From Eubacteriales bacterium (GTDB taxonomy: Bacteria > Bacillota > Clostridia > Oscillospirales > Acutalibacteraceae), in NCBI GenBank assembly GCA_029219885.1, contig JAQXUH010000058.1:1-40933 (forward strand): a DNA stretch of 40,933 nt. Reading direction: 5' to 3'. Below are positions 1 to 40,933 of the stretch, one piece after another. The position numbers were made by a program, and so were the translations under genes. How positions within the stretch are numbered: the first letter of the stretch is position 1; every line of letters begins with the position of its first letter. The notes under the pieces were generated by a model that saw nothing but the letters and a program-made list of their open reading frames with translations, made no database searches and was not told the DNA's origin.

Positions 1-420
1 CTTAGTCCAAATTTCGTAAGCCTCGTCGTCGTTTTCGTAAATAGTTACATAAAGCTTGTCAACAGGCATTTCAAGAACTTCGGTGCAGAATTCCCACGCC
101 CAAGCAGTAGCCTCTTTCTTGAAATAATCACCGAATGAGAAGTTACCGAGCATTTCAAAAAATGTGCCGTGACGTGCAGTTTTACCAACGCACTCAATAT
201 CGGGAGTACGGATACACTTCTGACAGGTAGTAACTCTCTTTCTCGGCGGAGTAACCTCGCCTGTAAAATACTTTTTCATAGGTGCCATACCTGAGTTGAT
301 AAGCAAAAGGCTCTTGTCGCCGTTTGGCACAAGAGAGAAGCTGTCAAGTCTCAGGTGACCCTTGCTTTCAAAGAAAGAAAGATATTTCTCTCTCAAATCA
401 TTTAAAGATGTCCATTCCAT
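1..420 (-). CDS. alaS: Alanine--tRNA ligase, N-terminal part (cut by window edge)
   Basis: Class II aminoacyl-tRNA synthetase that charges tRNA-Ala in the cytoplasm. Only the first 140 codons are inside the window; the reading frame is open to base 1. The visible protein starts [17 protein letters not shown] and contains the family signatures [25 protein letters not shown] and the motif [21 protein letters not shown], all from the class II catalytic core. The ATG at 418-420 is preceded by a GAGGT ribosome binding site. A short AT-rich leader separates it from the terminator of the upstream gene, so it is probably transcribed on its own. I see no T-box specifier, antiterminator or other long leader in the roughly 60 bases available. 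Identity is secure; length and C-terminal domains cannot be judged here. Confidence 0.96.
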
Positions 421-477
421 ATTTATACCTCAAATTAACGCAAAAGCGTTTTATTTGTAATGACTTTTAATTCAAAG

Positions 478-517
478 CTAAAAACAGTCAAAAGGGCAAC
501 AGAGTTTTGTTGCCCTT
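478..517 (-). terminator. Rho-independent terminator of ydbC-like gene
   Basis: A 9-bp perfect stem (492-500 with 509-517, GTTGCCCTT/AAGGGCAAC) with an 8-base loop. On the minus strand it is followed by a T-rich run. It lies 14 bases after the stop of the PC4-like gene and separates that gene from alaS. Confidence 0.85.
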
Positions 518-530
518 AAAACAGTTTAAA

Positions 531-746
531 TCAAAGCTTTTCTACGAGCTTTGTAAGCTCCTTGACCTCATCAACGGTAAAGGTAAGGCCTTTGCTCATC
601 TTTGAATGGTCAGGTGACCAATCTCTGACGTCAATCTTAGGCTCACGTCCGTTCCAAGAAATCATATTAACTTCTCTTGTCCAGCCTCTTGCTGTTTCAG
701 AGATAACACCGAGATGCTCAGTGATTTCGTACTTGATTTCAGGCAT
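531..746 (-). CDS. YdbC-family PC4-like ssDNA-binding protein
   Basis: A 71-residue protein matching the short YdbC/PC4 (Sub1, transcriptional coactivator p15) family of Firmicutes by recall: N-terminal beta strands (EITEHLGVISE), then TARGWTREVNMISWNGREPKIDV read as two segments, then the conserved DIRDW-like element VRDWSPDHSKMSKGLTF and a C-terminal helix. The Lactococcus YdbC structure is a PC4-fold dimer that binds single-stranded nucleic acid; a DNA or RNA-binding housekeeping role here is inference from that. The ATG has a strong AAGGAGG site eight bases upstream. ackA ends 58 bases before it with no hairpin between, so read-through from ackA is likely. A terminator follows directly. 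Confidence 0.8.
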   Translation of the reverse strand: MPEIKYEITEHLGVISETARGWTREVNMISWNGREPKIDVRDWSPDHSKMSKGLTFTVDEVKELTKLVEKL

Positions 747-804
747 TGCATTTCCTCCTTACATAATATTTAATTCAATAGATTTTATTCTAAATTATTT
801 AAAA

Positions 805-2022
805 TTAAAGTGACTTAACAATGTTAGCAGTATCACGTGCAATAGTAAGCTCCTCGTCTGTTGCGAGAATAAATACTCTTACCTTGCTGTTAGGGTCTGT
901 AAGCTCAGCCTCAGCACCTTTAACAGTTGCCTGATTGAGAGCCTCGTTAATGCTGACGCCCATATAACCGAAGTATGAGCAAATCTTTGAACGAAGCCAG
1001 AAGCCGTTTTCGCCGATACCGCCTGTGAATACGATAGCGTCAACGCCGTTCATTGCAGCGATATATGAGCCGATGTATTTAGCAATTTCGTAAGCCTGCA
1101 TTTCGTGAGCTAAAGCTGCTCTCTCGTTACCTGCATTCTGTGCTGCACAGATATCTCTGTCGTCTGATGAAACGCCTGAAATAGCATTAACGCCTGACTC
1201 CTTATTGAGAATCTTATCCATCTCATCAGGAGAGAGATTAAGTTTCTTCATAATAAATGTAACAACTGAAGGGTCAACGCCGCCTGAACGAGTACCCATC
1301 ATAAAGCCGTCAAGAGGAGTAAAGCCCATTGAAGTGTCAATAACCTTGCCATGGTCAACAGCAGCGATTGATGAGCCGTTGCCGAGATGACAGGTAATAA
1401 TCTTAAGGTCTTTAAAATCCTTGCCCATCTTGTCTGCAACTCTGTGAGAAACAAACTTATGTGATGTGCCGTGGAAGCCATAACGGCGAACGCCGTACTT
1501 TTCGTAATACTCATAAGGAACAGCATACATATATGCCTTAGGAGGCATTGTGCTGTGGAATGCTGTATCGAAAACAGCAACCTGAGGAACGTCAGGTCCT
1601 ACAACCTCAAGGCAAGCCTTGTAGCCCTGAAGGTTAGCCGGATTGTGAAGCGGTGCAAGTGGAGCAAGGTCCTCAATATCCTTTGCAACCTTTTCTGTAA
1701 TAAGAACGCTGTCTGTATATTTATCGCCGCCCTGAACAACACGATGACCGATAGCGTCGATTTCGTCAAATGAGTCAATAACCTTATGCTCGCCCTCAGA
1801 AAGAATGTACTTAACCTCGTTGAAAGCGTCTGTATGAGTAAGAAGCTCTTTATCGTAAGTAAACTTCTCGCCGCCTACTTTGATAATAACATTTTCTTCT
1901 CCGCCCGAAATTTTAAGTCCTATTCTTTCGATAGCACCTTTACAAAGGACAGATTCGTCAGTCATATCCATAAGCTGATATTTGAGTGAGGAGCTGCCAC
2001 AGTTGATAACAAGAATTTTCAA
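805..2022 (-). CDS. ackA: Acetate kinase
   Basis: Interconverts acetyl phosphate plus ADP with acetate plus ATP, the ATP-yielding last step of acetate fermentation. The 405-residue length is normal. Visible ASKHA signatures: N-terminal VINCGSSSLKY with Asn7, Arg94 in GHRVVQGG, Asp152 in AVFDTAFHST, the GFHGTSHKFVS block with His184, GNGSSIAAV, and FTGGIGEN near the C-terminus. The start is TTG (2020-2022): it gives the canonical MKILVINCGSSS N-terminus and has a GGAGG site eight bases upstream. No pta is adjacent. It is transcribed away from tmcAL, whose product also consumes acetate. The promoter I propose overlaps that of tmcAL. Confidence 0.97.
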   Translation of the reverse strand: MKILVINCGSSSLKYQLMDMTDESVLCKGAIERIGLKISGGEENVIIKVGGEKFTYDKELLTHTDAFNEVKYILSEGEHKVIDSFDEIDAIGHRVVQGGDKYTDSVLITEKVAKDIEDLAPLAPLHNPANLQGYKACLEVVGPDVPQVAVFDTAFHSTMPPKAYMYAVPYEYYEKYGVRRYGFHGTSHKFVSHRVADKMGKDFKDLKIITCHLGNGSSIAAVDHGKVIDTSMGFTPLDGFMMGTRSGGVDPSVVTFIMKKLNLSPDEMDKILNKESGVNAISGVSSDDRDICAAQNAGNERAALAHEMQAYEIAKYIGSYIAAMNGVDAIVFTGGIGENGFWLRSKICSYFGYMGVSINEALNQATVKGAEAELTDPNSKVRVFILATDEELTIARDTANIVKSL

Positions 2023-2039
2023 AATATTTCCTCCGCATA

Positions 2040-2068
2040 TTGAAATTATATTTTTTATTTAGTATTAT
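2040..2068 (+). promoter_or_regulatory. Candidate tmcAL promoter
   Basis: -35 TTGAAA (2040-2045), 17-base spacer, -10 TATTAT (2063-2068); an alternative TATAAT lies at 2066-2071 with a longer spacer. The start of transcription would be near 2075, inside the ackA promoter spacer. Confidence 0.45.
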
Positions 2069-2096
2069 AATAATATATATAAATAGTAAATGTCAA
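2067..2096 (-). promoter_or_regulatory. Candidate ackA promoter
   Basis: Perfect -35 TTGACA (2091-2096), 18-base spacer, -10 TATTAT (2067-2072). The predicted start of transcription is near 2060, giving a leader of about 38 bases with the GGAGG site. Its -10 box overlaps the -10 box of the opposite-facing tmcAL promoter. Confidence 0.55.
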
Positions 2097-2116
2097 GAAC
2101 TTTTGAGGACTTTTTT

Positions 2117-3178
2117 ATGACAGCAGGAATTATTTGCGAATTTAACCCTTTTCACAAAGGGCACAAATACCTTATTGATACTGTAAAACAGGATAACGAC
2201 GCCGTAGTATGCGTTATGAGCGGTAATATTGTTCAGCGAGGCGAATTTGCAGTATATGACAAATTCACAAGAGCAAGGACTGCACTTGAAAACGGTGCCG
2301 ACCTGATTATTGATTTGCCCTGTGCATATTCCGCTATGTCGGCTGAGGGCTTTGCAAAATACGCTGTGCAGATTTTAGAGGCCACGGGAATAGTTGACGA
2401 AATTGCTTTCGGTGCAGAATGTGACGATGTGGAGCTTTTGAAAAAGACCGCCTGTGAAATTGAAGAGAAGAAAGACGAAATTACCCTTGAAATGAAAAAA
2501 GGTATCTCCTATCCTGCTGCAAGGAGAAATGTTTTGAAAAGCGATATTCTCGACTATCCTAACAACATTCTTGCAGTTGAATATATCAGGCACACCGCAC
2601 TTGACTGCCGTGCCGTGAAGAGAATCGGAAAAGGTCACGATACCGACGACGAAAATTACAGTGCGTCGGCAATCAGGAGCACTCTTGATAAAAGGGAAAT
2701 ATGCACAATGAAAAGCTGTGAAAGAGCCGTTCTTGCAAAGCTGAGGACAATGACGGCGGAAGATTTTTTGCAGATTGACGATGTAAACGAAGGCCTGGAA
2801 AACAGAATTATCGAGGCAGTCAAAACGGCTGAAAATCTCGAGATGCTTTACGACGCCATAAAGACAAAACGCTACACTCATTCAAGAATCAGGAGAATCA
2901 TACTGAAAAGCTATCTTTCGATAACAAAAGATTTTTCCGTTGATGTGCCGTATATCAGGATAATCGGCTTTAACGAAAAAGGCAGAGAGCTTCTCTCTCA
3001 AATGAAGAAAAAAGCAGCTCTGCCCATAATAAGCAAATACAGCGACATCAAGAGCCTTGATGAAAAAGGTCAAAGACTTTTTGAGCTTGAATGCCGCTGT
3101 ACAGATTTATACAATTTAGGCTTTGCAATACCCAAGCCGTGCGGTCTTGAGCAAAGCAGTCAGATTGTTATTATTTAG
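2117..3178 (+). CDS. tmcAL: tRNA(Met) cytidine acetate ligase
   Basis: TmcAL (Bacillus YlbM) activates acetate with ATP and transfers it to make N4-acetylcytidine at the wobble base of elongator tRNA-Met. The 353-residue protein has the nucleotidyltransferase HxGH signature HKGH at residues 13-16, CVMSGNIVQRGEF, PNNILAVEYIR and YSASAIR (an SxxxxR-type element), in family order. I start it at the ATG at 2117, which gives the family N-terminus MTAGIICEFNPFHKGH and has GAGGA seven bases upstream. An in-frame upstream ATG at 2090 would add nine residues of no family similarity. It is convergent with rnmV and the two genes overlap by eight bases at their stops, with no terminator between. Its neighbour ackA makes or uses acetate. 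Confidence 0.9.
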   Translation: MTAGIICEFNPFHKGHKYLIDTVKQDNDAVVCVMSGNIVQRGEFAVYDKFTRARTALENGADLIIDLPCAYSAMSAEGFAKYAVQILEATGIVDEIAFGAECDDVELLKKTACEIEEKKDEITLEMKKGISYPAARRNVLKSDILDYPNNILAVEYIRHTALDCRAVKRIGKGHDTDDENYSASAIRSTLDKREICTMKSCERAVLAKLRTMTAEDFLQIDDVNEGLENRIIEAVKTAENLEMLYDAIKTKRYTHSRIRRIILKSYLSITKDFSVDVPYIRIIGFNEKGRELLSQMKKKAALPIISKYSDIKSLDEKGQRLFELECRCTDLYNLGFAIPKPCGLEQSSQIVII

Positions 3179-3749
3179 CTTTCATAATTTCATAAAGCTC
3201 CTCTTTTGTCATAGATGAATTTATGTATGACAAAAGAGAATTTGTAGAGAGAAATTCCGGCAGGTCAAGTGCCTTAAGGAGTTTCTTTTTATTTTCCTTT
3301 GCATTAGGTGTTCCCGAAATTCCCAAGTCAAACAGGTCGTAGTTCGTTACAGGGTTTTCATTTGAGCTTTGAGAAGATTTAACATCTGCCTTTTTGAAAA
3401 GTTCTTCCAAAAGCTTTTCGCTCATACCCTCAACACCTAACTTACCCTCTTTTGATGGTGCTGTTTTTCGCCTTTCCTTGCCGTAAATATCAGGAATATA
3501 AATATGCTTTATCTTATCCTTTGGTATACCGGCGGAAACATAATTTCTTATTTGAAATCCGCTGTGGTCGGAATCGGTGAGGATAATAATTCCCCTTTCC
3601 TCTGCAAGCCTGCGGATGAATTTAAGCTTTTCTCTATCCTTGTAAATAGCAAAGCCGTTTGTTTCTATAATAAGGGCGTCAAGAATATTTGAAAGTTTCA
3701 GCTTATCGTATCTGCCCTCTACTATAACTGCCTCGTTAATTTTCAGCAT
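3171..3749 (-). CDS. rnmV: Ribonuclease M5-type Toprim protein
   Basis: RNase M5 matures 5S rRNA in Firmicutes. The 192-residue protein opens with a Toprim domain: VIVEGRYDKLKL with Glu11, and IILTDSDHSGFQIR with Asp59 and Asp61, the acidic residues that bind metal. The C-terminal part (FDLGISGTPNAKENKKKLLKAL and following helix pairs) fits the DUF4093 region of the family. It starts with ATG overlapping the holA stop by one base (TAATG), so it is translationally coupled to holA and comEC. Role in 5S processing is by family; other Toprim nucleases of the same family are possible, but length and architecture fit M5. Confidence 0.85.
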   Translation of the reverse strand: MLKINEAVIVEGRYDKLKLSNILDALIIETNGFAIYKDREKLKFIRRLAEERGIIILTDSDHSGFQIRNYVSAGIPKDKIKHIYIPDIYGKERRKTAPSKEGKLGVEGMSEKLLEELFKKADVKSSQSSNENPVTNYDLFDLGISGTPNAKENKKKLLKALDLPEFLSTNSLLSYINSSMTKEELYEIMKAK

Positions 3750-4786
3750 TACATACTCCGTGCCGTAATCAGCAGTTTTGCAATAAGCTCTTCAATAAGA
3801 AGCTTTTTATCAACTGCCGTACTTTTAATTCTTATGTCTGTTTGTGTTATTGCATCAAGTGAATCTCTGAGCTGTTTTTCGGAAAGTGATGCACAATCTC
3901 TTGACGCATTTTTAAGTGCAAATTCTCTGCCTCTGTAATTATAATATTTTGCCACATCATCATAGGTATAGCCTGCGGTTTTAGCACACTTTACCCTATA
4001 CATATCAACATACACTCCGCTGATAGCAGAAAGAATAATAACCGGCTCCTCTTTCATTTCAAAAAGAGTGTTAAGAACGCCGTATGCCTTGTCGGAATTA
4101 CCGGCAACAACAAATTTTGACAAATCGTAAATTCTCGCCTGGAGGCACTTTACCGCCATATTGTCGATAATGTCCTTTGTAATTTCGCCGTCCTTTGCAA
4201 AATTTGCCAGCTTGTCAAGCTCATTCAAGAGAATTTTCATATCATTTCCCGAAACGGAAATAAGATATTTTGCGTTGTTAATATCAAAGGAAGAGCCTCG
4301 CTTTTTAGCACCGCTGACAAGAAGCTTTGCCACATCGTTTTCACTTCTCTTTTCAAGATTAACTGCGGCACCGGCAGTATCGAATGCTTTAATAATTTTT
4401 TTGAATTTTGCAGATTTAACGTCAGGCTCAAGAGCGTCATACCACAAAATGAATATGGTTGTATCGGAACAGTCGGAAAGATATTCTTCAAGAAGTTTAG
4501 TATCCGCCTGATTTTTCTCCACAGGATAGTCACGGACAATAACGAGATTATACTCGCTCATCATAGGAAGCATTTGTGCGTCCTTTAACGCGTCATCAAG
4601 GGATATATCCTTTCCGTCAAACATATGAAGATTAAAGGACTCAAAGGTTTTATCAACTGCTTTCTCTTTAATCTGCGTAACATAAAATTCTTTGAGATAG
4701 CTTTCCTCGCCGTAAAAGAGATAGGCGTTTTCGTACTCACCTGATTTAATCTGCTTTCTGAGCTCACTTTCGCCGAATTTAGCCAT
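3749..4786 (-). CDS. holA: DNA polymerase III subunit delta
   Basis: Clamp-loader delta subunit (YqeN in Bacillus), which opens the beta sliding clamp. The 345 residues show the family pattern: N-terminal ENAYLFYGEESYLKEFY, the DAQMLPMMSEYNLVIVRDY segment, a Rossmann-like core without a P-loop, and the C-terminal collar helices with YNYRGREFALKNASRDC. It overlaps the comEC stop by eight bases and is itself overlapped by rnmV. The comEC-holA order is common in Firmicutes. ATG start; the ribosome binding site GGAGG lies inside the comEC end. Confidence 0.93.
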   Translation of the reverse strand: MAKFGESELRKQIKSGEYENAYLFYGEESYLKEFYVTQIKEKAVDKTFESFNLHMFDGKDISLDDALKDAQMLPMMSEYNLVIVRDYPVEKNQADTKLLEEYLSDCSDTTIFILWYDALEPDVKSAKFKKIIKAFDTAGAAVNLEKRSENDVAKLLVSGAKKRGSSFDINNAKYLISVSGNDMKILLNELDKLANFAKDGEITKDIIDNMAVKCLQARIYDLSKFVVAGNSDKAYGVLNTLFEMKEEPVIILSAISGVYVDMYRVKCAKTAGYTYDDVAKYYNYRGREFALKNASRDCASLSEKQLRDSLDAITQTDIRIKSTAVDKKLLIEELIAKLLITARSM

Positions 4787-6749
4787 TTGCTTCCCTCCTT
4801 ACCTGAACTGTTTTATTATCGCTGAATTTGAACACATAATTTCTGTCGTCCCTGAATTTATCGGAAACACCGCGAAAAGCCTTACAGCCGTCGAAGATAA
4901 CATAATCATCCGAAACGCTGATGCTTTCGTCAAAAATTGTGATTTGCAAATTAGTGTTACTGTATTTTACACCAATATCACTGCATAAATCAATATCTAT
5001 TTCCTGTAAATTAAAAAACTGCACAGGACAGTTAAAAAGCTTTTCCGTTCTCTGCCTGTCATAATCGCAGTTGAAAAGAACTGCATTTTTATAGTTGCCG
5101 TGAAGAACAATATCCCTCACCGCATAATAATCGTCGCCGTCATCAAGGTCGATAATGAGAATATTATCGCTGTCGCAGACAGTTACTACATTATATCCGC
5201 TGACATTCATATAAACGCTTTTACTGTCAGAATAAACTGTCAAGGTAGTTGTCATCACAAAAGCACAGGCTATGAAAACGCAAAAAGGCTTAATGTCAAT
5301 CTTCTTAAAAATCAGGATACTTATTCCGCAGAAAAGCAGACACAATGACACCATAATAAAGAACATTCTGTCGCTGATATCCATATAGAGAAAGCTGAAA
5401 TGCTCTGCCAAAAATGATGTAACCTCAAGCATTACCTTTGATGAGAAAATCATTACATATTTCGGCAGAAATGCAGTTACGGCAGAAAAGCTGAAAAGAT
5501 TAAACAGCAGAGCTGACACCAAAGTAATCTCCGTAAAAGGAATGATTATCAAATTTGCAATAAAACCTAACAGACTTACCGAGTCGAAAAACAGCATTGA
5601 CGCCGGTAAAGTTGTTATCATAATTGCACCTGTCAGCGACAAGCTTTCAAAAATAAATCTTAATGTGTGCTTTTTAGTTTTTATCAGTTTATCAAGCTCA
5701 GGCTTAACGCAGGTGATGCCTATTACCGCACAAACTGTCAGCACGGCACTTGCGTCAGTTACCGCAAAAGGATTAAGGCAAAGAATAATCATTGCCGCGC
5801 CGAGAGAATTAAGCCTGTCCGCCCTTTTGCTGATTAGTCCTGCCGTAACAAATACGCATACGGTTATTGCAGAACGCACAACAGACCTGGAAAAATCTGC
5901 GGCGGCAAGATAGGAAAACAAGGTTAAATATGTAGCTATTACTGTTACAGGCAGAGGAACTCTCAGCTTTTTGAGAATATAATACACACCAAGGCAGATA
6001 ACAGAAGTATGAAGTCCCGAAACTGCCATAACGTGATAAACTCCGCTGATTTTAAAATTGCTTTGCGTATTTGCTGAAAGCTCACTCTTGTCGCCTATAA
6101 AAAGTGCCAAAGCAAGAGGACCTTCGTCGCCTTTTGTGACATAAGCGGTATTTCTTTTTATTCTTTCACGAAGCTTGATAAAATAATAATTTAATGGCTT
6201 TGAGGTACTGTTATCAAAAACAAATTCGCCGCTGCCGAAATCAGTATATGCCCTGATAAATATGCTTTCACCGAAATCGCCGTAGGAGTCAAAGGCGTTG
6301 TCAGCAGTCTTTTCAAAGGTGAGATATGCTGAAATATCATCATAATAATCAGCAGTAATTTCCGCCTCTGAAAAGATTTTTACTTTAAAATTCTGTGCTG
6401 AATTTTCCTTATCAACAGTTTTAACTTTTGCAGTATAGATAAAGCCGTCGCCTGTTTTCTTTGGTATATCAACGATTTGAAAGGTGCTGTAAGCACGCTG
6501 ACCATCAAGAGCCTGAACAGGACTGACAGAATTATTCCACACAAAAATAAACAAAAGACAGGAAAGCAAAACAGCACCGGTAACAATCGGTAATGTGAGC
6601 GCCTGTCTTATGTTCTTAACCAGCAGAGATATTACAAACAATACCCCTGCTGCAATACTTATGTATATAGCGGCATTAACGCCGAGAACATTAGCAAAAA
6701 GAAGAGCAACCGCACAGGACGCACCGAAATGAAGTGCAATTCTTTTCAT
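4779..6749 (-). CDS. comEC: ComEC/Rec2-type DNA channel protein with degenerate C-terminal domain
   Basis: Membrane channel that passes one DNA strand into the cytoplasm during transformation. Residues 1-70 hold two or three hydrophobic segments. An OB-like DUF4131 region follows, then the competence core with DEGPLALALFIGDKSEL and the signature YHVMAVSGLHTSVICLGVYY, and about eight further membrane helices to roughly residue 500. At 656 residues it is shorter than typical ComEC. The C-terminal 150 residues align in outline with the usual metallo-beta-lactamase domain (VYMNVSGYNVVTVCDSDNIL where VxxLDVGQGD is expected), but no HxHxDH, second His or GDxG element is present. The start ATG lies four bases after the lacZ stop with only a weak upstream AAGAAA, so a start a little further in is possible. 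Confidence 0.88.
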   Translation of the reverse strand: MKRIALHFGASCAVALLFANVLGVNAAIYISIAAGVLFVISLLVKNIRQALTLPIVTGAVLLSCLLFIFVWNNSVSPVQALDGQRAYSTFQIVDIPKKTGDGFIYTAKVKTVDKENSAQNFKVKIFSEAEITADYYDDISAYLTFEKTADNAFDSYGDFGESIFIRAYTDFGSGEFVFDNSTSKPLNYYFIKLRERIKRNTAYVTKGDEGPLALALFIGDKSELSANTQSNFKISGVYHVMAVSGLHTSVICLGVYYILKKLRVPLPVTVIATYLTLFSYLAAADFSRSVVRSAITVCVFVTAGLISKRADRLNSLGAAMIILCLNPFAVTDASAVLTVCAVIGITCVKPELDKLIKTKKHTLRFIFESLSLTGAIMITTLPASMLFFDSVSLLGFIANLIIIPFTEITLVSALLFNLFSFSAVTAFLPKYVMIFSSKVMLEVTSFLAEHFSFLYMDISDRMFFIMVSLCLLFCGISILIFKKIDIKPFCVFIACAFVMTTTLTVYSDSKSVYMNVSGYNVVTVCDSDNILIIDLDDGDDYYAVRDIVLHGNYKNAVLFNCDYDRQRTEKLFNCPVQFFNLQEIDIDLCSDIGVKYSNTNLQITIFDESISVSDDYVIFDGCKAFRGVSDKFRDDRNYVFKFSDNKTVQVRREANG

Positions 6750-6753
6750 AATA

Positions 6754-9700
6754 TTATTTCTTAAATCCTATCGGAGTAATAACAAAGCTATATGCAAGCT
6801 CCATACCCTTATCCATTCTGTATGGCTCTCTGACATATGCCTGAGCAGGCAAGTCGCCGCCTACGCCAAGCTGTCTGTGGTCAATGCACAGAGTAGTTAT
6901 GCTACTGTCATACGGAATGTTGTTGATATGAGTTGCCTTTTCAAGTCCGTCCTGAGTGTAGTGGAAAGCGGAAAAGTTAATAGGGTTATCGTAATAACTG
7001 TCAATTCTCATTCCCTGACCTTTCTTGTCTGTAACAGTCAGGTATCTGACATCTGTTCTGTTAGTGCTTTCCTGAGGACGCATATATCTGTAATCAAGGT
7101 CGGTAACAGTTGACTTGTACTTGTCAATCTTATATCCCTTGCATCTGTCGATATAGTTAGGCTCAAAGCCACGTCCGTACCACTCTACATTTTCCATATC
7201 GCCGTCAAGAGTCATCTGATAGCCGAAACGGACCATATTGCTTGCTGCCTTTGCAGAATGATAGATATAAAGTCTGCCGTCGGCATAAATCTTGTATGTT
7301 GCAACAGAATTTTTAAGTCCCATTGTGGACAGTGCAAGGTGCACTTCTACACAGCCGTCAGCAGTCTTAACCTCCGTCTTAACAGCCTTAGTGTTCTTAG
7401 TAGCCTTACGCCAAATATAGTAAGGGTGGAAATTAGCCCACTGAGGAGTGAAGTTCAAAAAGTCGATATCGTTATCGGTAAGTGCACGGAAATAGTTAGG
7501 TGCAAGAGGAGCTTTAAGGAATTCCTTGCCCTTAAAGCAGTAGCTTGTAATTCTTCCGTTATCAACAACAACACTGACATTGTCATTCTTAATTTCCACG
7601 TGATTGCCCTTAGCAGTATAATCAATTGAGCCGTCAACGGCAGAAGCTTCAGGCTGTGCCATTTCGCTGAGAGTAAACTGCTCAAAAGCAATTTCGTAAT
7701 TAGATTTAAGTCCCAACGACTTTTTCTTTGTAAAGAATGAAATGGTAATAATACATTCCTTGCCCTTTGGAAGCTCGTCGGCTTTATAAGGAATTGTAAC
7801 GAATGTTTCACTCAAAGGCTCACACTCAACATCAGCCTCACCACTTGAAACGATTTCGCCCTCTGCTTTAATAACCCACTTGCACTTATAGGCACTGAGG
7901 TTTGTGAAAAGGAATTTATTTTTAATTCTGAATTTGCCTGCCTCAAGGTCAAAGGCTTCAATGCCCACATTCTGATATCCGTGCTTAACCTCTACAATCT
8001 GAGGATGAGGCTTTCTGTCAGCACCGATAATGCCGTTGGCACAAAGATATACATTACTGCCTGTCATAGCGGTGGTATTTGGAATATCAACAAGCTTATG
8101 AGGCTCTTTGCCCTCAAAGTCAGTACCGTAAAGATAGTTGTCGTTGCCGTTTTCATCCTTTACGTGAAGTGCCTGGTCAACAAAGTCCCAGATGAAACCG
8201 CCGCACATATTGTCATATTTTTCAAAATCGTCAATATACTCTTGGAAATTACCCAAACTGTTTTCCATACTGTGAGCATACTCGCAGAGGATAACAGGCT
8301 TACCCTCGTACATTTCAGCCTTGATAGGCTTACTGTCGGCAGCAAGCTGATTTGCAATGTTATCGTAAAGAGAAATGGTGATAGGCTGTTTATTACCAAG
8401 CTTTTCCATAGTTTCGGCAACAGGATACATACGTGAAATTACATCACTCTTTGTTAAATCAAAATCGCCTTCGTAGTGGAACTGTCTTGTGCTGTCAAGC
8501 TTAAGTGCAGCCTGCTTCATTTCCATAAAGTTATCGCCGTCGCCTGCCTCGTTACCGAGAGACCACATAAATACGCAAGGATTATTTCTGTCACGGAGAA
8601 CCATTCTCTCCATTCTGTCAACAACGGCACCTGTCCACATCGGGTTGGAGCCCGGAACGCCCTTACGTCTTACGCCGTGAGATTCAACCTCGCACTCGTC
8701 CATAACATAAAAGCCGTAATTGTTGCACATTTCGTAGAAATACGGGTCGTCAGGATAGTGGGAAGTTCTTATTGCGTTGATATTATTCTGTTTCATAATA
8801 TCAAGGTCCTGAGTATATCTTTCCCTTGGAACAGACCAAGCATGGTCGCAGTCAAAATCGTGTCTGTTTACACCCTTAATCATAAGAGGCATACCGTTGA
8901 AATAAATCTTCTCGCCCTTGATTTCAACCTTTTTAAAGCCAACCTGATATGTTTTAACGGCAATAATCTCGCCGTCAAGTGCAACGCTCATAACGAGAGT
9001 ATAGAGGTTTGGTGACTCGGCAGACCATTTTTTAGGTGCTTTAACTTTAGTTTCAAAGGAGATAGTCTCCTTACCGCCTGAAAGCTTTCTGAGTTCTTCA
9101 CCGATAGGAATTTCCTTACCTGTTTTGCTGATAAGCTTAGCAGAAACAGTTGCCTTGCCCTTAACGTTATTGTAGTTTTCAAGATACATTGTAAGGCTCA
9201 CGTCGGAGTCCTTATAATCGACATCAAAATCAGTTTTGAAATAGAAATCACGCAGGCAAACCTTAGGCTCTGCAAAAAGATAAACATCTCTGTAAATACC
9301 GCAAAGCCACCACATATCCTGGTCCTCAAGATAGGAGCCGTCGCTGTAGCGGTAAACCTTTGCACAAACGAGATTTTCGCCTTTTTTAAGGAGCTTTGTA
9401 ACATTAAATTCGTGAGGTGTCATTGAGCCCTGAGAATAGCCCACGAACTCGCCGTTTACATAAACCTCAAGAGCGGCCTTTGCAGCACCAAAATGGAGAA
9501 ACACCTCTCTGCCGTCAAAGCTTTCGTCAAGGACAAAGCTTCTTCTGTAAAAGCCTATTTCCTGCATATTATGGTCGATTGACGGAATACTTGCCTTAGA
9601 CCTGGAAAATGCCTTTGGAAAAGTGCTTGCATAATAATACGGAACGGAATATCCCTCTGTCTGCCAAACTGACGGCACTTTTATCTCATCCCAATGAGCG

Positions 9701-9909
9701 TCATCAAATGACGGCATCTGGAAATTTTCAGGCTGATTTTTAAGTCCTCTCTGCCAATAGAATTTCCACATTCCGTTAAGCGACTGCTTATATCTGCTTT
9801 TCTCACCGGAAAGAGCCTGTTCCTCACTATCGAAAGGAAACATAATTGCGTGACCGTCTTCTTTGTTTATCTTAAAAATTGACGGGTCTTCCCATCTGTG
9901 TTTTGCCAT
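6754..9909 (-). CDS. lacZ: Beta-galactosidase, GH2 LacZ type
   Basis: Hydrolyses lactose and other beta-galactosides, retaining mechanism. The 1051-residue chain has the whole LacZ architecture: jelly-roll sugar-binding domain (about 35-215), immunoglobulin-like domain, TIM barrel (about 330-620), a second Ig-like domain and the C-terminal Bgal_small_N domain (about 780-1045). Catalytic acid/base Glu454 lies in WSLGNEAGDG and nucleophile Glu543 in LCEYAHSMENS. DMWWLCGIYRDVYLF and VNRHDFDCDHAWSVPRERY are typical. There is no signal peptide, so it acts on sugar already inside the cell. No lactose permease or regulator is beside it; the next gene, four bases on, is comEC. Own promoter and AAGGGG ribosome binding site upstream. 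Confidence 0.96.
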   Translation of the reverse strand: MAKHRWEDPSIFKINKEDGHAIMFPFDSEEQALSGEKSRYKQSLNGMWKFYWQRGLKNQPENFQMPSFDDAHWDEIKVPSVWQTEGYSVPYYYASTFPKAFSRSKASIPSIDHNMQEIGFYRRSFVLDESFDGREVFLHFGAAKAALEVYVNGEFVGYSQGSMTPHEFNVTKLLKKGENLVCAKVYRYSDGSYLEDQDMWWLCGIYRDVYLFAEPKVCLRDFYFKTDFDVDYKDSDVSLTMYLENYNNVKGKATVSAKLISKTGKEIPIGEELRKLSGGKETISFETKVKAPKKWSAESPNLYTLVMSVALDGEIIAVKTYQVGFKKVEIKGEKIYFNGMPLMIKGVNRHDFDCDHAWSVPRERYTQDLDIMKQNNINAIRTSHYPDDPYFYEMCNNYGFYVMDECEVESHGVRRKGVPGSNPMWTGAVVDRMERMVLRDRNNPCVFMWSLGNEAGDGDNFMEMKQAALKLDSTRQFHYEGDFDLTKSDVISRMYPVAETMEKLGNKQPITISLYDNIANQLAADSKPIKAEMYEGKPVILCEYAHSMENSLGNFQEYIDDFEKYDNMCGGFIWDFVDQALHVKDENGNDNYLYGTDFEGKEPHKLVDIPNTTAMTGSNVYLCANGIIGADRKPHPQIVEVKHGYQNVGIEAFDLEAGKFRIKNKFLFTNLSAYKCKWVIKAEGEIVSSGEADVECEPLSETFVTIPYKADELPKGKECIITISFFTKKKSLGLKSNYEIAFEQFTLSEMAQPEASAVDGSIDYTAKGNHVEIKNDNVSVVVDNGRITSYCFKGKEFLKAPLAPNYFRALTDNDIDFLNFTPQWANFHPYYIWRKATKNTKAVKTEVKTADGCVEVHLALSTMGLKNSVATYKIYADGRLYIYHSAKAASNMVRFGYQMTLDGDMENVEWYGRGFEPNYIDRCKGYKIDKYKSTVTDLDYRYMRPQESTNRTDVRYLTVTDKKGQGMRIDSYYDNPINFSAFHYTQDGLEKATHINNIPYDSSITTLCIDHRQLGVGGDLPAQAYVREPYRMDKGMELAYSFVITPIGFKK

Positions 9910-9945
9910 AGCTATACCCCTTATTTATAAATAATCATACATAAT

Positions 9946-9974
9946 ATATTAACCTAATATTACACAAATGTCAA
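9946..9974 (-). promoter_or_regulatory. Candidate lacZ promoter
   Basis: -35 TTGACA (9969-9974), 17-base spacer, -10 TAATAT (9946-9951). The leader to lacZ would be about 30 bases. It is back-to-back with the femX promoter in a 162-base AT-rich gap. I found no clear cre-like or operator palindrome in the gap. Confidence 0.5.
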
Positions 9975-10013
9975 ATAAATAATCTCAGCATTAAAATTAC
10001 GCATAATAGATTA

Positions 10014-10042
10014 TAGACAAACGCACAAGTATTTGATATAAT
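10014..10042 (+). promoter_or_regulatory. Candidate femX-alr promoter
   Basis: -35 TAGACA (10014-10019), 17-base spacer, perfect -10 TATAAT (10037-10042) preceded by an extended TGA. Transcription would start near 10049, with GGAG about ten bases before the femX ATG. Confidence 0.65.
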
Positions 10043-10071
10043 TATAAAAAACAATTTACGGAGCAGATATA

Positions 10072-11109
10072 ATGATAGTTAGAGTTAATAAAGATAATCT
10101 CAGCGAATATGAGGAATTTATAAAAAAGCATCCCAAGGGACTTTTTCAGCACAGCTCAAAATGGGCCAAGGTTAAAAGTGCGTGGAAATTTGAGGCAATA
10201 ATGCTCAAGGACGAAAAGGGCGAAATTAAAGGCTCTGCCTCTGTTCTTATCCGTTCAATTCCCGTAATCAAAAATTCTCTTATGTACTGCTGCCGAGGTT
10301 TCGTTTGTGACGAAAACGACTTTGATACATTTGACAAGCTTTTTGACGGACTTCTTGAAATCGGCAAGGAATACAAGGCGTACTGCCTTAAAATCGACCC
10401 TGAAATTGTTATTGAAAACAAGGCGTACAAGGAGCATCTTATCAAAAAAGGCTTTATGGAATTAAATCCCGGATGTATGGATTTTGAAAACGTTCAGCCG
10501 AGATTTGTTTACTGCTTTGACTATAACGGGATGAACGAGGACGAGCTTATGCTCACCTTTAAGCCTGACTACAGAAACAGAATAAGAAAGGCGTACAAAA
10601 AAGGCGTTGAGGTTAAAATTTGCGGCAAAGAGGCTCTTGACGATTTCGTCAGAATAATGAACGAAACAGGAGAGCGTGACGGCTTTTCCACAAGACCTAA
10701 GTGGTATTTTGAGCAGATACTTGACTGTATGACAGATGACGCAAGACTTTATATGGCGTACTATAACGGCCAGGCTATTGCAGGTACACTTGCAATTAAG
10801 TGGGGACAGAATGTTATGAAATACCAATACGGTGCTTCATCAAATGCTCACAGGAATGTATATCCAAACTACGCTCTTCAATGGGAAATGATGAAGTGGG
10901 GTATGGAATGTGGCTGCAAGGTTTACGATTTCGGCGGTATTTCAGGCGACTGTCAAAATCCGGACAATCCTCATTACGGCTTATGGAGATTCAAGCACGG
11001 TTTCGGCGGATATATGAAAGAATTTGTTGGCGAATTTGATTACGTTATCAACAAGCCTGTATACAAGCTTTATAACATTGCAACTAAAATTCTTGAAAAG
11101 ATAAGATAA
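10072..11109 (+). CDS. FemAB-type peptidoglycan branch aminoacyltransferase
   Basis: FemA/FemB/FemX-family enzymes add amino acids from aminoacyl-tRNA to the third-position side chain of lipid II or its products, at the inner face of the membrane. The 345 residues show the double-GNAT pattern: KHPKGLFQHSSKWAKVK near the N-terminus, a KPDYRNRIRKAYKKGVEVK helix pair after the first GNAT unit, then DGFSTRPKWYFEQIL, ARLYMAYYNGQAIAGTLAI, and the C-terminal signature YQYGASSNAHRNVYPNYALQ followed by YDFGGISGD and GLWRFKHGFGG. The long coiled-coil arm seen in staphylococcal FemA is short or absent. Fourteen bases downstream is a racemase in the same transcript, so the pair may provide and attach a specific residue. 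Which amino acid is added cannot be read from sequence. Confidence 0.88.
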   Translation: MIVRVNKDNLSEYEEFIKKHPKGLFQHSSKWAKVKSAWKFEAIMLKDEKGEIKGSASVLIRSIPVIKNSLMYCCRGFVCDENDFDTFDKLFDGLLEIGKEYKAYCLKIDPEIVIENKAYKEHLIKKGFMELNPGCMDFENVQPRFVYCFDYNGMNEDELMLTFKPDYRNRIRKAYKKGVEVKICGKEALDDFVRIMNETGERDGFSTRPKWYFEQILDCMTDDARLYMAYYNGQAIAGTLAIKWGQNVMKYQYGASSNAHRNVYPNYALQWEMMKWGMECGCKVYDFGGISGDCQNPDNPHYGLWRFKHGFGGYMKEFVGEFDYVINKPVYKLYNIATKILEKIR

Positions 11110-11122
11110 TCAGGGAAACAAA

Positions 11123-12196
11123 ATGAGCAGATATGTAATTGACAAAAAACAGCTTGAAGAAAATATTAAGCTGATAAAAAAGAAAGCAGGCGTTGATGTT
11201 ATCGGCGTTGTCAAGGGCAACGGCTACGGCTTCGGCATTAAGGAATTTTCAACAATTCTTAAGGACAACGGCATCAAGACCTTTGCTGTAACTGAAGTTG
11301 ACGATATTGAGGAACTGAAAAGCGTTATCGGCGACTGCGATATTCTTGTAATGCGTTCCACAGGAATCGAGGATGAGGCAAAAGTTATTGCTCAAAACGG
11401 ATGTATTGCCACTATCGGCTCGCTGAATGCCGCTGAAGTTATGGACAAAGTGTCAAAGGAGCTTGGTGTTAAAACAAGATGCCACCTTAAAATTGACACA
11501 GGTATGGGCAGATACGGCTTTATGCCGAGTCAGGTTGAAGACGCAATAAAGTGCTACGATTTCAGCAATCTTGAATTTGTAGGTGCATATACTCATTTTT
11601 CCTCTGCTTTCTGGAATACAGAGCTTACGAAAGCACAGCTTGAAATGTTCAAGGACGTGGTGGCACAGATTGAGAAAGCCGGCAAAAGCGTCGGTACAAT
11701 TCACGCAGCCAACTCACCTGCTCTGCTCAATGTAGAAGATGTATGTCTTGACAGCGTGAGAATCGGCTCGGCGTTTACAGGCAGAGTTATTACAAAAAGC
11801 AAATCAGGTCTTAACCGCTTAGGCTATCTTGAGGCGGAAGTTATTGAAACGAAAACTGTTCCCGCAGGATATTCCATCGGCTACAACGGACTTTACAAAA
11901 CCAAAAGAGAGACAAAAATCGCCATAGTTCCAATCGGTCACTATGACGGCTTCGGTCTTACTAAGGAAAAGGAAATTGCAGATTTTCATTCTGTTTTGTC
12001 GCAGCTTAAAAAGTATTTGAAAAAAGCTCAGATGTACGTTAAGATAAACGGCAGAATGTACAGCGTTATCGGAGAAATCGGACTTTCTCATACGGCAGTT
12101 GACATTACTGGAAGTGATGTTAAAATCGGCGATATTGCAACAGTTGACATTTCTCCTCTTATGGTAAATCCAAGAATTAAAAGAATATATAAATGA
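11123..12196 (+). CDS. Atypical alanine racemase (PLP fold-type III)
   Basis: Fold-type III PLP racemase that would interconvert L- and D-alanine or a similar amino acid. Seen in the 357 residues: PLP lysine Lys30 in VVKGNGYGFG, CHLKIDTGMGRYGF, IHAANSPALL, SVRIGSAFTG with the pyridine-contacting Arg, and AGYSIGYNGLYKTKRETKIA, whose Tyr aligns with catalytic Tyr265 of Geobacillus Alr. Differences: PIGHYDGFG replaces the usual PIGYADG, the IGR(V/I)xMDQ element is IGEIGLSHTAVD so the active-site Asp is not obvious, and the C-terminal domain is about 30-40 residues short, ending PRIKRIYK. It shares a transcript with a FemAB protein. It may be the cell's Alr or a racemase specialised for wall branching; the lost MDQ element favours caution about substrate. 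Confidence 0.8.
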   Translation: MSRYVIDKKQLEENIKLIKKKAGVDVIGVVKGNGYGFGIKEFSTILKDNGIKTFAVTEVDDIEELKSVIGDCDILVMRSTGIEDEAKVIAQNGCIATIGSLNAAEVMDKVSKELGVKTRCHLKIDTGMGRYGFMPSQVEDAIKCYDFSNLEFVGAYTHFSSAFWNTELTKAQLEMFKDVVAQIEKAGKSVGTIHAANSPALLNVEDVCLDSVRIGSAFTGRVITKSKSGLNRLGYLEAEVIETKTVPAGYSIGYNGLYKTKRETKIAIVPIGHYDGFGLTKEKEIADFHSVLSQLKKYLKKAQMYVKINGRMYSVIGEIGLSHTAVDITGSDVKIGDIATVDISPLMVNPRIKRIYK

Positions 12197-12212
12197 GTAA
12201 AAATAAAGAAAT

Positions 12213-12243
12213 CGACGTTCACAAGGAACGTCGGTTTTTTGTT
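12213..12243 (+). terminator. Rho-independent terminator of femX-alr
   Basis: Perfect 8-bp stem CGACGTTC/GAACGTCG (12213-12220, 12226-12233) with a 5-base loop, followed by GTTTTTTG. It begins 17 bases after the alr stop and faces the end of the convergent fliB-like gene. Confidence 0.92.
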
Positions 12244-12244
12244 A

Positions 12245-13204
12245 TTATAATGAAAGAAGTTTTTTGAGATTGTCTGTACTTAAGCATTTTGCAGTACGCA
12301 GAAGCTTTTTGTATCTGTCCATATTGTACTGAGAATGTTCCGTTTCCTTACTCCAAAGATGAATAGTCCAGCTGTCCTCTCCAAAGCAGGAAGTAATCAG
12401 AACTCCAACTGCCGCCATTTTGATTTTTGACAGCACATCATAATCATTTACAGCAGTAAGAAAATATCTAAAAATAAAATATGATGCGATATTTTCGTTA
12501 AAATTCTCGTTGGCAACACTTCTGTATTTACCATTATCAACTCTCTCAAGCCACTGAGGATTTATCAGCTCAGGATTCCTGAAAACATCAAAGAAATCAA
12601 TATCATCATCAGGCTCCGGATAATCGTCTAAATCTTGCTGGAGCTGTTCTCCGAAATCAAGAAGCTTTATCATTCTTTCATTAACCGGAATACTTCTGTC
12701 TTGAACAATTTCAAAGGCAGTTTTTCTCGCTTTAACAAGATAGTAATACGTTTGTGCGTCAATATCGTTAAGCTCAGGAGGCAGGTCGTTTTGCTCGTCA
12801 CAAAATGACATAGGCTCACTAAGTCCGAACATCATATCCGACGCAACAGGGCAGGAAAAGGAAACGCCCATTTCCCTTGTATTGCCGAAATCGTTAATAA
12901 AACGAGGAAACATACGGCAGGTGTAAGGTGTATGCTCGCCGCCGATAGCAATATGCATATCACAGAGGTTTTCGCTGTTTAAAAAAGGACAGCGTTTTTT
13001 ATCTGCCAGGCGGAAGATAGTATTACCAAATTCGTCCTTGTCAAGAACAGAGTCAATACGCTGCCTGATTTCTCCGCCGATAGTTTTGTAATAAGCGAGA
13101 GAATCGCTGTCGGCGTCAACCTCCCAGCCTTGACAGCAGGAATCGGGACAGTCCCCTGCAATACATTTAAAATCTTTATAAAATGTTGGTGTGCGTAAAA
13201 TCAT
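12245..13204 (-). CDS. FliB-family (YkgJ-like) Cys-rich protein, possible lysine N-methylase
   Basis: FliB of Salmonella methylates lysines of flagellin; homologues are common in Clostridia whose targets are unknown. The 319-residue protein has the family cysteine pattern near the N-terminus: Cys14, Cys19, Cys23 and Cys24, then Cys72 in KKRCPF, Cys81, Cys96 in PYTCRMFPR and Cys118 in FSCP. This matches the YkgJ/FliB metal or iron-sulfur cluster arrangement. The C-terminal 180 residues are helical with no motif I know. No flagellar gene is in the window. The gene begins three bases after the cysK stop, so it is co-transcribed with cysK. Methylase activity is inferred only from the family name. 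Confidence 0.75.
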   Translation of the reverse strand: MILRTPTFYKDFKCIAGDCPDSCCQGWEVDADSDSLAYYKTIGGEIRQRIDSVLDKDEFGNTIFRLADKKRCPFLNSENLCDMHIAIGGEHTPYTCRMFPRFINDFGNTREMGVSFSCPVASDMMFGLSEPMSFCDEQNDLPPELNDIDAQTYYYLVKARKTAFEIVQDRSIPVNERMIKLLDFGEQLQQDLDDYPEPDDDIDFFDVFRNPELINPQWLERVDNGKYRSVANENFNENIASYFIFRYFLTAVNDYDVLSKIKMAAVGVLITSCFGEDSWTIHLWSKETEHSQYNMDRYKKLLRTAKCLSTDNLKKLLSL

Positions 13205-13207
13205 AGC

Positions 13208-14140
13208 TTAATCGTTTTCAAAAAGAGGTGTAGAGAAATATCTTTCTGCCGTGTCGGGAAGAACTGTAACAACAGTCTTGCCCTTGCCGAGCTTTTTAGC
13301 AAGCTTTCTTGCGGCTGCAACGTTTGTACCGCTGCTGATACCGCACATAAGTCCCTCAAGTCGAGCCAAATCTTTAGAGGTCTGTATAGCCTCCTCGTCG
13401 GAAATTATGCAGATATCCTCGTAAATATTTTGATTGAGAATACCAGGAATTACGCCGTCACCGATACCCATTTGATTATGCGTGCCAACAGTTCCGCCTG
13501 CAAGAATAGCAGCGTTTTCAGGCTCAACCGCCCAGATTGTAATATCAGGATTCTGTGCCTTAAGCACTTCGCCGATACCTGTAATTGTACCGCCTGTACC
13601 GATACCGGAGCAAAAGCCGTCAATAGGACCTGCAACCTGTTCAAGAATTTCAAGTCCTGTATGATGACGGTGAACCATAGGGTTAGCAGGATTTTCAAAC
13701 TGCTGAGGTATGTAAACTCTCGGGTTTTCATCTCTCATTTTAAGTGCAGTATTAAGGCACTCCTCGATACAGTCACCGATATTGCCTGCGTCGTGAATTG
13801 TGATAACCTTTGCACCGTAATGCTCCACAAGTCTGCGTCTTTCAATGCTGACGGAATCAGGCATAATGATAATTGTTTCGTATCCCTTAACAGCACCAAC
13901 CAAAGCAAGACCTATACCCTGATTACCACTGGTAGGCTCAACAATAATTGTGTCTTCCTTAATAAGGCCCTTTTGCTCTGCGTCGCAAATCATATTGTAA
14001 GCCGTTCTCGTTTTAATTGAGCCGCCCACATTAAGTCCCTCAAACTTAACGAGAATCTGAGCAGAGTCCTCGTCTGCCATTCTGTTAAGTCTTACCATAG
14101 GTGTATGGCCTATGGCATCAAGTATATTATTATAAACCAT
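13208..14140 (-). CDS. cysK: Cysteine synthase family (O-acetylserine sulfhydrylase-like)
   Basis: PLP fold-type II enzyme expected to make cysteine from O-acetylserine and sulfide. The 310 residues include PLP Lys43 in GGSIKTRTAY, the substrate loop EPTSGNQGIGL (Gln74), the YIPQQFENPANPMVHR block, the phosphate-binding GIGTGGTITG, and GISSGTN near the end. Two positions differ from standard CysK: the lysine motif is usually GGSVKDR and the loop is usually TSGNTG. These changes could tune the substrate, as in other beta-substituting or cysteine-desulfurating members. No cysE is adjacent. It has its own promoter and is followed closely by the fliB-like gene. Confidence 0.85.
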   Translation of the reverse strand: MVYNNILDAIGHTPMVRLNRMADEDSAQILVKFEGLNVGGSIKTRTAYNMICDAEQKGLIKEDTIIVEPTSGNQGIGLALVGAVKGYETIIIMPDSVSIERRRLVEHYGAKVITIHDAGNIGDCIEECLNTALKMRDENPRVYIPQQFENPANPMVHRHHTGLEILEQVAGPIDGFCSGIGTGGTITGIGEVLKAQNPDITIWAVEPENAAILAGGTVGTHNQMGIGDGVIPGILNQNIYEDICIISDEEAIQTSKDLARLEGLMCGISSGTNVAAARKLAKKLGKGKTVVTVLPDTAERYFSTPLFEND

Positions 14141-14170
14141 TGAAATTACCTCGCTGAAATTATCGTATAT

Positions 14171-14199
14171 ATTTTACTCTTATACATATTAAAAGGCAA
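14171..14199 (-). promoter_or_regulatory. Candidate cysK promoter
   Basis: -35 TTGCCT (14194-14199), 17-base spacer, -10 TAAAAT (14171-14176), giving a leader of about 25 bases with GAGGT before the cysK ATG. No S-box or T-box structure is visible in this 96-base gap. Confidence 0.5.
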
Positions 14200-14236
14200 T
14201 AAGAAATTCTGTGTTTTTCCAAATTTATGAAATTTA

Positions 14237-15628
14237 TTAAAATACGCCAACAGCCTGAAGAAGAAGTACAAAAAGGAGAAAAGGAGCTATGACTTTAATC
14301 ATAGAATTGTAAATTACTTTACGGGTAAATTTCTCCCCGTTTTTCGTAACCTCGTCAACAATGGTTTTAGGCTTAACGAAATAGCCCACCATAATACAGG
14401 TGATAAATGCAACGAGTGGCATAAGAATACTGTTGCTGAAATAGTCAAGAACATCAAGAATCTGACCTGTTGAGCCGTTTGGAAGAGGCAGCTCAAAGTA
14501 GAATTTATTATAGCCTAAGCAAACTACCACGCCTACGATAATCGCATAAACCAAAGTGATTACAGCACTCTTTTTTCTTGAGAACTTGAATCTGTCCATA
14601 ATGCTTGAAACGATAGCTTCCATTACAGATACAGAGGAAGTAACCGCAGCAAAGATTACCATAAGGAAAAACAGTGTACCGATAATTTGTCCTACTGTAC
14701 CCATATTATCAAATACTTTTGGCAGAGAAACAAACATCAGTCCCGGGCCGGCCGACATACCGTCTTTGCCCATAAACACAAATACTGAAGGAACAATCAT
14801 AAGACCTGCAAGAAGTGCAACGGCAGTATCAAAAATTTCGATTTGGTTAATGGACCTCATAAGATTTGTTTTATCCTCAACGTATGAGCCGTATGTTACC
14901 ATAATGCCCATTGCAACGCTGATAGAGAAGAAAAGCTGTCCCATAGCGTCCATAACGATAAGCAGAAACTCTTTAAATGTTATATCCGAAAAATTCGGCA
15001 CAAGATAGATTTTCAAGCCGTCAAGACCTGTTCTTGTTACACCGCTTGCATCTGTATACGTTAAAGTAAGAGAATAAATTGAAATGCCGATTACAAGCAT
15101 AAGAAGAATAGGCATAAGCACCTTGCTGAACTTCTCTATTCCCTTTTCAACACCACAGATAATTACGCCGAAAGTAATAACAATAAATATTACAAACCAT
15201 ACAATCGGACTGATTTCACTTGTAATGAAATTAGTAAAATAATTGTCAGCGGCGGCCTCGTTGCCTCCTCCGGACATAAAGGTGAAAAAGTATTTCATTA
15301 CCCAACCGCCGATAGTACAGTAATATGGCAGTATAATTACAGGTACAAGTGTGGCAAGAGTGCCTAAAAATGAAAAGCGTTTATCAATTTTTCCGTACGC
15401 TACAAGAGGACTGCTTTTAGTCTTTCTGCCGATTGCAACCTCAGTAGTCAAAAGAGTAAAGCCAAAGGTTAAAGCAAGAATGATATAGCAGAGAATGAAT
15501 ACACCGCCGTTATCCTTTGCCGCAAGATATGGGAATCTCCAGATATTTCCTAACCCGACAGCACTGCCTGCCGCCGCAAGTACAAAGCCTATTGAGCCTG
15601 TAAAGCTGCTTCTTTTTTTATTTTCCAT
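14237..15628 (-). CDS. Sodium-dependent amino acid transporter (NSS/SNF family, 11-helix type)
   Basis: LeuT/MhsT-family symporter that couples uptake of amino acids or related amines to sodium, in the cytoplasmic membrane. The NSS signature GSAVGLGNIWRFPY is at residues 21-34 (unwound part of helix 1), and VAMGIMVTYGSY in the helix 6-7 region is typical. The 463 residues end right after the eleventh hydrophobic segment (ending LLQAVGVF), like MhsT rather than the 12-helix LeuT. Substrate cannot be read from the sequence. AAGGAGA lies eight bases before the ATG. No hairpin follows its stop before cysK, whose promoter lies in the gap. It is divergent from the GH18-like lipoprotein. Confidence 0.92.
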   Translation of the reverse strand: MENKKRSSFTGSIGFVLAAAGSAVGLGNIWRFPYLAAKDNGGVFILCYIILALTFGFTLLTTEVAIGRKTKSSPLVAYGKIDKRFSFLGTLATLVPVIILPYYCTIGGWVMKYFFTFMSGGGNEAAADNYFTNFITSEISPIVWFVIFIVITFGVIICGVEKGIEKFSKVLMPILLMLVIGISIYSLTLTYTDASGVTRTGLDGLKIYLVPNFSDITFKEFLLIVMDAMGQLFFSISVAMGIMVTYGSYVEDKTNLMRSINQIEIFDTAVALLAGLMIVPSVFVFMGKDGMSAGPGLMFVSLPKVFDNMGTVGQIIGTLFFLMVIFAAVTSSVSVMEAIVSSIMDRFKFSRKKSAVITLVYAIIVGVVVCLGYNKFYFELPLPNGSTGQILDVLDYFSNSILMPLVAFITCIMVGYFVKPKTIVDEVTKNGEKFTRKVIYNSMIKVIAPFLLFVLLLQAVGVF

Positions 15629-15689
15629 AAAATCTCCTTGATTTGATATTATTCTGAATAATTCGATAATCTTAAACCGAAATAAGTAT

Positions 15690-15718
15690 ATTTTATATTA
15701 TTTTAATTAAACTTGCAA
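15690..15718 (-). promoter_or_regulatory. Candidate symporter promoter (shares -35 with GH18 gene)
   Basis: -35 TTGCAA (15713-15718, a perfect palindrome), 17-base spacer, -10 TAAAAT (15690-15695). Leader of about 54 bases to the symporter ATG. Confidence 0.45.
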
Positions 15719-15742
15719 CTATTATTTATTATATGTTATAAT
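15713..15742 (+). promoter_or_regulatory. Candidate GH18-lipoprotein promoter (shared -35)
   Basis: The same palindromic TTGCAA (15713-15718) read on the plus strand, 18-base spacer, perfect -10 TATAAT (15737-15742) preceded by an extended TGT. Transcription would start near 15750, just before the ribosome binding site. Confidence 0.55.
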
Positions 15743-15766
15743 CATACCGAAAGAGAGGTCTTTTTT

Positions 15767-16798
15767 ATGAAAAAATTTGTTAAAATTTTATCTGTAATTT
15801 TATGTATGGTAATGGCGTTTACCTTTACCTCCTGCTCAAATGAAAAATCTGCACCGCCTGTTGAGCCTGAAGATTTCCGAGTAACGGCTTATGTTGTATG
15901 CGGTGACGGCTTGGACGAGAGCACCTTTGACCCGTCAAATCTTGACAAGGTAACAGACATTATCGTTTTCGGCAGCGTTACATTTGATGAAAACGGCGAA
16001 ATGACCGTATCCGAAAATATGCAGAATGACCTTGACATTTTAAGAAAGCATATGAACGGTCAGGACCTTTATCTCAATATTCTCGGACCGTCAGCACAAA
16101 CAGACTCAAGTGATTGGAACGACCAGATGCACGACCTTGCCGACAGACACACCAAGGCATTTGAAAGCGGTGTGCTTGAAAATAATATCAAGTCTGTTCT
16201 TGAAGAATTCAATTTTGACGGCGTAGTTTTTGACTATGAATTTCCGCTGAGGAAAAAGGACTGGAAGGCTTTTGACAAATTTATCCTTTCTCTCGACAGC
16301 GTTTTAGGCAACGATTTTGAAATTGGTATGTCAATGGTAGGCTGGAATCTCAAGCAGTCAAAGGAAGCTATGAACGCAACTGATTTCTTTGAGGTTATGA
16401 GCTACGATTTGTGGGACGATAACGGCAATCACGCAACTTTTGATATTGCAAAGGACGATATCGAAACATTCCTCAAAAAAGGATACGAGGGCTACAAGCT
16501 CGATTTGGGACTGCCATTCTACGCAAGACCTACAACTAAAGACGCCTATTGGTACGATTACAAAAATTACTATGACAAATTTGACGAAAACGGACTTTAC
16601 AGCGATGATGAAACAGGACTTACTTTCTCATTTAACACATATGATATGATTAGTGAGAAAACTCAGTACGCTCTTGACAGCGGTGTAGGCGGTGTAATGA
16701 TTTGGCACTATGCCTGCGACGTACCTGCTGACAATTCTGCATCACTTTTCAAAGCAATAGACGATGCAAAACAGCAGGCGATAAAAAATGATAACTGA
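15767..16798 (+). CDS. GH18-like lipoprotein (chitinase/spore-cortex-lytic type fold)
   Basis: A 343-residue surface protein. Residues 1-22 are a lipoprotein signal peptide ending FTSC with Cys23 as lipid anchor. The body is a GH18 TIM barrel: TAYVVCGDG strand 1, IIVFGSVTFDENG, VVFDYEFP at the strand-4 catalytic motif, MSYDLWDD and a YKLDLGLPFYARPT segment, and MIWHYACD at the end. The DGxDxDxE signature is DGVVFDYE (151-158): Glu158 (acid) and Asp156 are kept, but the first inner Asp is Val154. Hydrolysis of a beta-1,4-GlcNAc polymer is possible, but the motif change leaves a binding role open. I start at the ATG at 15767, with AGAGGT upstream; the longer frame starting at 15713 begins inside the promoter. 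Single gene with its own terminator. Confidence 0.82.
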   Translation: MKKFVKILSVILCMVMAFTFTSCSNEKSAPPVEPEDFRVTAYVVCGDGLDESTFDPSNLDKVTDIIVFGSVTFDENGEMTVSENMQNDLDILRKHMNGQDLYLNILGPSAQTDSSDWNDQMHDLADRHTKAFESGVLENNIKSVLEEFNFDGVVFDYEFPLRKKDWKAFDKFILSLDSVLGNDFEIGMSMVGWNLKQSKEAMNATDFFEVMSYDLWDDNGNHATFDIAKDDIETFLKKGYEGYKLDLGLPFYARPTTKDAYWYDYKNYYDKFDENGLYSDDETGLTFSFNTYDMISEKTQYALDSGVGGVMIWHYACDVPADNSASLFKAIDDAKQQAIKNDN

Positions 16799-16810
16799 TA
16801 TATAGGACTT

Positions 16811-16838
16811 ACCGCAGGCTTGATGTCTGCGGTTTTTG
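16811..16838 (+). terminator. Rho-independent terminator of GH18 gene
   Basis: 7-bp stem ACCGCAG/CTGCGGT (16811-16817, 16827-16833), 9-base loop, followed by five T. It lies just after the stop. Confidence 0.88.
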
Positions 16839-16858
16839 TCATTTATTATAATTATTTG

Positions 16859-16887
16859 TTTACAAGACCGATTTATCGTGGTATAAT
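16859..16887 (+). promoter_or_regulatory. Candidate MATE-hpt promoter
   Basis: -35 TTTACA (16859-16864), 17-base spacer, perfect -10 TATAAT (16882-16887) with extended TGG. One of the best sigma-A-type promoters in the window; leader of about 28 bases containing AGAGGG. Confidence 0.7.
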
Positions 16888-16921
16888 CCTAATTACTTTG
16901 AAAGTATAAAGAGGGCAAAAA

Positions 16922-18253
16922 ATGGTTAAAGATTTGACCGTAGGAAAGCCCGGTACTGTACTGTGGAAATTTTCTCTGCCTTTGGTGGGAAGTATAATTT
17001 TCCAACAGCTTTACAATATTGCAGACAGCTTTGTGGCAGGAAAGTTTATCGGCGATAACGCACTTGCGGCAGTAGGCAACGGCTACGAGGTAACGCTGAT
17101 TTATCTTGCATTTGCCTTTGGCTGTAACATAGGATGCAGCGTTGTGCTGTCACAGCTTTTCGGTGCAAAAAGGTACAGGGACTTAAAGACGGCAGTAAAT
17201 ACAAATTTCATTTTCAGCGGTGCTTTATGCGGTGTGCTGATGCTTTTTGGTTTTGTTTTTATGAGGCCTTTGCTTCATCTTATAAATACGCCGGCAGAAA
17301 TTATGAGCGACACAATGCTCTATCTTAAGATTTACACCGCAGGTCTGCCGTTTCTGTTTTTCTACAACATTTCAAACGGCATATTCACCGCTTTAGGCGA
17401 TTCTAAAACTCCTTTTGTTTTTCTTGCAGTTTCATCAACTGTTAATATCGGTGCTGACATTTTGTTCGTTACGGCATTTGATATGGGAATTGCAGGTGTT
17501 GCTTGGGCAACATTCATCTGTCAAGGTGTGTCCTGCATACTTTCCGTGGCAGTTATGTTCAAGAGGCTTAAGGGCATTGAATGTGAAAAGCCTGCGTTAT
17601 TCTCTTTTCCGCTGCTTAAAAAGATTGTTAAAATTGCCGTACCGAGCATACTTCAGCAAGGCTTTGTTTCAGTAGGAAATATTATTATTCAGGGCAACGT
17701 CAACAGCTTCGGCACATCTGTTATTGCAGGATATGCGGCGGCTGTAAAGATAAACAATTTTGCTATTACTTGCTTTAACACGCTGTCAAATGCTATGTCG
17801 AATTACACGGCACAGAATTTAGGTGCCGGCAAGCTTGACAGAGTTAAGCAAGGCTACAAATCAGGCGTTCTTATGAGCGGTTTGATTGCAGTTTCATTTA
17901 CTGCGGTGTTTGTACTTTTCAGGAAACAGCTTATCGGTCTGTTTATGAATTCAAGCACAACTGACGCACTTACGGTTGGTATGAAATTTTTGCTTATCAT
18001 TTCGCCGTTTTTCATAATAATTGCAACAAAAATCACCACAGACGGCTTGCTGAGAGGTGCAGGCTCAATGCAGTGTTTTATGATATCTACCTTTACAGAT
18101 TTACTGCTTAGAGTTATACTTTCATTTGTGCTGTCGAGATTTTTCGGCTCAACGGGAATATGGCTTGCTTGGCCTGTAGGATGGGCAGTTGCCGCCGTAA
18201 TATCCCTCAGCTTTTATTTCAAAGGAATTTGGAAGCAGAATAAGCTTCAGTAA
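16922..18253 (+). CDS. MATE-family efflux transporter
   Basis: Cation-coupled multidrug or metabolite exporter in the membrane. The 443 residues hold about twelve hydrophobic segments in two homologous halves. Family features: PLVGSIIFQQLYNIADSFV in helix 1, GDNALAAVGNGYEV, and in the second half PSILQQGFVSVGNIIIQGNV plus AIAGYAAAVKIN-like text, the mirrored repeat. The N-terminal VKDLTVGKPGTVLWKFSLP is typical of Clostridial DinF/NorM-like MATE proteins. Substrate cannot be inferred. It precedes hpt by 26 bases, in one transcript. Confidence 0.94.
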   Translation: MVKDLTVGKPGTVLWKFSLPLVGSIIFQQLYNIADSFVAGKFIGDNALAAVGNGYEVTLIYLAFAFGCNIGCSVVLSQLFGAKRYRDLKTAVNTNFIFSGALCGVLMLFGFVFMRPLLHLINTPAEIMSDTMLYLKIYTAGLPFLFFYNISNGIFTALGDSKTPFVFLAVSSTVNIGADILFVTAFDMGIAGVAWATFICQGVSCILSVAVMFKRLKGIECEKPALFSFPLLKKIVKIAVPSILQQGFVSVGNIIIQGNVNSFGTSVIAGYAAAVKINNFAITCFNTLSNAMSNYTAQNLGAGKLDRVKQGYKSGVLMSGLIAVSFTAVFVLFRKQLIGLFMNSSTTDALTVGMKFLLIISPFFIIIATKITTDGLLRGAGSMQCFMISTFTDLLLRVILSFVLSRFFGSTGIWLAWPVGWAVAAVISLSFYFKGIWKQNKLQ

Positions 18254-18279
18254 AATATAAATGTAACAGGAGAATATTT

Positions 18280-18819
18280 ATGCATCAGGATGTTGAAAAA
18301 ATACTTGTAACGGAAGAAGAATTAAACAAAATTGCTCATCGTCTTGCAAAGCAGATTACAGAAGATTTTGCAGGCAAAAAACTCCTTATCATCGGAGTTT
18401 TAAAGGGCTCTATTTACTTCCTTACCGACCTTTCAAGATATATTGACCTGCCTTGCAATATTGATTTTATTCAGGCATCAAGCTATGGTGCATCAACAGT
18501 TTCAAGCGGTGAAATCAAAATTGTTAAGGACACATATGAAGATTTGACAGGCTTTGACGTGCTTTTAGTTGAGGACATTCTCGACACAGGTAAAACGCTC
18601 AAATACATTCACGATATGCTTTCAAAAAGAAATCCTGAGTCAATCTCCGTCGTTACTCTCCTTGACAAGCCTGCAAGACGAGTTGCAGATATCAAGGCTG
18701 ATTATGTAGGCGTTGATGTACCTGACGCATTCGTTGTGGGTTACGGTCTCGATTATGACCAGCTTTACAGGAATCTGCCGTATATCGGAGTGCTTAAGAA
18801 AAGCATTTACGAAAAATAA
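18280..18819 (+). CDS. hpt: Hypoxanthine phosphoribosyltransferase
   Basis: Purine salvage: hypoxanthine or guanine plus PRPP gives IMP or GMP. The 179-residue length is normal. The PRPP-binding signature VLLVEDILDTGKTL sits about residue 100, KGSIYFLTDLSRYI is the N-terminal loop, SSYGASTVSSGEIKI the flexible hood loop, and DVPDAFVVGYGLDYDQLYRNLPYIG the C-terminal base-binding block. ATG with AGGAGA nine bases upstream. It is second in the MATE operon and is closed by a strong terminator. In many Firmicutes hpt sits with tilS and ftsH; it does not here. Confidence 0.96.
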   Translation: MHQDVEKILVTEEELNKIAHRLAKQITEDFAGKKLLIIGVLKGSIYFLTDLSRYIDLPCNIDFIQASSYGASTVSSGEIKIVKDTYEDLTGFDVLLVEDILDTGKTLKYIHDMLSKRNPESISVVTLLDKPARRVADIKADYVGVDVPDAFVVGYGLDYDQLYRNLPYIGVLKKSIYEK

Positions 18820-18837
18820 ATAAAAGGCAAATCAAAA

Positions 18838-18876
18838 GCCACATTCTGAAATTTTCAGAATGTGGCGTCTTTTTAT
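18838..18876. terminator. Bidirectional terminator between hpt and THUMP methyltransferase gene
   Basis: 13-bp stem (GCCACATTCTGAA with its complement, 18838-18850 and 18854-18866) and a 3-base loop. On the plus strand CTTTTTATTT follows; on the minus strand TTTTGATTTGCC follows. The genes on both sides converge on it. Confidence 0.9.
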
Positions 18877-19988
18877 TTAAAGTACATATAATATTGGCAT
18901 TTTATCATACCGTTATAGAGCTTTCTGCGTTTGTCAGCCTTTCTGCCGAAGGTCTTTTCAAACTCCTCATCAGGAGAAATTATGCCGTAGGACCAACCTC
19001 TTTTGGCAACAAACTTTTCGCCCATAATATGATAAATTTTCTTTGCTTCCTTAATATCAAGCATACGCTCGCCGTAAGGTGGATTGGTGATAAGTGTGCC
19101 TTTTTCGGTAGTCGGGCAGAAGTCCTTAACATCTGCCTGCTCAAGATGCATAAACTTGTCGACCTTGATTCTCTTGGCGTTTGCCATAGTCAGCTCTAAA
19201 GAATGGAAGTCAATATCGCTGCCGAAAGCCGCGAAGTCAGTATCGGTTTTAATAATATCGTGACAGCGTTCTCTCTCCTGTTTCCAAGCAGATTCAGGAA
19301 CAAATCCCCAGCGGTCACATTCAAAATTTCTGTTAATTCCCGGAGCAATATTATTCGCCATCATTGCACCCTCAATAAGAATTGTACCGCTGCCGCAGCA
19401 AGGGTCATACAGCGTATGATAATGACGCAGTCTTGAAAGACCGCAAAGTGCCGCCGCAAGAGTTTCCCTGATAGGTGCGTCGTTCGCCTCAGGTCGATAG
19501 CCTCTTTTATGAAGTCCGATACCTGACGTATCAAGCATAATTGTGACTTCATTTTTCATAATAGAAAACTGAATTTGATGAACAGGTCCCGTTTCCTCAA
19601 ACCAGGAGATGTTGTAATCTTGTTTCAAGGACTCTACAACAGCCTTTTTAATAATCTTCTGGCAGTCGGGAACTGAATGGAGTGTGGAATTAATGCTGTA
19701 ACCCTTAACCGGAAAAGTGTCGGCAGAGCCGATAAACTCCGACCAAGGAAGTGCCTTAACTCCCTGAAAAAGCTCTTCAAAGGTTTCGGCATAAAATCTG
19801 TCAAGGACGATTAAAATTCGCTCAGCGTAACGGCTGTTGATGTTTGCCCTTGCGAGCATTGCCTCGTCGCCCTCAAAAAAGACTCTTCCGTTTTCTGCTG
19901 AAACATTTTCAGCCTCCATCATTTTAAGCTCGTCTGCCACAAGTCCCTCAAGACCTAAAAGGCAAGGAGCAGTCATTAGTAATCTCAT
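18873..19988 (-). CDS. THUMP-domain class I RNA methyltransferase (YpsC/RlmL-type)
   Basis: SAM-dependent base methyltransferase, probably on guanine of rRNA. The 371 residues begin with a ferredoxin-like plus THUMP region (about 1-155: LLGLEGLVADELKMMEAENV and FPVKGYSINSTLHSVPDCQK), then the Rossmann methyltransferase: LYDPCCGSGTILIEGAMM (motif I), FGSDIDFHSLELTMANAKR, and catalytic NPPYGERM (motif IV, N6-adenine/N2-guanine type). It matches the single-module Firmicute YpsC, similar to the N-terminal half of E. coli RlmL. The ATG lies right behind the divIC terminator with AGGA upstream; a second ATG at 19976 is possible. The exact rRNA position modified is not inferable. Confidence 0.9.
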   Translation of the reverse strand: MRLLMTAPCLLGLEGLVADELKMMEAENVSAENGRVFFEGDEAMLARANINSRYAERILIVLDRFYAETFEELFQGVKALPWSEFIGSADTFPVKGYSINSTLHSVPDCQKIIKKAVVESLKQDYNISWFEETGPVHQIQFSIMKNEVTIMLDTSGIGLHKRGYRPEANDAPIRETLAAALCGLSRLRHYHTLYDPCCGSGTILIEGAMMANNIAPGINRNFECDRWGFVPESAWKQERERCHDIIKTDTDFAAFGSDIDFHSLELTMANAKRIKVDKFMHLEQADVKDFCPTTEKGTLITNPPYGERMLDIKEAKKIYHIMGEKFVAKRGWSYGIISPDEEFEKTFGRKADKRRKLYNGMIKCQYYMYFK

Positions 19989-20009
19989 AATAAAATTCCT
20001 GTCTTTGTC

Positions 20010-20037
20010 AAAAAAACAGACCGAGAAATCTCGGCCT
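20010..20037 (-). terminator. Rho-independent terminator after divIC
   Basis: 8-bp stem (20018-20025 with 20030-20037, one G-T pair), 4-base loop, followed on the minus strand by a run of seven T. It ends the hupB-rqcP-yabPQ-divIC unit. Confidence 0.88.
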
Positions 20038-20052
20038 GAAAATTCTTACCGT

Positions 20053-20382
20053 TTATTCCGATGCTGAAATATCGTAGAAAACAACCTCGTTAGATTTAAC
20101 ATATCCCTTTTCACGAGCCTTTTTCTCAATATAGTCATCTTTGTTTTCGTTATCAAGAACAGCCTGAAGCTCTTTATTCTCCTTAGTCTGCTCATCATAC
20201 TGAGCACTGACCTCTGCTTTCTGCTGCTCAAGTCGGCTGATGTCACCGCTTTGAGTAACGGCACTGATACCAAAGGCAACAAAAAGAACAGAAAGCACAA
20301 CAGCTATGCCGATATTAACAGCTTTCTTTTCTCTAAAAATGCGGGATATTAAGTTTTTACCCTCTGTTTTTTTCTTCATCAT
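20053..20382 (-). CDS. divIC: FtsB/DivIC-type septum formation initiator
   Basis: Bitopic division protein that, with FtsL and DivIB, activates septal wall synthesis. About 109 residues: a basic N-terminal tail (MMKKKTEGKNLISRIFREKK), one membrane helix (about 22-42), a coiled coil with QSGDISRLEQQKAEVSAQYD, and the C-terminal EKKAREKGYVKSNEVVFYDI that is diagnostic for DivIC/FtsB. Three starts are possible: GTG at 20388, ATG at 20382 and ATG at 20379. The AGGTG site fits 20382 best. It overlaps the yabQ end by 26 bases. The place after yabP-yabQ is exactly that of divIC in Bacillus subtilis. Confidence 0.9.
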   Translation of the reverse strand: MMKKKTEGKNLISRIFREKKAVNIGIAVVLSVLFVAFGISAVTQSGDISRLEQQKAEVSAQYDEQTKENKELQAVLDNENKDDYIEKKAREKGYVKSNEVVFYDISASE

Positions 20383-20791
20383 TGTCACCTATATTATGTT
20401 TTGTTGAAGATTTCAGCACCTTTTCTTTTGTATTATAATACAGAATGTTTACATAATGCAATACTTTTTTAAAACTTTTTAGTCGGTTTTTCACTTTTTT
20501 TAACCGAATTTTAACCTTTTTCGCAATTTTGTTTTCAATATTCCCTGTTACGTAGCCCAAAGTGAATATATATAAAATACATCCCAAGAATATGAAAAGC
20601 AAATAAACCGCTCTGATTTCGCCGTTACTGAAAATCAGAAAAAATGAAAATACCGCAAAAGCGGACACTATCCAAAATAAAAAGTCGACGGCAAATTTCG
20701 AGCTGAAAATCAATCTTAAAAACCGCATAACATCGTAAAACACACCGAGCACCGCACCTGTCAAAGCAGCATAGAACAGTACCTCAGCCAC
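20357..20791 (-). CDS. yabQ: Spore cortex biosynthesis protein YabQ
   Basis: YabQ is a membrane protein of the outer forespore membrane needed for spore cortex formation. The family core is VAEVLFYAALTGAVLGVFYD followed by VMRFLRLIF, then two or three further membrane helices and a basic C-terminal tail. I start at GTG 20791 because that places the first helix at the N-terminus as in the family and because AAGAGG lies seven bases upstream. The frame extends upstream to 20899, but that part only shadows yabP. It overlaps the yabP stop by eight bases. About 144 residues; the long Lys-rich tail (KKVKIRLKKVKNRLKSFKK) is a notable cytoplasmic extension. Confidence 0.85.
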   Translation of the reverse strand: MAEVLFYAALTGAVLGVFYDVMRFLRLIFSSKFAVDFLFWIVSAFAVFSFFLIFSNGEIRAVYLLFIFLGCILYIFTLGYVTGNIENKIAKKVKIRLKKVKNRLKSFKKVLHYVNILYYNTKEKVLKSSTKHNIGDNDEEKNRG

Positions 20792-21050
20792 CGAACAGCC
20801 TCTTAAGAAGTGAGGATGACGAAAACTTTTCGCTGTAAGTGAGAGATACGATTTTACCGCTGACAGTAAGAATTCCGCTTTCCAGATTAAGCTCATCAAT
20901 ATGAAGCAAATCGCCTTTAATAGTCAGTTCGCCGCAGGAGCAGACCGCAAGAATTTCTTCCTCGTTAAAGGAGTCAACATCGCTGATACCTGTTAAGGTA
21001 AGGCTTTCACGATTCGTCAGGCTTAAAGTGTGCTCAGTTGCGTTTTCCAT
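20784..21050 (-). CDS. yabP: Sporulation protein YabP
   Basis: An 88-residue YabP/YqfC-family protein required for spore cortex formation in Bacillus. Seen: HTLSLTNRESLTLTGISDVD, then SFNEEEILAVCSCGELTIKG and LLHIDELNLESGILTVSGKI, the beta-strand pattern of the family. ATG with GGGTGA nine bases upstream. Directly followed by yabQ with overlapping ends. Position between the S4-domain gene and yabQ repeats the Bacillus order. A TATAAT 34 bases upstream of the start (near 21096) hints at an internal promoter, but I see no matching -35. Confidence 0.9.
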   Translation of the reverse strand: MENATEHTLSLTNRESLTLTGISDVDSFNEEEILAVCSCGELTIKGDLLHIDELNLESGILTVSGKIVSLTYSEKFSSSSLLKRLFGG

Positions 21051-21104
21051 AAAATCACCCGATAAATTCTATGCAAACGTATCTAAAAATATTATAATCG
21101 GCAG

Positions 21105-21344
21105 TTAAATCTGCTCGTACATTTTAAGGGCGTCTTCTTTTAACGCGTGCTCCGTAACCTGCAAAACTCTGTAGGTATTCTCCTTTGCACCGAGAGTAAT
21201 TTTAATTTCATCGCCTACTTTAACATCATAAGAGGCTCTTGCAATTTTTCCGTTTACTTCTACCTTGCCGGCGTCACAGGCTTCATTTGCCACCGTTCTT
21301 CTCTTAATAATTCGTGACACCTTTAAATATTTATCAAGTCTCAT
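21105..21344 (-). CDS. rqcP: S4-domain RNA-binding protein RqcP (YabO)
   Basis: RqcP/YabO binds the stalled 50S subunit with RqcH and helps add alanine tails during ribosome-associated quality control. The protein is a single S4 domain: MRLDKYLKVSRIIKRRTVAN, then DAGKVEVNGKIARAS and VKVGDEIKITLG. I use the ATG at 21344 (79 residues), six bases after GAGG; a GTG two codons upstream touches the same GAGG and is unlikely to be used. It follows a hairpin terminator after hupB. The order rqcP-yabP-yabQ-divIC is as in Bacillus. Confidence 0.92.
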   Translation of the reverse strand: MRLDKYLKVSRIIKRRTVANEACDAGKVEVNGKIARASYDVKVGDEIKITLGAKENTYRVLQVTEHALKEDALKMYEQI

Positions 21345-21352
21345 ATACACCT

Positions 21353-21386
21353 CAAAATAAAAGGCACCGACAAAACAATCGGTGCC
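21353..21386 (-). terminator. Terminator between hupB and rqcP
   Basis: Perfect 8-bp stem GGCACCGA/TCGGTGCC (21363-21370, 21379-21386), 8-base loop, then TTTTATTTT on the minus strand. The rqcP ribosome binding site follows directly. It could set hupB mRNA high and let a fraction read through to rqcP. Confidence 0.85.
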
Positions 21387-21407
21387 AAAATTTATAAGTT
21401 ATTTAAC

Positions 21408-21680
21408 TTATTTTACAGCATCCTTAAGAGCTGAACCTGCCTTGAATGAAGGAACCTTAGCTTCAGGAATTTCAATAGTTTCCTTTGTGCGTGGGTTAAG
21501 ACCTGTACGAGCTGCACGAACCTTAACTGCGAATGTACCGAAACCAATAAGAGAAACCTTATCACCCTCTGCAAGAGCTTCCTTGATTGAATCAAGTACT
21601 GCTGATACTGCTGCTTCTGAATCCTTCTTTGAAAGACCAGCCTTCTCTGCTACTGCTGCTGCAAGTTCTGTTTTGTTCAT
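21408..21680 (-). CDS. hupB: HU family DNA-binding protein
   Basis: Small nucleoid protein. The 90 residues fit HU closely: [39 protein letters not shown], the NPRT arm tip at the usual place ([20 protein letters not shown]) and a C-terminal [15 protein letters not shown] with GGAGGAAATTAA spacing. It starts one base after the mazG stop and is followed by a terminator, so it belongs to the mazG transcript and probably accumulates as a short stable 3' portion. HU next to mazG and rqcP is frequent in Firmicutes. Confidence 0.97.
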
Positions 21681-21681
21681 T

Positions 21682-22506
21682 TTAATTTCCTCCGTTTTGC
21701 TGTTTACCAGCTAATATTTCTTTTGCCTCATTCCACAAACTGTCAAGCACATCTATTGAAGCGTCATTCATAGATATTCCCTTTTGCTGTGCCAATTCCT
21801 CAACAAGCTTAAATCTTTCGACAAACTTGTCGGTAGAGGCCTTGAGAGCCTCCTCGCTGTCAACGTGAAGAAAGCGTGAGATATTCACACAGGAAAAGAG
21901 CACATCGCCGAGCTCTTCTTCAATATTTGCCTGATTGTTTTGGCCGACGGCATTTTTCAACTCGTTAATCTCCTCGTAAAGCTTTTCAAAAGCACCGTCC
22001 TGATTTTCCCAATCAAAGCCGACCTTCGCCGCCTTGCCCTGCACCTTTTGAGCTCTCATCAAAGCAGGAAGCTCAACAGGAATACTATCCATCATTTCGC
22101 TTTGCTTTGAAACACCCTTAATGCTTTGCTTAACAGCATCCCAGCTTGAAAGTGCCTCGGCGGTATTACTCGCTTTAACATCGCCGAAAACGTGAGGATG
22201 ACGGACAACAAGCTTTTTACAAAGCTCGTCGCATACATCATCAAAATCAAAATTGCCTGCTTCACTTTCCATTTGGGTGTGAAGCACCACCTGCATAAGA
22301 ACGTCCCCTAATTCTTCTCTTAAACCGTCCGTACTGTCCTTATTTATTGCCTCAATAACCTCATAGGTTTCTTCAATAAAATTCTTTTTAATCGAACGGT
22401 GTGTTTGCTCTCTGTCCCAAGGACATCCTCCCGGTGCTCGAAGCAGGGCAATAAGAGAAATCAAATCGTTGATATCATATCTATCCTTAAATTCAAAATC
22501 TACCAT
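21682..22506 (-). CDS. mazG: Nucleoside triphosphate pyrophosphohydrolase MazG
   Basis: Hydrolyses (d)NTPs to monophosphates, house-cleaning damaged nucleotides. The protein is 274 residues with two MazG repeats: the first holds the signature [20 protein letters not shown] and [13 protein letters not shown] with [14 protein letters not shown]; the second holds [11 protein letters not shown] and [15 protein letters not shown] start at ATG 22506, which gives the E. coli/YabN-like N-terminus. The longer frame from TTG 22572 runs through the promoter: its TTG is the -35 box itself. There is no tetrapyrrole-methylase domain, unlike Bacillus YabN. First gene of the mazG-hupB unit, behind spoVB. Confidence 0.94.
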
Positions 22507-22543
22507 ATTCGCCTGCTCACTTTCGATTAACTTGTCATATGGA

Positions 22544-22572
22544 ATTGTACTATAAATAAACAGATTTTTCAA
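22544..22572 (-). promoter_or_regulatory. Candidate mazG-hupB promoter
   Basis: -35 TTGAAA (22567-22572), 17-base spacer, -10 TACAAT (22544-22549). Transcription would start near 22537, 31 bases before the mazG ATG. This decides the mazG start. Confidence 0.65.
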
Positions 22573-22595
22573 GTATTTAAGCCGATTTTTTATAT

Positions 22596-24251
22596 TTATT
22601 TATTGGTTTTTAGCTCGGAAAGTGAAATAATTTTAAGCAAAATGAGCAAAAATGCAAGAATTACTCCGTAAATCAACAAAGAAAGTGCAAAAGACCAAAA
22701 ATCTGACAAACCTGTAAAAACGGCCTCTCTGATAATTTTCACTGCAAAATATACGACAGATGTACAAATTATAGGCTTAACAAATACATTTAAAATACTC
22801 ACCCTGCAATTTATTTTTTTTTTCAAAATCAAAATGCTCCATACCGCAATAATCAAAAAGCCTGCAAAATTTGATACTGCACTTGCGAGAATATTTATTT
22901 CAGCTCTTGAAACCAACAGTAAATTAAGTGTGCACCTGACAACTGCCGAAACTAAAAACGGCAGAATAATCTGCTTTGAATATCCTAAAGACTGAACGCA
23001 GTAAACCGCTGTAGAAGCAATACAGCAAGGCAGCATTGTCACGCCGAAAAGGAAGAGCAAGCTTGAGCCGTTTTCTGCAATATCGCTGTTTGATGAGCCG
23101 TAAAAAAGTGACAGTATATCGCCGCTGAAAAGTGAAAGGACACCGCCTCCTGCACAGGCAAGAACAGAAGTGTATTTCAAAATACTGTTCATCAAAGCCG
23201 TAAATCTTTCCGTTGAGCTTTCGTATGCGGCACTGACGGCAGGAACGGCAGTTACCCCAAGTGACATAACTATTCCCGGCACAAGATTTTTAAAATCGAG
23301 GGCGGCGGAATATATTCCGTAGAGATATGTATAAACATCGTCGCCGCTTATATTGTACTGAAGTGACAGAGCAGCTTTATCCACAAGAGTCAGGCTGTAC
23401 TGTATTGACGCAGTATCAATAAAATTCGCTATACTTTGCACGGCAGTTGCACCAACAAGAGGAAGAGAAAACATAACAAGCTCGTTCATCCCCTCTCTCA
23501 CATCAATTTTGCCTGCCGGGAAAGAATTATATCGGCTGTTTGTATAGACTGCGGAAAATATCCAGCTTGCAATACTTGCAAGGGTTACGCCGAGCATTGC
23601 ACAGGCGGCGGTTAAGGGATAGATTTGCGAAAGTGCATCTTCCTCGCCAGCGGCAGGAATACCGAGAACTGCACCGCTTTTACAGTAGCTGTCGTACAAA
23701 TAAGACATAGAAAACCTTGCAAAAAGCAGACCGAACACCATTTTAAAAAGTGCCTCGATTACCTGACTTAAGGCGGTAGGTTTCATATCGAGATAGCCCT
23801 CGGCAAAGGCTCTTTTGCTGGCGGCAAGGCAGGAAAAGAGTACAGACGGTGCAAGAGCTAAGATTGTATAAAGACTTTTAGGTGACGATGCAACTCCTTT
23901 TGCGTATGGTTCGGCTGCCAAAATCATAATCATCATACCGGCAGTACCCACAATAAAGAACAATCTGCCTGACGCTTTTTTTACTGCTTTAATTTTAAGA
24001 TAGTCGCCTTTGGCATTATATGTGCTCACAAGCTTTGAAAGTGCAATAGGAAAAGCTCCCATAGTTAATGCGTGAATAGGCATACACAAATTATACGCAA
24101 CAGAAAAACAGCCTCTGCCTGCTGCACCAATATAAGCGGTCAAAGGAATTTTATACACAGCACTTATAATCTTTACAACAACAGTTGACACCATAAGAAT
24201 AAATGCCGAGGAAATATATTTTTGCTTGATATTCTGCCTTGCCTTTTTCAA
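22596..24251 (-). CDS. SpoVB/YabM-type MOP-superfamily flippase
   Basis: Polytopic membrane protein of the polysaccharide-transporter (MurJ/SpoVB) group, presumed to flip lipid-linked wall precursors; SpoVB and YabM act in spore cortex or wall synthesis. The 551 residues hold about fourteen hydrophobic segments, with the N-terminal SAFILMVSTVVVKIISAVYK and KIPLTAYIGAAGRGCFSVAY typical of SpoVB. The start is TTG (24249-24251), five bases after AGGTG; no closer ATG exists. Its place just before mazG equals that of yabM in Bacillus, which favours a YabM-like assignment over the separate spoVB locus. Separated from the coiled-coil gene by a terminator. Confidence 0.9.
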   Translation of the reverse strand: MKKARQNIKQKYISSAFILMVSTVVVKIISAVYKIPLTAYIGAAGRGCFSVAYNLCMPIHALTMGAFPIALSKLVSTYNAKGDYLKIKAVKKASGRLFFIVGTAGMMIMILAAEPYAKGVASSPKSLYTILALAPSVLFSCLAASKRAFAEGYLDMKPTALSQVIEALFKMVFGLLFARFSMSYLYDSYCKSGAVLGIPAAGEEDALSQIYPLTAACAMLGVTLASIASWIFSAVYTNSRYNSFPAGKIDVREGMNELVMFSLPLVGATAVQSIANFIDTASIQYSLTLVDKAALSLQYNISGDDVYTYLYGIYSAALDFKNLVPGIVMSLGVTAVPAVSAAYESSTERFTALMNSILKYTSVLACAGGGVLSLFSGDILSLFYGSSNSDIAENGSSLLFLFGVTMLPCCIASTAVYCVQSLGYSKQIILPFLVSAVVRCTLNLLLVSRAEINILASAVSNFAGFLIIAVWSILILKKKINCRVSILNVFVKPIICTSVVYFAVKIIREAVFTGLSDFWSFALSLLIYGVILAFLLILLKIISLSELKTNK

Positions 24252-24264
24252 AACATCACCTGAA

Positions 24265-24296
24265 ACAAAAAATAAGACAGCACAAATGTACTGTCT
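24265..24296 (-). terminator. Terminator of the coiled-coil gene
   Basis: 9-bp stem with one G-T pair (24275-24283 and 24288-24296), 4-base loop, followed on the minus strand by TTATTTTTTG. It stands between the coiled-coil gene and the spoVB-like gene. Confidence 0.78.
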
Positions 24297-24330
24297 TTAA
24301 ACTTCCTTGACATATCAATGATATATCTGT

Positions 24331-24786
24331 TTATTCTTCTGTTTTGTCCTCTGACAAATCGGTAACATCCACGCCCTCTGCTTCAGCTTCTTTGCCGTTT
24401 TGAGAAAAAATATCATAGGTGTGTTTAACCGCATTAGCTCTCGTTTCATTGAAGGCAGCCTTAGCCTCTTCAATTTCCTTGCTATAAACTTCTGCCTTTT
24501 CTCTCAGCTCAGCAATTTGATTTTCTATATCGTGGATAACCTCGTCGCCTATCTCGTCTCCGATAAGAATACCATACATAAACTTTCCGTACTTTTCGTA
24601 AAGCTTTGAAAGCTTAGTTTTAATGTTAATAAGCTCTACCTTTTTACGCTGAAGTTCAATACGTTCAACACTTTTTTTGCTGACAGATTCAGCCACATCT
24701 CTCGTTTTATTAAATACATCCTCAAACATTTCGCTGTTAAAAGAATCTTGTCCGTTTGGGAACAAATCACTAAATTTAATTGGCAT
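24331..24786 (-). CDS. Unrecognised coiled-coil protein
   Basis: I do not recognise this family with confidence. The 151-residue protein begins MPIKFSDLFPNGQDSFNSEM and is almost wholly helical and charged. Long heptad-like stretches run from about residue 25 to 60 (KSVERIELQRKKVELINIKT) and from 85 to 130 (IHDIENQIAELREKAEVYSK), split by a short hydrophobic turn YGKFMYGILIGDEIGDEVIH. The last 25 residues are acidic and probably disordered. There is no signal peptide or membrane helix, so it is cytoplasmic. The ATG at 24786 is preceded by AAGGAG. It has its own promoter and terminator, so it is a single-gene unit between hemZ and the sporulation block. A cell-division, sporulation or phasin-like scaffold role would be guesswork. 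Confidence 0.75.
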   Translation of the reverse strand: MPIKFSDLFPNGQDSFNSEMFEDVFNKTRDVAESVSKKSVERIELQRKKVELINIKTKLSKLYEKYGKFMYGILIGDEIGDEVIHDIENQIAELREKAEVYSKEIEEAKAAFNETRANAVKHTYDIFSQNGKEAEAEGVDVTDLSEDKTEE

Positions 24787-24806
24787 TATTACCACTCCTT
24801 AATATT

Positions 24807-24835
24807 ATTATATTACAAGTTGTAGAATAATGCAA
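24807..24835 (-). promoter_or_regulatory. Candidate promoter of the coiled-coil gene
   Basis: -35 TTGCAT (24830-24835), 17-base spacer, perfect -10 TATAAT (24807-24812). The start of transcription would be near 24800, so the leader is very short, with AAGGAG almost at the 5' end. Confidence 0.55.
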
Positions 24836-24853
24836 TACTCATTGTTCATAAAA

Positions 24854-26296
24854 TTAATATTCATTATAAAAGTCGGATATTCCGTTTTTACGATTTAATA
24901 TTTCGTCAAAGTTATCAATATATTCGTAAGGGTACTTGTAATTATAAATTCTTTCAATATGACTTGTGTTTTGGTTTTTAAGTCTTGTAACGGCACCTGC
25001 ACCTGCTGCAAAAACAGAATGTGTTTCGTCCATCATAAAGACATTGTAAAGACAGTCCATACCGTCCTTGCACCAGCCAACATTTTCGAGATTACCGAGA
25101 GATTTTGACTGCCTGTACATATAGTAAGGATAATAGCCGTTTTTGTGGAGAGTTTCGTTTGAATAATCGACCATATCCGATGTAATCAGCCTGTCGGAAA
25201 AGTCAAAAGCGTTTTCCTTTGTCACAATATATGATGCAGATTTCATAGCAAGAGTATGAACAGTAACAGATTCGGCGTCAAGACCTACTGCCGTATCAAG
25301 GCTGTTTTTGAATGAGTCGAGAGTGTCAAGGGGAAGTCCTGCAATCAAATCCATATTGATATTGTCAAAGCCGCACTTTCTGGCAAGTTCAAAAGCGTCT
25401 ATGGTTTGACGGCTTGTATGCTTTCTGCCGATAGCTTCAAGAACGCTGTCGTTAAAGGTTTGAGGGTTGATGCTTATTCTTGTTACACCTGCATTTTTAA
25501 GTGCCAAAAGCTTGTCCTCTGTCACCGTATCAGGTCTGCCTGCCTCTACTGTATATTCACGAAGATGAGATAAATCAAAGCAGTTTTCGATAGTATTAAA
25601 CAGCTTTGTAAGCTGAGGAGCAGATAAGGTTGTAGGAGTACCGCCGCCGAAATAAACAGTTTCAAGCCTTAAGTTAAGCTCTTTTGCAATTTTGCCTATT
25701 CTTTCAAGCTCTTTGCACAAAAGGTCCGTATAAGGCTCAACAAGACGCTTTGTTCTCTCAATAGAATGGGAAACAAAGGAGCAATACGCACACCTTGTAG
25801 GGCAGAAAGGAATTGAAACATAAAGAGAAAAGGAGTCCTCTTGTGAAAGAGAAATGATTTTATTTTCCTTTTCCATTACCTCAAGTGCAAGGTCGGTTTT
25901 CTTTTCCTGTGCAAGAAAGGTATTGATGAAATAATCTCTTGCACCCTCCTCGCCCATTTCACCGCACATTCTGTGCATAAGCTTTGCAGGACGAACGCCG
26001 TAGAGAATACCCCACGGAGGTGTAAAGCCTGTAAGCTCCTGTAAAACTGTATAAAGCAAAACGGACATAGCGGTGGCTGTGTCCTCGTTTTCCTCAACAA
26101 TATGCTTTTTTGAAAGCTGTCTGTCGAACACCTTTGCGTCAACTGAAAGGACATTGTCCTCCTGCTTTGTCGAGATAACTATATTTTCTTCAGCAACATC
26201 ATCCCTGCCGTCAGTAATCTTCTCCTGTGGGAAGAACATAGTGCAAAGATTTTTCATATCATACCCGAAGGAATGATTAATTATTTTAAGTATCAT
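24854..26296 (-). CDS. hemZ: HemZ-type radical SAM enzyme (coproporphyrinogen III oxidase-like)
   Basis: Radical SAM protein of the HemN/HemW/HemZ group. The 480 residues carry the iron-sulfur motif CPTRCAYC (Cys165, Cys169, Cys172) in FSLYVSIPFCPTRCAYCSF, then ETVYFGGGTPTTLSAPQLTK and EYTVEAGRPDT, as in HemZ. About 150 residues precede the radical SAM core, which is typical of HemZ and not of HemW. Oxygen-independent coproporphyrinogen dehydrogenation is the annotated role. No other haem gene is nearby, so the true substrate is uncertain; HemW-like proteins instead handle haem. Last gene of the long his-recJ-relA run; it overlaps the hydrolase gene by four bases. No hairpin follows. Confidence 0.88.
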   Translation of the reverse strand: MILKIINHSFGYDMKNLCTMFFPQEKITDGRDDVAEENIVISTKQEDNVLSVDAKVFDRQLSKKHIVEENEDTATAMSVLLYTVLQELTGFTPPWGILYGVRPAKLMHRMCGEMGEEGARDYFINTFLAQEKKTDLALEVMEKENKIISLSQEDSFSLYVSIPFCPTRCAYCSFVSHSIERTKRLVEPYTDLLCKELERIGKIAKELNLRLETVYFGGGTPTTLSAPQLTKLFNTIENCFDLSHLREYTVEAGRPDTVTEDKLLALKNAGVTRISINPQTFNDSVLEAIGRKHTSRQTIDAFELARKCGFDNINMDLIAGLPLDTLDSFKNSLDTAVGLDAESVTVHTLAMKSASYIVTKENAFDFSDRLITSDMVDYSNETLHKNGYYPYYMYRQSKSLGNLENVGWCKDGMDCLYNVFMMDETHSVFAAGAGAVTRLKNQNTSHIERIYNYKYPYEYIDNFDEILNRKNGISDFYNEY

Positions 26297-26913
26297 AAGT
26301 TTTTAAGATATGGATTATTTTTTCTTTCGTAATCGAGAGTTGATATTTGATTGTGTCCTGTGTAAACCCTGAAGTCGCCATCAAGAGAAGAAATACGTTT
26401 TAAGCTTTCCGCCATTTCAATTGACGAGCCGCCGGGAAAATCTACTCTGCCGCAAGATAGGCTGAACAGCGTGTCCCCTGTAAAAATATTATCGTCGCAA
26501 ATATAGCAGACGCCGCCTTTGGTGTGCCCCGGAGTTGACATAACGGAAATTCTGCATTCGCCAAGCTCAATTACATCGCCCTCGGAAACGATAATATCTG
26601 CCTGCGTGTTATTCTGCACTCCGCCGCAAAAAGCAGCAAGGCTCTCTCTTGACGATGAAAGCATTGGCTCGTCGGCTTTGCTTATAACAACCTTTGCACC
26701 TGTTTTTTCCTTAACTGCCTTAACTCCGCCGATATGGTCAAAGTGGCCGTGAGTAAGGAGAATATACTGCAAATCTTTTCCGTCGATAAAATTAATCATT
26801 TCGGCAGAATCGTCGGTACAATCCACAAGAGCACTTTTGCCTGTGGCAGAATCTGTAATAAGATAGCAGTTGTTTTCAAGTGCACCGAAAATTTTATGTT
26901 CAACTTTAAGCAT
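26293..26913 (-). CDS. GloB-like MBL-fold hydrolase
   Basis: Cytoplasmic metallo-beta-lactamase-fold hydrolase of the short hydroxyacylglutathione-hydrolase-like (YqgX) group. The 206 residues hold THGHFDH (His55, His57, Asp59, His60), the metal His in STPGHTKGG, IFTGDTLF, and the C-terminal VYTGHNQISTLDYERKNNP. It lacks the C-terminal glutathione-binding helices of true glyoxalase II. It overlaps dtd by one base and hemZ by four. A thioester or persulfide-type substrate is possible; none is shown. The recJ-relA-dtd-MBL-hemZ order recurs in Clostridia. Confidence 0.9.
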   Translation of the reverse strand: MLKVEHKIFGALENNCYLITDSATGKSALVDCTDDSAEMINFIDGKDLQYILLTHGHFDHIGGVKAVKEKTGAKVVISKADEPMLSSSRESLAAFCGGVQNNTQADIIVSEGDVIELGECRISVMSTPGHTKGGVCYICDDNIFTGDTLFSLSCGRVDFPGGSSIEMAESLKRISSLDGDFRVYTGHNQISTLDYERKNNPYLKNL

Positions 26914-27365
26914 TATTTCAGCTCCTTGCTGTCAAGAATTATGGTAACAGGTCCGTCGTTAAGAAGTTCCACCTTCATATCAGCACCGAAAATGCCCTTT
27001 TTAACAGCCTTTACTCCTGACTGCGAAAGCTTTTCTGCCGTGTATTCATAAAGCTCGTTTGCAATTTCAGGAGGTGCGGAATTTATAAAGCTCGGACGCC
27101 TGCCGTGAGAGCAGTCTGCACAAAGGGTAAACTGAGAAACAAGAAGAATTTCACCGTCAACATCAAGGCAGGACAAATTCATTTTACCGTTTTCGTCCTC
27201 AAAAATTCTCAAAACAGGAATTTTGTTGATAAGCTTATCAGCGTCCTCTTTAGTATCTCCGTCAACAACGCCGAGCAAAATCATAAAGCCCTGACCGATT
27301 TCGCTTACAAGCTTTCCGTCAACTGTAACTGATGAATGTGTAACTCTTTGAATAACTGCTTTCAT
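26913..27365 (-). CDS. dtd: D-aminoacyl-tRNA deacylase
   Basis: Removes D-amino acids and glycine wrongly attached to tRNA. The 150 residues have the two DTD signatures: VSQFTLCADCSHGRRPSF (the SQFTL motif) and LNDGPVTIILDS (the NxGPVT motif, with Asp in place of the more common Gly or Asn before GPVT). The N-terminus MKAVIQRVTHSSVTVDGKLV is canonical. Its stop overlaps the start of the MBL gene and its start touches the relA stop, so translation is coupled. It always follows relA in many Firmicutes. Confidence 0.96.
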   Translation of the reverse strand: MKAVIQRVTHSSVTVDGKLVSEIGQGFMILLGVVDGDTKEDADKLINKIPVLRIFEDENGKMNLSCLDVDGEILLVSQFTLCADCSHGRRPSFINSAPPEIANELYEYTAEKLSQSGVKAVKKGIFGADMKVELLNDGPVTIILDSKELK

Positions 27366-29596
27366 TAATTTGTACTTCTTTCAATATGATATACACCCTC
27401 AATTTTCCTGAGAGTTTTTTCTATGCTGTCAAGATGCTCTTTAGAATTAACAGTAATTGTCATTGTGGTAAGACAGTTGCCGTCATTTATAGGTCTTGCA
27501 TTGATAGAGTGAATTTTAACGTGAGCGTTTGCCATTTTTGTGGTAATATCAAGAACTACGCCGTCACGGTCAATAGCGTAAACATCAATGGTTGAACGTG
27601 CCTCAATTTGAGCACTGCTGTCCCAATGAGCCTTAACCCATCTTTCAGGCTCAGGAGAATTTGAAATATCAGCAGGAACATTGACGCAGTCCCTCTTGTG
27701 AATGGTAAGTCCCGTACCGCGATTGATAAAACCGATAATTTCCTCACCGGGAATAGGAGAACAACAACGAGCCATTTTAACAAGGCAGTTGTCGATACCC
27801 TCAACAATTACGCCGTTTGTACTCTTGCTTTCCTGACGAATCTGAGTTGTATTTGTAACAGTCTTTGCAGGAGCAGGGTCTTTAGGTTTCCAATTGCGGT
27901 TATATTCATCCTTGATACCAGGCATAAGACGAGTAATGGCAAGACCGCCATAGCCTACGGCAGCATAAAAATCATCAACGCTGGCACAATGCTGACGCTC
28001 TGCAATTCTCTCAAGAAACTTTTCGTACTTCTCGCCCTCAAGACGAATGAAGTTACGCTTAAGCTCTCTTTCAACATCAGCCTTGCCTCGAGTGATATTT
28101 TCGTCTCTTCTTTCCTTTTTAAACCAGGAACGGATTTTGTTTCTCGCCTCGCCTGTGGTGACAATATTAAGCCAGTCACGGCTCGGTCCCTTGCCTGCCT
28201 GATTAGAGGTCAGAACCTCTACAATCTCGCCTGTTTTAACCTTATAGTCAAGGTTTACAATTTTGCCGTTTACCTTTGCACCGACCATTTTGTTGCCGAC
28301 GGCAGAGTGAATAGCGTATGCAAAGTCGATAACAGTTGCACCCTTTGGCAGACATTTAACGTCGCCGTTAGGAGTGAAAACATAAACTTCGTCAACAGAG
28401 AGGTCGCCTTTGATATTAGTAACAAGCTCTTCGGGACTTTCGGTATCATTACCTGTTTCAACAATCTTGTGAATCCACTGAAGACTGTCGTCGATATTGT
28501 CCTTACCGCCTTTGCCGAGCTTATATTTCCAGTGAGCGGCAATACCGTATTCCGCTGTCCTGTGCATATCCCAGGTACGAATCTGAATTTCAAATGGAAT
28601 ACCCGACGGCGACAAAACAGTAGTGTGAAGTGACTGATACATATTAGGCTTAGGCATTGAGATATAGTCCTTAAAGCGTCCCGGAAGAGGCTTATACATA
28701 TCGTGAACTATACCCAGAGCATTGTAGCAGTCAATCATAGAATCAACAATAATTCTTACTGCATAGATATCGAAAATCTGTTCAAAATTCTTGCCCTTGA
28801 TATACACCTTTCTGAATATGCCGTGAACAGATTTAACTCGTGAGGTAATCTGTACATTTTTCATTACAGGTGTAATTTTGTCACTAATCTGCTGAGTAAT
28901 TTCATTTAAAAATTTCTCGCCCTGCTCCTTTTTCATAGAAAGATTTTTCTCAATTTCTTTATAAGCAATAGGGTCGAGATAATAAATTGCCAAATCCTCA
29001 AGTTCTTCCTTGATAGGACGGATACCTAAACGGTGAGCAATAGGAGCATAAATTTCAAGAGTTTCAAGACTCTTTTCTCTCTGCTTATACTCCGGCATAT
29101 GCTGGAGGGTACGCATATTATGAAGTCTGTCGCAAAGCTTGATCATGATAACTCGCACATCCTCATTCATTGCGATAAACATTTTTCTTATATTTTCAGC
29201 CTGCACCTCTTCCCTTGTGGAAAGCGGAATTTGACCAAGCTTTGTTACGCCGTCAACAAGAAGTGCAACTTCGCCGCCGAATTCCTTTTTGATATAGTCA
29301 AGATTGTATTCCGTGTCCTCAACAACATCGTGAAGAAGTGCACCGATAATACACTCGTTGTCCATACCTAATTTAAAAAGAATTTCAGCCACGGCAACAG
29401 GGTGCATAATGTACGGCTCACCTGAACGTCTACGCTGATTTTTATGAGCGTCACGAGCTAATTCGTAGGCTTTTTTTATCTTTTCAGCGTCATACTGCGG
29501 ATTGCTTTTTATCTTTTCAAAAAACACATCAAAGCCGTCGTCATAGTCGTCAAAGCTTTGGGCTGATACTGTTTTCTTTTTTTCTTCTTCTTTCAA
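27365..29596 (-). CDS. relA: Bifunctional (p)ppGpp synthetase/hydrolase
   Basis: Stringent-response enzyme of Rel type. The 743 residues show in order the HD hydrolase (about 45-200: RRSGEPYIMHPVAVAEIL with His65, ALLHDVVEDT with His89-Asp90), the synthetase (about 225-370, containing YKPLPGRFKDYISMPKPNMY with the RFKD motif of bifunctional Rel proteins), a TGS domain (about 405-465: VYVFTPNGDVKCLPKGATVI), a zinc-finger/RIS region with MARCCSPIPGEEIIGF, and a C-terminal ACT domain. Both active sites look intact. The start is TTG directly after the recJ stop (TAA TTG), with GGGAAG upstream; the next in-frame ATG would cut into the HD domain. Located between recJ and dtd as in many Clostridia. 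Confidence 0.96.
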   Translation of the reverse strand: MKEEEKKKTVSAQSFDDYDDGFDVFFEKIKSNPQYDAEKIKKAYELARDAHKNQRRRSGEPYIMHPVAVAEILFKLGMDNECIIGALLHDVVEDTEYNLDYIKKEFGGEVALLVDGVTKLGQIPLSTREEVQAENIRKMFIAMNEDVRVIMIKLCDRLHNMRTLQHMPEYKQREKSLETLEIYAPIAHRLGIRPIKEELEDLAIYYLDPIAYKEIEKNLSMKKEQGEKFLNEITQQISDKITPVMKNVQITSRVKSVHGIFRKVYIKGKNFEQIFDIYAVRIIVDSMIDCYNALGIVHDMYKPLPGRFKDYISMPKPNMYQSLHTTVLSPSGIPFEIQIRTWDMHRTAEYGIAAHWKYKLGKGGKDNIDDSLQWIHKIVETGNDTESPEELVTNIKGDLSVDEVYVFTPNGDVKCLPKGATVIDFAYAIHSAVGNKMVGAKVNGKIVNLDYKVKTGEIVEVLTSNQAGKGPSRDWLNIVTTGEARNKIRSWFKKERRDENITRGKADVERELKRNFIRLEGEKYEKFLERIAERQHCASVDDFYAAVGYGGLAITRLMPGIKDEYNRNWKPKDPAPAKTVTNTTQIRQESKSTNGVIVEGIDNCLVKMARCCSPIPGEEIIGFINRGTGLTIHKRDCVNVPADISNSPEPERWVKAHWDSSAQIEARSTIDVYAIDRDGVVLDITTKMANAHVKIHSINARPINDGNCLTTMTITVNSKEHLDSIEKTLRKIEGVYHIERSTN

Positions 29597-31618
29597 TTAA
29601 AGTCTTCCCTTCAAGGTTTTAAGCACATTTGTACCATCTAAATCAGCCTTTTGTGAAACCTGATTTAATTCTATTTTCGCTCCTCTTTTAATAAGGCCTG
29701 CTTCCTCAAAAGCATCAAGAGCGAAATAAAGCTGACCGAGGGTTACGCATTGCTCAAGTGCAAAATACAAATCATCGTCTGTATATGCCCATCCCTTATT
29801 ATGCTTCAAAAATTTATATATTTGTGAACAAGCCTCTCTGTCGGGATAAAGCTGAGTCTTGTTTTTTTCACCTAACATAAAAAGCTGATAGTCGCTTTTT
29901 TCAAGGAAATATCTGTCAAAATCACTTGAACTTTTGTGAACATCAACTGCCTGAATTGAGAGATAATACTTCCCTTTAAAAAGATTTTTTGATATTTTAA
30001 CGGCAACATCAATAATGTCTCCTGTTTTATACGGAAACTCCTCTGCCGTTTTGCGAAACATTACAATTTTGAAAATCTTGCCTTTTTTAACTGCCTCAAA
30101 CCTGATATGCTTGCCGTCACCCACAGGAGTTACAGATTTAAGCGTCATATTAAACAGGCCGAAAACAGGCTGTCTGTTATCTGCACCATAAGGCTCAAGT
30201 CGGCTGATATTATCCGATAAATCAACAGAGAGATAAAACGGCGACAGCTTACAGTCAATATGGAGCGTTTCCATAGGCATAACAGAATAATGACTTGACG
30301 CATATTCATTTATACGTCTGCGAAATTCAGGAATGTCCTCTTCTTTCACTCCGAGACCTGCCGCTGACGGATGGCCGCCGAAATGAGTCAGCAAATCTGA
30401 ACAGGAGGAAATTGCGTCAAAAATGTTAAAGCCCTCAATGCTCCTTGCAGAGCCTGTTCCCTCTCCGTTTTCATCAATACCGATAACGATTGCCGGCTTG
30501 CCGTAAACCTCTGCCACGTGAGAGGCGGAAATTCCTATAACACCTTTATGATATCCCTTGCCGGCGATAACAATTACTCTGTCCTCTGCAAGCTGAGGAT
30601 TTTCGCTGATAATATTTTTGATATCCTCAGCAATATTATTCTCCACCTGATGCCGATGCTCGTTTTCGTCGCAAAGCTGCTGAGCCTTAACAGTTGCAGT
30701 TTCGTAATCGTCAGAAATGAGGAGCTCAACTGCCACAGATGCTTTATCCATTCTGCCAACTGCATTTATACGAGGACAGATTTGAAATGCGATATCACCT
30801 GACGAAAGCTCCTTATCCTTAGAACAGGCAAGGTCCTTAAGTACAGCAATACCAAGCCTTGAATCATTGTTGATAAGCTTAAGTCCTGCTTTGACCAAAC
30901 TTCTGTTTTCACTGACAAGAGGGACAATATCACCGATAGTACCGATGGCAACAAGGTCTGCATACTGCTCCAAAAGGTCATCAACGTCGCCGTCATAAAG
31001 TGCACAGGCAAGCTTAAATGCTACGCCTACTCCTGCAAAATCACGGAAAGAAAGCTCATTATCCTCTCTGTGAGGATTGATTACAGCCTCAGCCCTCGGC
31101 AGTTTTTCGCCGATTTGGTGATGGTCGGTAACTACAAGTTCCATACCGAGAGAGTAGATATATTCTGCCTCATCAATGGCGGAAATTCCGTTATCAACAG
31201 TTACGATAAGATTAGTACCTAACGATTGAATTTTATCAATGGCGTTGTTATTCATTCCGTAGCCGTCAGTAAGCCTGTCGGGAATAAAGTAAATAACATC
31301 TGCTCCCATACTTTCAAGAAAAGTAAAAAGCAGCGAGGTGGCAGTTACGCCGTCGCAGTCATAGTCGCCGTAAATACAAATTCTTTCTTCTGAATCAATG
31401 GCACGGTTAATACGCTCAACTGCCCTATCCATATCCTTAAATGAAAAAGGCGAAATGAGCCTGATACTGTCGGATAAAAATTCAGTGGCGGAAAGCTCGG
31501 TATCAATACCTCTTGCCGCCAAAAGATAGGAAATAAAAGGGTCAATATTCAGTTTTTCGCTAACTGCCGACGCTTTTTCCCTGTCGGCATTTTCTATAAC
31601 CCATTTTTTATAAGACAT
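29597..31618 (-). CDS. recJ: Single-stranded-DNA-specific exonuclease RecJ
   Basis: 5'-3' ssDNA exonuclease for recombination and mismatch repair. The 673 residues hold the DHH-family motifs: YGDYDCDGVTA (Asp85, Asp87, Asp89), VTVDNG (Asp141), VVTDHHQ (164-167), the DHHA1 motif FGGHPSAAGLGV, and an OB fold around SVTPVGDGKHIRFEAVKKG. A C-terminal domain of about 110 residues (FLEKSDYQLFMLGEKNKTQL onward) follows, as in Firmicute RecJ. The ATG overlaps the hisE stop (TAATG), so it is translationally coupled to the his genes. relA follows without a gap. Confidence 0.95.
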   Translation of the reverse strand: MSYKKWVIENADREKASAVSEKLNIDPFISYLLAARGIDTELSATEFLSDSIRLISPFSFKDMDRAVERINRAIDSEERICIYGDYDCDGVTATSLLFTFLESMGADVIYFIPDRLTDGYGMNNNAIDKIQSLGTNLIVTVDNGISAIDEAEYIYSLGMELVVTDHHQIGEKLPRAEAVINPHREDNELSFRDFAGVGVAFKLACALYDGDVDDLLEQYADLVAIGTIGDIVPLVSENRSLVKAGLKLINNDSRLGIAVLKDLACSKDKELSSGDIAFQICPRINAVGRMDKASVAVELLISDDYETATVKAQQLCDENEHRHQVENNIAEDIKNIISENPQLAEDRVIVIAGKGYHKGVIGISASHVAEVYGKPAIVIGIDENGEGTGSARSIEGFNIFDAISSCSDLLTHFGGHPSAAGLGVKEEDIPEFRRRINEYASSHYSVMPMETLHIDCKLSPFYLSVDLSDNISRLEPYGADNRQPVFGLFNMTLKSVTPVGDGKHIRFEAVKKGKIFKIVMFRKTAEEFPYKTGDIIDVAVKISKNLFKGKYYLSIQAVDVHKSSSDFDRYFLEKSDYQLFMLGEKNKTQLYPDREACSQIYKFLKHNKGWAYTDDDLYFALEQCVTLGQLYFALDAFEEAGLIKRGAKIELNQVSQKADLDGTNVLKTLKGRL

Positions 31619-31941
31619 TATGTATTTTTATCCACCACATGAAATTTTTTAAGATTGCCTTCCTTTTCGGCTTTCTTGGCAAGAGCCGCCTCAACATCCT
31701 CAGGAGTGATTCCCTGATTAGCCATAAGGACTAAAATATGATAAATAAGGTCTGTGATTTCGTAAACAGTTTCCTCATTATCGTTATTTTTTGCGGCGAT
31801 AATTACTTCGGAACATTCCTCGCCGACTTTCTTTAAAATCTTATCAATTCCCTTTTCAAAAAGGTAACAGGTGTATGAGCCCTCCTGATTTTCTGCCTTT
31901 CTGTCAAGAATTGTTTGATACTCGTTTTTGATATAATCCAT
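31618..31941 (-). CDS. hisE: Phosphoribosyl-ATP pyrophosphatase
   Basis: Second step of histidine synthesis: PR-ATP to PR-AMP. The 107-residue all-helical MazG-like protein shows [20 protein letters not shown], the metal-binding EExxE pattern, then [20 protein letters not shown]. Its start overlaps the hisI stop and its stop overlaps the recJ start. hisE and hisI are separate genes here, not fused as in enterobacteria. Confidence 0.95.
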
Positions 31942-32267
31942 TAGAATTCTCCTTTGATTTCGTTAAAAAAGCAGGAATGATTACCTGTATGGCAGGCAGC
32001 ACCTGTTTGAATAACCTTGATTAAAAGTGTATCATCATCGCAGTCGCCATAGATTGAAACAATTTTTTGAAGATGTCCTGAAGTTGCACCCTTGTTCCAA
32101 AGCTCCTGACGTGACCTTGAATAAAACCAGGTATAGCCTGTTTCGAGAGTTTTTTTCATAGACTCCCTATTCATATAGGCAAGCATTAAAACCTCGCCTG
32201 TTGACTCTTCCTGAATAATGGCAGGAAGTAAATCTGCCTTTTTAAAATACTTTTCTACATCAACCAT
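31941..32267 (-). CDS. hisI: Phosphoribosyl-AMP cyclohydrolase
   Basis: Third step of histidine synthesis: opens the adenine ring of PR-AMP. The 108 residues have [32 protein letters not shown], the metal site [10 protein letters not shown] and the zinc cysteines in [14 protein letters not shown] start at ATG 32267 with GGAGG seven bases upstream, overlapping the hisA stop by eight bases. The frame continues upstream to 32351, but that part lies inside hisA and lacks family similarity. Confidence 0.95.
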
Positions 32268-32976
32268 TGCAGACCTCCACCGCTTCTTTAAGATTAAGAG
32301 TACCCTGATAAATACTTTTACCGCAGATGGCTCCGTAAAGACCGCTGTCACGAAGTGTAATTATATCATCTATATTTGTTACGCCGCCTGATGCGGTAAT
32401 GTTACAAGAAACGGCGTTATTGATTTCTACAAGCTGTTTAACATTAGGGCCTGAAAGAGTGCCGTCCTTGCTGATATCGGTATAAATAATCGTCTTAACG
32501 CCCACATCTTCCATCTGTTTTGCTAAATCAGTAAAGTAAATGTCACTTCCTTGAGTCCAGCCCTCTGCCGCTGCGTATCCGCCTTTAGCGTCAATTCCCA
32601 CAGCGATTATGTCACCGAATTCCTTAACGGCCTCCTCCACAAGTGCAGGATTTTTAAGTGCAACAGAGCCGAGAATAATTCTTGAAATGCCGTTGTTTAC
32701 ATACCAATCAATATTCTGCATTGTTCTTATTCCGCCGCCGAGCTCAACCTTAAGTGAAGTTTCCTTTGCAACTCTTATAAATGTTTCTGCGTTTACAGGC
32801 TCCTTTTTCAGCGAGCCGTCAAGGTCAACCATATGCACCCACTGACAGCCTGAATTTACAAAGCCCTCAGCAGTTTCAAGTGCGTCGTCGGCAACCTGAG
32901 ATGCGGTGGAAAAATCACCTTTAAAAAGTCTTACAGGCTTGCCGTCAATTATATCAATGGCAGGAAAAATTATCAT
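32260..32976 (-). CDS. hisA: ProFAR isomerase (HisA)
   Basis: Fourth step of histidine synthesis, a TIM-barrel Amadori isomerase. The 238 residues include [18 protein letters not shown] with catalytic Asp8, ELGGGIRT in the first phosphate-binding repeat, [20 protein letters not shown] with the second catalytic Asp, and [10 protein letters not shown] in the second phosphate site. It is HisA and not HisF by length and by the DGKPVRL N-terminus; no trpF-type change is visible. It begins directly at the hisB stop. hisF and hisH, which usually flank hisA, are not present. Confidence 0.96.
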
Positions 32977-33555
32977 TTAAAGCACTCCTTTGGTTGAAAG
33001 AACAGAGCCGTCCTCATTTTTCTTAACTGCGATTTTCATTGCGTGAGCCACAGCCTTGAATATTGCCTCAATCTGGTGATGAGCGTTAATTCCGTAAGGC
33101 ACTTCAATATGAAGTGTAATGCAAGCATTCATTGCAAATGCTCTGAAAAATTCCTCAGTCACGCAGGTTTCGTAATCACCGCAAAGCTCCTGCTCAAAGG
33201 ATGCTCTGAAAACGAGAAAAGGTCTGTTTGAAATATCAAGAACGCAGTTTGCAAGGCTTTCGTCCATTGGAATTGAGAAAAAGCCGTAACGCTCAATACC
33301 GCTCATATCGCCCAAAGCCTGCTTAAACGCCATACCAAGAGCAATTCCCGTATCCTCAACAGTATGATGAGTGTCAACCTCTAAATCGCCTGTAACCTGA
33401 ACCTTTAAGCCAAATCCGCCATGAACACCGAAAGCGGTAAGCATATGGTCAAAAAAGCCGATACCTGTTGAAACAGAAACTTCTCCGCCGTCAAGGTCAA
33501 GGGAAATTTTAATCTGCGTTTCTTTAGTATTTCTTTCAATTTCAGCAGTTCTCAT
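32977..33555 (-). CDS. hisB: Imidazoleglycerol-phosphate dehydratase
   Basis: Sixth step of histidine synthesis, manganese-dependent. The 192 residues hold both metal motifs: DTHHTVEDTGIALG and NAHHQIEAIFKAVA, plus FFDHMLTAFGVHGGF. Single-function form without the N-terminal phosphatase of E. coli HisB. It is followed without a gap by hisA. A 21-base gap separates it from the DUF3006 gene upstream. AGAGGT lies nine bases before the ATG. Confidence 0.96.
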   Translation of the reverse strand: MRTAEIERNTKETQIKISLDLDGGEVSVSTGIGFFDHMLTAFGVHGGFGLKVQVTGDLEVDTHHTVEDTGIALGMAFKQALGDMSGIERYGFFSIPMDESLANCVLDISNRPFLVFRASFEQELCGDYETCVTEEFFRAFAMNACITLHIEVPYGINAHHQIEAIFKAVAHAMKIAVKKNEDGSVLSTKGVL

Positions 33556-33576
33556 AATTTAACCTCTTTGAATTTA

Positions 33577-33774
33577 TTACTTAAACAGCTTTTTTGCAAG
33601 GCTGTCAATATTTTTCTTTCTGTCCGCCGTTTCGTTTTCGTCAATAGAAATTGAAACAACGTCACCTTCCTTTATCTTTTCAGGAAGTGATTTTAAAGGG
33701 ATATCGGCCGTTTGCTTGTTTTCAAGCTCCACAACCGCAAAATCTCCCTCAATTCTGTCAACTATCCATTTCAT
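33577..33774 (-). CDS. DUF3006 family protein
   Basis: A 65-residue protein matching DUF3006 by recall: KWIVDRIEGDFAVVELENKQ, a short small-barrel segment with VDRIEG..AVVE, then EKIKEGDVVSISIDEN and a basic tail. Function unknown. DUF3006 genes are repeatedly found beside or fused to extracellular ComEC-like metallo-beta-lactamase proteins in Firmicutes, and here it lies nine bases after one. No signal peptide, so cytoplasmic. Together with that gene it splits the his cluster. Confidence 0.8.
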   Translation of the reverse strand: MKWIVDRIEGDFAVVELENKQTADIPLKSLPEKIKEGDVVSISIDENETADRKKNIDSLAKKLFK

Positions 33775-33783
33775 ATTAAGCCC

Positions 33784-34695
33784 TCAATTTTCCTTGTACG
33801 TCAATACCGATGAAGCATCAATACCGATACCGTCGGTAACAAAGGTGATACTGCCGTTCATATCCGTTCTGTAATATGCGATGCCTCTGCCGTCAAGTCT
33901 GTCTGTCAGTTCGCTGTGAGGGTGACCGTATCTGTTATCCTCACCGCATTCTATAACGGCATATTCAGGTGAAACAGCGTCAAGAAATTCATCACAAGTG
34001 GAATATTTACTGCCGTGATGACCGACCTTTAAAACATCGGCATCAAGGGAAGAATAGGAGTTTTCCAGCATTTCTGCCTCGGAATCTTCACCTGCGTCAC
34101 CTGTAAAGAGAAACGAAACATCATTATAAGTAAGCTTAAGCACAGCGGAATAATCGTTAGTGTCCTGATAGCTGTCGCTGACAGGAGCAAGAAACTCGCC
34201 TGTTATATCATCAGTAAAGGTGATTTCCGTACCTGCTTTGGCAGTATTTATTGTCAGCCCCTTGCCATCAATTGCCGTGAGCATATCCTCAAATGCTTTA
34301 GTGTTTGAAGTTGCATAAGGCATATAAATCTCGCCTATGTCAAAATCTTCAATAATACTGCTCATACCGCCCATATGGTCTGTATGAGGATGAGTGGCAA
34401 CAAGATAATCAATTTTTGAATAACCTGCCTGGGAAATCTTTTCCTCAACCTCGTCGGAATAATACTTTTCGCCGCTGTCGATAAGCATACATTCACCGTT
34501 TGGAAACTCGATAAACTCGCAGTCACCTTGACCGACATCAACAAAAGTGACGGTCATTACGCTTGATGAATCGGCTGAAACAGAGGAAGTCTTTTCCTCA
34601 TCACCTGACGAAACCCGACCTGAAACTGCAACTGCGACGGCAACAACTAAAACCAGAATAACGCTGATAAGTGAGTTACGTTGCTTGCTGTTCAT
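33784..34695 (-). CDS. Membrane-anchored or secreted ComEC-like MBL-fold protein
   Basis: A stand-alone metallo-beta-lactamase domain of the ComEC C-terminal type. Residues 7-25 form a hydrophobic signal or anchor without a lipobox Cys, followed by a Ser-rich linker. From residue 47: VTFVDVGQGDCEFIEFPNG, THPHTDHMGG (His102, His104, Asp106, His107), FTGDAGEDSE, VGHHGSKYST and RYGHPHSELTDRL. All metal-binding positions look intact. Known relatives act as extracellular nucleases or phosphodiesterases, or aid DNA uptake; the role here is not shown. It starts on the hisD stop (one-base overlap) and precedes a DUF3006 gene, so it sits inside the his transcript. comEC elsewhere in the window has lost this domain's motif. 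Confidence 0.88.
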   Translation of the reverse strand: MNSKQRNSLISVILVLVVAVAVAVSGRVSSGDEEKTSSVSADSSSVMTVTFVDVGQGDCEFIEFPNGECMLIDSGEKYYSDEVEEKISQAGYSKIDYLVATHPHTDHMGGMSSIIEDFDIGEIYMPYATSNTKAFEDMLTAIDGKGLTINTAKAGTEITFTDDITGEFLAPVSDSYQDTNDYSAVLKLTYNDVSFLFTGDAGEDSEAEMLENSYSSLDADVLKVGHHGSKYSTCDEFLDAVSPEYAVIECGEDNRYGHPHSELTDRLDGRGIAYYRTDMNGSITFVTDGIGIDASSVLTYKEN

Positions 34696-35978
34696 TATTC
34701 AAATCTTACCTTAATTGAATTTGCGTGAGCAGTTAAGCCCTCTGTATCTGCCAGCTTAACGATATCGTCCTTTGCCTTTCTCAGCTCGTCCTCAGTATAG
34801 TAAATAAATGAGCTTTTCTTAACAAAGCTGTCAACTGAAAGAGGAGAGAAAAATCTCGCTGTACCGCTTGTAGGCAGAACGTGGTTTGGTCCTGCATAGT
34901 AATCGCCGAGAGGCTCAGGAGAAAAGTTGCCCAAGAATACGGAGCCTGCGTTATCAATCTTGCCGATATATTTCAGCGGTTCCTCAACGCACATTTCAAG
35001 ATGCTCAGGAGCAAGCTCGTTGGCAAAATCAATTGCCTGTTCAAGATTTTCACATACTATAATTTCGCCGAAGTTATTGAGAGATTCCTCAATAATCTCC
35101 TGTCTTTGAAGATATTTAATCTGCCTTTCAATCTCCTTGGCAGTTGCCTTTGCAATATCGCTTGAAGTTGTAAGGAGAATTGCAGATGCCAATTTGTCGT
35201 GCTCTGCTTGGCTCATTAAGTCGGCAGCAAGGAAAGCAGGCTTTGCAGTTTTATCTGCAACAATGAGAATTTCCGACGGACCTGCAACCATATCAATATC
35301 AACTACGCCGTAAAGAAGCTTTTTAGCAGTAGCGACAAAGATATTTCCGGGACCGACGATTTTATCAACCTTAGGAATTTTCTCTGTACCATAGGCAAGA
35401 GCGGCAACAGCCTGTGCACCGCCTACAAGGAACACCTTGTCTACTCCTGCGATAGCAGCAGCCGCCATAATATCAGGATTAGGATTGCCGTCCTTTGCAG
35501 GAGGAGTAACCATAATAATCTCCTCAACACCTGCAATTTTAGCAGGAATAGCGTTCATCAAAACAGATGACGGATAAGCAGCAGTACCGCCCGGAACGTA
35601 AATACCGACTCTCTTAATTCCTCTTATACGCTGTCCCATAATAATTCCGTTTTCCTTGGTAGTCATCCAGGACTGCTGTGCCTGACGAAGATGAAAATCA
35701 TAAATATTATTTTTTGCGTTGATTACTGCGTTTTTGAAATCTTCATCAACACAGTCGATATATGACTGAAGCTCGTCCTTTTCAATAACAGTTTTTTTAG
35801 GCACCATACCGTCAAAGCGGACAGTAAATTCTCTTACTGCGTCGTCGCCCTGCTCCTTAACGGAATTGATAATAGTGGTAACTGCATTTACGATTTTAGC
35901 GTCAGTTTCACCGGCTCTTTTTTTAAGATTTTCGATAAGCTCATATTCAGCCTTACCGTTAGCCTTTGTAATGTTCAT
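34695..35978 (-). CDS. hisD: Histidinol dehydrogenase
   Basis: Last two steps of histidine synthesis: histidinol to histidine with NAD and zinc. The 427 residues show GIYVPGGTAAYPSSVLMNAI, VDKIVGPGNIFVATAKKLLY, MVAGPSEILIVAD, the metal-binding SQAEHD and LAPEHLEM, and GPNHVLPTSGTARFFSPL. Normal length. It begins 13 bases after hisZG with GAGGT upstream, and ends on the start of the MBL gene. Confidence 0.97.
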   Translation of the reverse strand: MNITKANGKAEYELIENLKKRAGETDAKIVNAVTTIINSVKEQGDDAVREFTVRFDGMVPKKTVIEKDELQSYIDCVDEDFKNAVINAKNNIYDFHLRQAQQSWMTTKENGIIMGQRIRGIKRVGIYVPGGTAAYPSSVLMNAIPAKIAGVEEIIMVTPPAKDGNPNPDIMAAAAIAGVDKVFLVGGAQAVAALAYGTEKIPKVDKIVGPGNIFVATAKKLLYGVVDIDMVAGPSEILIVADKTAKPAFLAADLMSQAEHDKLASAILLTTSSDIAKATAKEIERQIKYLQRQEIIEESLNNFGEIIVCENLEQAIDFANELAPEHLEMCVEEPLKYIGKIDNAGSVFLGNFSPEPLGDYYAGPNHVLPTSGTARFFSPLSVDSFVKKSSFIYYTEDELRKAKDDIVKLADTEGLTAHANSIKVRFE

Positions 35979-35991
35979 AATCTATACCTCT

Positions 35992-37605
35992 TTACACCTT
36001 TGAAGCAAGCTCCAAATCGTTAAGGAAATTCTCGATTTCCTCTTTACGAAGCTTCATAGAAGCCATATTTACAATAACTCTTGCGGAAACAGGCATTATC
36101 TCGTCCACAACCTCAAGTCCGTTTTCCTTAAGTGTTGAGCCTGTTTCAACTATATCTACAATACCATCGGCAAGACCTAAGAGAGGTGCTAACTCCACAC
36201 TTCCCTCAATCTTGATGATATCAACATCCATACCCTTTGATTTGAAATATTCCCTTGCAACCTTAGGATATTTACTTGCAACAACCTTTCTCTTATAACC
36301 TGAGAAGAAGTCGCTGCCCTTAGGACAGGCAAGAGCAAAACGGCATTTACCGATATTAAGGTCAATTACCTCATAAAAAGAGCTGCCGTGCTCCACAATA
36401 GTATCCTTGCCCACAACACCGATATCACATACGCCATGCTCAACATAGGTGATAACATCAGGTGCCTTTGACAGTACAGCCTCATAATCACCCACAGGAA
36501 GAATAAGTCGGCGTCCTTTATTTTCAAGCTCCTTGGTGTCAAGTCCCATAGTCTTGAAGAGAGCAACGGATGACTTTTCAAGTCTGCCTTTAGTAAGTGC
36601 AATTCTCAGCGGTCGGTCAATATTAATTTCTTCACGCATAACATCGCACAGAGCAGAAACATTTACACCGAAGCCAACAGCAGGAGCGTCAAGACCAAAT
36701 TCACCGATAAGGTTGTCATATCTGCCGCCCGAAATAATAGTTGCACCGCTGCCCTGAGCGTAACCCCTGAATATAATTCCGGTGTAGTAATTACTTCTAT
36801 TTACAAGGCTCAAGTCGATAAGTATATCGTTTTCAAAGCCTAAAGCACAAAGCTTTTCATAAACTGTTTTAAGATATTCAAGAGCCTCGTCTGTTTTCTC
36901 GTCGGAATAAATAGCTCTTGCCTCGTCAATAACCTCTGCACCGCCGAAAAGCCTTGGGAGCTTTTTGATAATTTCAGCTTCCCTGCTGTTACCGAGAGCG
37001 TCAAGATAGTCGCCTAAAGCGGAATAATTCTTGCCCTCAACAAAATTGCAGATATCAGCCTTCTGCATATTTGTCAAATTCATTTTATCAAGAATCGCAT
37101 TGAAAAATCCTGCGTGGCAGATTTCAATTTTAAATGACGAAACATTATTCCTTTTAAGAGCCTCATAAGCCATTGAAATAACTTCAATATCAGCATCAAT
37201 ACTGCCGTCGCCGATAAGCTCTATACCGCTTTGCTCAACCTCATCAGTCCTGCCTGCAAGCTGTTTGTTGCGGATGTAGACGCTCTGATTATAGTAAAGT
37301 CTTACCGGGAAATCGTCAGCCGAGAGCCTTGTTGCAACAAGACGGGCAATAGGTGCAGTGTTGTCAGGTCTTAAGACAGTAGTTCTGCCTTGATTGTCAG
37401 AGAGCTTATACATCTCCTCTGCCTCAATACCTAAGTTACCGCTGTCAAAAACATCAAAAAACTCTATAGTCGGAGTCATTACCTTTCTGTATGACTTTTC
37501 TTTAAAAAGCTGAGAAAGACACGCTTCAACCTTTCTTCTGTCGTCACATTCCTCAAAGAGCAAATCTCTGCTGCCCTGAGGTGTAAGCCTTGAATATCTT
37601 TTCAT
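35992..37605 (-). CDS. hisZG: HisZ-HisG fusion: ATP phosphoribosyltransferase regulatory plus catalytic subunits
   Basis: First step of histidine synthesis, joining ATP and PRPP. One 537-residue open frame holds both subunits. Residues 1-325 are HisZ, a HisRS paralogue: LTPQGSRDLLFEECDDRRKV, LRPDNTAPIARLVATRL, LYYNQSVYIRN..AGRTDEVEQSGIE, and ISGGRYDNLIGEFG. Residues from about 331 are the short-form HisG: RPLRIALTKGRLEKSSVALF, GVCDIGVVGKDTI, the PRPP loop LADGIVDIVETGSTLKENGL (about 488-507), ending near 537 with no C-terminal ACT-like domain. In most bacteria with short HisG the two are separate genes forming a hetero-octamer. The junction (around base 36615) has almost no linker. First gene of the his run, with promoter 50-80 bases upstream. 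Confidence 0.95.
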   Translation of the reverse strand: MKRYSRLTPQGSRDLLFEECDDRRKVEACLSQLFKEKSYRKVMTPTIEFFDVFDSGNLGIEAEEMYKLSDNQGRTTVLRPDNTAPIARLVATRLSADDFPVRLYYNQSVYIRNKQLAGRTDEVEQSGIELIGDGSIDADIEVISMAYEALKRNNVSSFKIEICHAGFFNAILDKMNLTNMQKADICNFVEGKNYSALGDYLDALGNSREAEIIKKLPRLFGGAEVIDEARAIYSDEKTDEALEYLKTVYEKLCALGFENDILIDLSLVNRSNYYTGIIFRGYAQGSGATIISGGRYDNLIGEFGLDAPAVGFGVNVSALCDVMREEINIDRPLRIALTKGRLEKSSVALFKTMGLDTKELENKGRRLILPVGDYEAVLSKAPDVITYVEHGVCDIGVVGKDTIVEHGSSFYEVIDLNIGKCRFALACPKGSDFFSGYKRKVVASKYPKVAREYFKSKGMDVDIIKIEGSVELAPLLGLADGIVDIVETGSTLKENGLEVVDEIMPVSARVIVNMASMKLRKEEIENFLNDLELASKV

Positions 37606-37654
37606 AAATAATCTCCTATAATTCTTTAAAATTCACTTTAGTATAGTAGAGTGG

Positions 37655-37672
37655 TAATATGCTACCATATTA
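37655..37672. promoter_or_regulatory. Inverted repeat over the his promoter (candidate operator)
   Basis: Perfect 7-bp inverted repeat TAATATG-CTAC-CATATTA (37655-37661, 37666-37672). It covers the whole -10 box and the adjacent spacer of the hisZG promoter. A second overlapping pair, TGGTA/TACCA (37653-37657, 37664-37668 approximately), gives the same site extra dyad character. A repressor site for histidine control is inferred; the repressor (for example a HisR/YerC TrpR-like protein) is not in the window. Confidence 0.5.
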
Positions 37673-37687
37673 AACAGTCAATGTCAA
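37659..37687 (-). promoter_or_regulatory. hisZG promoter
   Basis: Perfect -35 TTGACA (37682-37687), 17-base spacer ending in extended TGG, -10 TAGCAT (37659-37664). Transcription would start near 37652, about 47 bases before hisZG. It lies just 11 bases past the polC stop, and I see no terminator between, so polC read-through into his is possible. Confidence 0.65.
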
Positions 37688-37697
37688 GAATTATATT

Positions 37698-40600
37698 TTA
37701 AAAGAGTGAAATTTGGTTTGATTCAGGCATATTGCCAAGTGCTCCTGCTTCCTTAAGAGAGTCAACAACACTTCTGCCCACACCTGCCCTTGCCATAAGG
37801 TCATCATAAGAGAGGAAATCTCCGCCGCCGTCATTTCTTGAATCTGCAATAGCCTTGGCAGCGTTTTCGCCTATTCCGTCAATTGCACCGAAAGGCAGAC
37901 GGATTTTGCCGTCTTCGATAACATAAAGTCTTGAATCGGACTTGTAAATATCAACAGGCAAAAATTCAATTCCCCTTGCAAGCATTTCAATAACAATCTG
38001 ATTTACGACGTAGGTTGATTCCTCTTTCGCCGTAACAGGAATATTATTTTTCTTTTTATTCTTATACTCCTCCATTTTCTTCTTAACGGCGGCCTTGCCC
38101 TGAACGGCTGCAACAGCGTCGATAGCACCGCCTCGAACGGTGAAGTATGCAGAATAAAACTCAATAGGCTTGTATATTTTGTACCATGCAAGGCGAAGTG
38201 CCGCAATAACGTATGCCGCAGCGTGTGCCTTAGGGAACATATACTTAATCTTATAGCAGGAGTCGATATACCACTGTTCAACACCGATTGTTTTCATAGC
38301 CTCCTCGTATGGCGGAAGCTCTTTCGGTGCTTTACCTTTACGGGTATACTCCATAATTTTGAAACAGTCTTTTTTGCTTAAAGGCGACTCTTTGCCTGTT
38401 TCTCTCTCATACTTTTCAGCAACGTGGATAAGGTGAGTCATAATATCGTCACGGCATCCGATAACCTCTGAAATTGTGCAGGTGCCGTTTTGGATAAGCT
38501 CCTGAGCGTTGCCGAGCCAAACATCAGTACCATGAGAAAGTCCTGAAATCTGGAGCAAGTCGGAGAAGGTTTTAGGCTGAGCCTCTTCAAGCATACCGAT
38601 AACAAAAGGTGTACCCATTTCAGGAATAGCAAGAGTACCGGTAGTACAGTCAATATCCTCAGGAGAAACGCCGATTGGCTCGGTAGATGTAATCAGCTTA
38701 TAAAGCTGCGGGTCGGACAAATCAACATCCATAACAGGAATACCGGTGGAATCTTCAAGGTATTTATAAAGTGTAGGATTATCGTGTCCAAGCTCGTCAA
38801 GCTTTAAAAGCGTGTCGTGAAGTGAATTTTTAAAGTCGAAATGAGTTGTGTATGTACCCTTTTTCTCATCATTTGATGGATACTGAATAGGGGTGAAATC
38901 TTCAACAGTATACTTGTCCGGAACAACAACCATACCGCCCGGGTGCTGACCTGTTGTACGCTTAATACCTGTACAGCCAACTGTCAGCCTGTCAATTTCT
39001 GCCCTCGGAGTAGTCTGCTGTAAGCCTCTTTCGTCAAGATATTTCATTACATATCCATAGGCGGTTTTGTCAGCAACAGTTGCCATTGTTCCTGCCTTGA
39101 ACACATACTCCTTACCGAAAAGCTCCTCAGTAAATCTATGAGAGCGTGACTGATATTCGCCTGAAAAATTAAGGTCGATATCAGGCTCCTTGTCGCCGTC
39201 AAAGCCAAGGAATGTTTCAAAGGGAATTTCGTGGCCGTCACGCTTCATCGGCTCACCGCAGACAGGACAGTTTTTCGGTGGCAGGTCAAAACCTGAACCC
39301 ACTGAGCCGTCAAGGATAAATTCGCTGTGCTTACACTTTTTGCAGTAGTAGTGTGGTGCAAGAGGATTAACCTCTGAAATACCGCCCATATGAGCCGCAA
39401 ATGATGAGCCAACCGAACCTCTTGAGCCTACAAGATAGCCGTTTCTTTCGCTTTCCTCAACAAGTCGCTTTGCGATAACATAAAGCACGCCGAAGCCGTG
39501 ACCGATAATAGAGTCAAGCTCTCTTTGAAGTCTTGATGCAACATACTCAGGAACAGGGTCGCCGTAAAGCTCCTTTGCTCTGTTCCAGCATTTTTCCGTC
39601 AGCTCCTCGTTAGCACCGTCAATATGAGGTTGGAATGTTCCGGGAGGGATAGGCGGAATATCATCCATAATGCTGTCTGCAATTTTCTTTGGGTTGTCTA
39701 TAACAAATTCTCTTGCTCTGTCGCCTGCCCAAGCAAAATCGTCAAGCATTTCTCTCGTTGTTTTAAAGTAGAGAGGTGCCTGATTGTCGGCATCGTCAAA
39801 GCCTTTAGATGCCATAATAATTGCCCTGAACTTAGCGTCCTTTTCATCAAGGAAATGAACGTCGCCTGTTGCAACAACAGGCTTGCCGAGCTCGTCTGCA
39901 AGAGAAATTATTTTTTTGTTAATATTGATAAGGTCCTCTTCGCTGTGGATATCCTGATGAAGCTCCTTGTCGGACCTAATCATAAATGCGTTGTTGCCGT
40001 TTGGCTGAATTTCAAGATAATCGTAGAAATCGGCAAGCTTTAAAAGCTCGTCGTCAGGAACTTTATTGAGTATTGCCTGATAAACCTCTCCCTGTTCACA
40101 GGCAGAGCCTACAATAATACCTGCCCTTTTTTGTGCCAGAAGGCTTTTTGGAATAAGTGGGCGAGATTTAAAATACTTTACGTTAGATGCAGAAATCATT
40201 TCGTAAAGATTTTTCCTGCCGTACTTTCTCTCCTCTTTCGGAATGTTTTCGTCCATAGAGGTATCCTCTTTAACAAGGAGGATAATATGATGACGCTTAA
40301 ACTGCTTAAGCTTCATATTCATAAAGTCAGGATATTTCTCGTCATCAACGAGATAGCCTTCCATACCGAGAATAAGCTTAATCTTACCGCCGGCAGCCTT
40401 ATACGCCTCGGGAAGTGCCTGAACTACGCCGTGGTCCGTTACTGCAATAGCAGAATGTCCCCACTTGATAGCTCTTTTAATTATATCTTTAGGTGCGGAA
40501 ATACCATCCATTTCCGACAAAGAAGTATGGAGATGAAGCTCAATTCTCTTTTCTTCCTCATCATCCATTTTTTCGATTTTCTTAATACCTGCTATGGCAT

Positions 40601-40933
40601 TCGGTCTTAAAACGTACTGATTTGAATATGTATCAAACTGATAACCGCCGCTGATAACAAGAGTTTTATTATCCTCAAGCTTTGCAATAAGGCTGTCTAT
40701 AATGTTCTTGTCGTCAAACATTTTTACAGTCATTGACGAGGTGTAGTCTGTTATATCAAAGTCGAAAATCTTGCTTGTGCCACGCTTGGTATCTCTGACC
40801 TCTGTTTTTATAACATCGCCCCAAACGGTAATGTATCCGTCATCGGAAACAACATCTGCAATATTCTTCGGCTTTTCCGTAATATTTCTGCCGTGAATTT
40901 TCTTGAGAGTGTCTTTATAGAGAGGAAGGTCGT
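37698..40933 (-). CDS. polC: DNA polymerase III alpha subunit, PolC type, without exonuclease domain (N-terminus cut by window edge)
   Basis: Replicative polymerase of low-GC Gram-positives. 1077 residues are visible and the frame runs off the right edge. Numbered from Met at 40733: the 66 residues before it and the first 60 are the OB fold (VWGDVIKTEVRDTKRGTSK upstream); PHP domain about 62-310; palm with catalytic PDIDLNFSGEYQ; the PolC zinc site YYCKKCKHSE...KNCPVCGEPM; fingers with RTTGQHPGGM; C-terminal clamp motif QISLF. The PHP domain runs GMEGYLVDD (123-131) straight into the segment with HHIILLVK (148-155), where other PolC proteins carry a roughly 160-180-residue DEDD exonuclease. 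PHP metal ligands all seem present: His67, His69, Asp76, Asp100, His101, Glu125, His148/149, Cys212, Asp291, His293. PolC identity is certain; how proofreading is done is open. Confidence 0.96.
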   Translation of the reverse strand, partial: DLPLYKDTLKKIHGRNITEKPKNIADVVSDDGYITVWGDVIKTEVRDTKRGTSKIFDFDITDYTSSMTVKMFDDKNIIDSLIAKLEDNKTLVISGGYQFDTYSNQYVLRPNAIAGIKKIEKMDDEEEKRIELHLHTSLSEMDGISAPKDIIKRAIKWGHSAIAVTDHGVVQALPEAYKAAGGKIKLILGMEGYLVDDEKYPDFMNMKLKQFKRHHIILLVKEDTSMDENIPKEERKYGRKNLYEMISASNVKYFKSRPLIPKSLLAQKRAGIIVGSACEQGEVYQAILNKVPDDELLKLADFYDYLEIQPNGNNAFMIRSDKELHQDIHSEEDLININKKIISLADELGKPVVATGDVHFLDEKDAKFRAIIMASKGFDDADNQAPLYFKTTREMLDDFAWAGDRAREFVIDNPKKIADSIMDDIPPIPPGTFQPHIDGANEELTEKCWNRAKELYGDPVPEYVASRLQRELDSIIGHGFGVLYVIAKRLVEESERNGYLVGSRGSVGSSFAAHMGGISEVNPLAPHYYCKKCKHSEFILDGSVGSGFDLPPKNCPVCGEPMKRDGHEIPFETFLGFDGDKEPDIDLNFSGEYQSRSHRFTEELFGKEYVFKAGTMATVADKTAYGYVMKYLDERGLQQTTPRAEIDRLTVGCTGIKRTTGQHPGGMVVVPDKYTVEDFTPIQYPSNDEKKGTYTTHFDFKNSLHDTLLKLDELGHDNPTLYKYLEDSTGIPVMDVDLSDPQLYKLITSTEPIGVSPEDIDCTTGTLAIPEMGTPFVIGMLEEAQPKTFSDLLQISGLSHGTDVWLGNAQELIQNGTCTISEVIGCRDDIMTHLIHVAEKYERETGKESPLSKKDCFKIMEYTRKGKAPKELPPYEEAMKTIGVEQWYIDSCYKIKYMFPKAHAAAYVIAALRLAWYKIYKPIEFYSAYFTVRGGAIDAVAAVQGKAAVKKKMEEYKNKKKNNIPVTAKEESTYVVNQIVIEMLARGIEFLPVDIYKSDSRLYVIEDGKIRLPFGAIDGIGENAAKAIADSRNDGGGDFLSYDDLMARAGVGRSVVDSLKEAGALGNMPESNQISLF

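Follow-up and report, generated by a model that had tools for sequence, protein, structure and literature searches.

A clostridial PolC without its exonuclease: apparent repeated loss of the insert and a conserved PHP metal site as candidate proofreader

Described PolC forms and the gene in the window

PolCs without the inserted exonuclease were described in 2013 and, in the available text of that survey, make up 6% of PolCs, all from Clostridia and Negativicutes except for one extra copy in Thermotogae (Timinskas et al., PMC3919608). The same text reports strong conservation of the PolC PHP ligands and states that the division of replication and proofreading between PolC and DnaE1 is experimentally uncharacterised (PMC3919608). 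Natural Geobacillus PolC has the exonuclease, which, by the accessible portion of the structural report, was removed for the 3F2B construct (PMC3656037). M. tuberculosis DnaE1 proofreads with a nine-ligand PHP site, and the available sections of that study report that D23N and D226N abolish the exonuclease and that a loop lining the PHP groove is the insertion point of the PolC exonuclease (PMC5636811).

The window analysed here, 40,933 nucleotides long, is the complete contig C58 of genome G000, from a gut bacterium of the Eubacteriales. Its last ORF, 1077 residues and open at the contig edge, is a PolC by curated NCBIfam models (PRK00448, 1350 bits, cut-off 873; TIGR01405, 1251 bits, cut-off 1043). 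Pfam recognises OB (below cut-off), PHP, polymerase, finger and HhH domains (Table 1), and OB-fold rows are also among the fold-comparison matches for the region of residues 1–124. The structure model (mean pLDDT 76.7, pTM 0.51) is good for PHP and poor for the polymerase core, and whole-chain fold-comparison rows have an rmsd near 9. We take D584, D586 and D712 to be the catalytic aspartates of the polymerase, and QISLF at the C-terminus to be a beta-clamp-binding-like motif.

Table 1. Features of the window polC gene; residues are numbered along the visible chain.
Feature	Position	Strand	Remark
polC, 3' 1077 codons and stop	37698..40931	-	~194 further codons on contig C8 of G000
OB-fold region, visible residues 1-124	40560..40931	-	PF01336 at residues 41-100, 21.1 bits, below curated cut-off 27
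PHP domain, residues ~125-424, uninterrupted	39660..40559	-	
23-residue loop E191-H215, usual DEDD exonuclease site	40290..40358	-	row comparison
PHP ligands H133, H135, D142	40506..40535	-	
PHP ligand H167	40431..40433	-	
PHP ligand E191	40359..40361	-	
PHP ligand H215	40287..40289	-	
PHP ligand C278	40098..40100	-	
PHP ligands D357, H359 (GDVH)	39855..39863	-	
Polymerase aspartates D584, D586 (PDIDLNFSG)	39174..39182	-	kept in all covering rows except decayed copy G021b
Third polymerase aspartate D712	38796..38798	-	row comparison
C-terminal beta-clamp-binding-like motif QISLF	37701..37715	-	

The locus is thus an insert-free PolC in a clostridial genome that also encodes a DnaE, probably DnaE1. 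Insert-free PolC, DnaE partner and conserved PolC PHP ligands are shared with the exo-less PolCs of the 2013 survey (PMC3919608), from which the window PolC differs in no defining way; here the loss is genus-wide, one of about six in the order, and a conserved DnaQ partner was not seen. The initial annotation had left it open whether this form had been described before, and the survey answers that it had. The architecture is already known; what this analysis adds is the history of the losses and the contrast between lineages that have a helper DnaQ and those that lack one.

Among solved structures, 3F2B of Geobacillus kaustophilus aligns over residues 22–1077, and the natural window PolC resembles this engineered construct, crystallised without its N-terminal domain and exonuclease. 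Geobacillus PolC differs in having GNVH in its PHP, with one ligand altered, and, according to the available sections, no PHP exonuclease activity (PMC5636811). The DnaE1 polymerases of M. tuberculosis and Thermus share the nine ligands, the uninterrupted PHP and a loop at the same place, in M. tuberculosis the groove-lining loop of the available sections (PMC5636811), but they carry OB at the C-terminal side, and it is for them that PHP activity has been demonstrated.

Absence, distribution and history of the exonuclease

The absence of the exonuclease from the window PolC is genuine and not an artefact of assembly. No RNase_T domain was found by Pfam in the 1077 visible residues (E 0.001). 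As first noted, the chain runs from GMEGYLVDD through 15 residues to RHHIILLVKEDTS, leaving 23 residues between E191 and H215 where 23 exo-bearing rows have 197–219; over 80 PolC rows this spacing is bimodal, the other 57 having 10–39. All 32 intact same-genus rows have the 23-residue loop, with a recognisable YP-F--K pattern. These rows, which include cultured Eubacterium coprostanoligenes (type strain), represent 31 of 37 genomes, two copies coming from G035; the other six (G004, G010, G012, G020, G029 and G031), with only PolC fragments or an irregular frame, were left out. With the insert lost, a short conserved loop would close the PHP domain, as it does in DnaE polymerases.

The 5' part of the gene lies at the end of contig C8, which overlaps the window end by 618 bp at 98.4% identity and encodes the N-terminal domains of PolC, the OB region and the beginning of PHP (PF11490 at 29.8 bits, above cut-off; PF14480 and OB below). 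A full-length relative, G018 (1271 aa, 94% identical), has PolC N-terminal domains, OB and PHP, with PF11490, PF14480 and OB all below cut-off. Neither the C8 part nor G018 has a PF00929 match (E 0.01); the exo-bearing control G044, scanned with them, shows RNase_T at residues 454–607. These results answer the possible objections that the initial annotation had named: an exonuclease upstream of the visible part, a frameshift or an assembly gap. C8 and C58 differ by 1.6% in the overlap, owing either to mixed strains or to another, almost identical copy of the gene; the C8 part is exo-less in both cases. A second complete polC, another such objection, was not found in G000 (85.8% complete), where the search returned only a DnaE. 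Elsewhere in the genus, G035 has two exo-less copies with intact ligands (L018, L050), and in the second copy of G021 (G021b, L051) residues of both PHP and polymerase are altered and the match contains an internal stop.

On C8, polC follows ispG; by eye, the ORFs upstream of polC include rpsB, tsf, pyrH, frr, uppS, cdsA, dxr, rseP and ispG. Against G018, polC has a dN of 0.040 and a dS of 1.008, hence a dN/dS near 0.04, indicating purifying selection. The window PolC appears to be still functional, because of this ratio, the conserved place after ispG, the intact polymerase residues and the QISLF C-terminus. Just downstream of polC, a single ORF of 537 residues encodes a HisZ–HisG fusion (35992–37605, minus strand; TIGR00443 at residues 13–324, TIGR00070 at residues 333–512), followed by hisD, hisB, hisA and hisI, with an MBL/ComEC-C-like ORF (33784–34695) among them.

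Of 394 genomes sampled in the order, 38 have a PolC with one uninterrupted PHP match, and two further genomes, G037 and G062, are exo-less by alignment. In the class, at least 18 of 118 genomes have uninterrupted matches (families f1, f19, f27, f31, f34, f36, f68 and f69). A tree of 61 PolCs, built with the exonuclease columns removed, places exo-less rows in six groups: the window genus with g35, g38 and g43; g26; g39; genus g19 of f19; f24; and f2. Since g35 and g43 join the window genus and g38 with a support of 67 only, the losses could number seven. Six changes are needed on a second tree, from which the decayed copy G021b was left out; same-genus rows were reduced to 14 for both. A single loss was rejected by these six changes and by the rejection of a single clade comprising all 27 exo-less rows that belong to family f1 (p-AU 7e-8, a value that is indicative, as the f1 group was named after a tree had been seen). 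These trees suggest about six separate losses in this order. We infer loss rather than gain because the insert is ubiquitous, as trees alone cannot separate the two, and both trees agree with the proposal of the initial annotation that this lineage lost the insert. The DEDD exonuclease would have disappeared in an ancestor that the E. coprostanoligenes genus shares with at least the neighbouring g38.

PolC itself has apparently been lost altogether in some Clostridia: in family f10 of the order no PolC-level match was found in 20 of 20 genomes sampled (best E no better than 3.5e-14 in 18, no match in 2), and the four genomes of class family f30 gave only weak DnaE-like matches or none.

The PHP metal site

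The window PolC has all nine ligands listed in Table 1, as the initial annotation had noticed, and thus carries the HHDHEH[C/H]DH motif of polymerases with an active PHP exonuclease (PMC12926913). The set is complete in 56/57 exo-less and 23/23 exo-bearing rows, the sole exception being the decayed copy G021b, whose polymerase aspartates are altered too. A further reading covered 25 loci, 15 from genomes already used and 10 from other orders of the class; in 24 the set was complete and one was cut by a contig end. In the 32 same-genus rows, G021b being left out, 98 of the 264 PHP columns are invariant and these include all nine ligands, an outcome with a chance of ~1e-4 if columns are exchangeable. 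The last ligand pair reads GDVH here and GNVH in the solved PolC sequences 3f2b and 9qpc, a difference already pointed out at first reading. GDVH was rejected as a hallmark of exonuclease loss, because it occurs in exo-bearing Clostridia too, where 23/23 rows have all nine ligands. The site had been proposed to be either regained or kept; since it is equally intact in exo-bearing relatives, it was inherited and kept, and regaining is ruled out. D357 presumably occupies the position of D226 in M. tuberculosis DnaE1.

The DnaE of G000, identified by models on a 300-residue piece, has all nine PHP ligand motifs; we infer DnaE1 rather than DnaE3 from this intact PHP and the record titles of relatives, not from a tree. 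MutS was matched in 20/20 genomes searched, in G012 as a fragment only.

On balance, we favour a functional exo-less PolC working with DnaE, the PHP sites of both removing primer-end mismatches. A functional clostridial PolC would be paired with DnaE, its own nine-ligand PHP site would remove mismatched primer ends, DnaE with its complete PHP motifs would contribute to this removal, and mismatch repair would stand behind both. A dedicated DnaQ subunit would not be involved in the window genus, where none is visible in the draft assemblies with the Pfam models used. Set against this reading, the intact PHP does not separate exo-less from exo-bearing Clostridia, and PHP conservation may serve folding, a role proposed for E. 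coli in the accessible part of that paper (PMC3666897). In the open-licence literature we found no exo-less PolC with reported PHP activity and no demonstration of DNA cutting by any PolC PHP domain.

Stand-alone exonucleases and other explanations

That a stand-alone DEDDh exonuclease proofreads in trans is unlikely but has evidence on its side. PF00929 has one match in G000 (C66:6087-6599), a KapD-like protein of 289 residues encoded between secG-like and penicillin-binding-protein-like ORFs (by eye). It belongs to the DEDDh superfamily and keeps, by eye, the DxE, later D and H..D residues; being common in the genus, it could act in trans, and its type (~290 residues) is the only widely shared candidate there. 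However, the nearest model for this separate gene is KapD, where its 59.8 bits fall short of the cut-off of 169; its similarity to DnaQ models is low, and its type also occurs in exo-bearing relatives (it was read in five same-genus genomes and exo-bearing G056, and judged by length and score elsewhere). PF00929 has no match in the exo-less genomes G036 (92% complete), G244 (99%), G059 (86%) and G080 (89%).

Across the 37 same-genus genomes, PF00929 has exactly one match in 23, more in 10 and none in 4. The sole match of G006 and G015 is another, higher-scoring type, and other DnaQ-like genes, judged by match number, length and score, occur in 12/37. E. coprostanoligenes G005 (99% complete) has one PF00929 match, and neither PF13482 nor PF01612 was matched in it or in G000. 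Other DEDD families were rejected as concealed proofreaders: PF13482 was matched in 4/13 genomes, where it hit the PolC exonuclease itself in two and stand-alone DnaQ-like genes in two, and PF01612 in 2/13, below cut-off. A conserved lineage-specific DnaQ is therefore not visible in the genus with the Pfam models used on these draft assemblies. The initial annotation had offered PHP proofreading or a separate DnaQ; the second option finds no conserved dedicated gene here, and because of this PHP proofreading is the best candidate.

Exo-less groups elsewhere add to the case for in-trans proofreading. In f19 a lineage-specific DnaQ-like gene adjoining ispD-like and ispF-like ORFs (L093, L244, L248, L253) is present in 4/4 exo-less genomes tested versus 0/3 exo-bearing ones. 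In f2 one clade of a stand-alone, likewise lineage-specific DnaQ-like gene (loci L094, L240, L246, L249, L251 and L254) occurs in 11/14 genomes tested; among the remaining genomes, G193 carries another type, and G181 (89% complete) and G204 (88%) have none. Because this clade has its sister in exo-bearing f7 (99/96), the f2 helper probably preceded the loss. The f2 and f19 genes make in-trans replacement plausible in these two families; it is not visible in the window genus. In genus g39, also exo-less, a separate stand-alone type occurs that is shared with exo-bearing G043. None of the stand-alone genes placed on trees is the excised PolC exonuclease surviving on its own: on two exonuclease trees the 25 embedded PolC domains form one group (95/87; 98/90) with no stand-alone gene inside. 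The second tree added 18 stand-alone genes after the long-branched or distant G001, G015 and G321 had been dropped; the trees cover only part of the PF00929 matches.

It seems to us quite unlikely that DnaE does the bulk of synthesis, with PolC no longer the main replicase and its proofreading dispensable. The available text of the 2013 survey raises this possibility for Clostridia with PolC and DnaE1 (PMC3919608), and the f10 genomes indicate that PolC can apparently be dispensed with, but the place of polC after ispG, its intact polymerase residues and clamp motif and its low dN/dS all argue for a PolC in use. Replication with no proofreading, fidelity coming from nucleotide selection and mismatch repair and PHP being structural, is improbable: MutS is present and M. 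tuberculosis PHP metal-ligand mutants are less stable, but all nine ligands are kept here, whereas the E. coli PHP, without exonuclease activity, has five of nine altered, both comparisons resting on the available sections of one study (PMC5636811). Finally, a mis-assembled or truncated gene that conceals an exonuclease has practically no chance, for although the window stops inside the gene and the assembly is fragmented (1.89 Mb in 105 contigs), the C8 part, the exonuclease-free scans and the 32 same-genus rows, drawn from 31 separate assemblies that include one of a cultured type strain, all show its absence.

PHP proofreading by PolC and DnaE is the leading candidate explanation. A computational study of ibezapolstat, an inhibitor of PolC, chose PolCs, in its accessible text, by the RNase_T insert in PHP (PMC11963600). 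Such a filter would omit exo-less PolCs, for example those of the 38 or more genomes in our sample of the order. The repeated disappearance of the exonuclease in nature, in some lineages accompanied by a replacement gene and in others not, provides matched comparisons, and cultured E. coprostanoligenes ATCC 51222, which carries the exo-less form without a visible DnaQ, is a good natural test case. We tentatively propose that Clostridia may have dropped the PolC exonuclease repeatedly by two routes, one that recruited a DnaQ and one that left PHP alone in both polymerases. If this is true, the PHP-only lineages, including the window genus, would replicate with an all-PHP-proofread pair of PolC and DnaE and would be, to our knowledge, the first cells known to do so.
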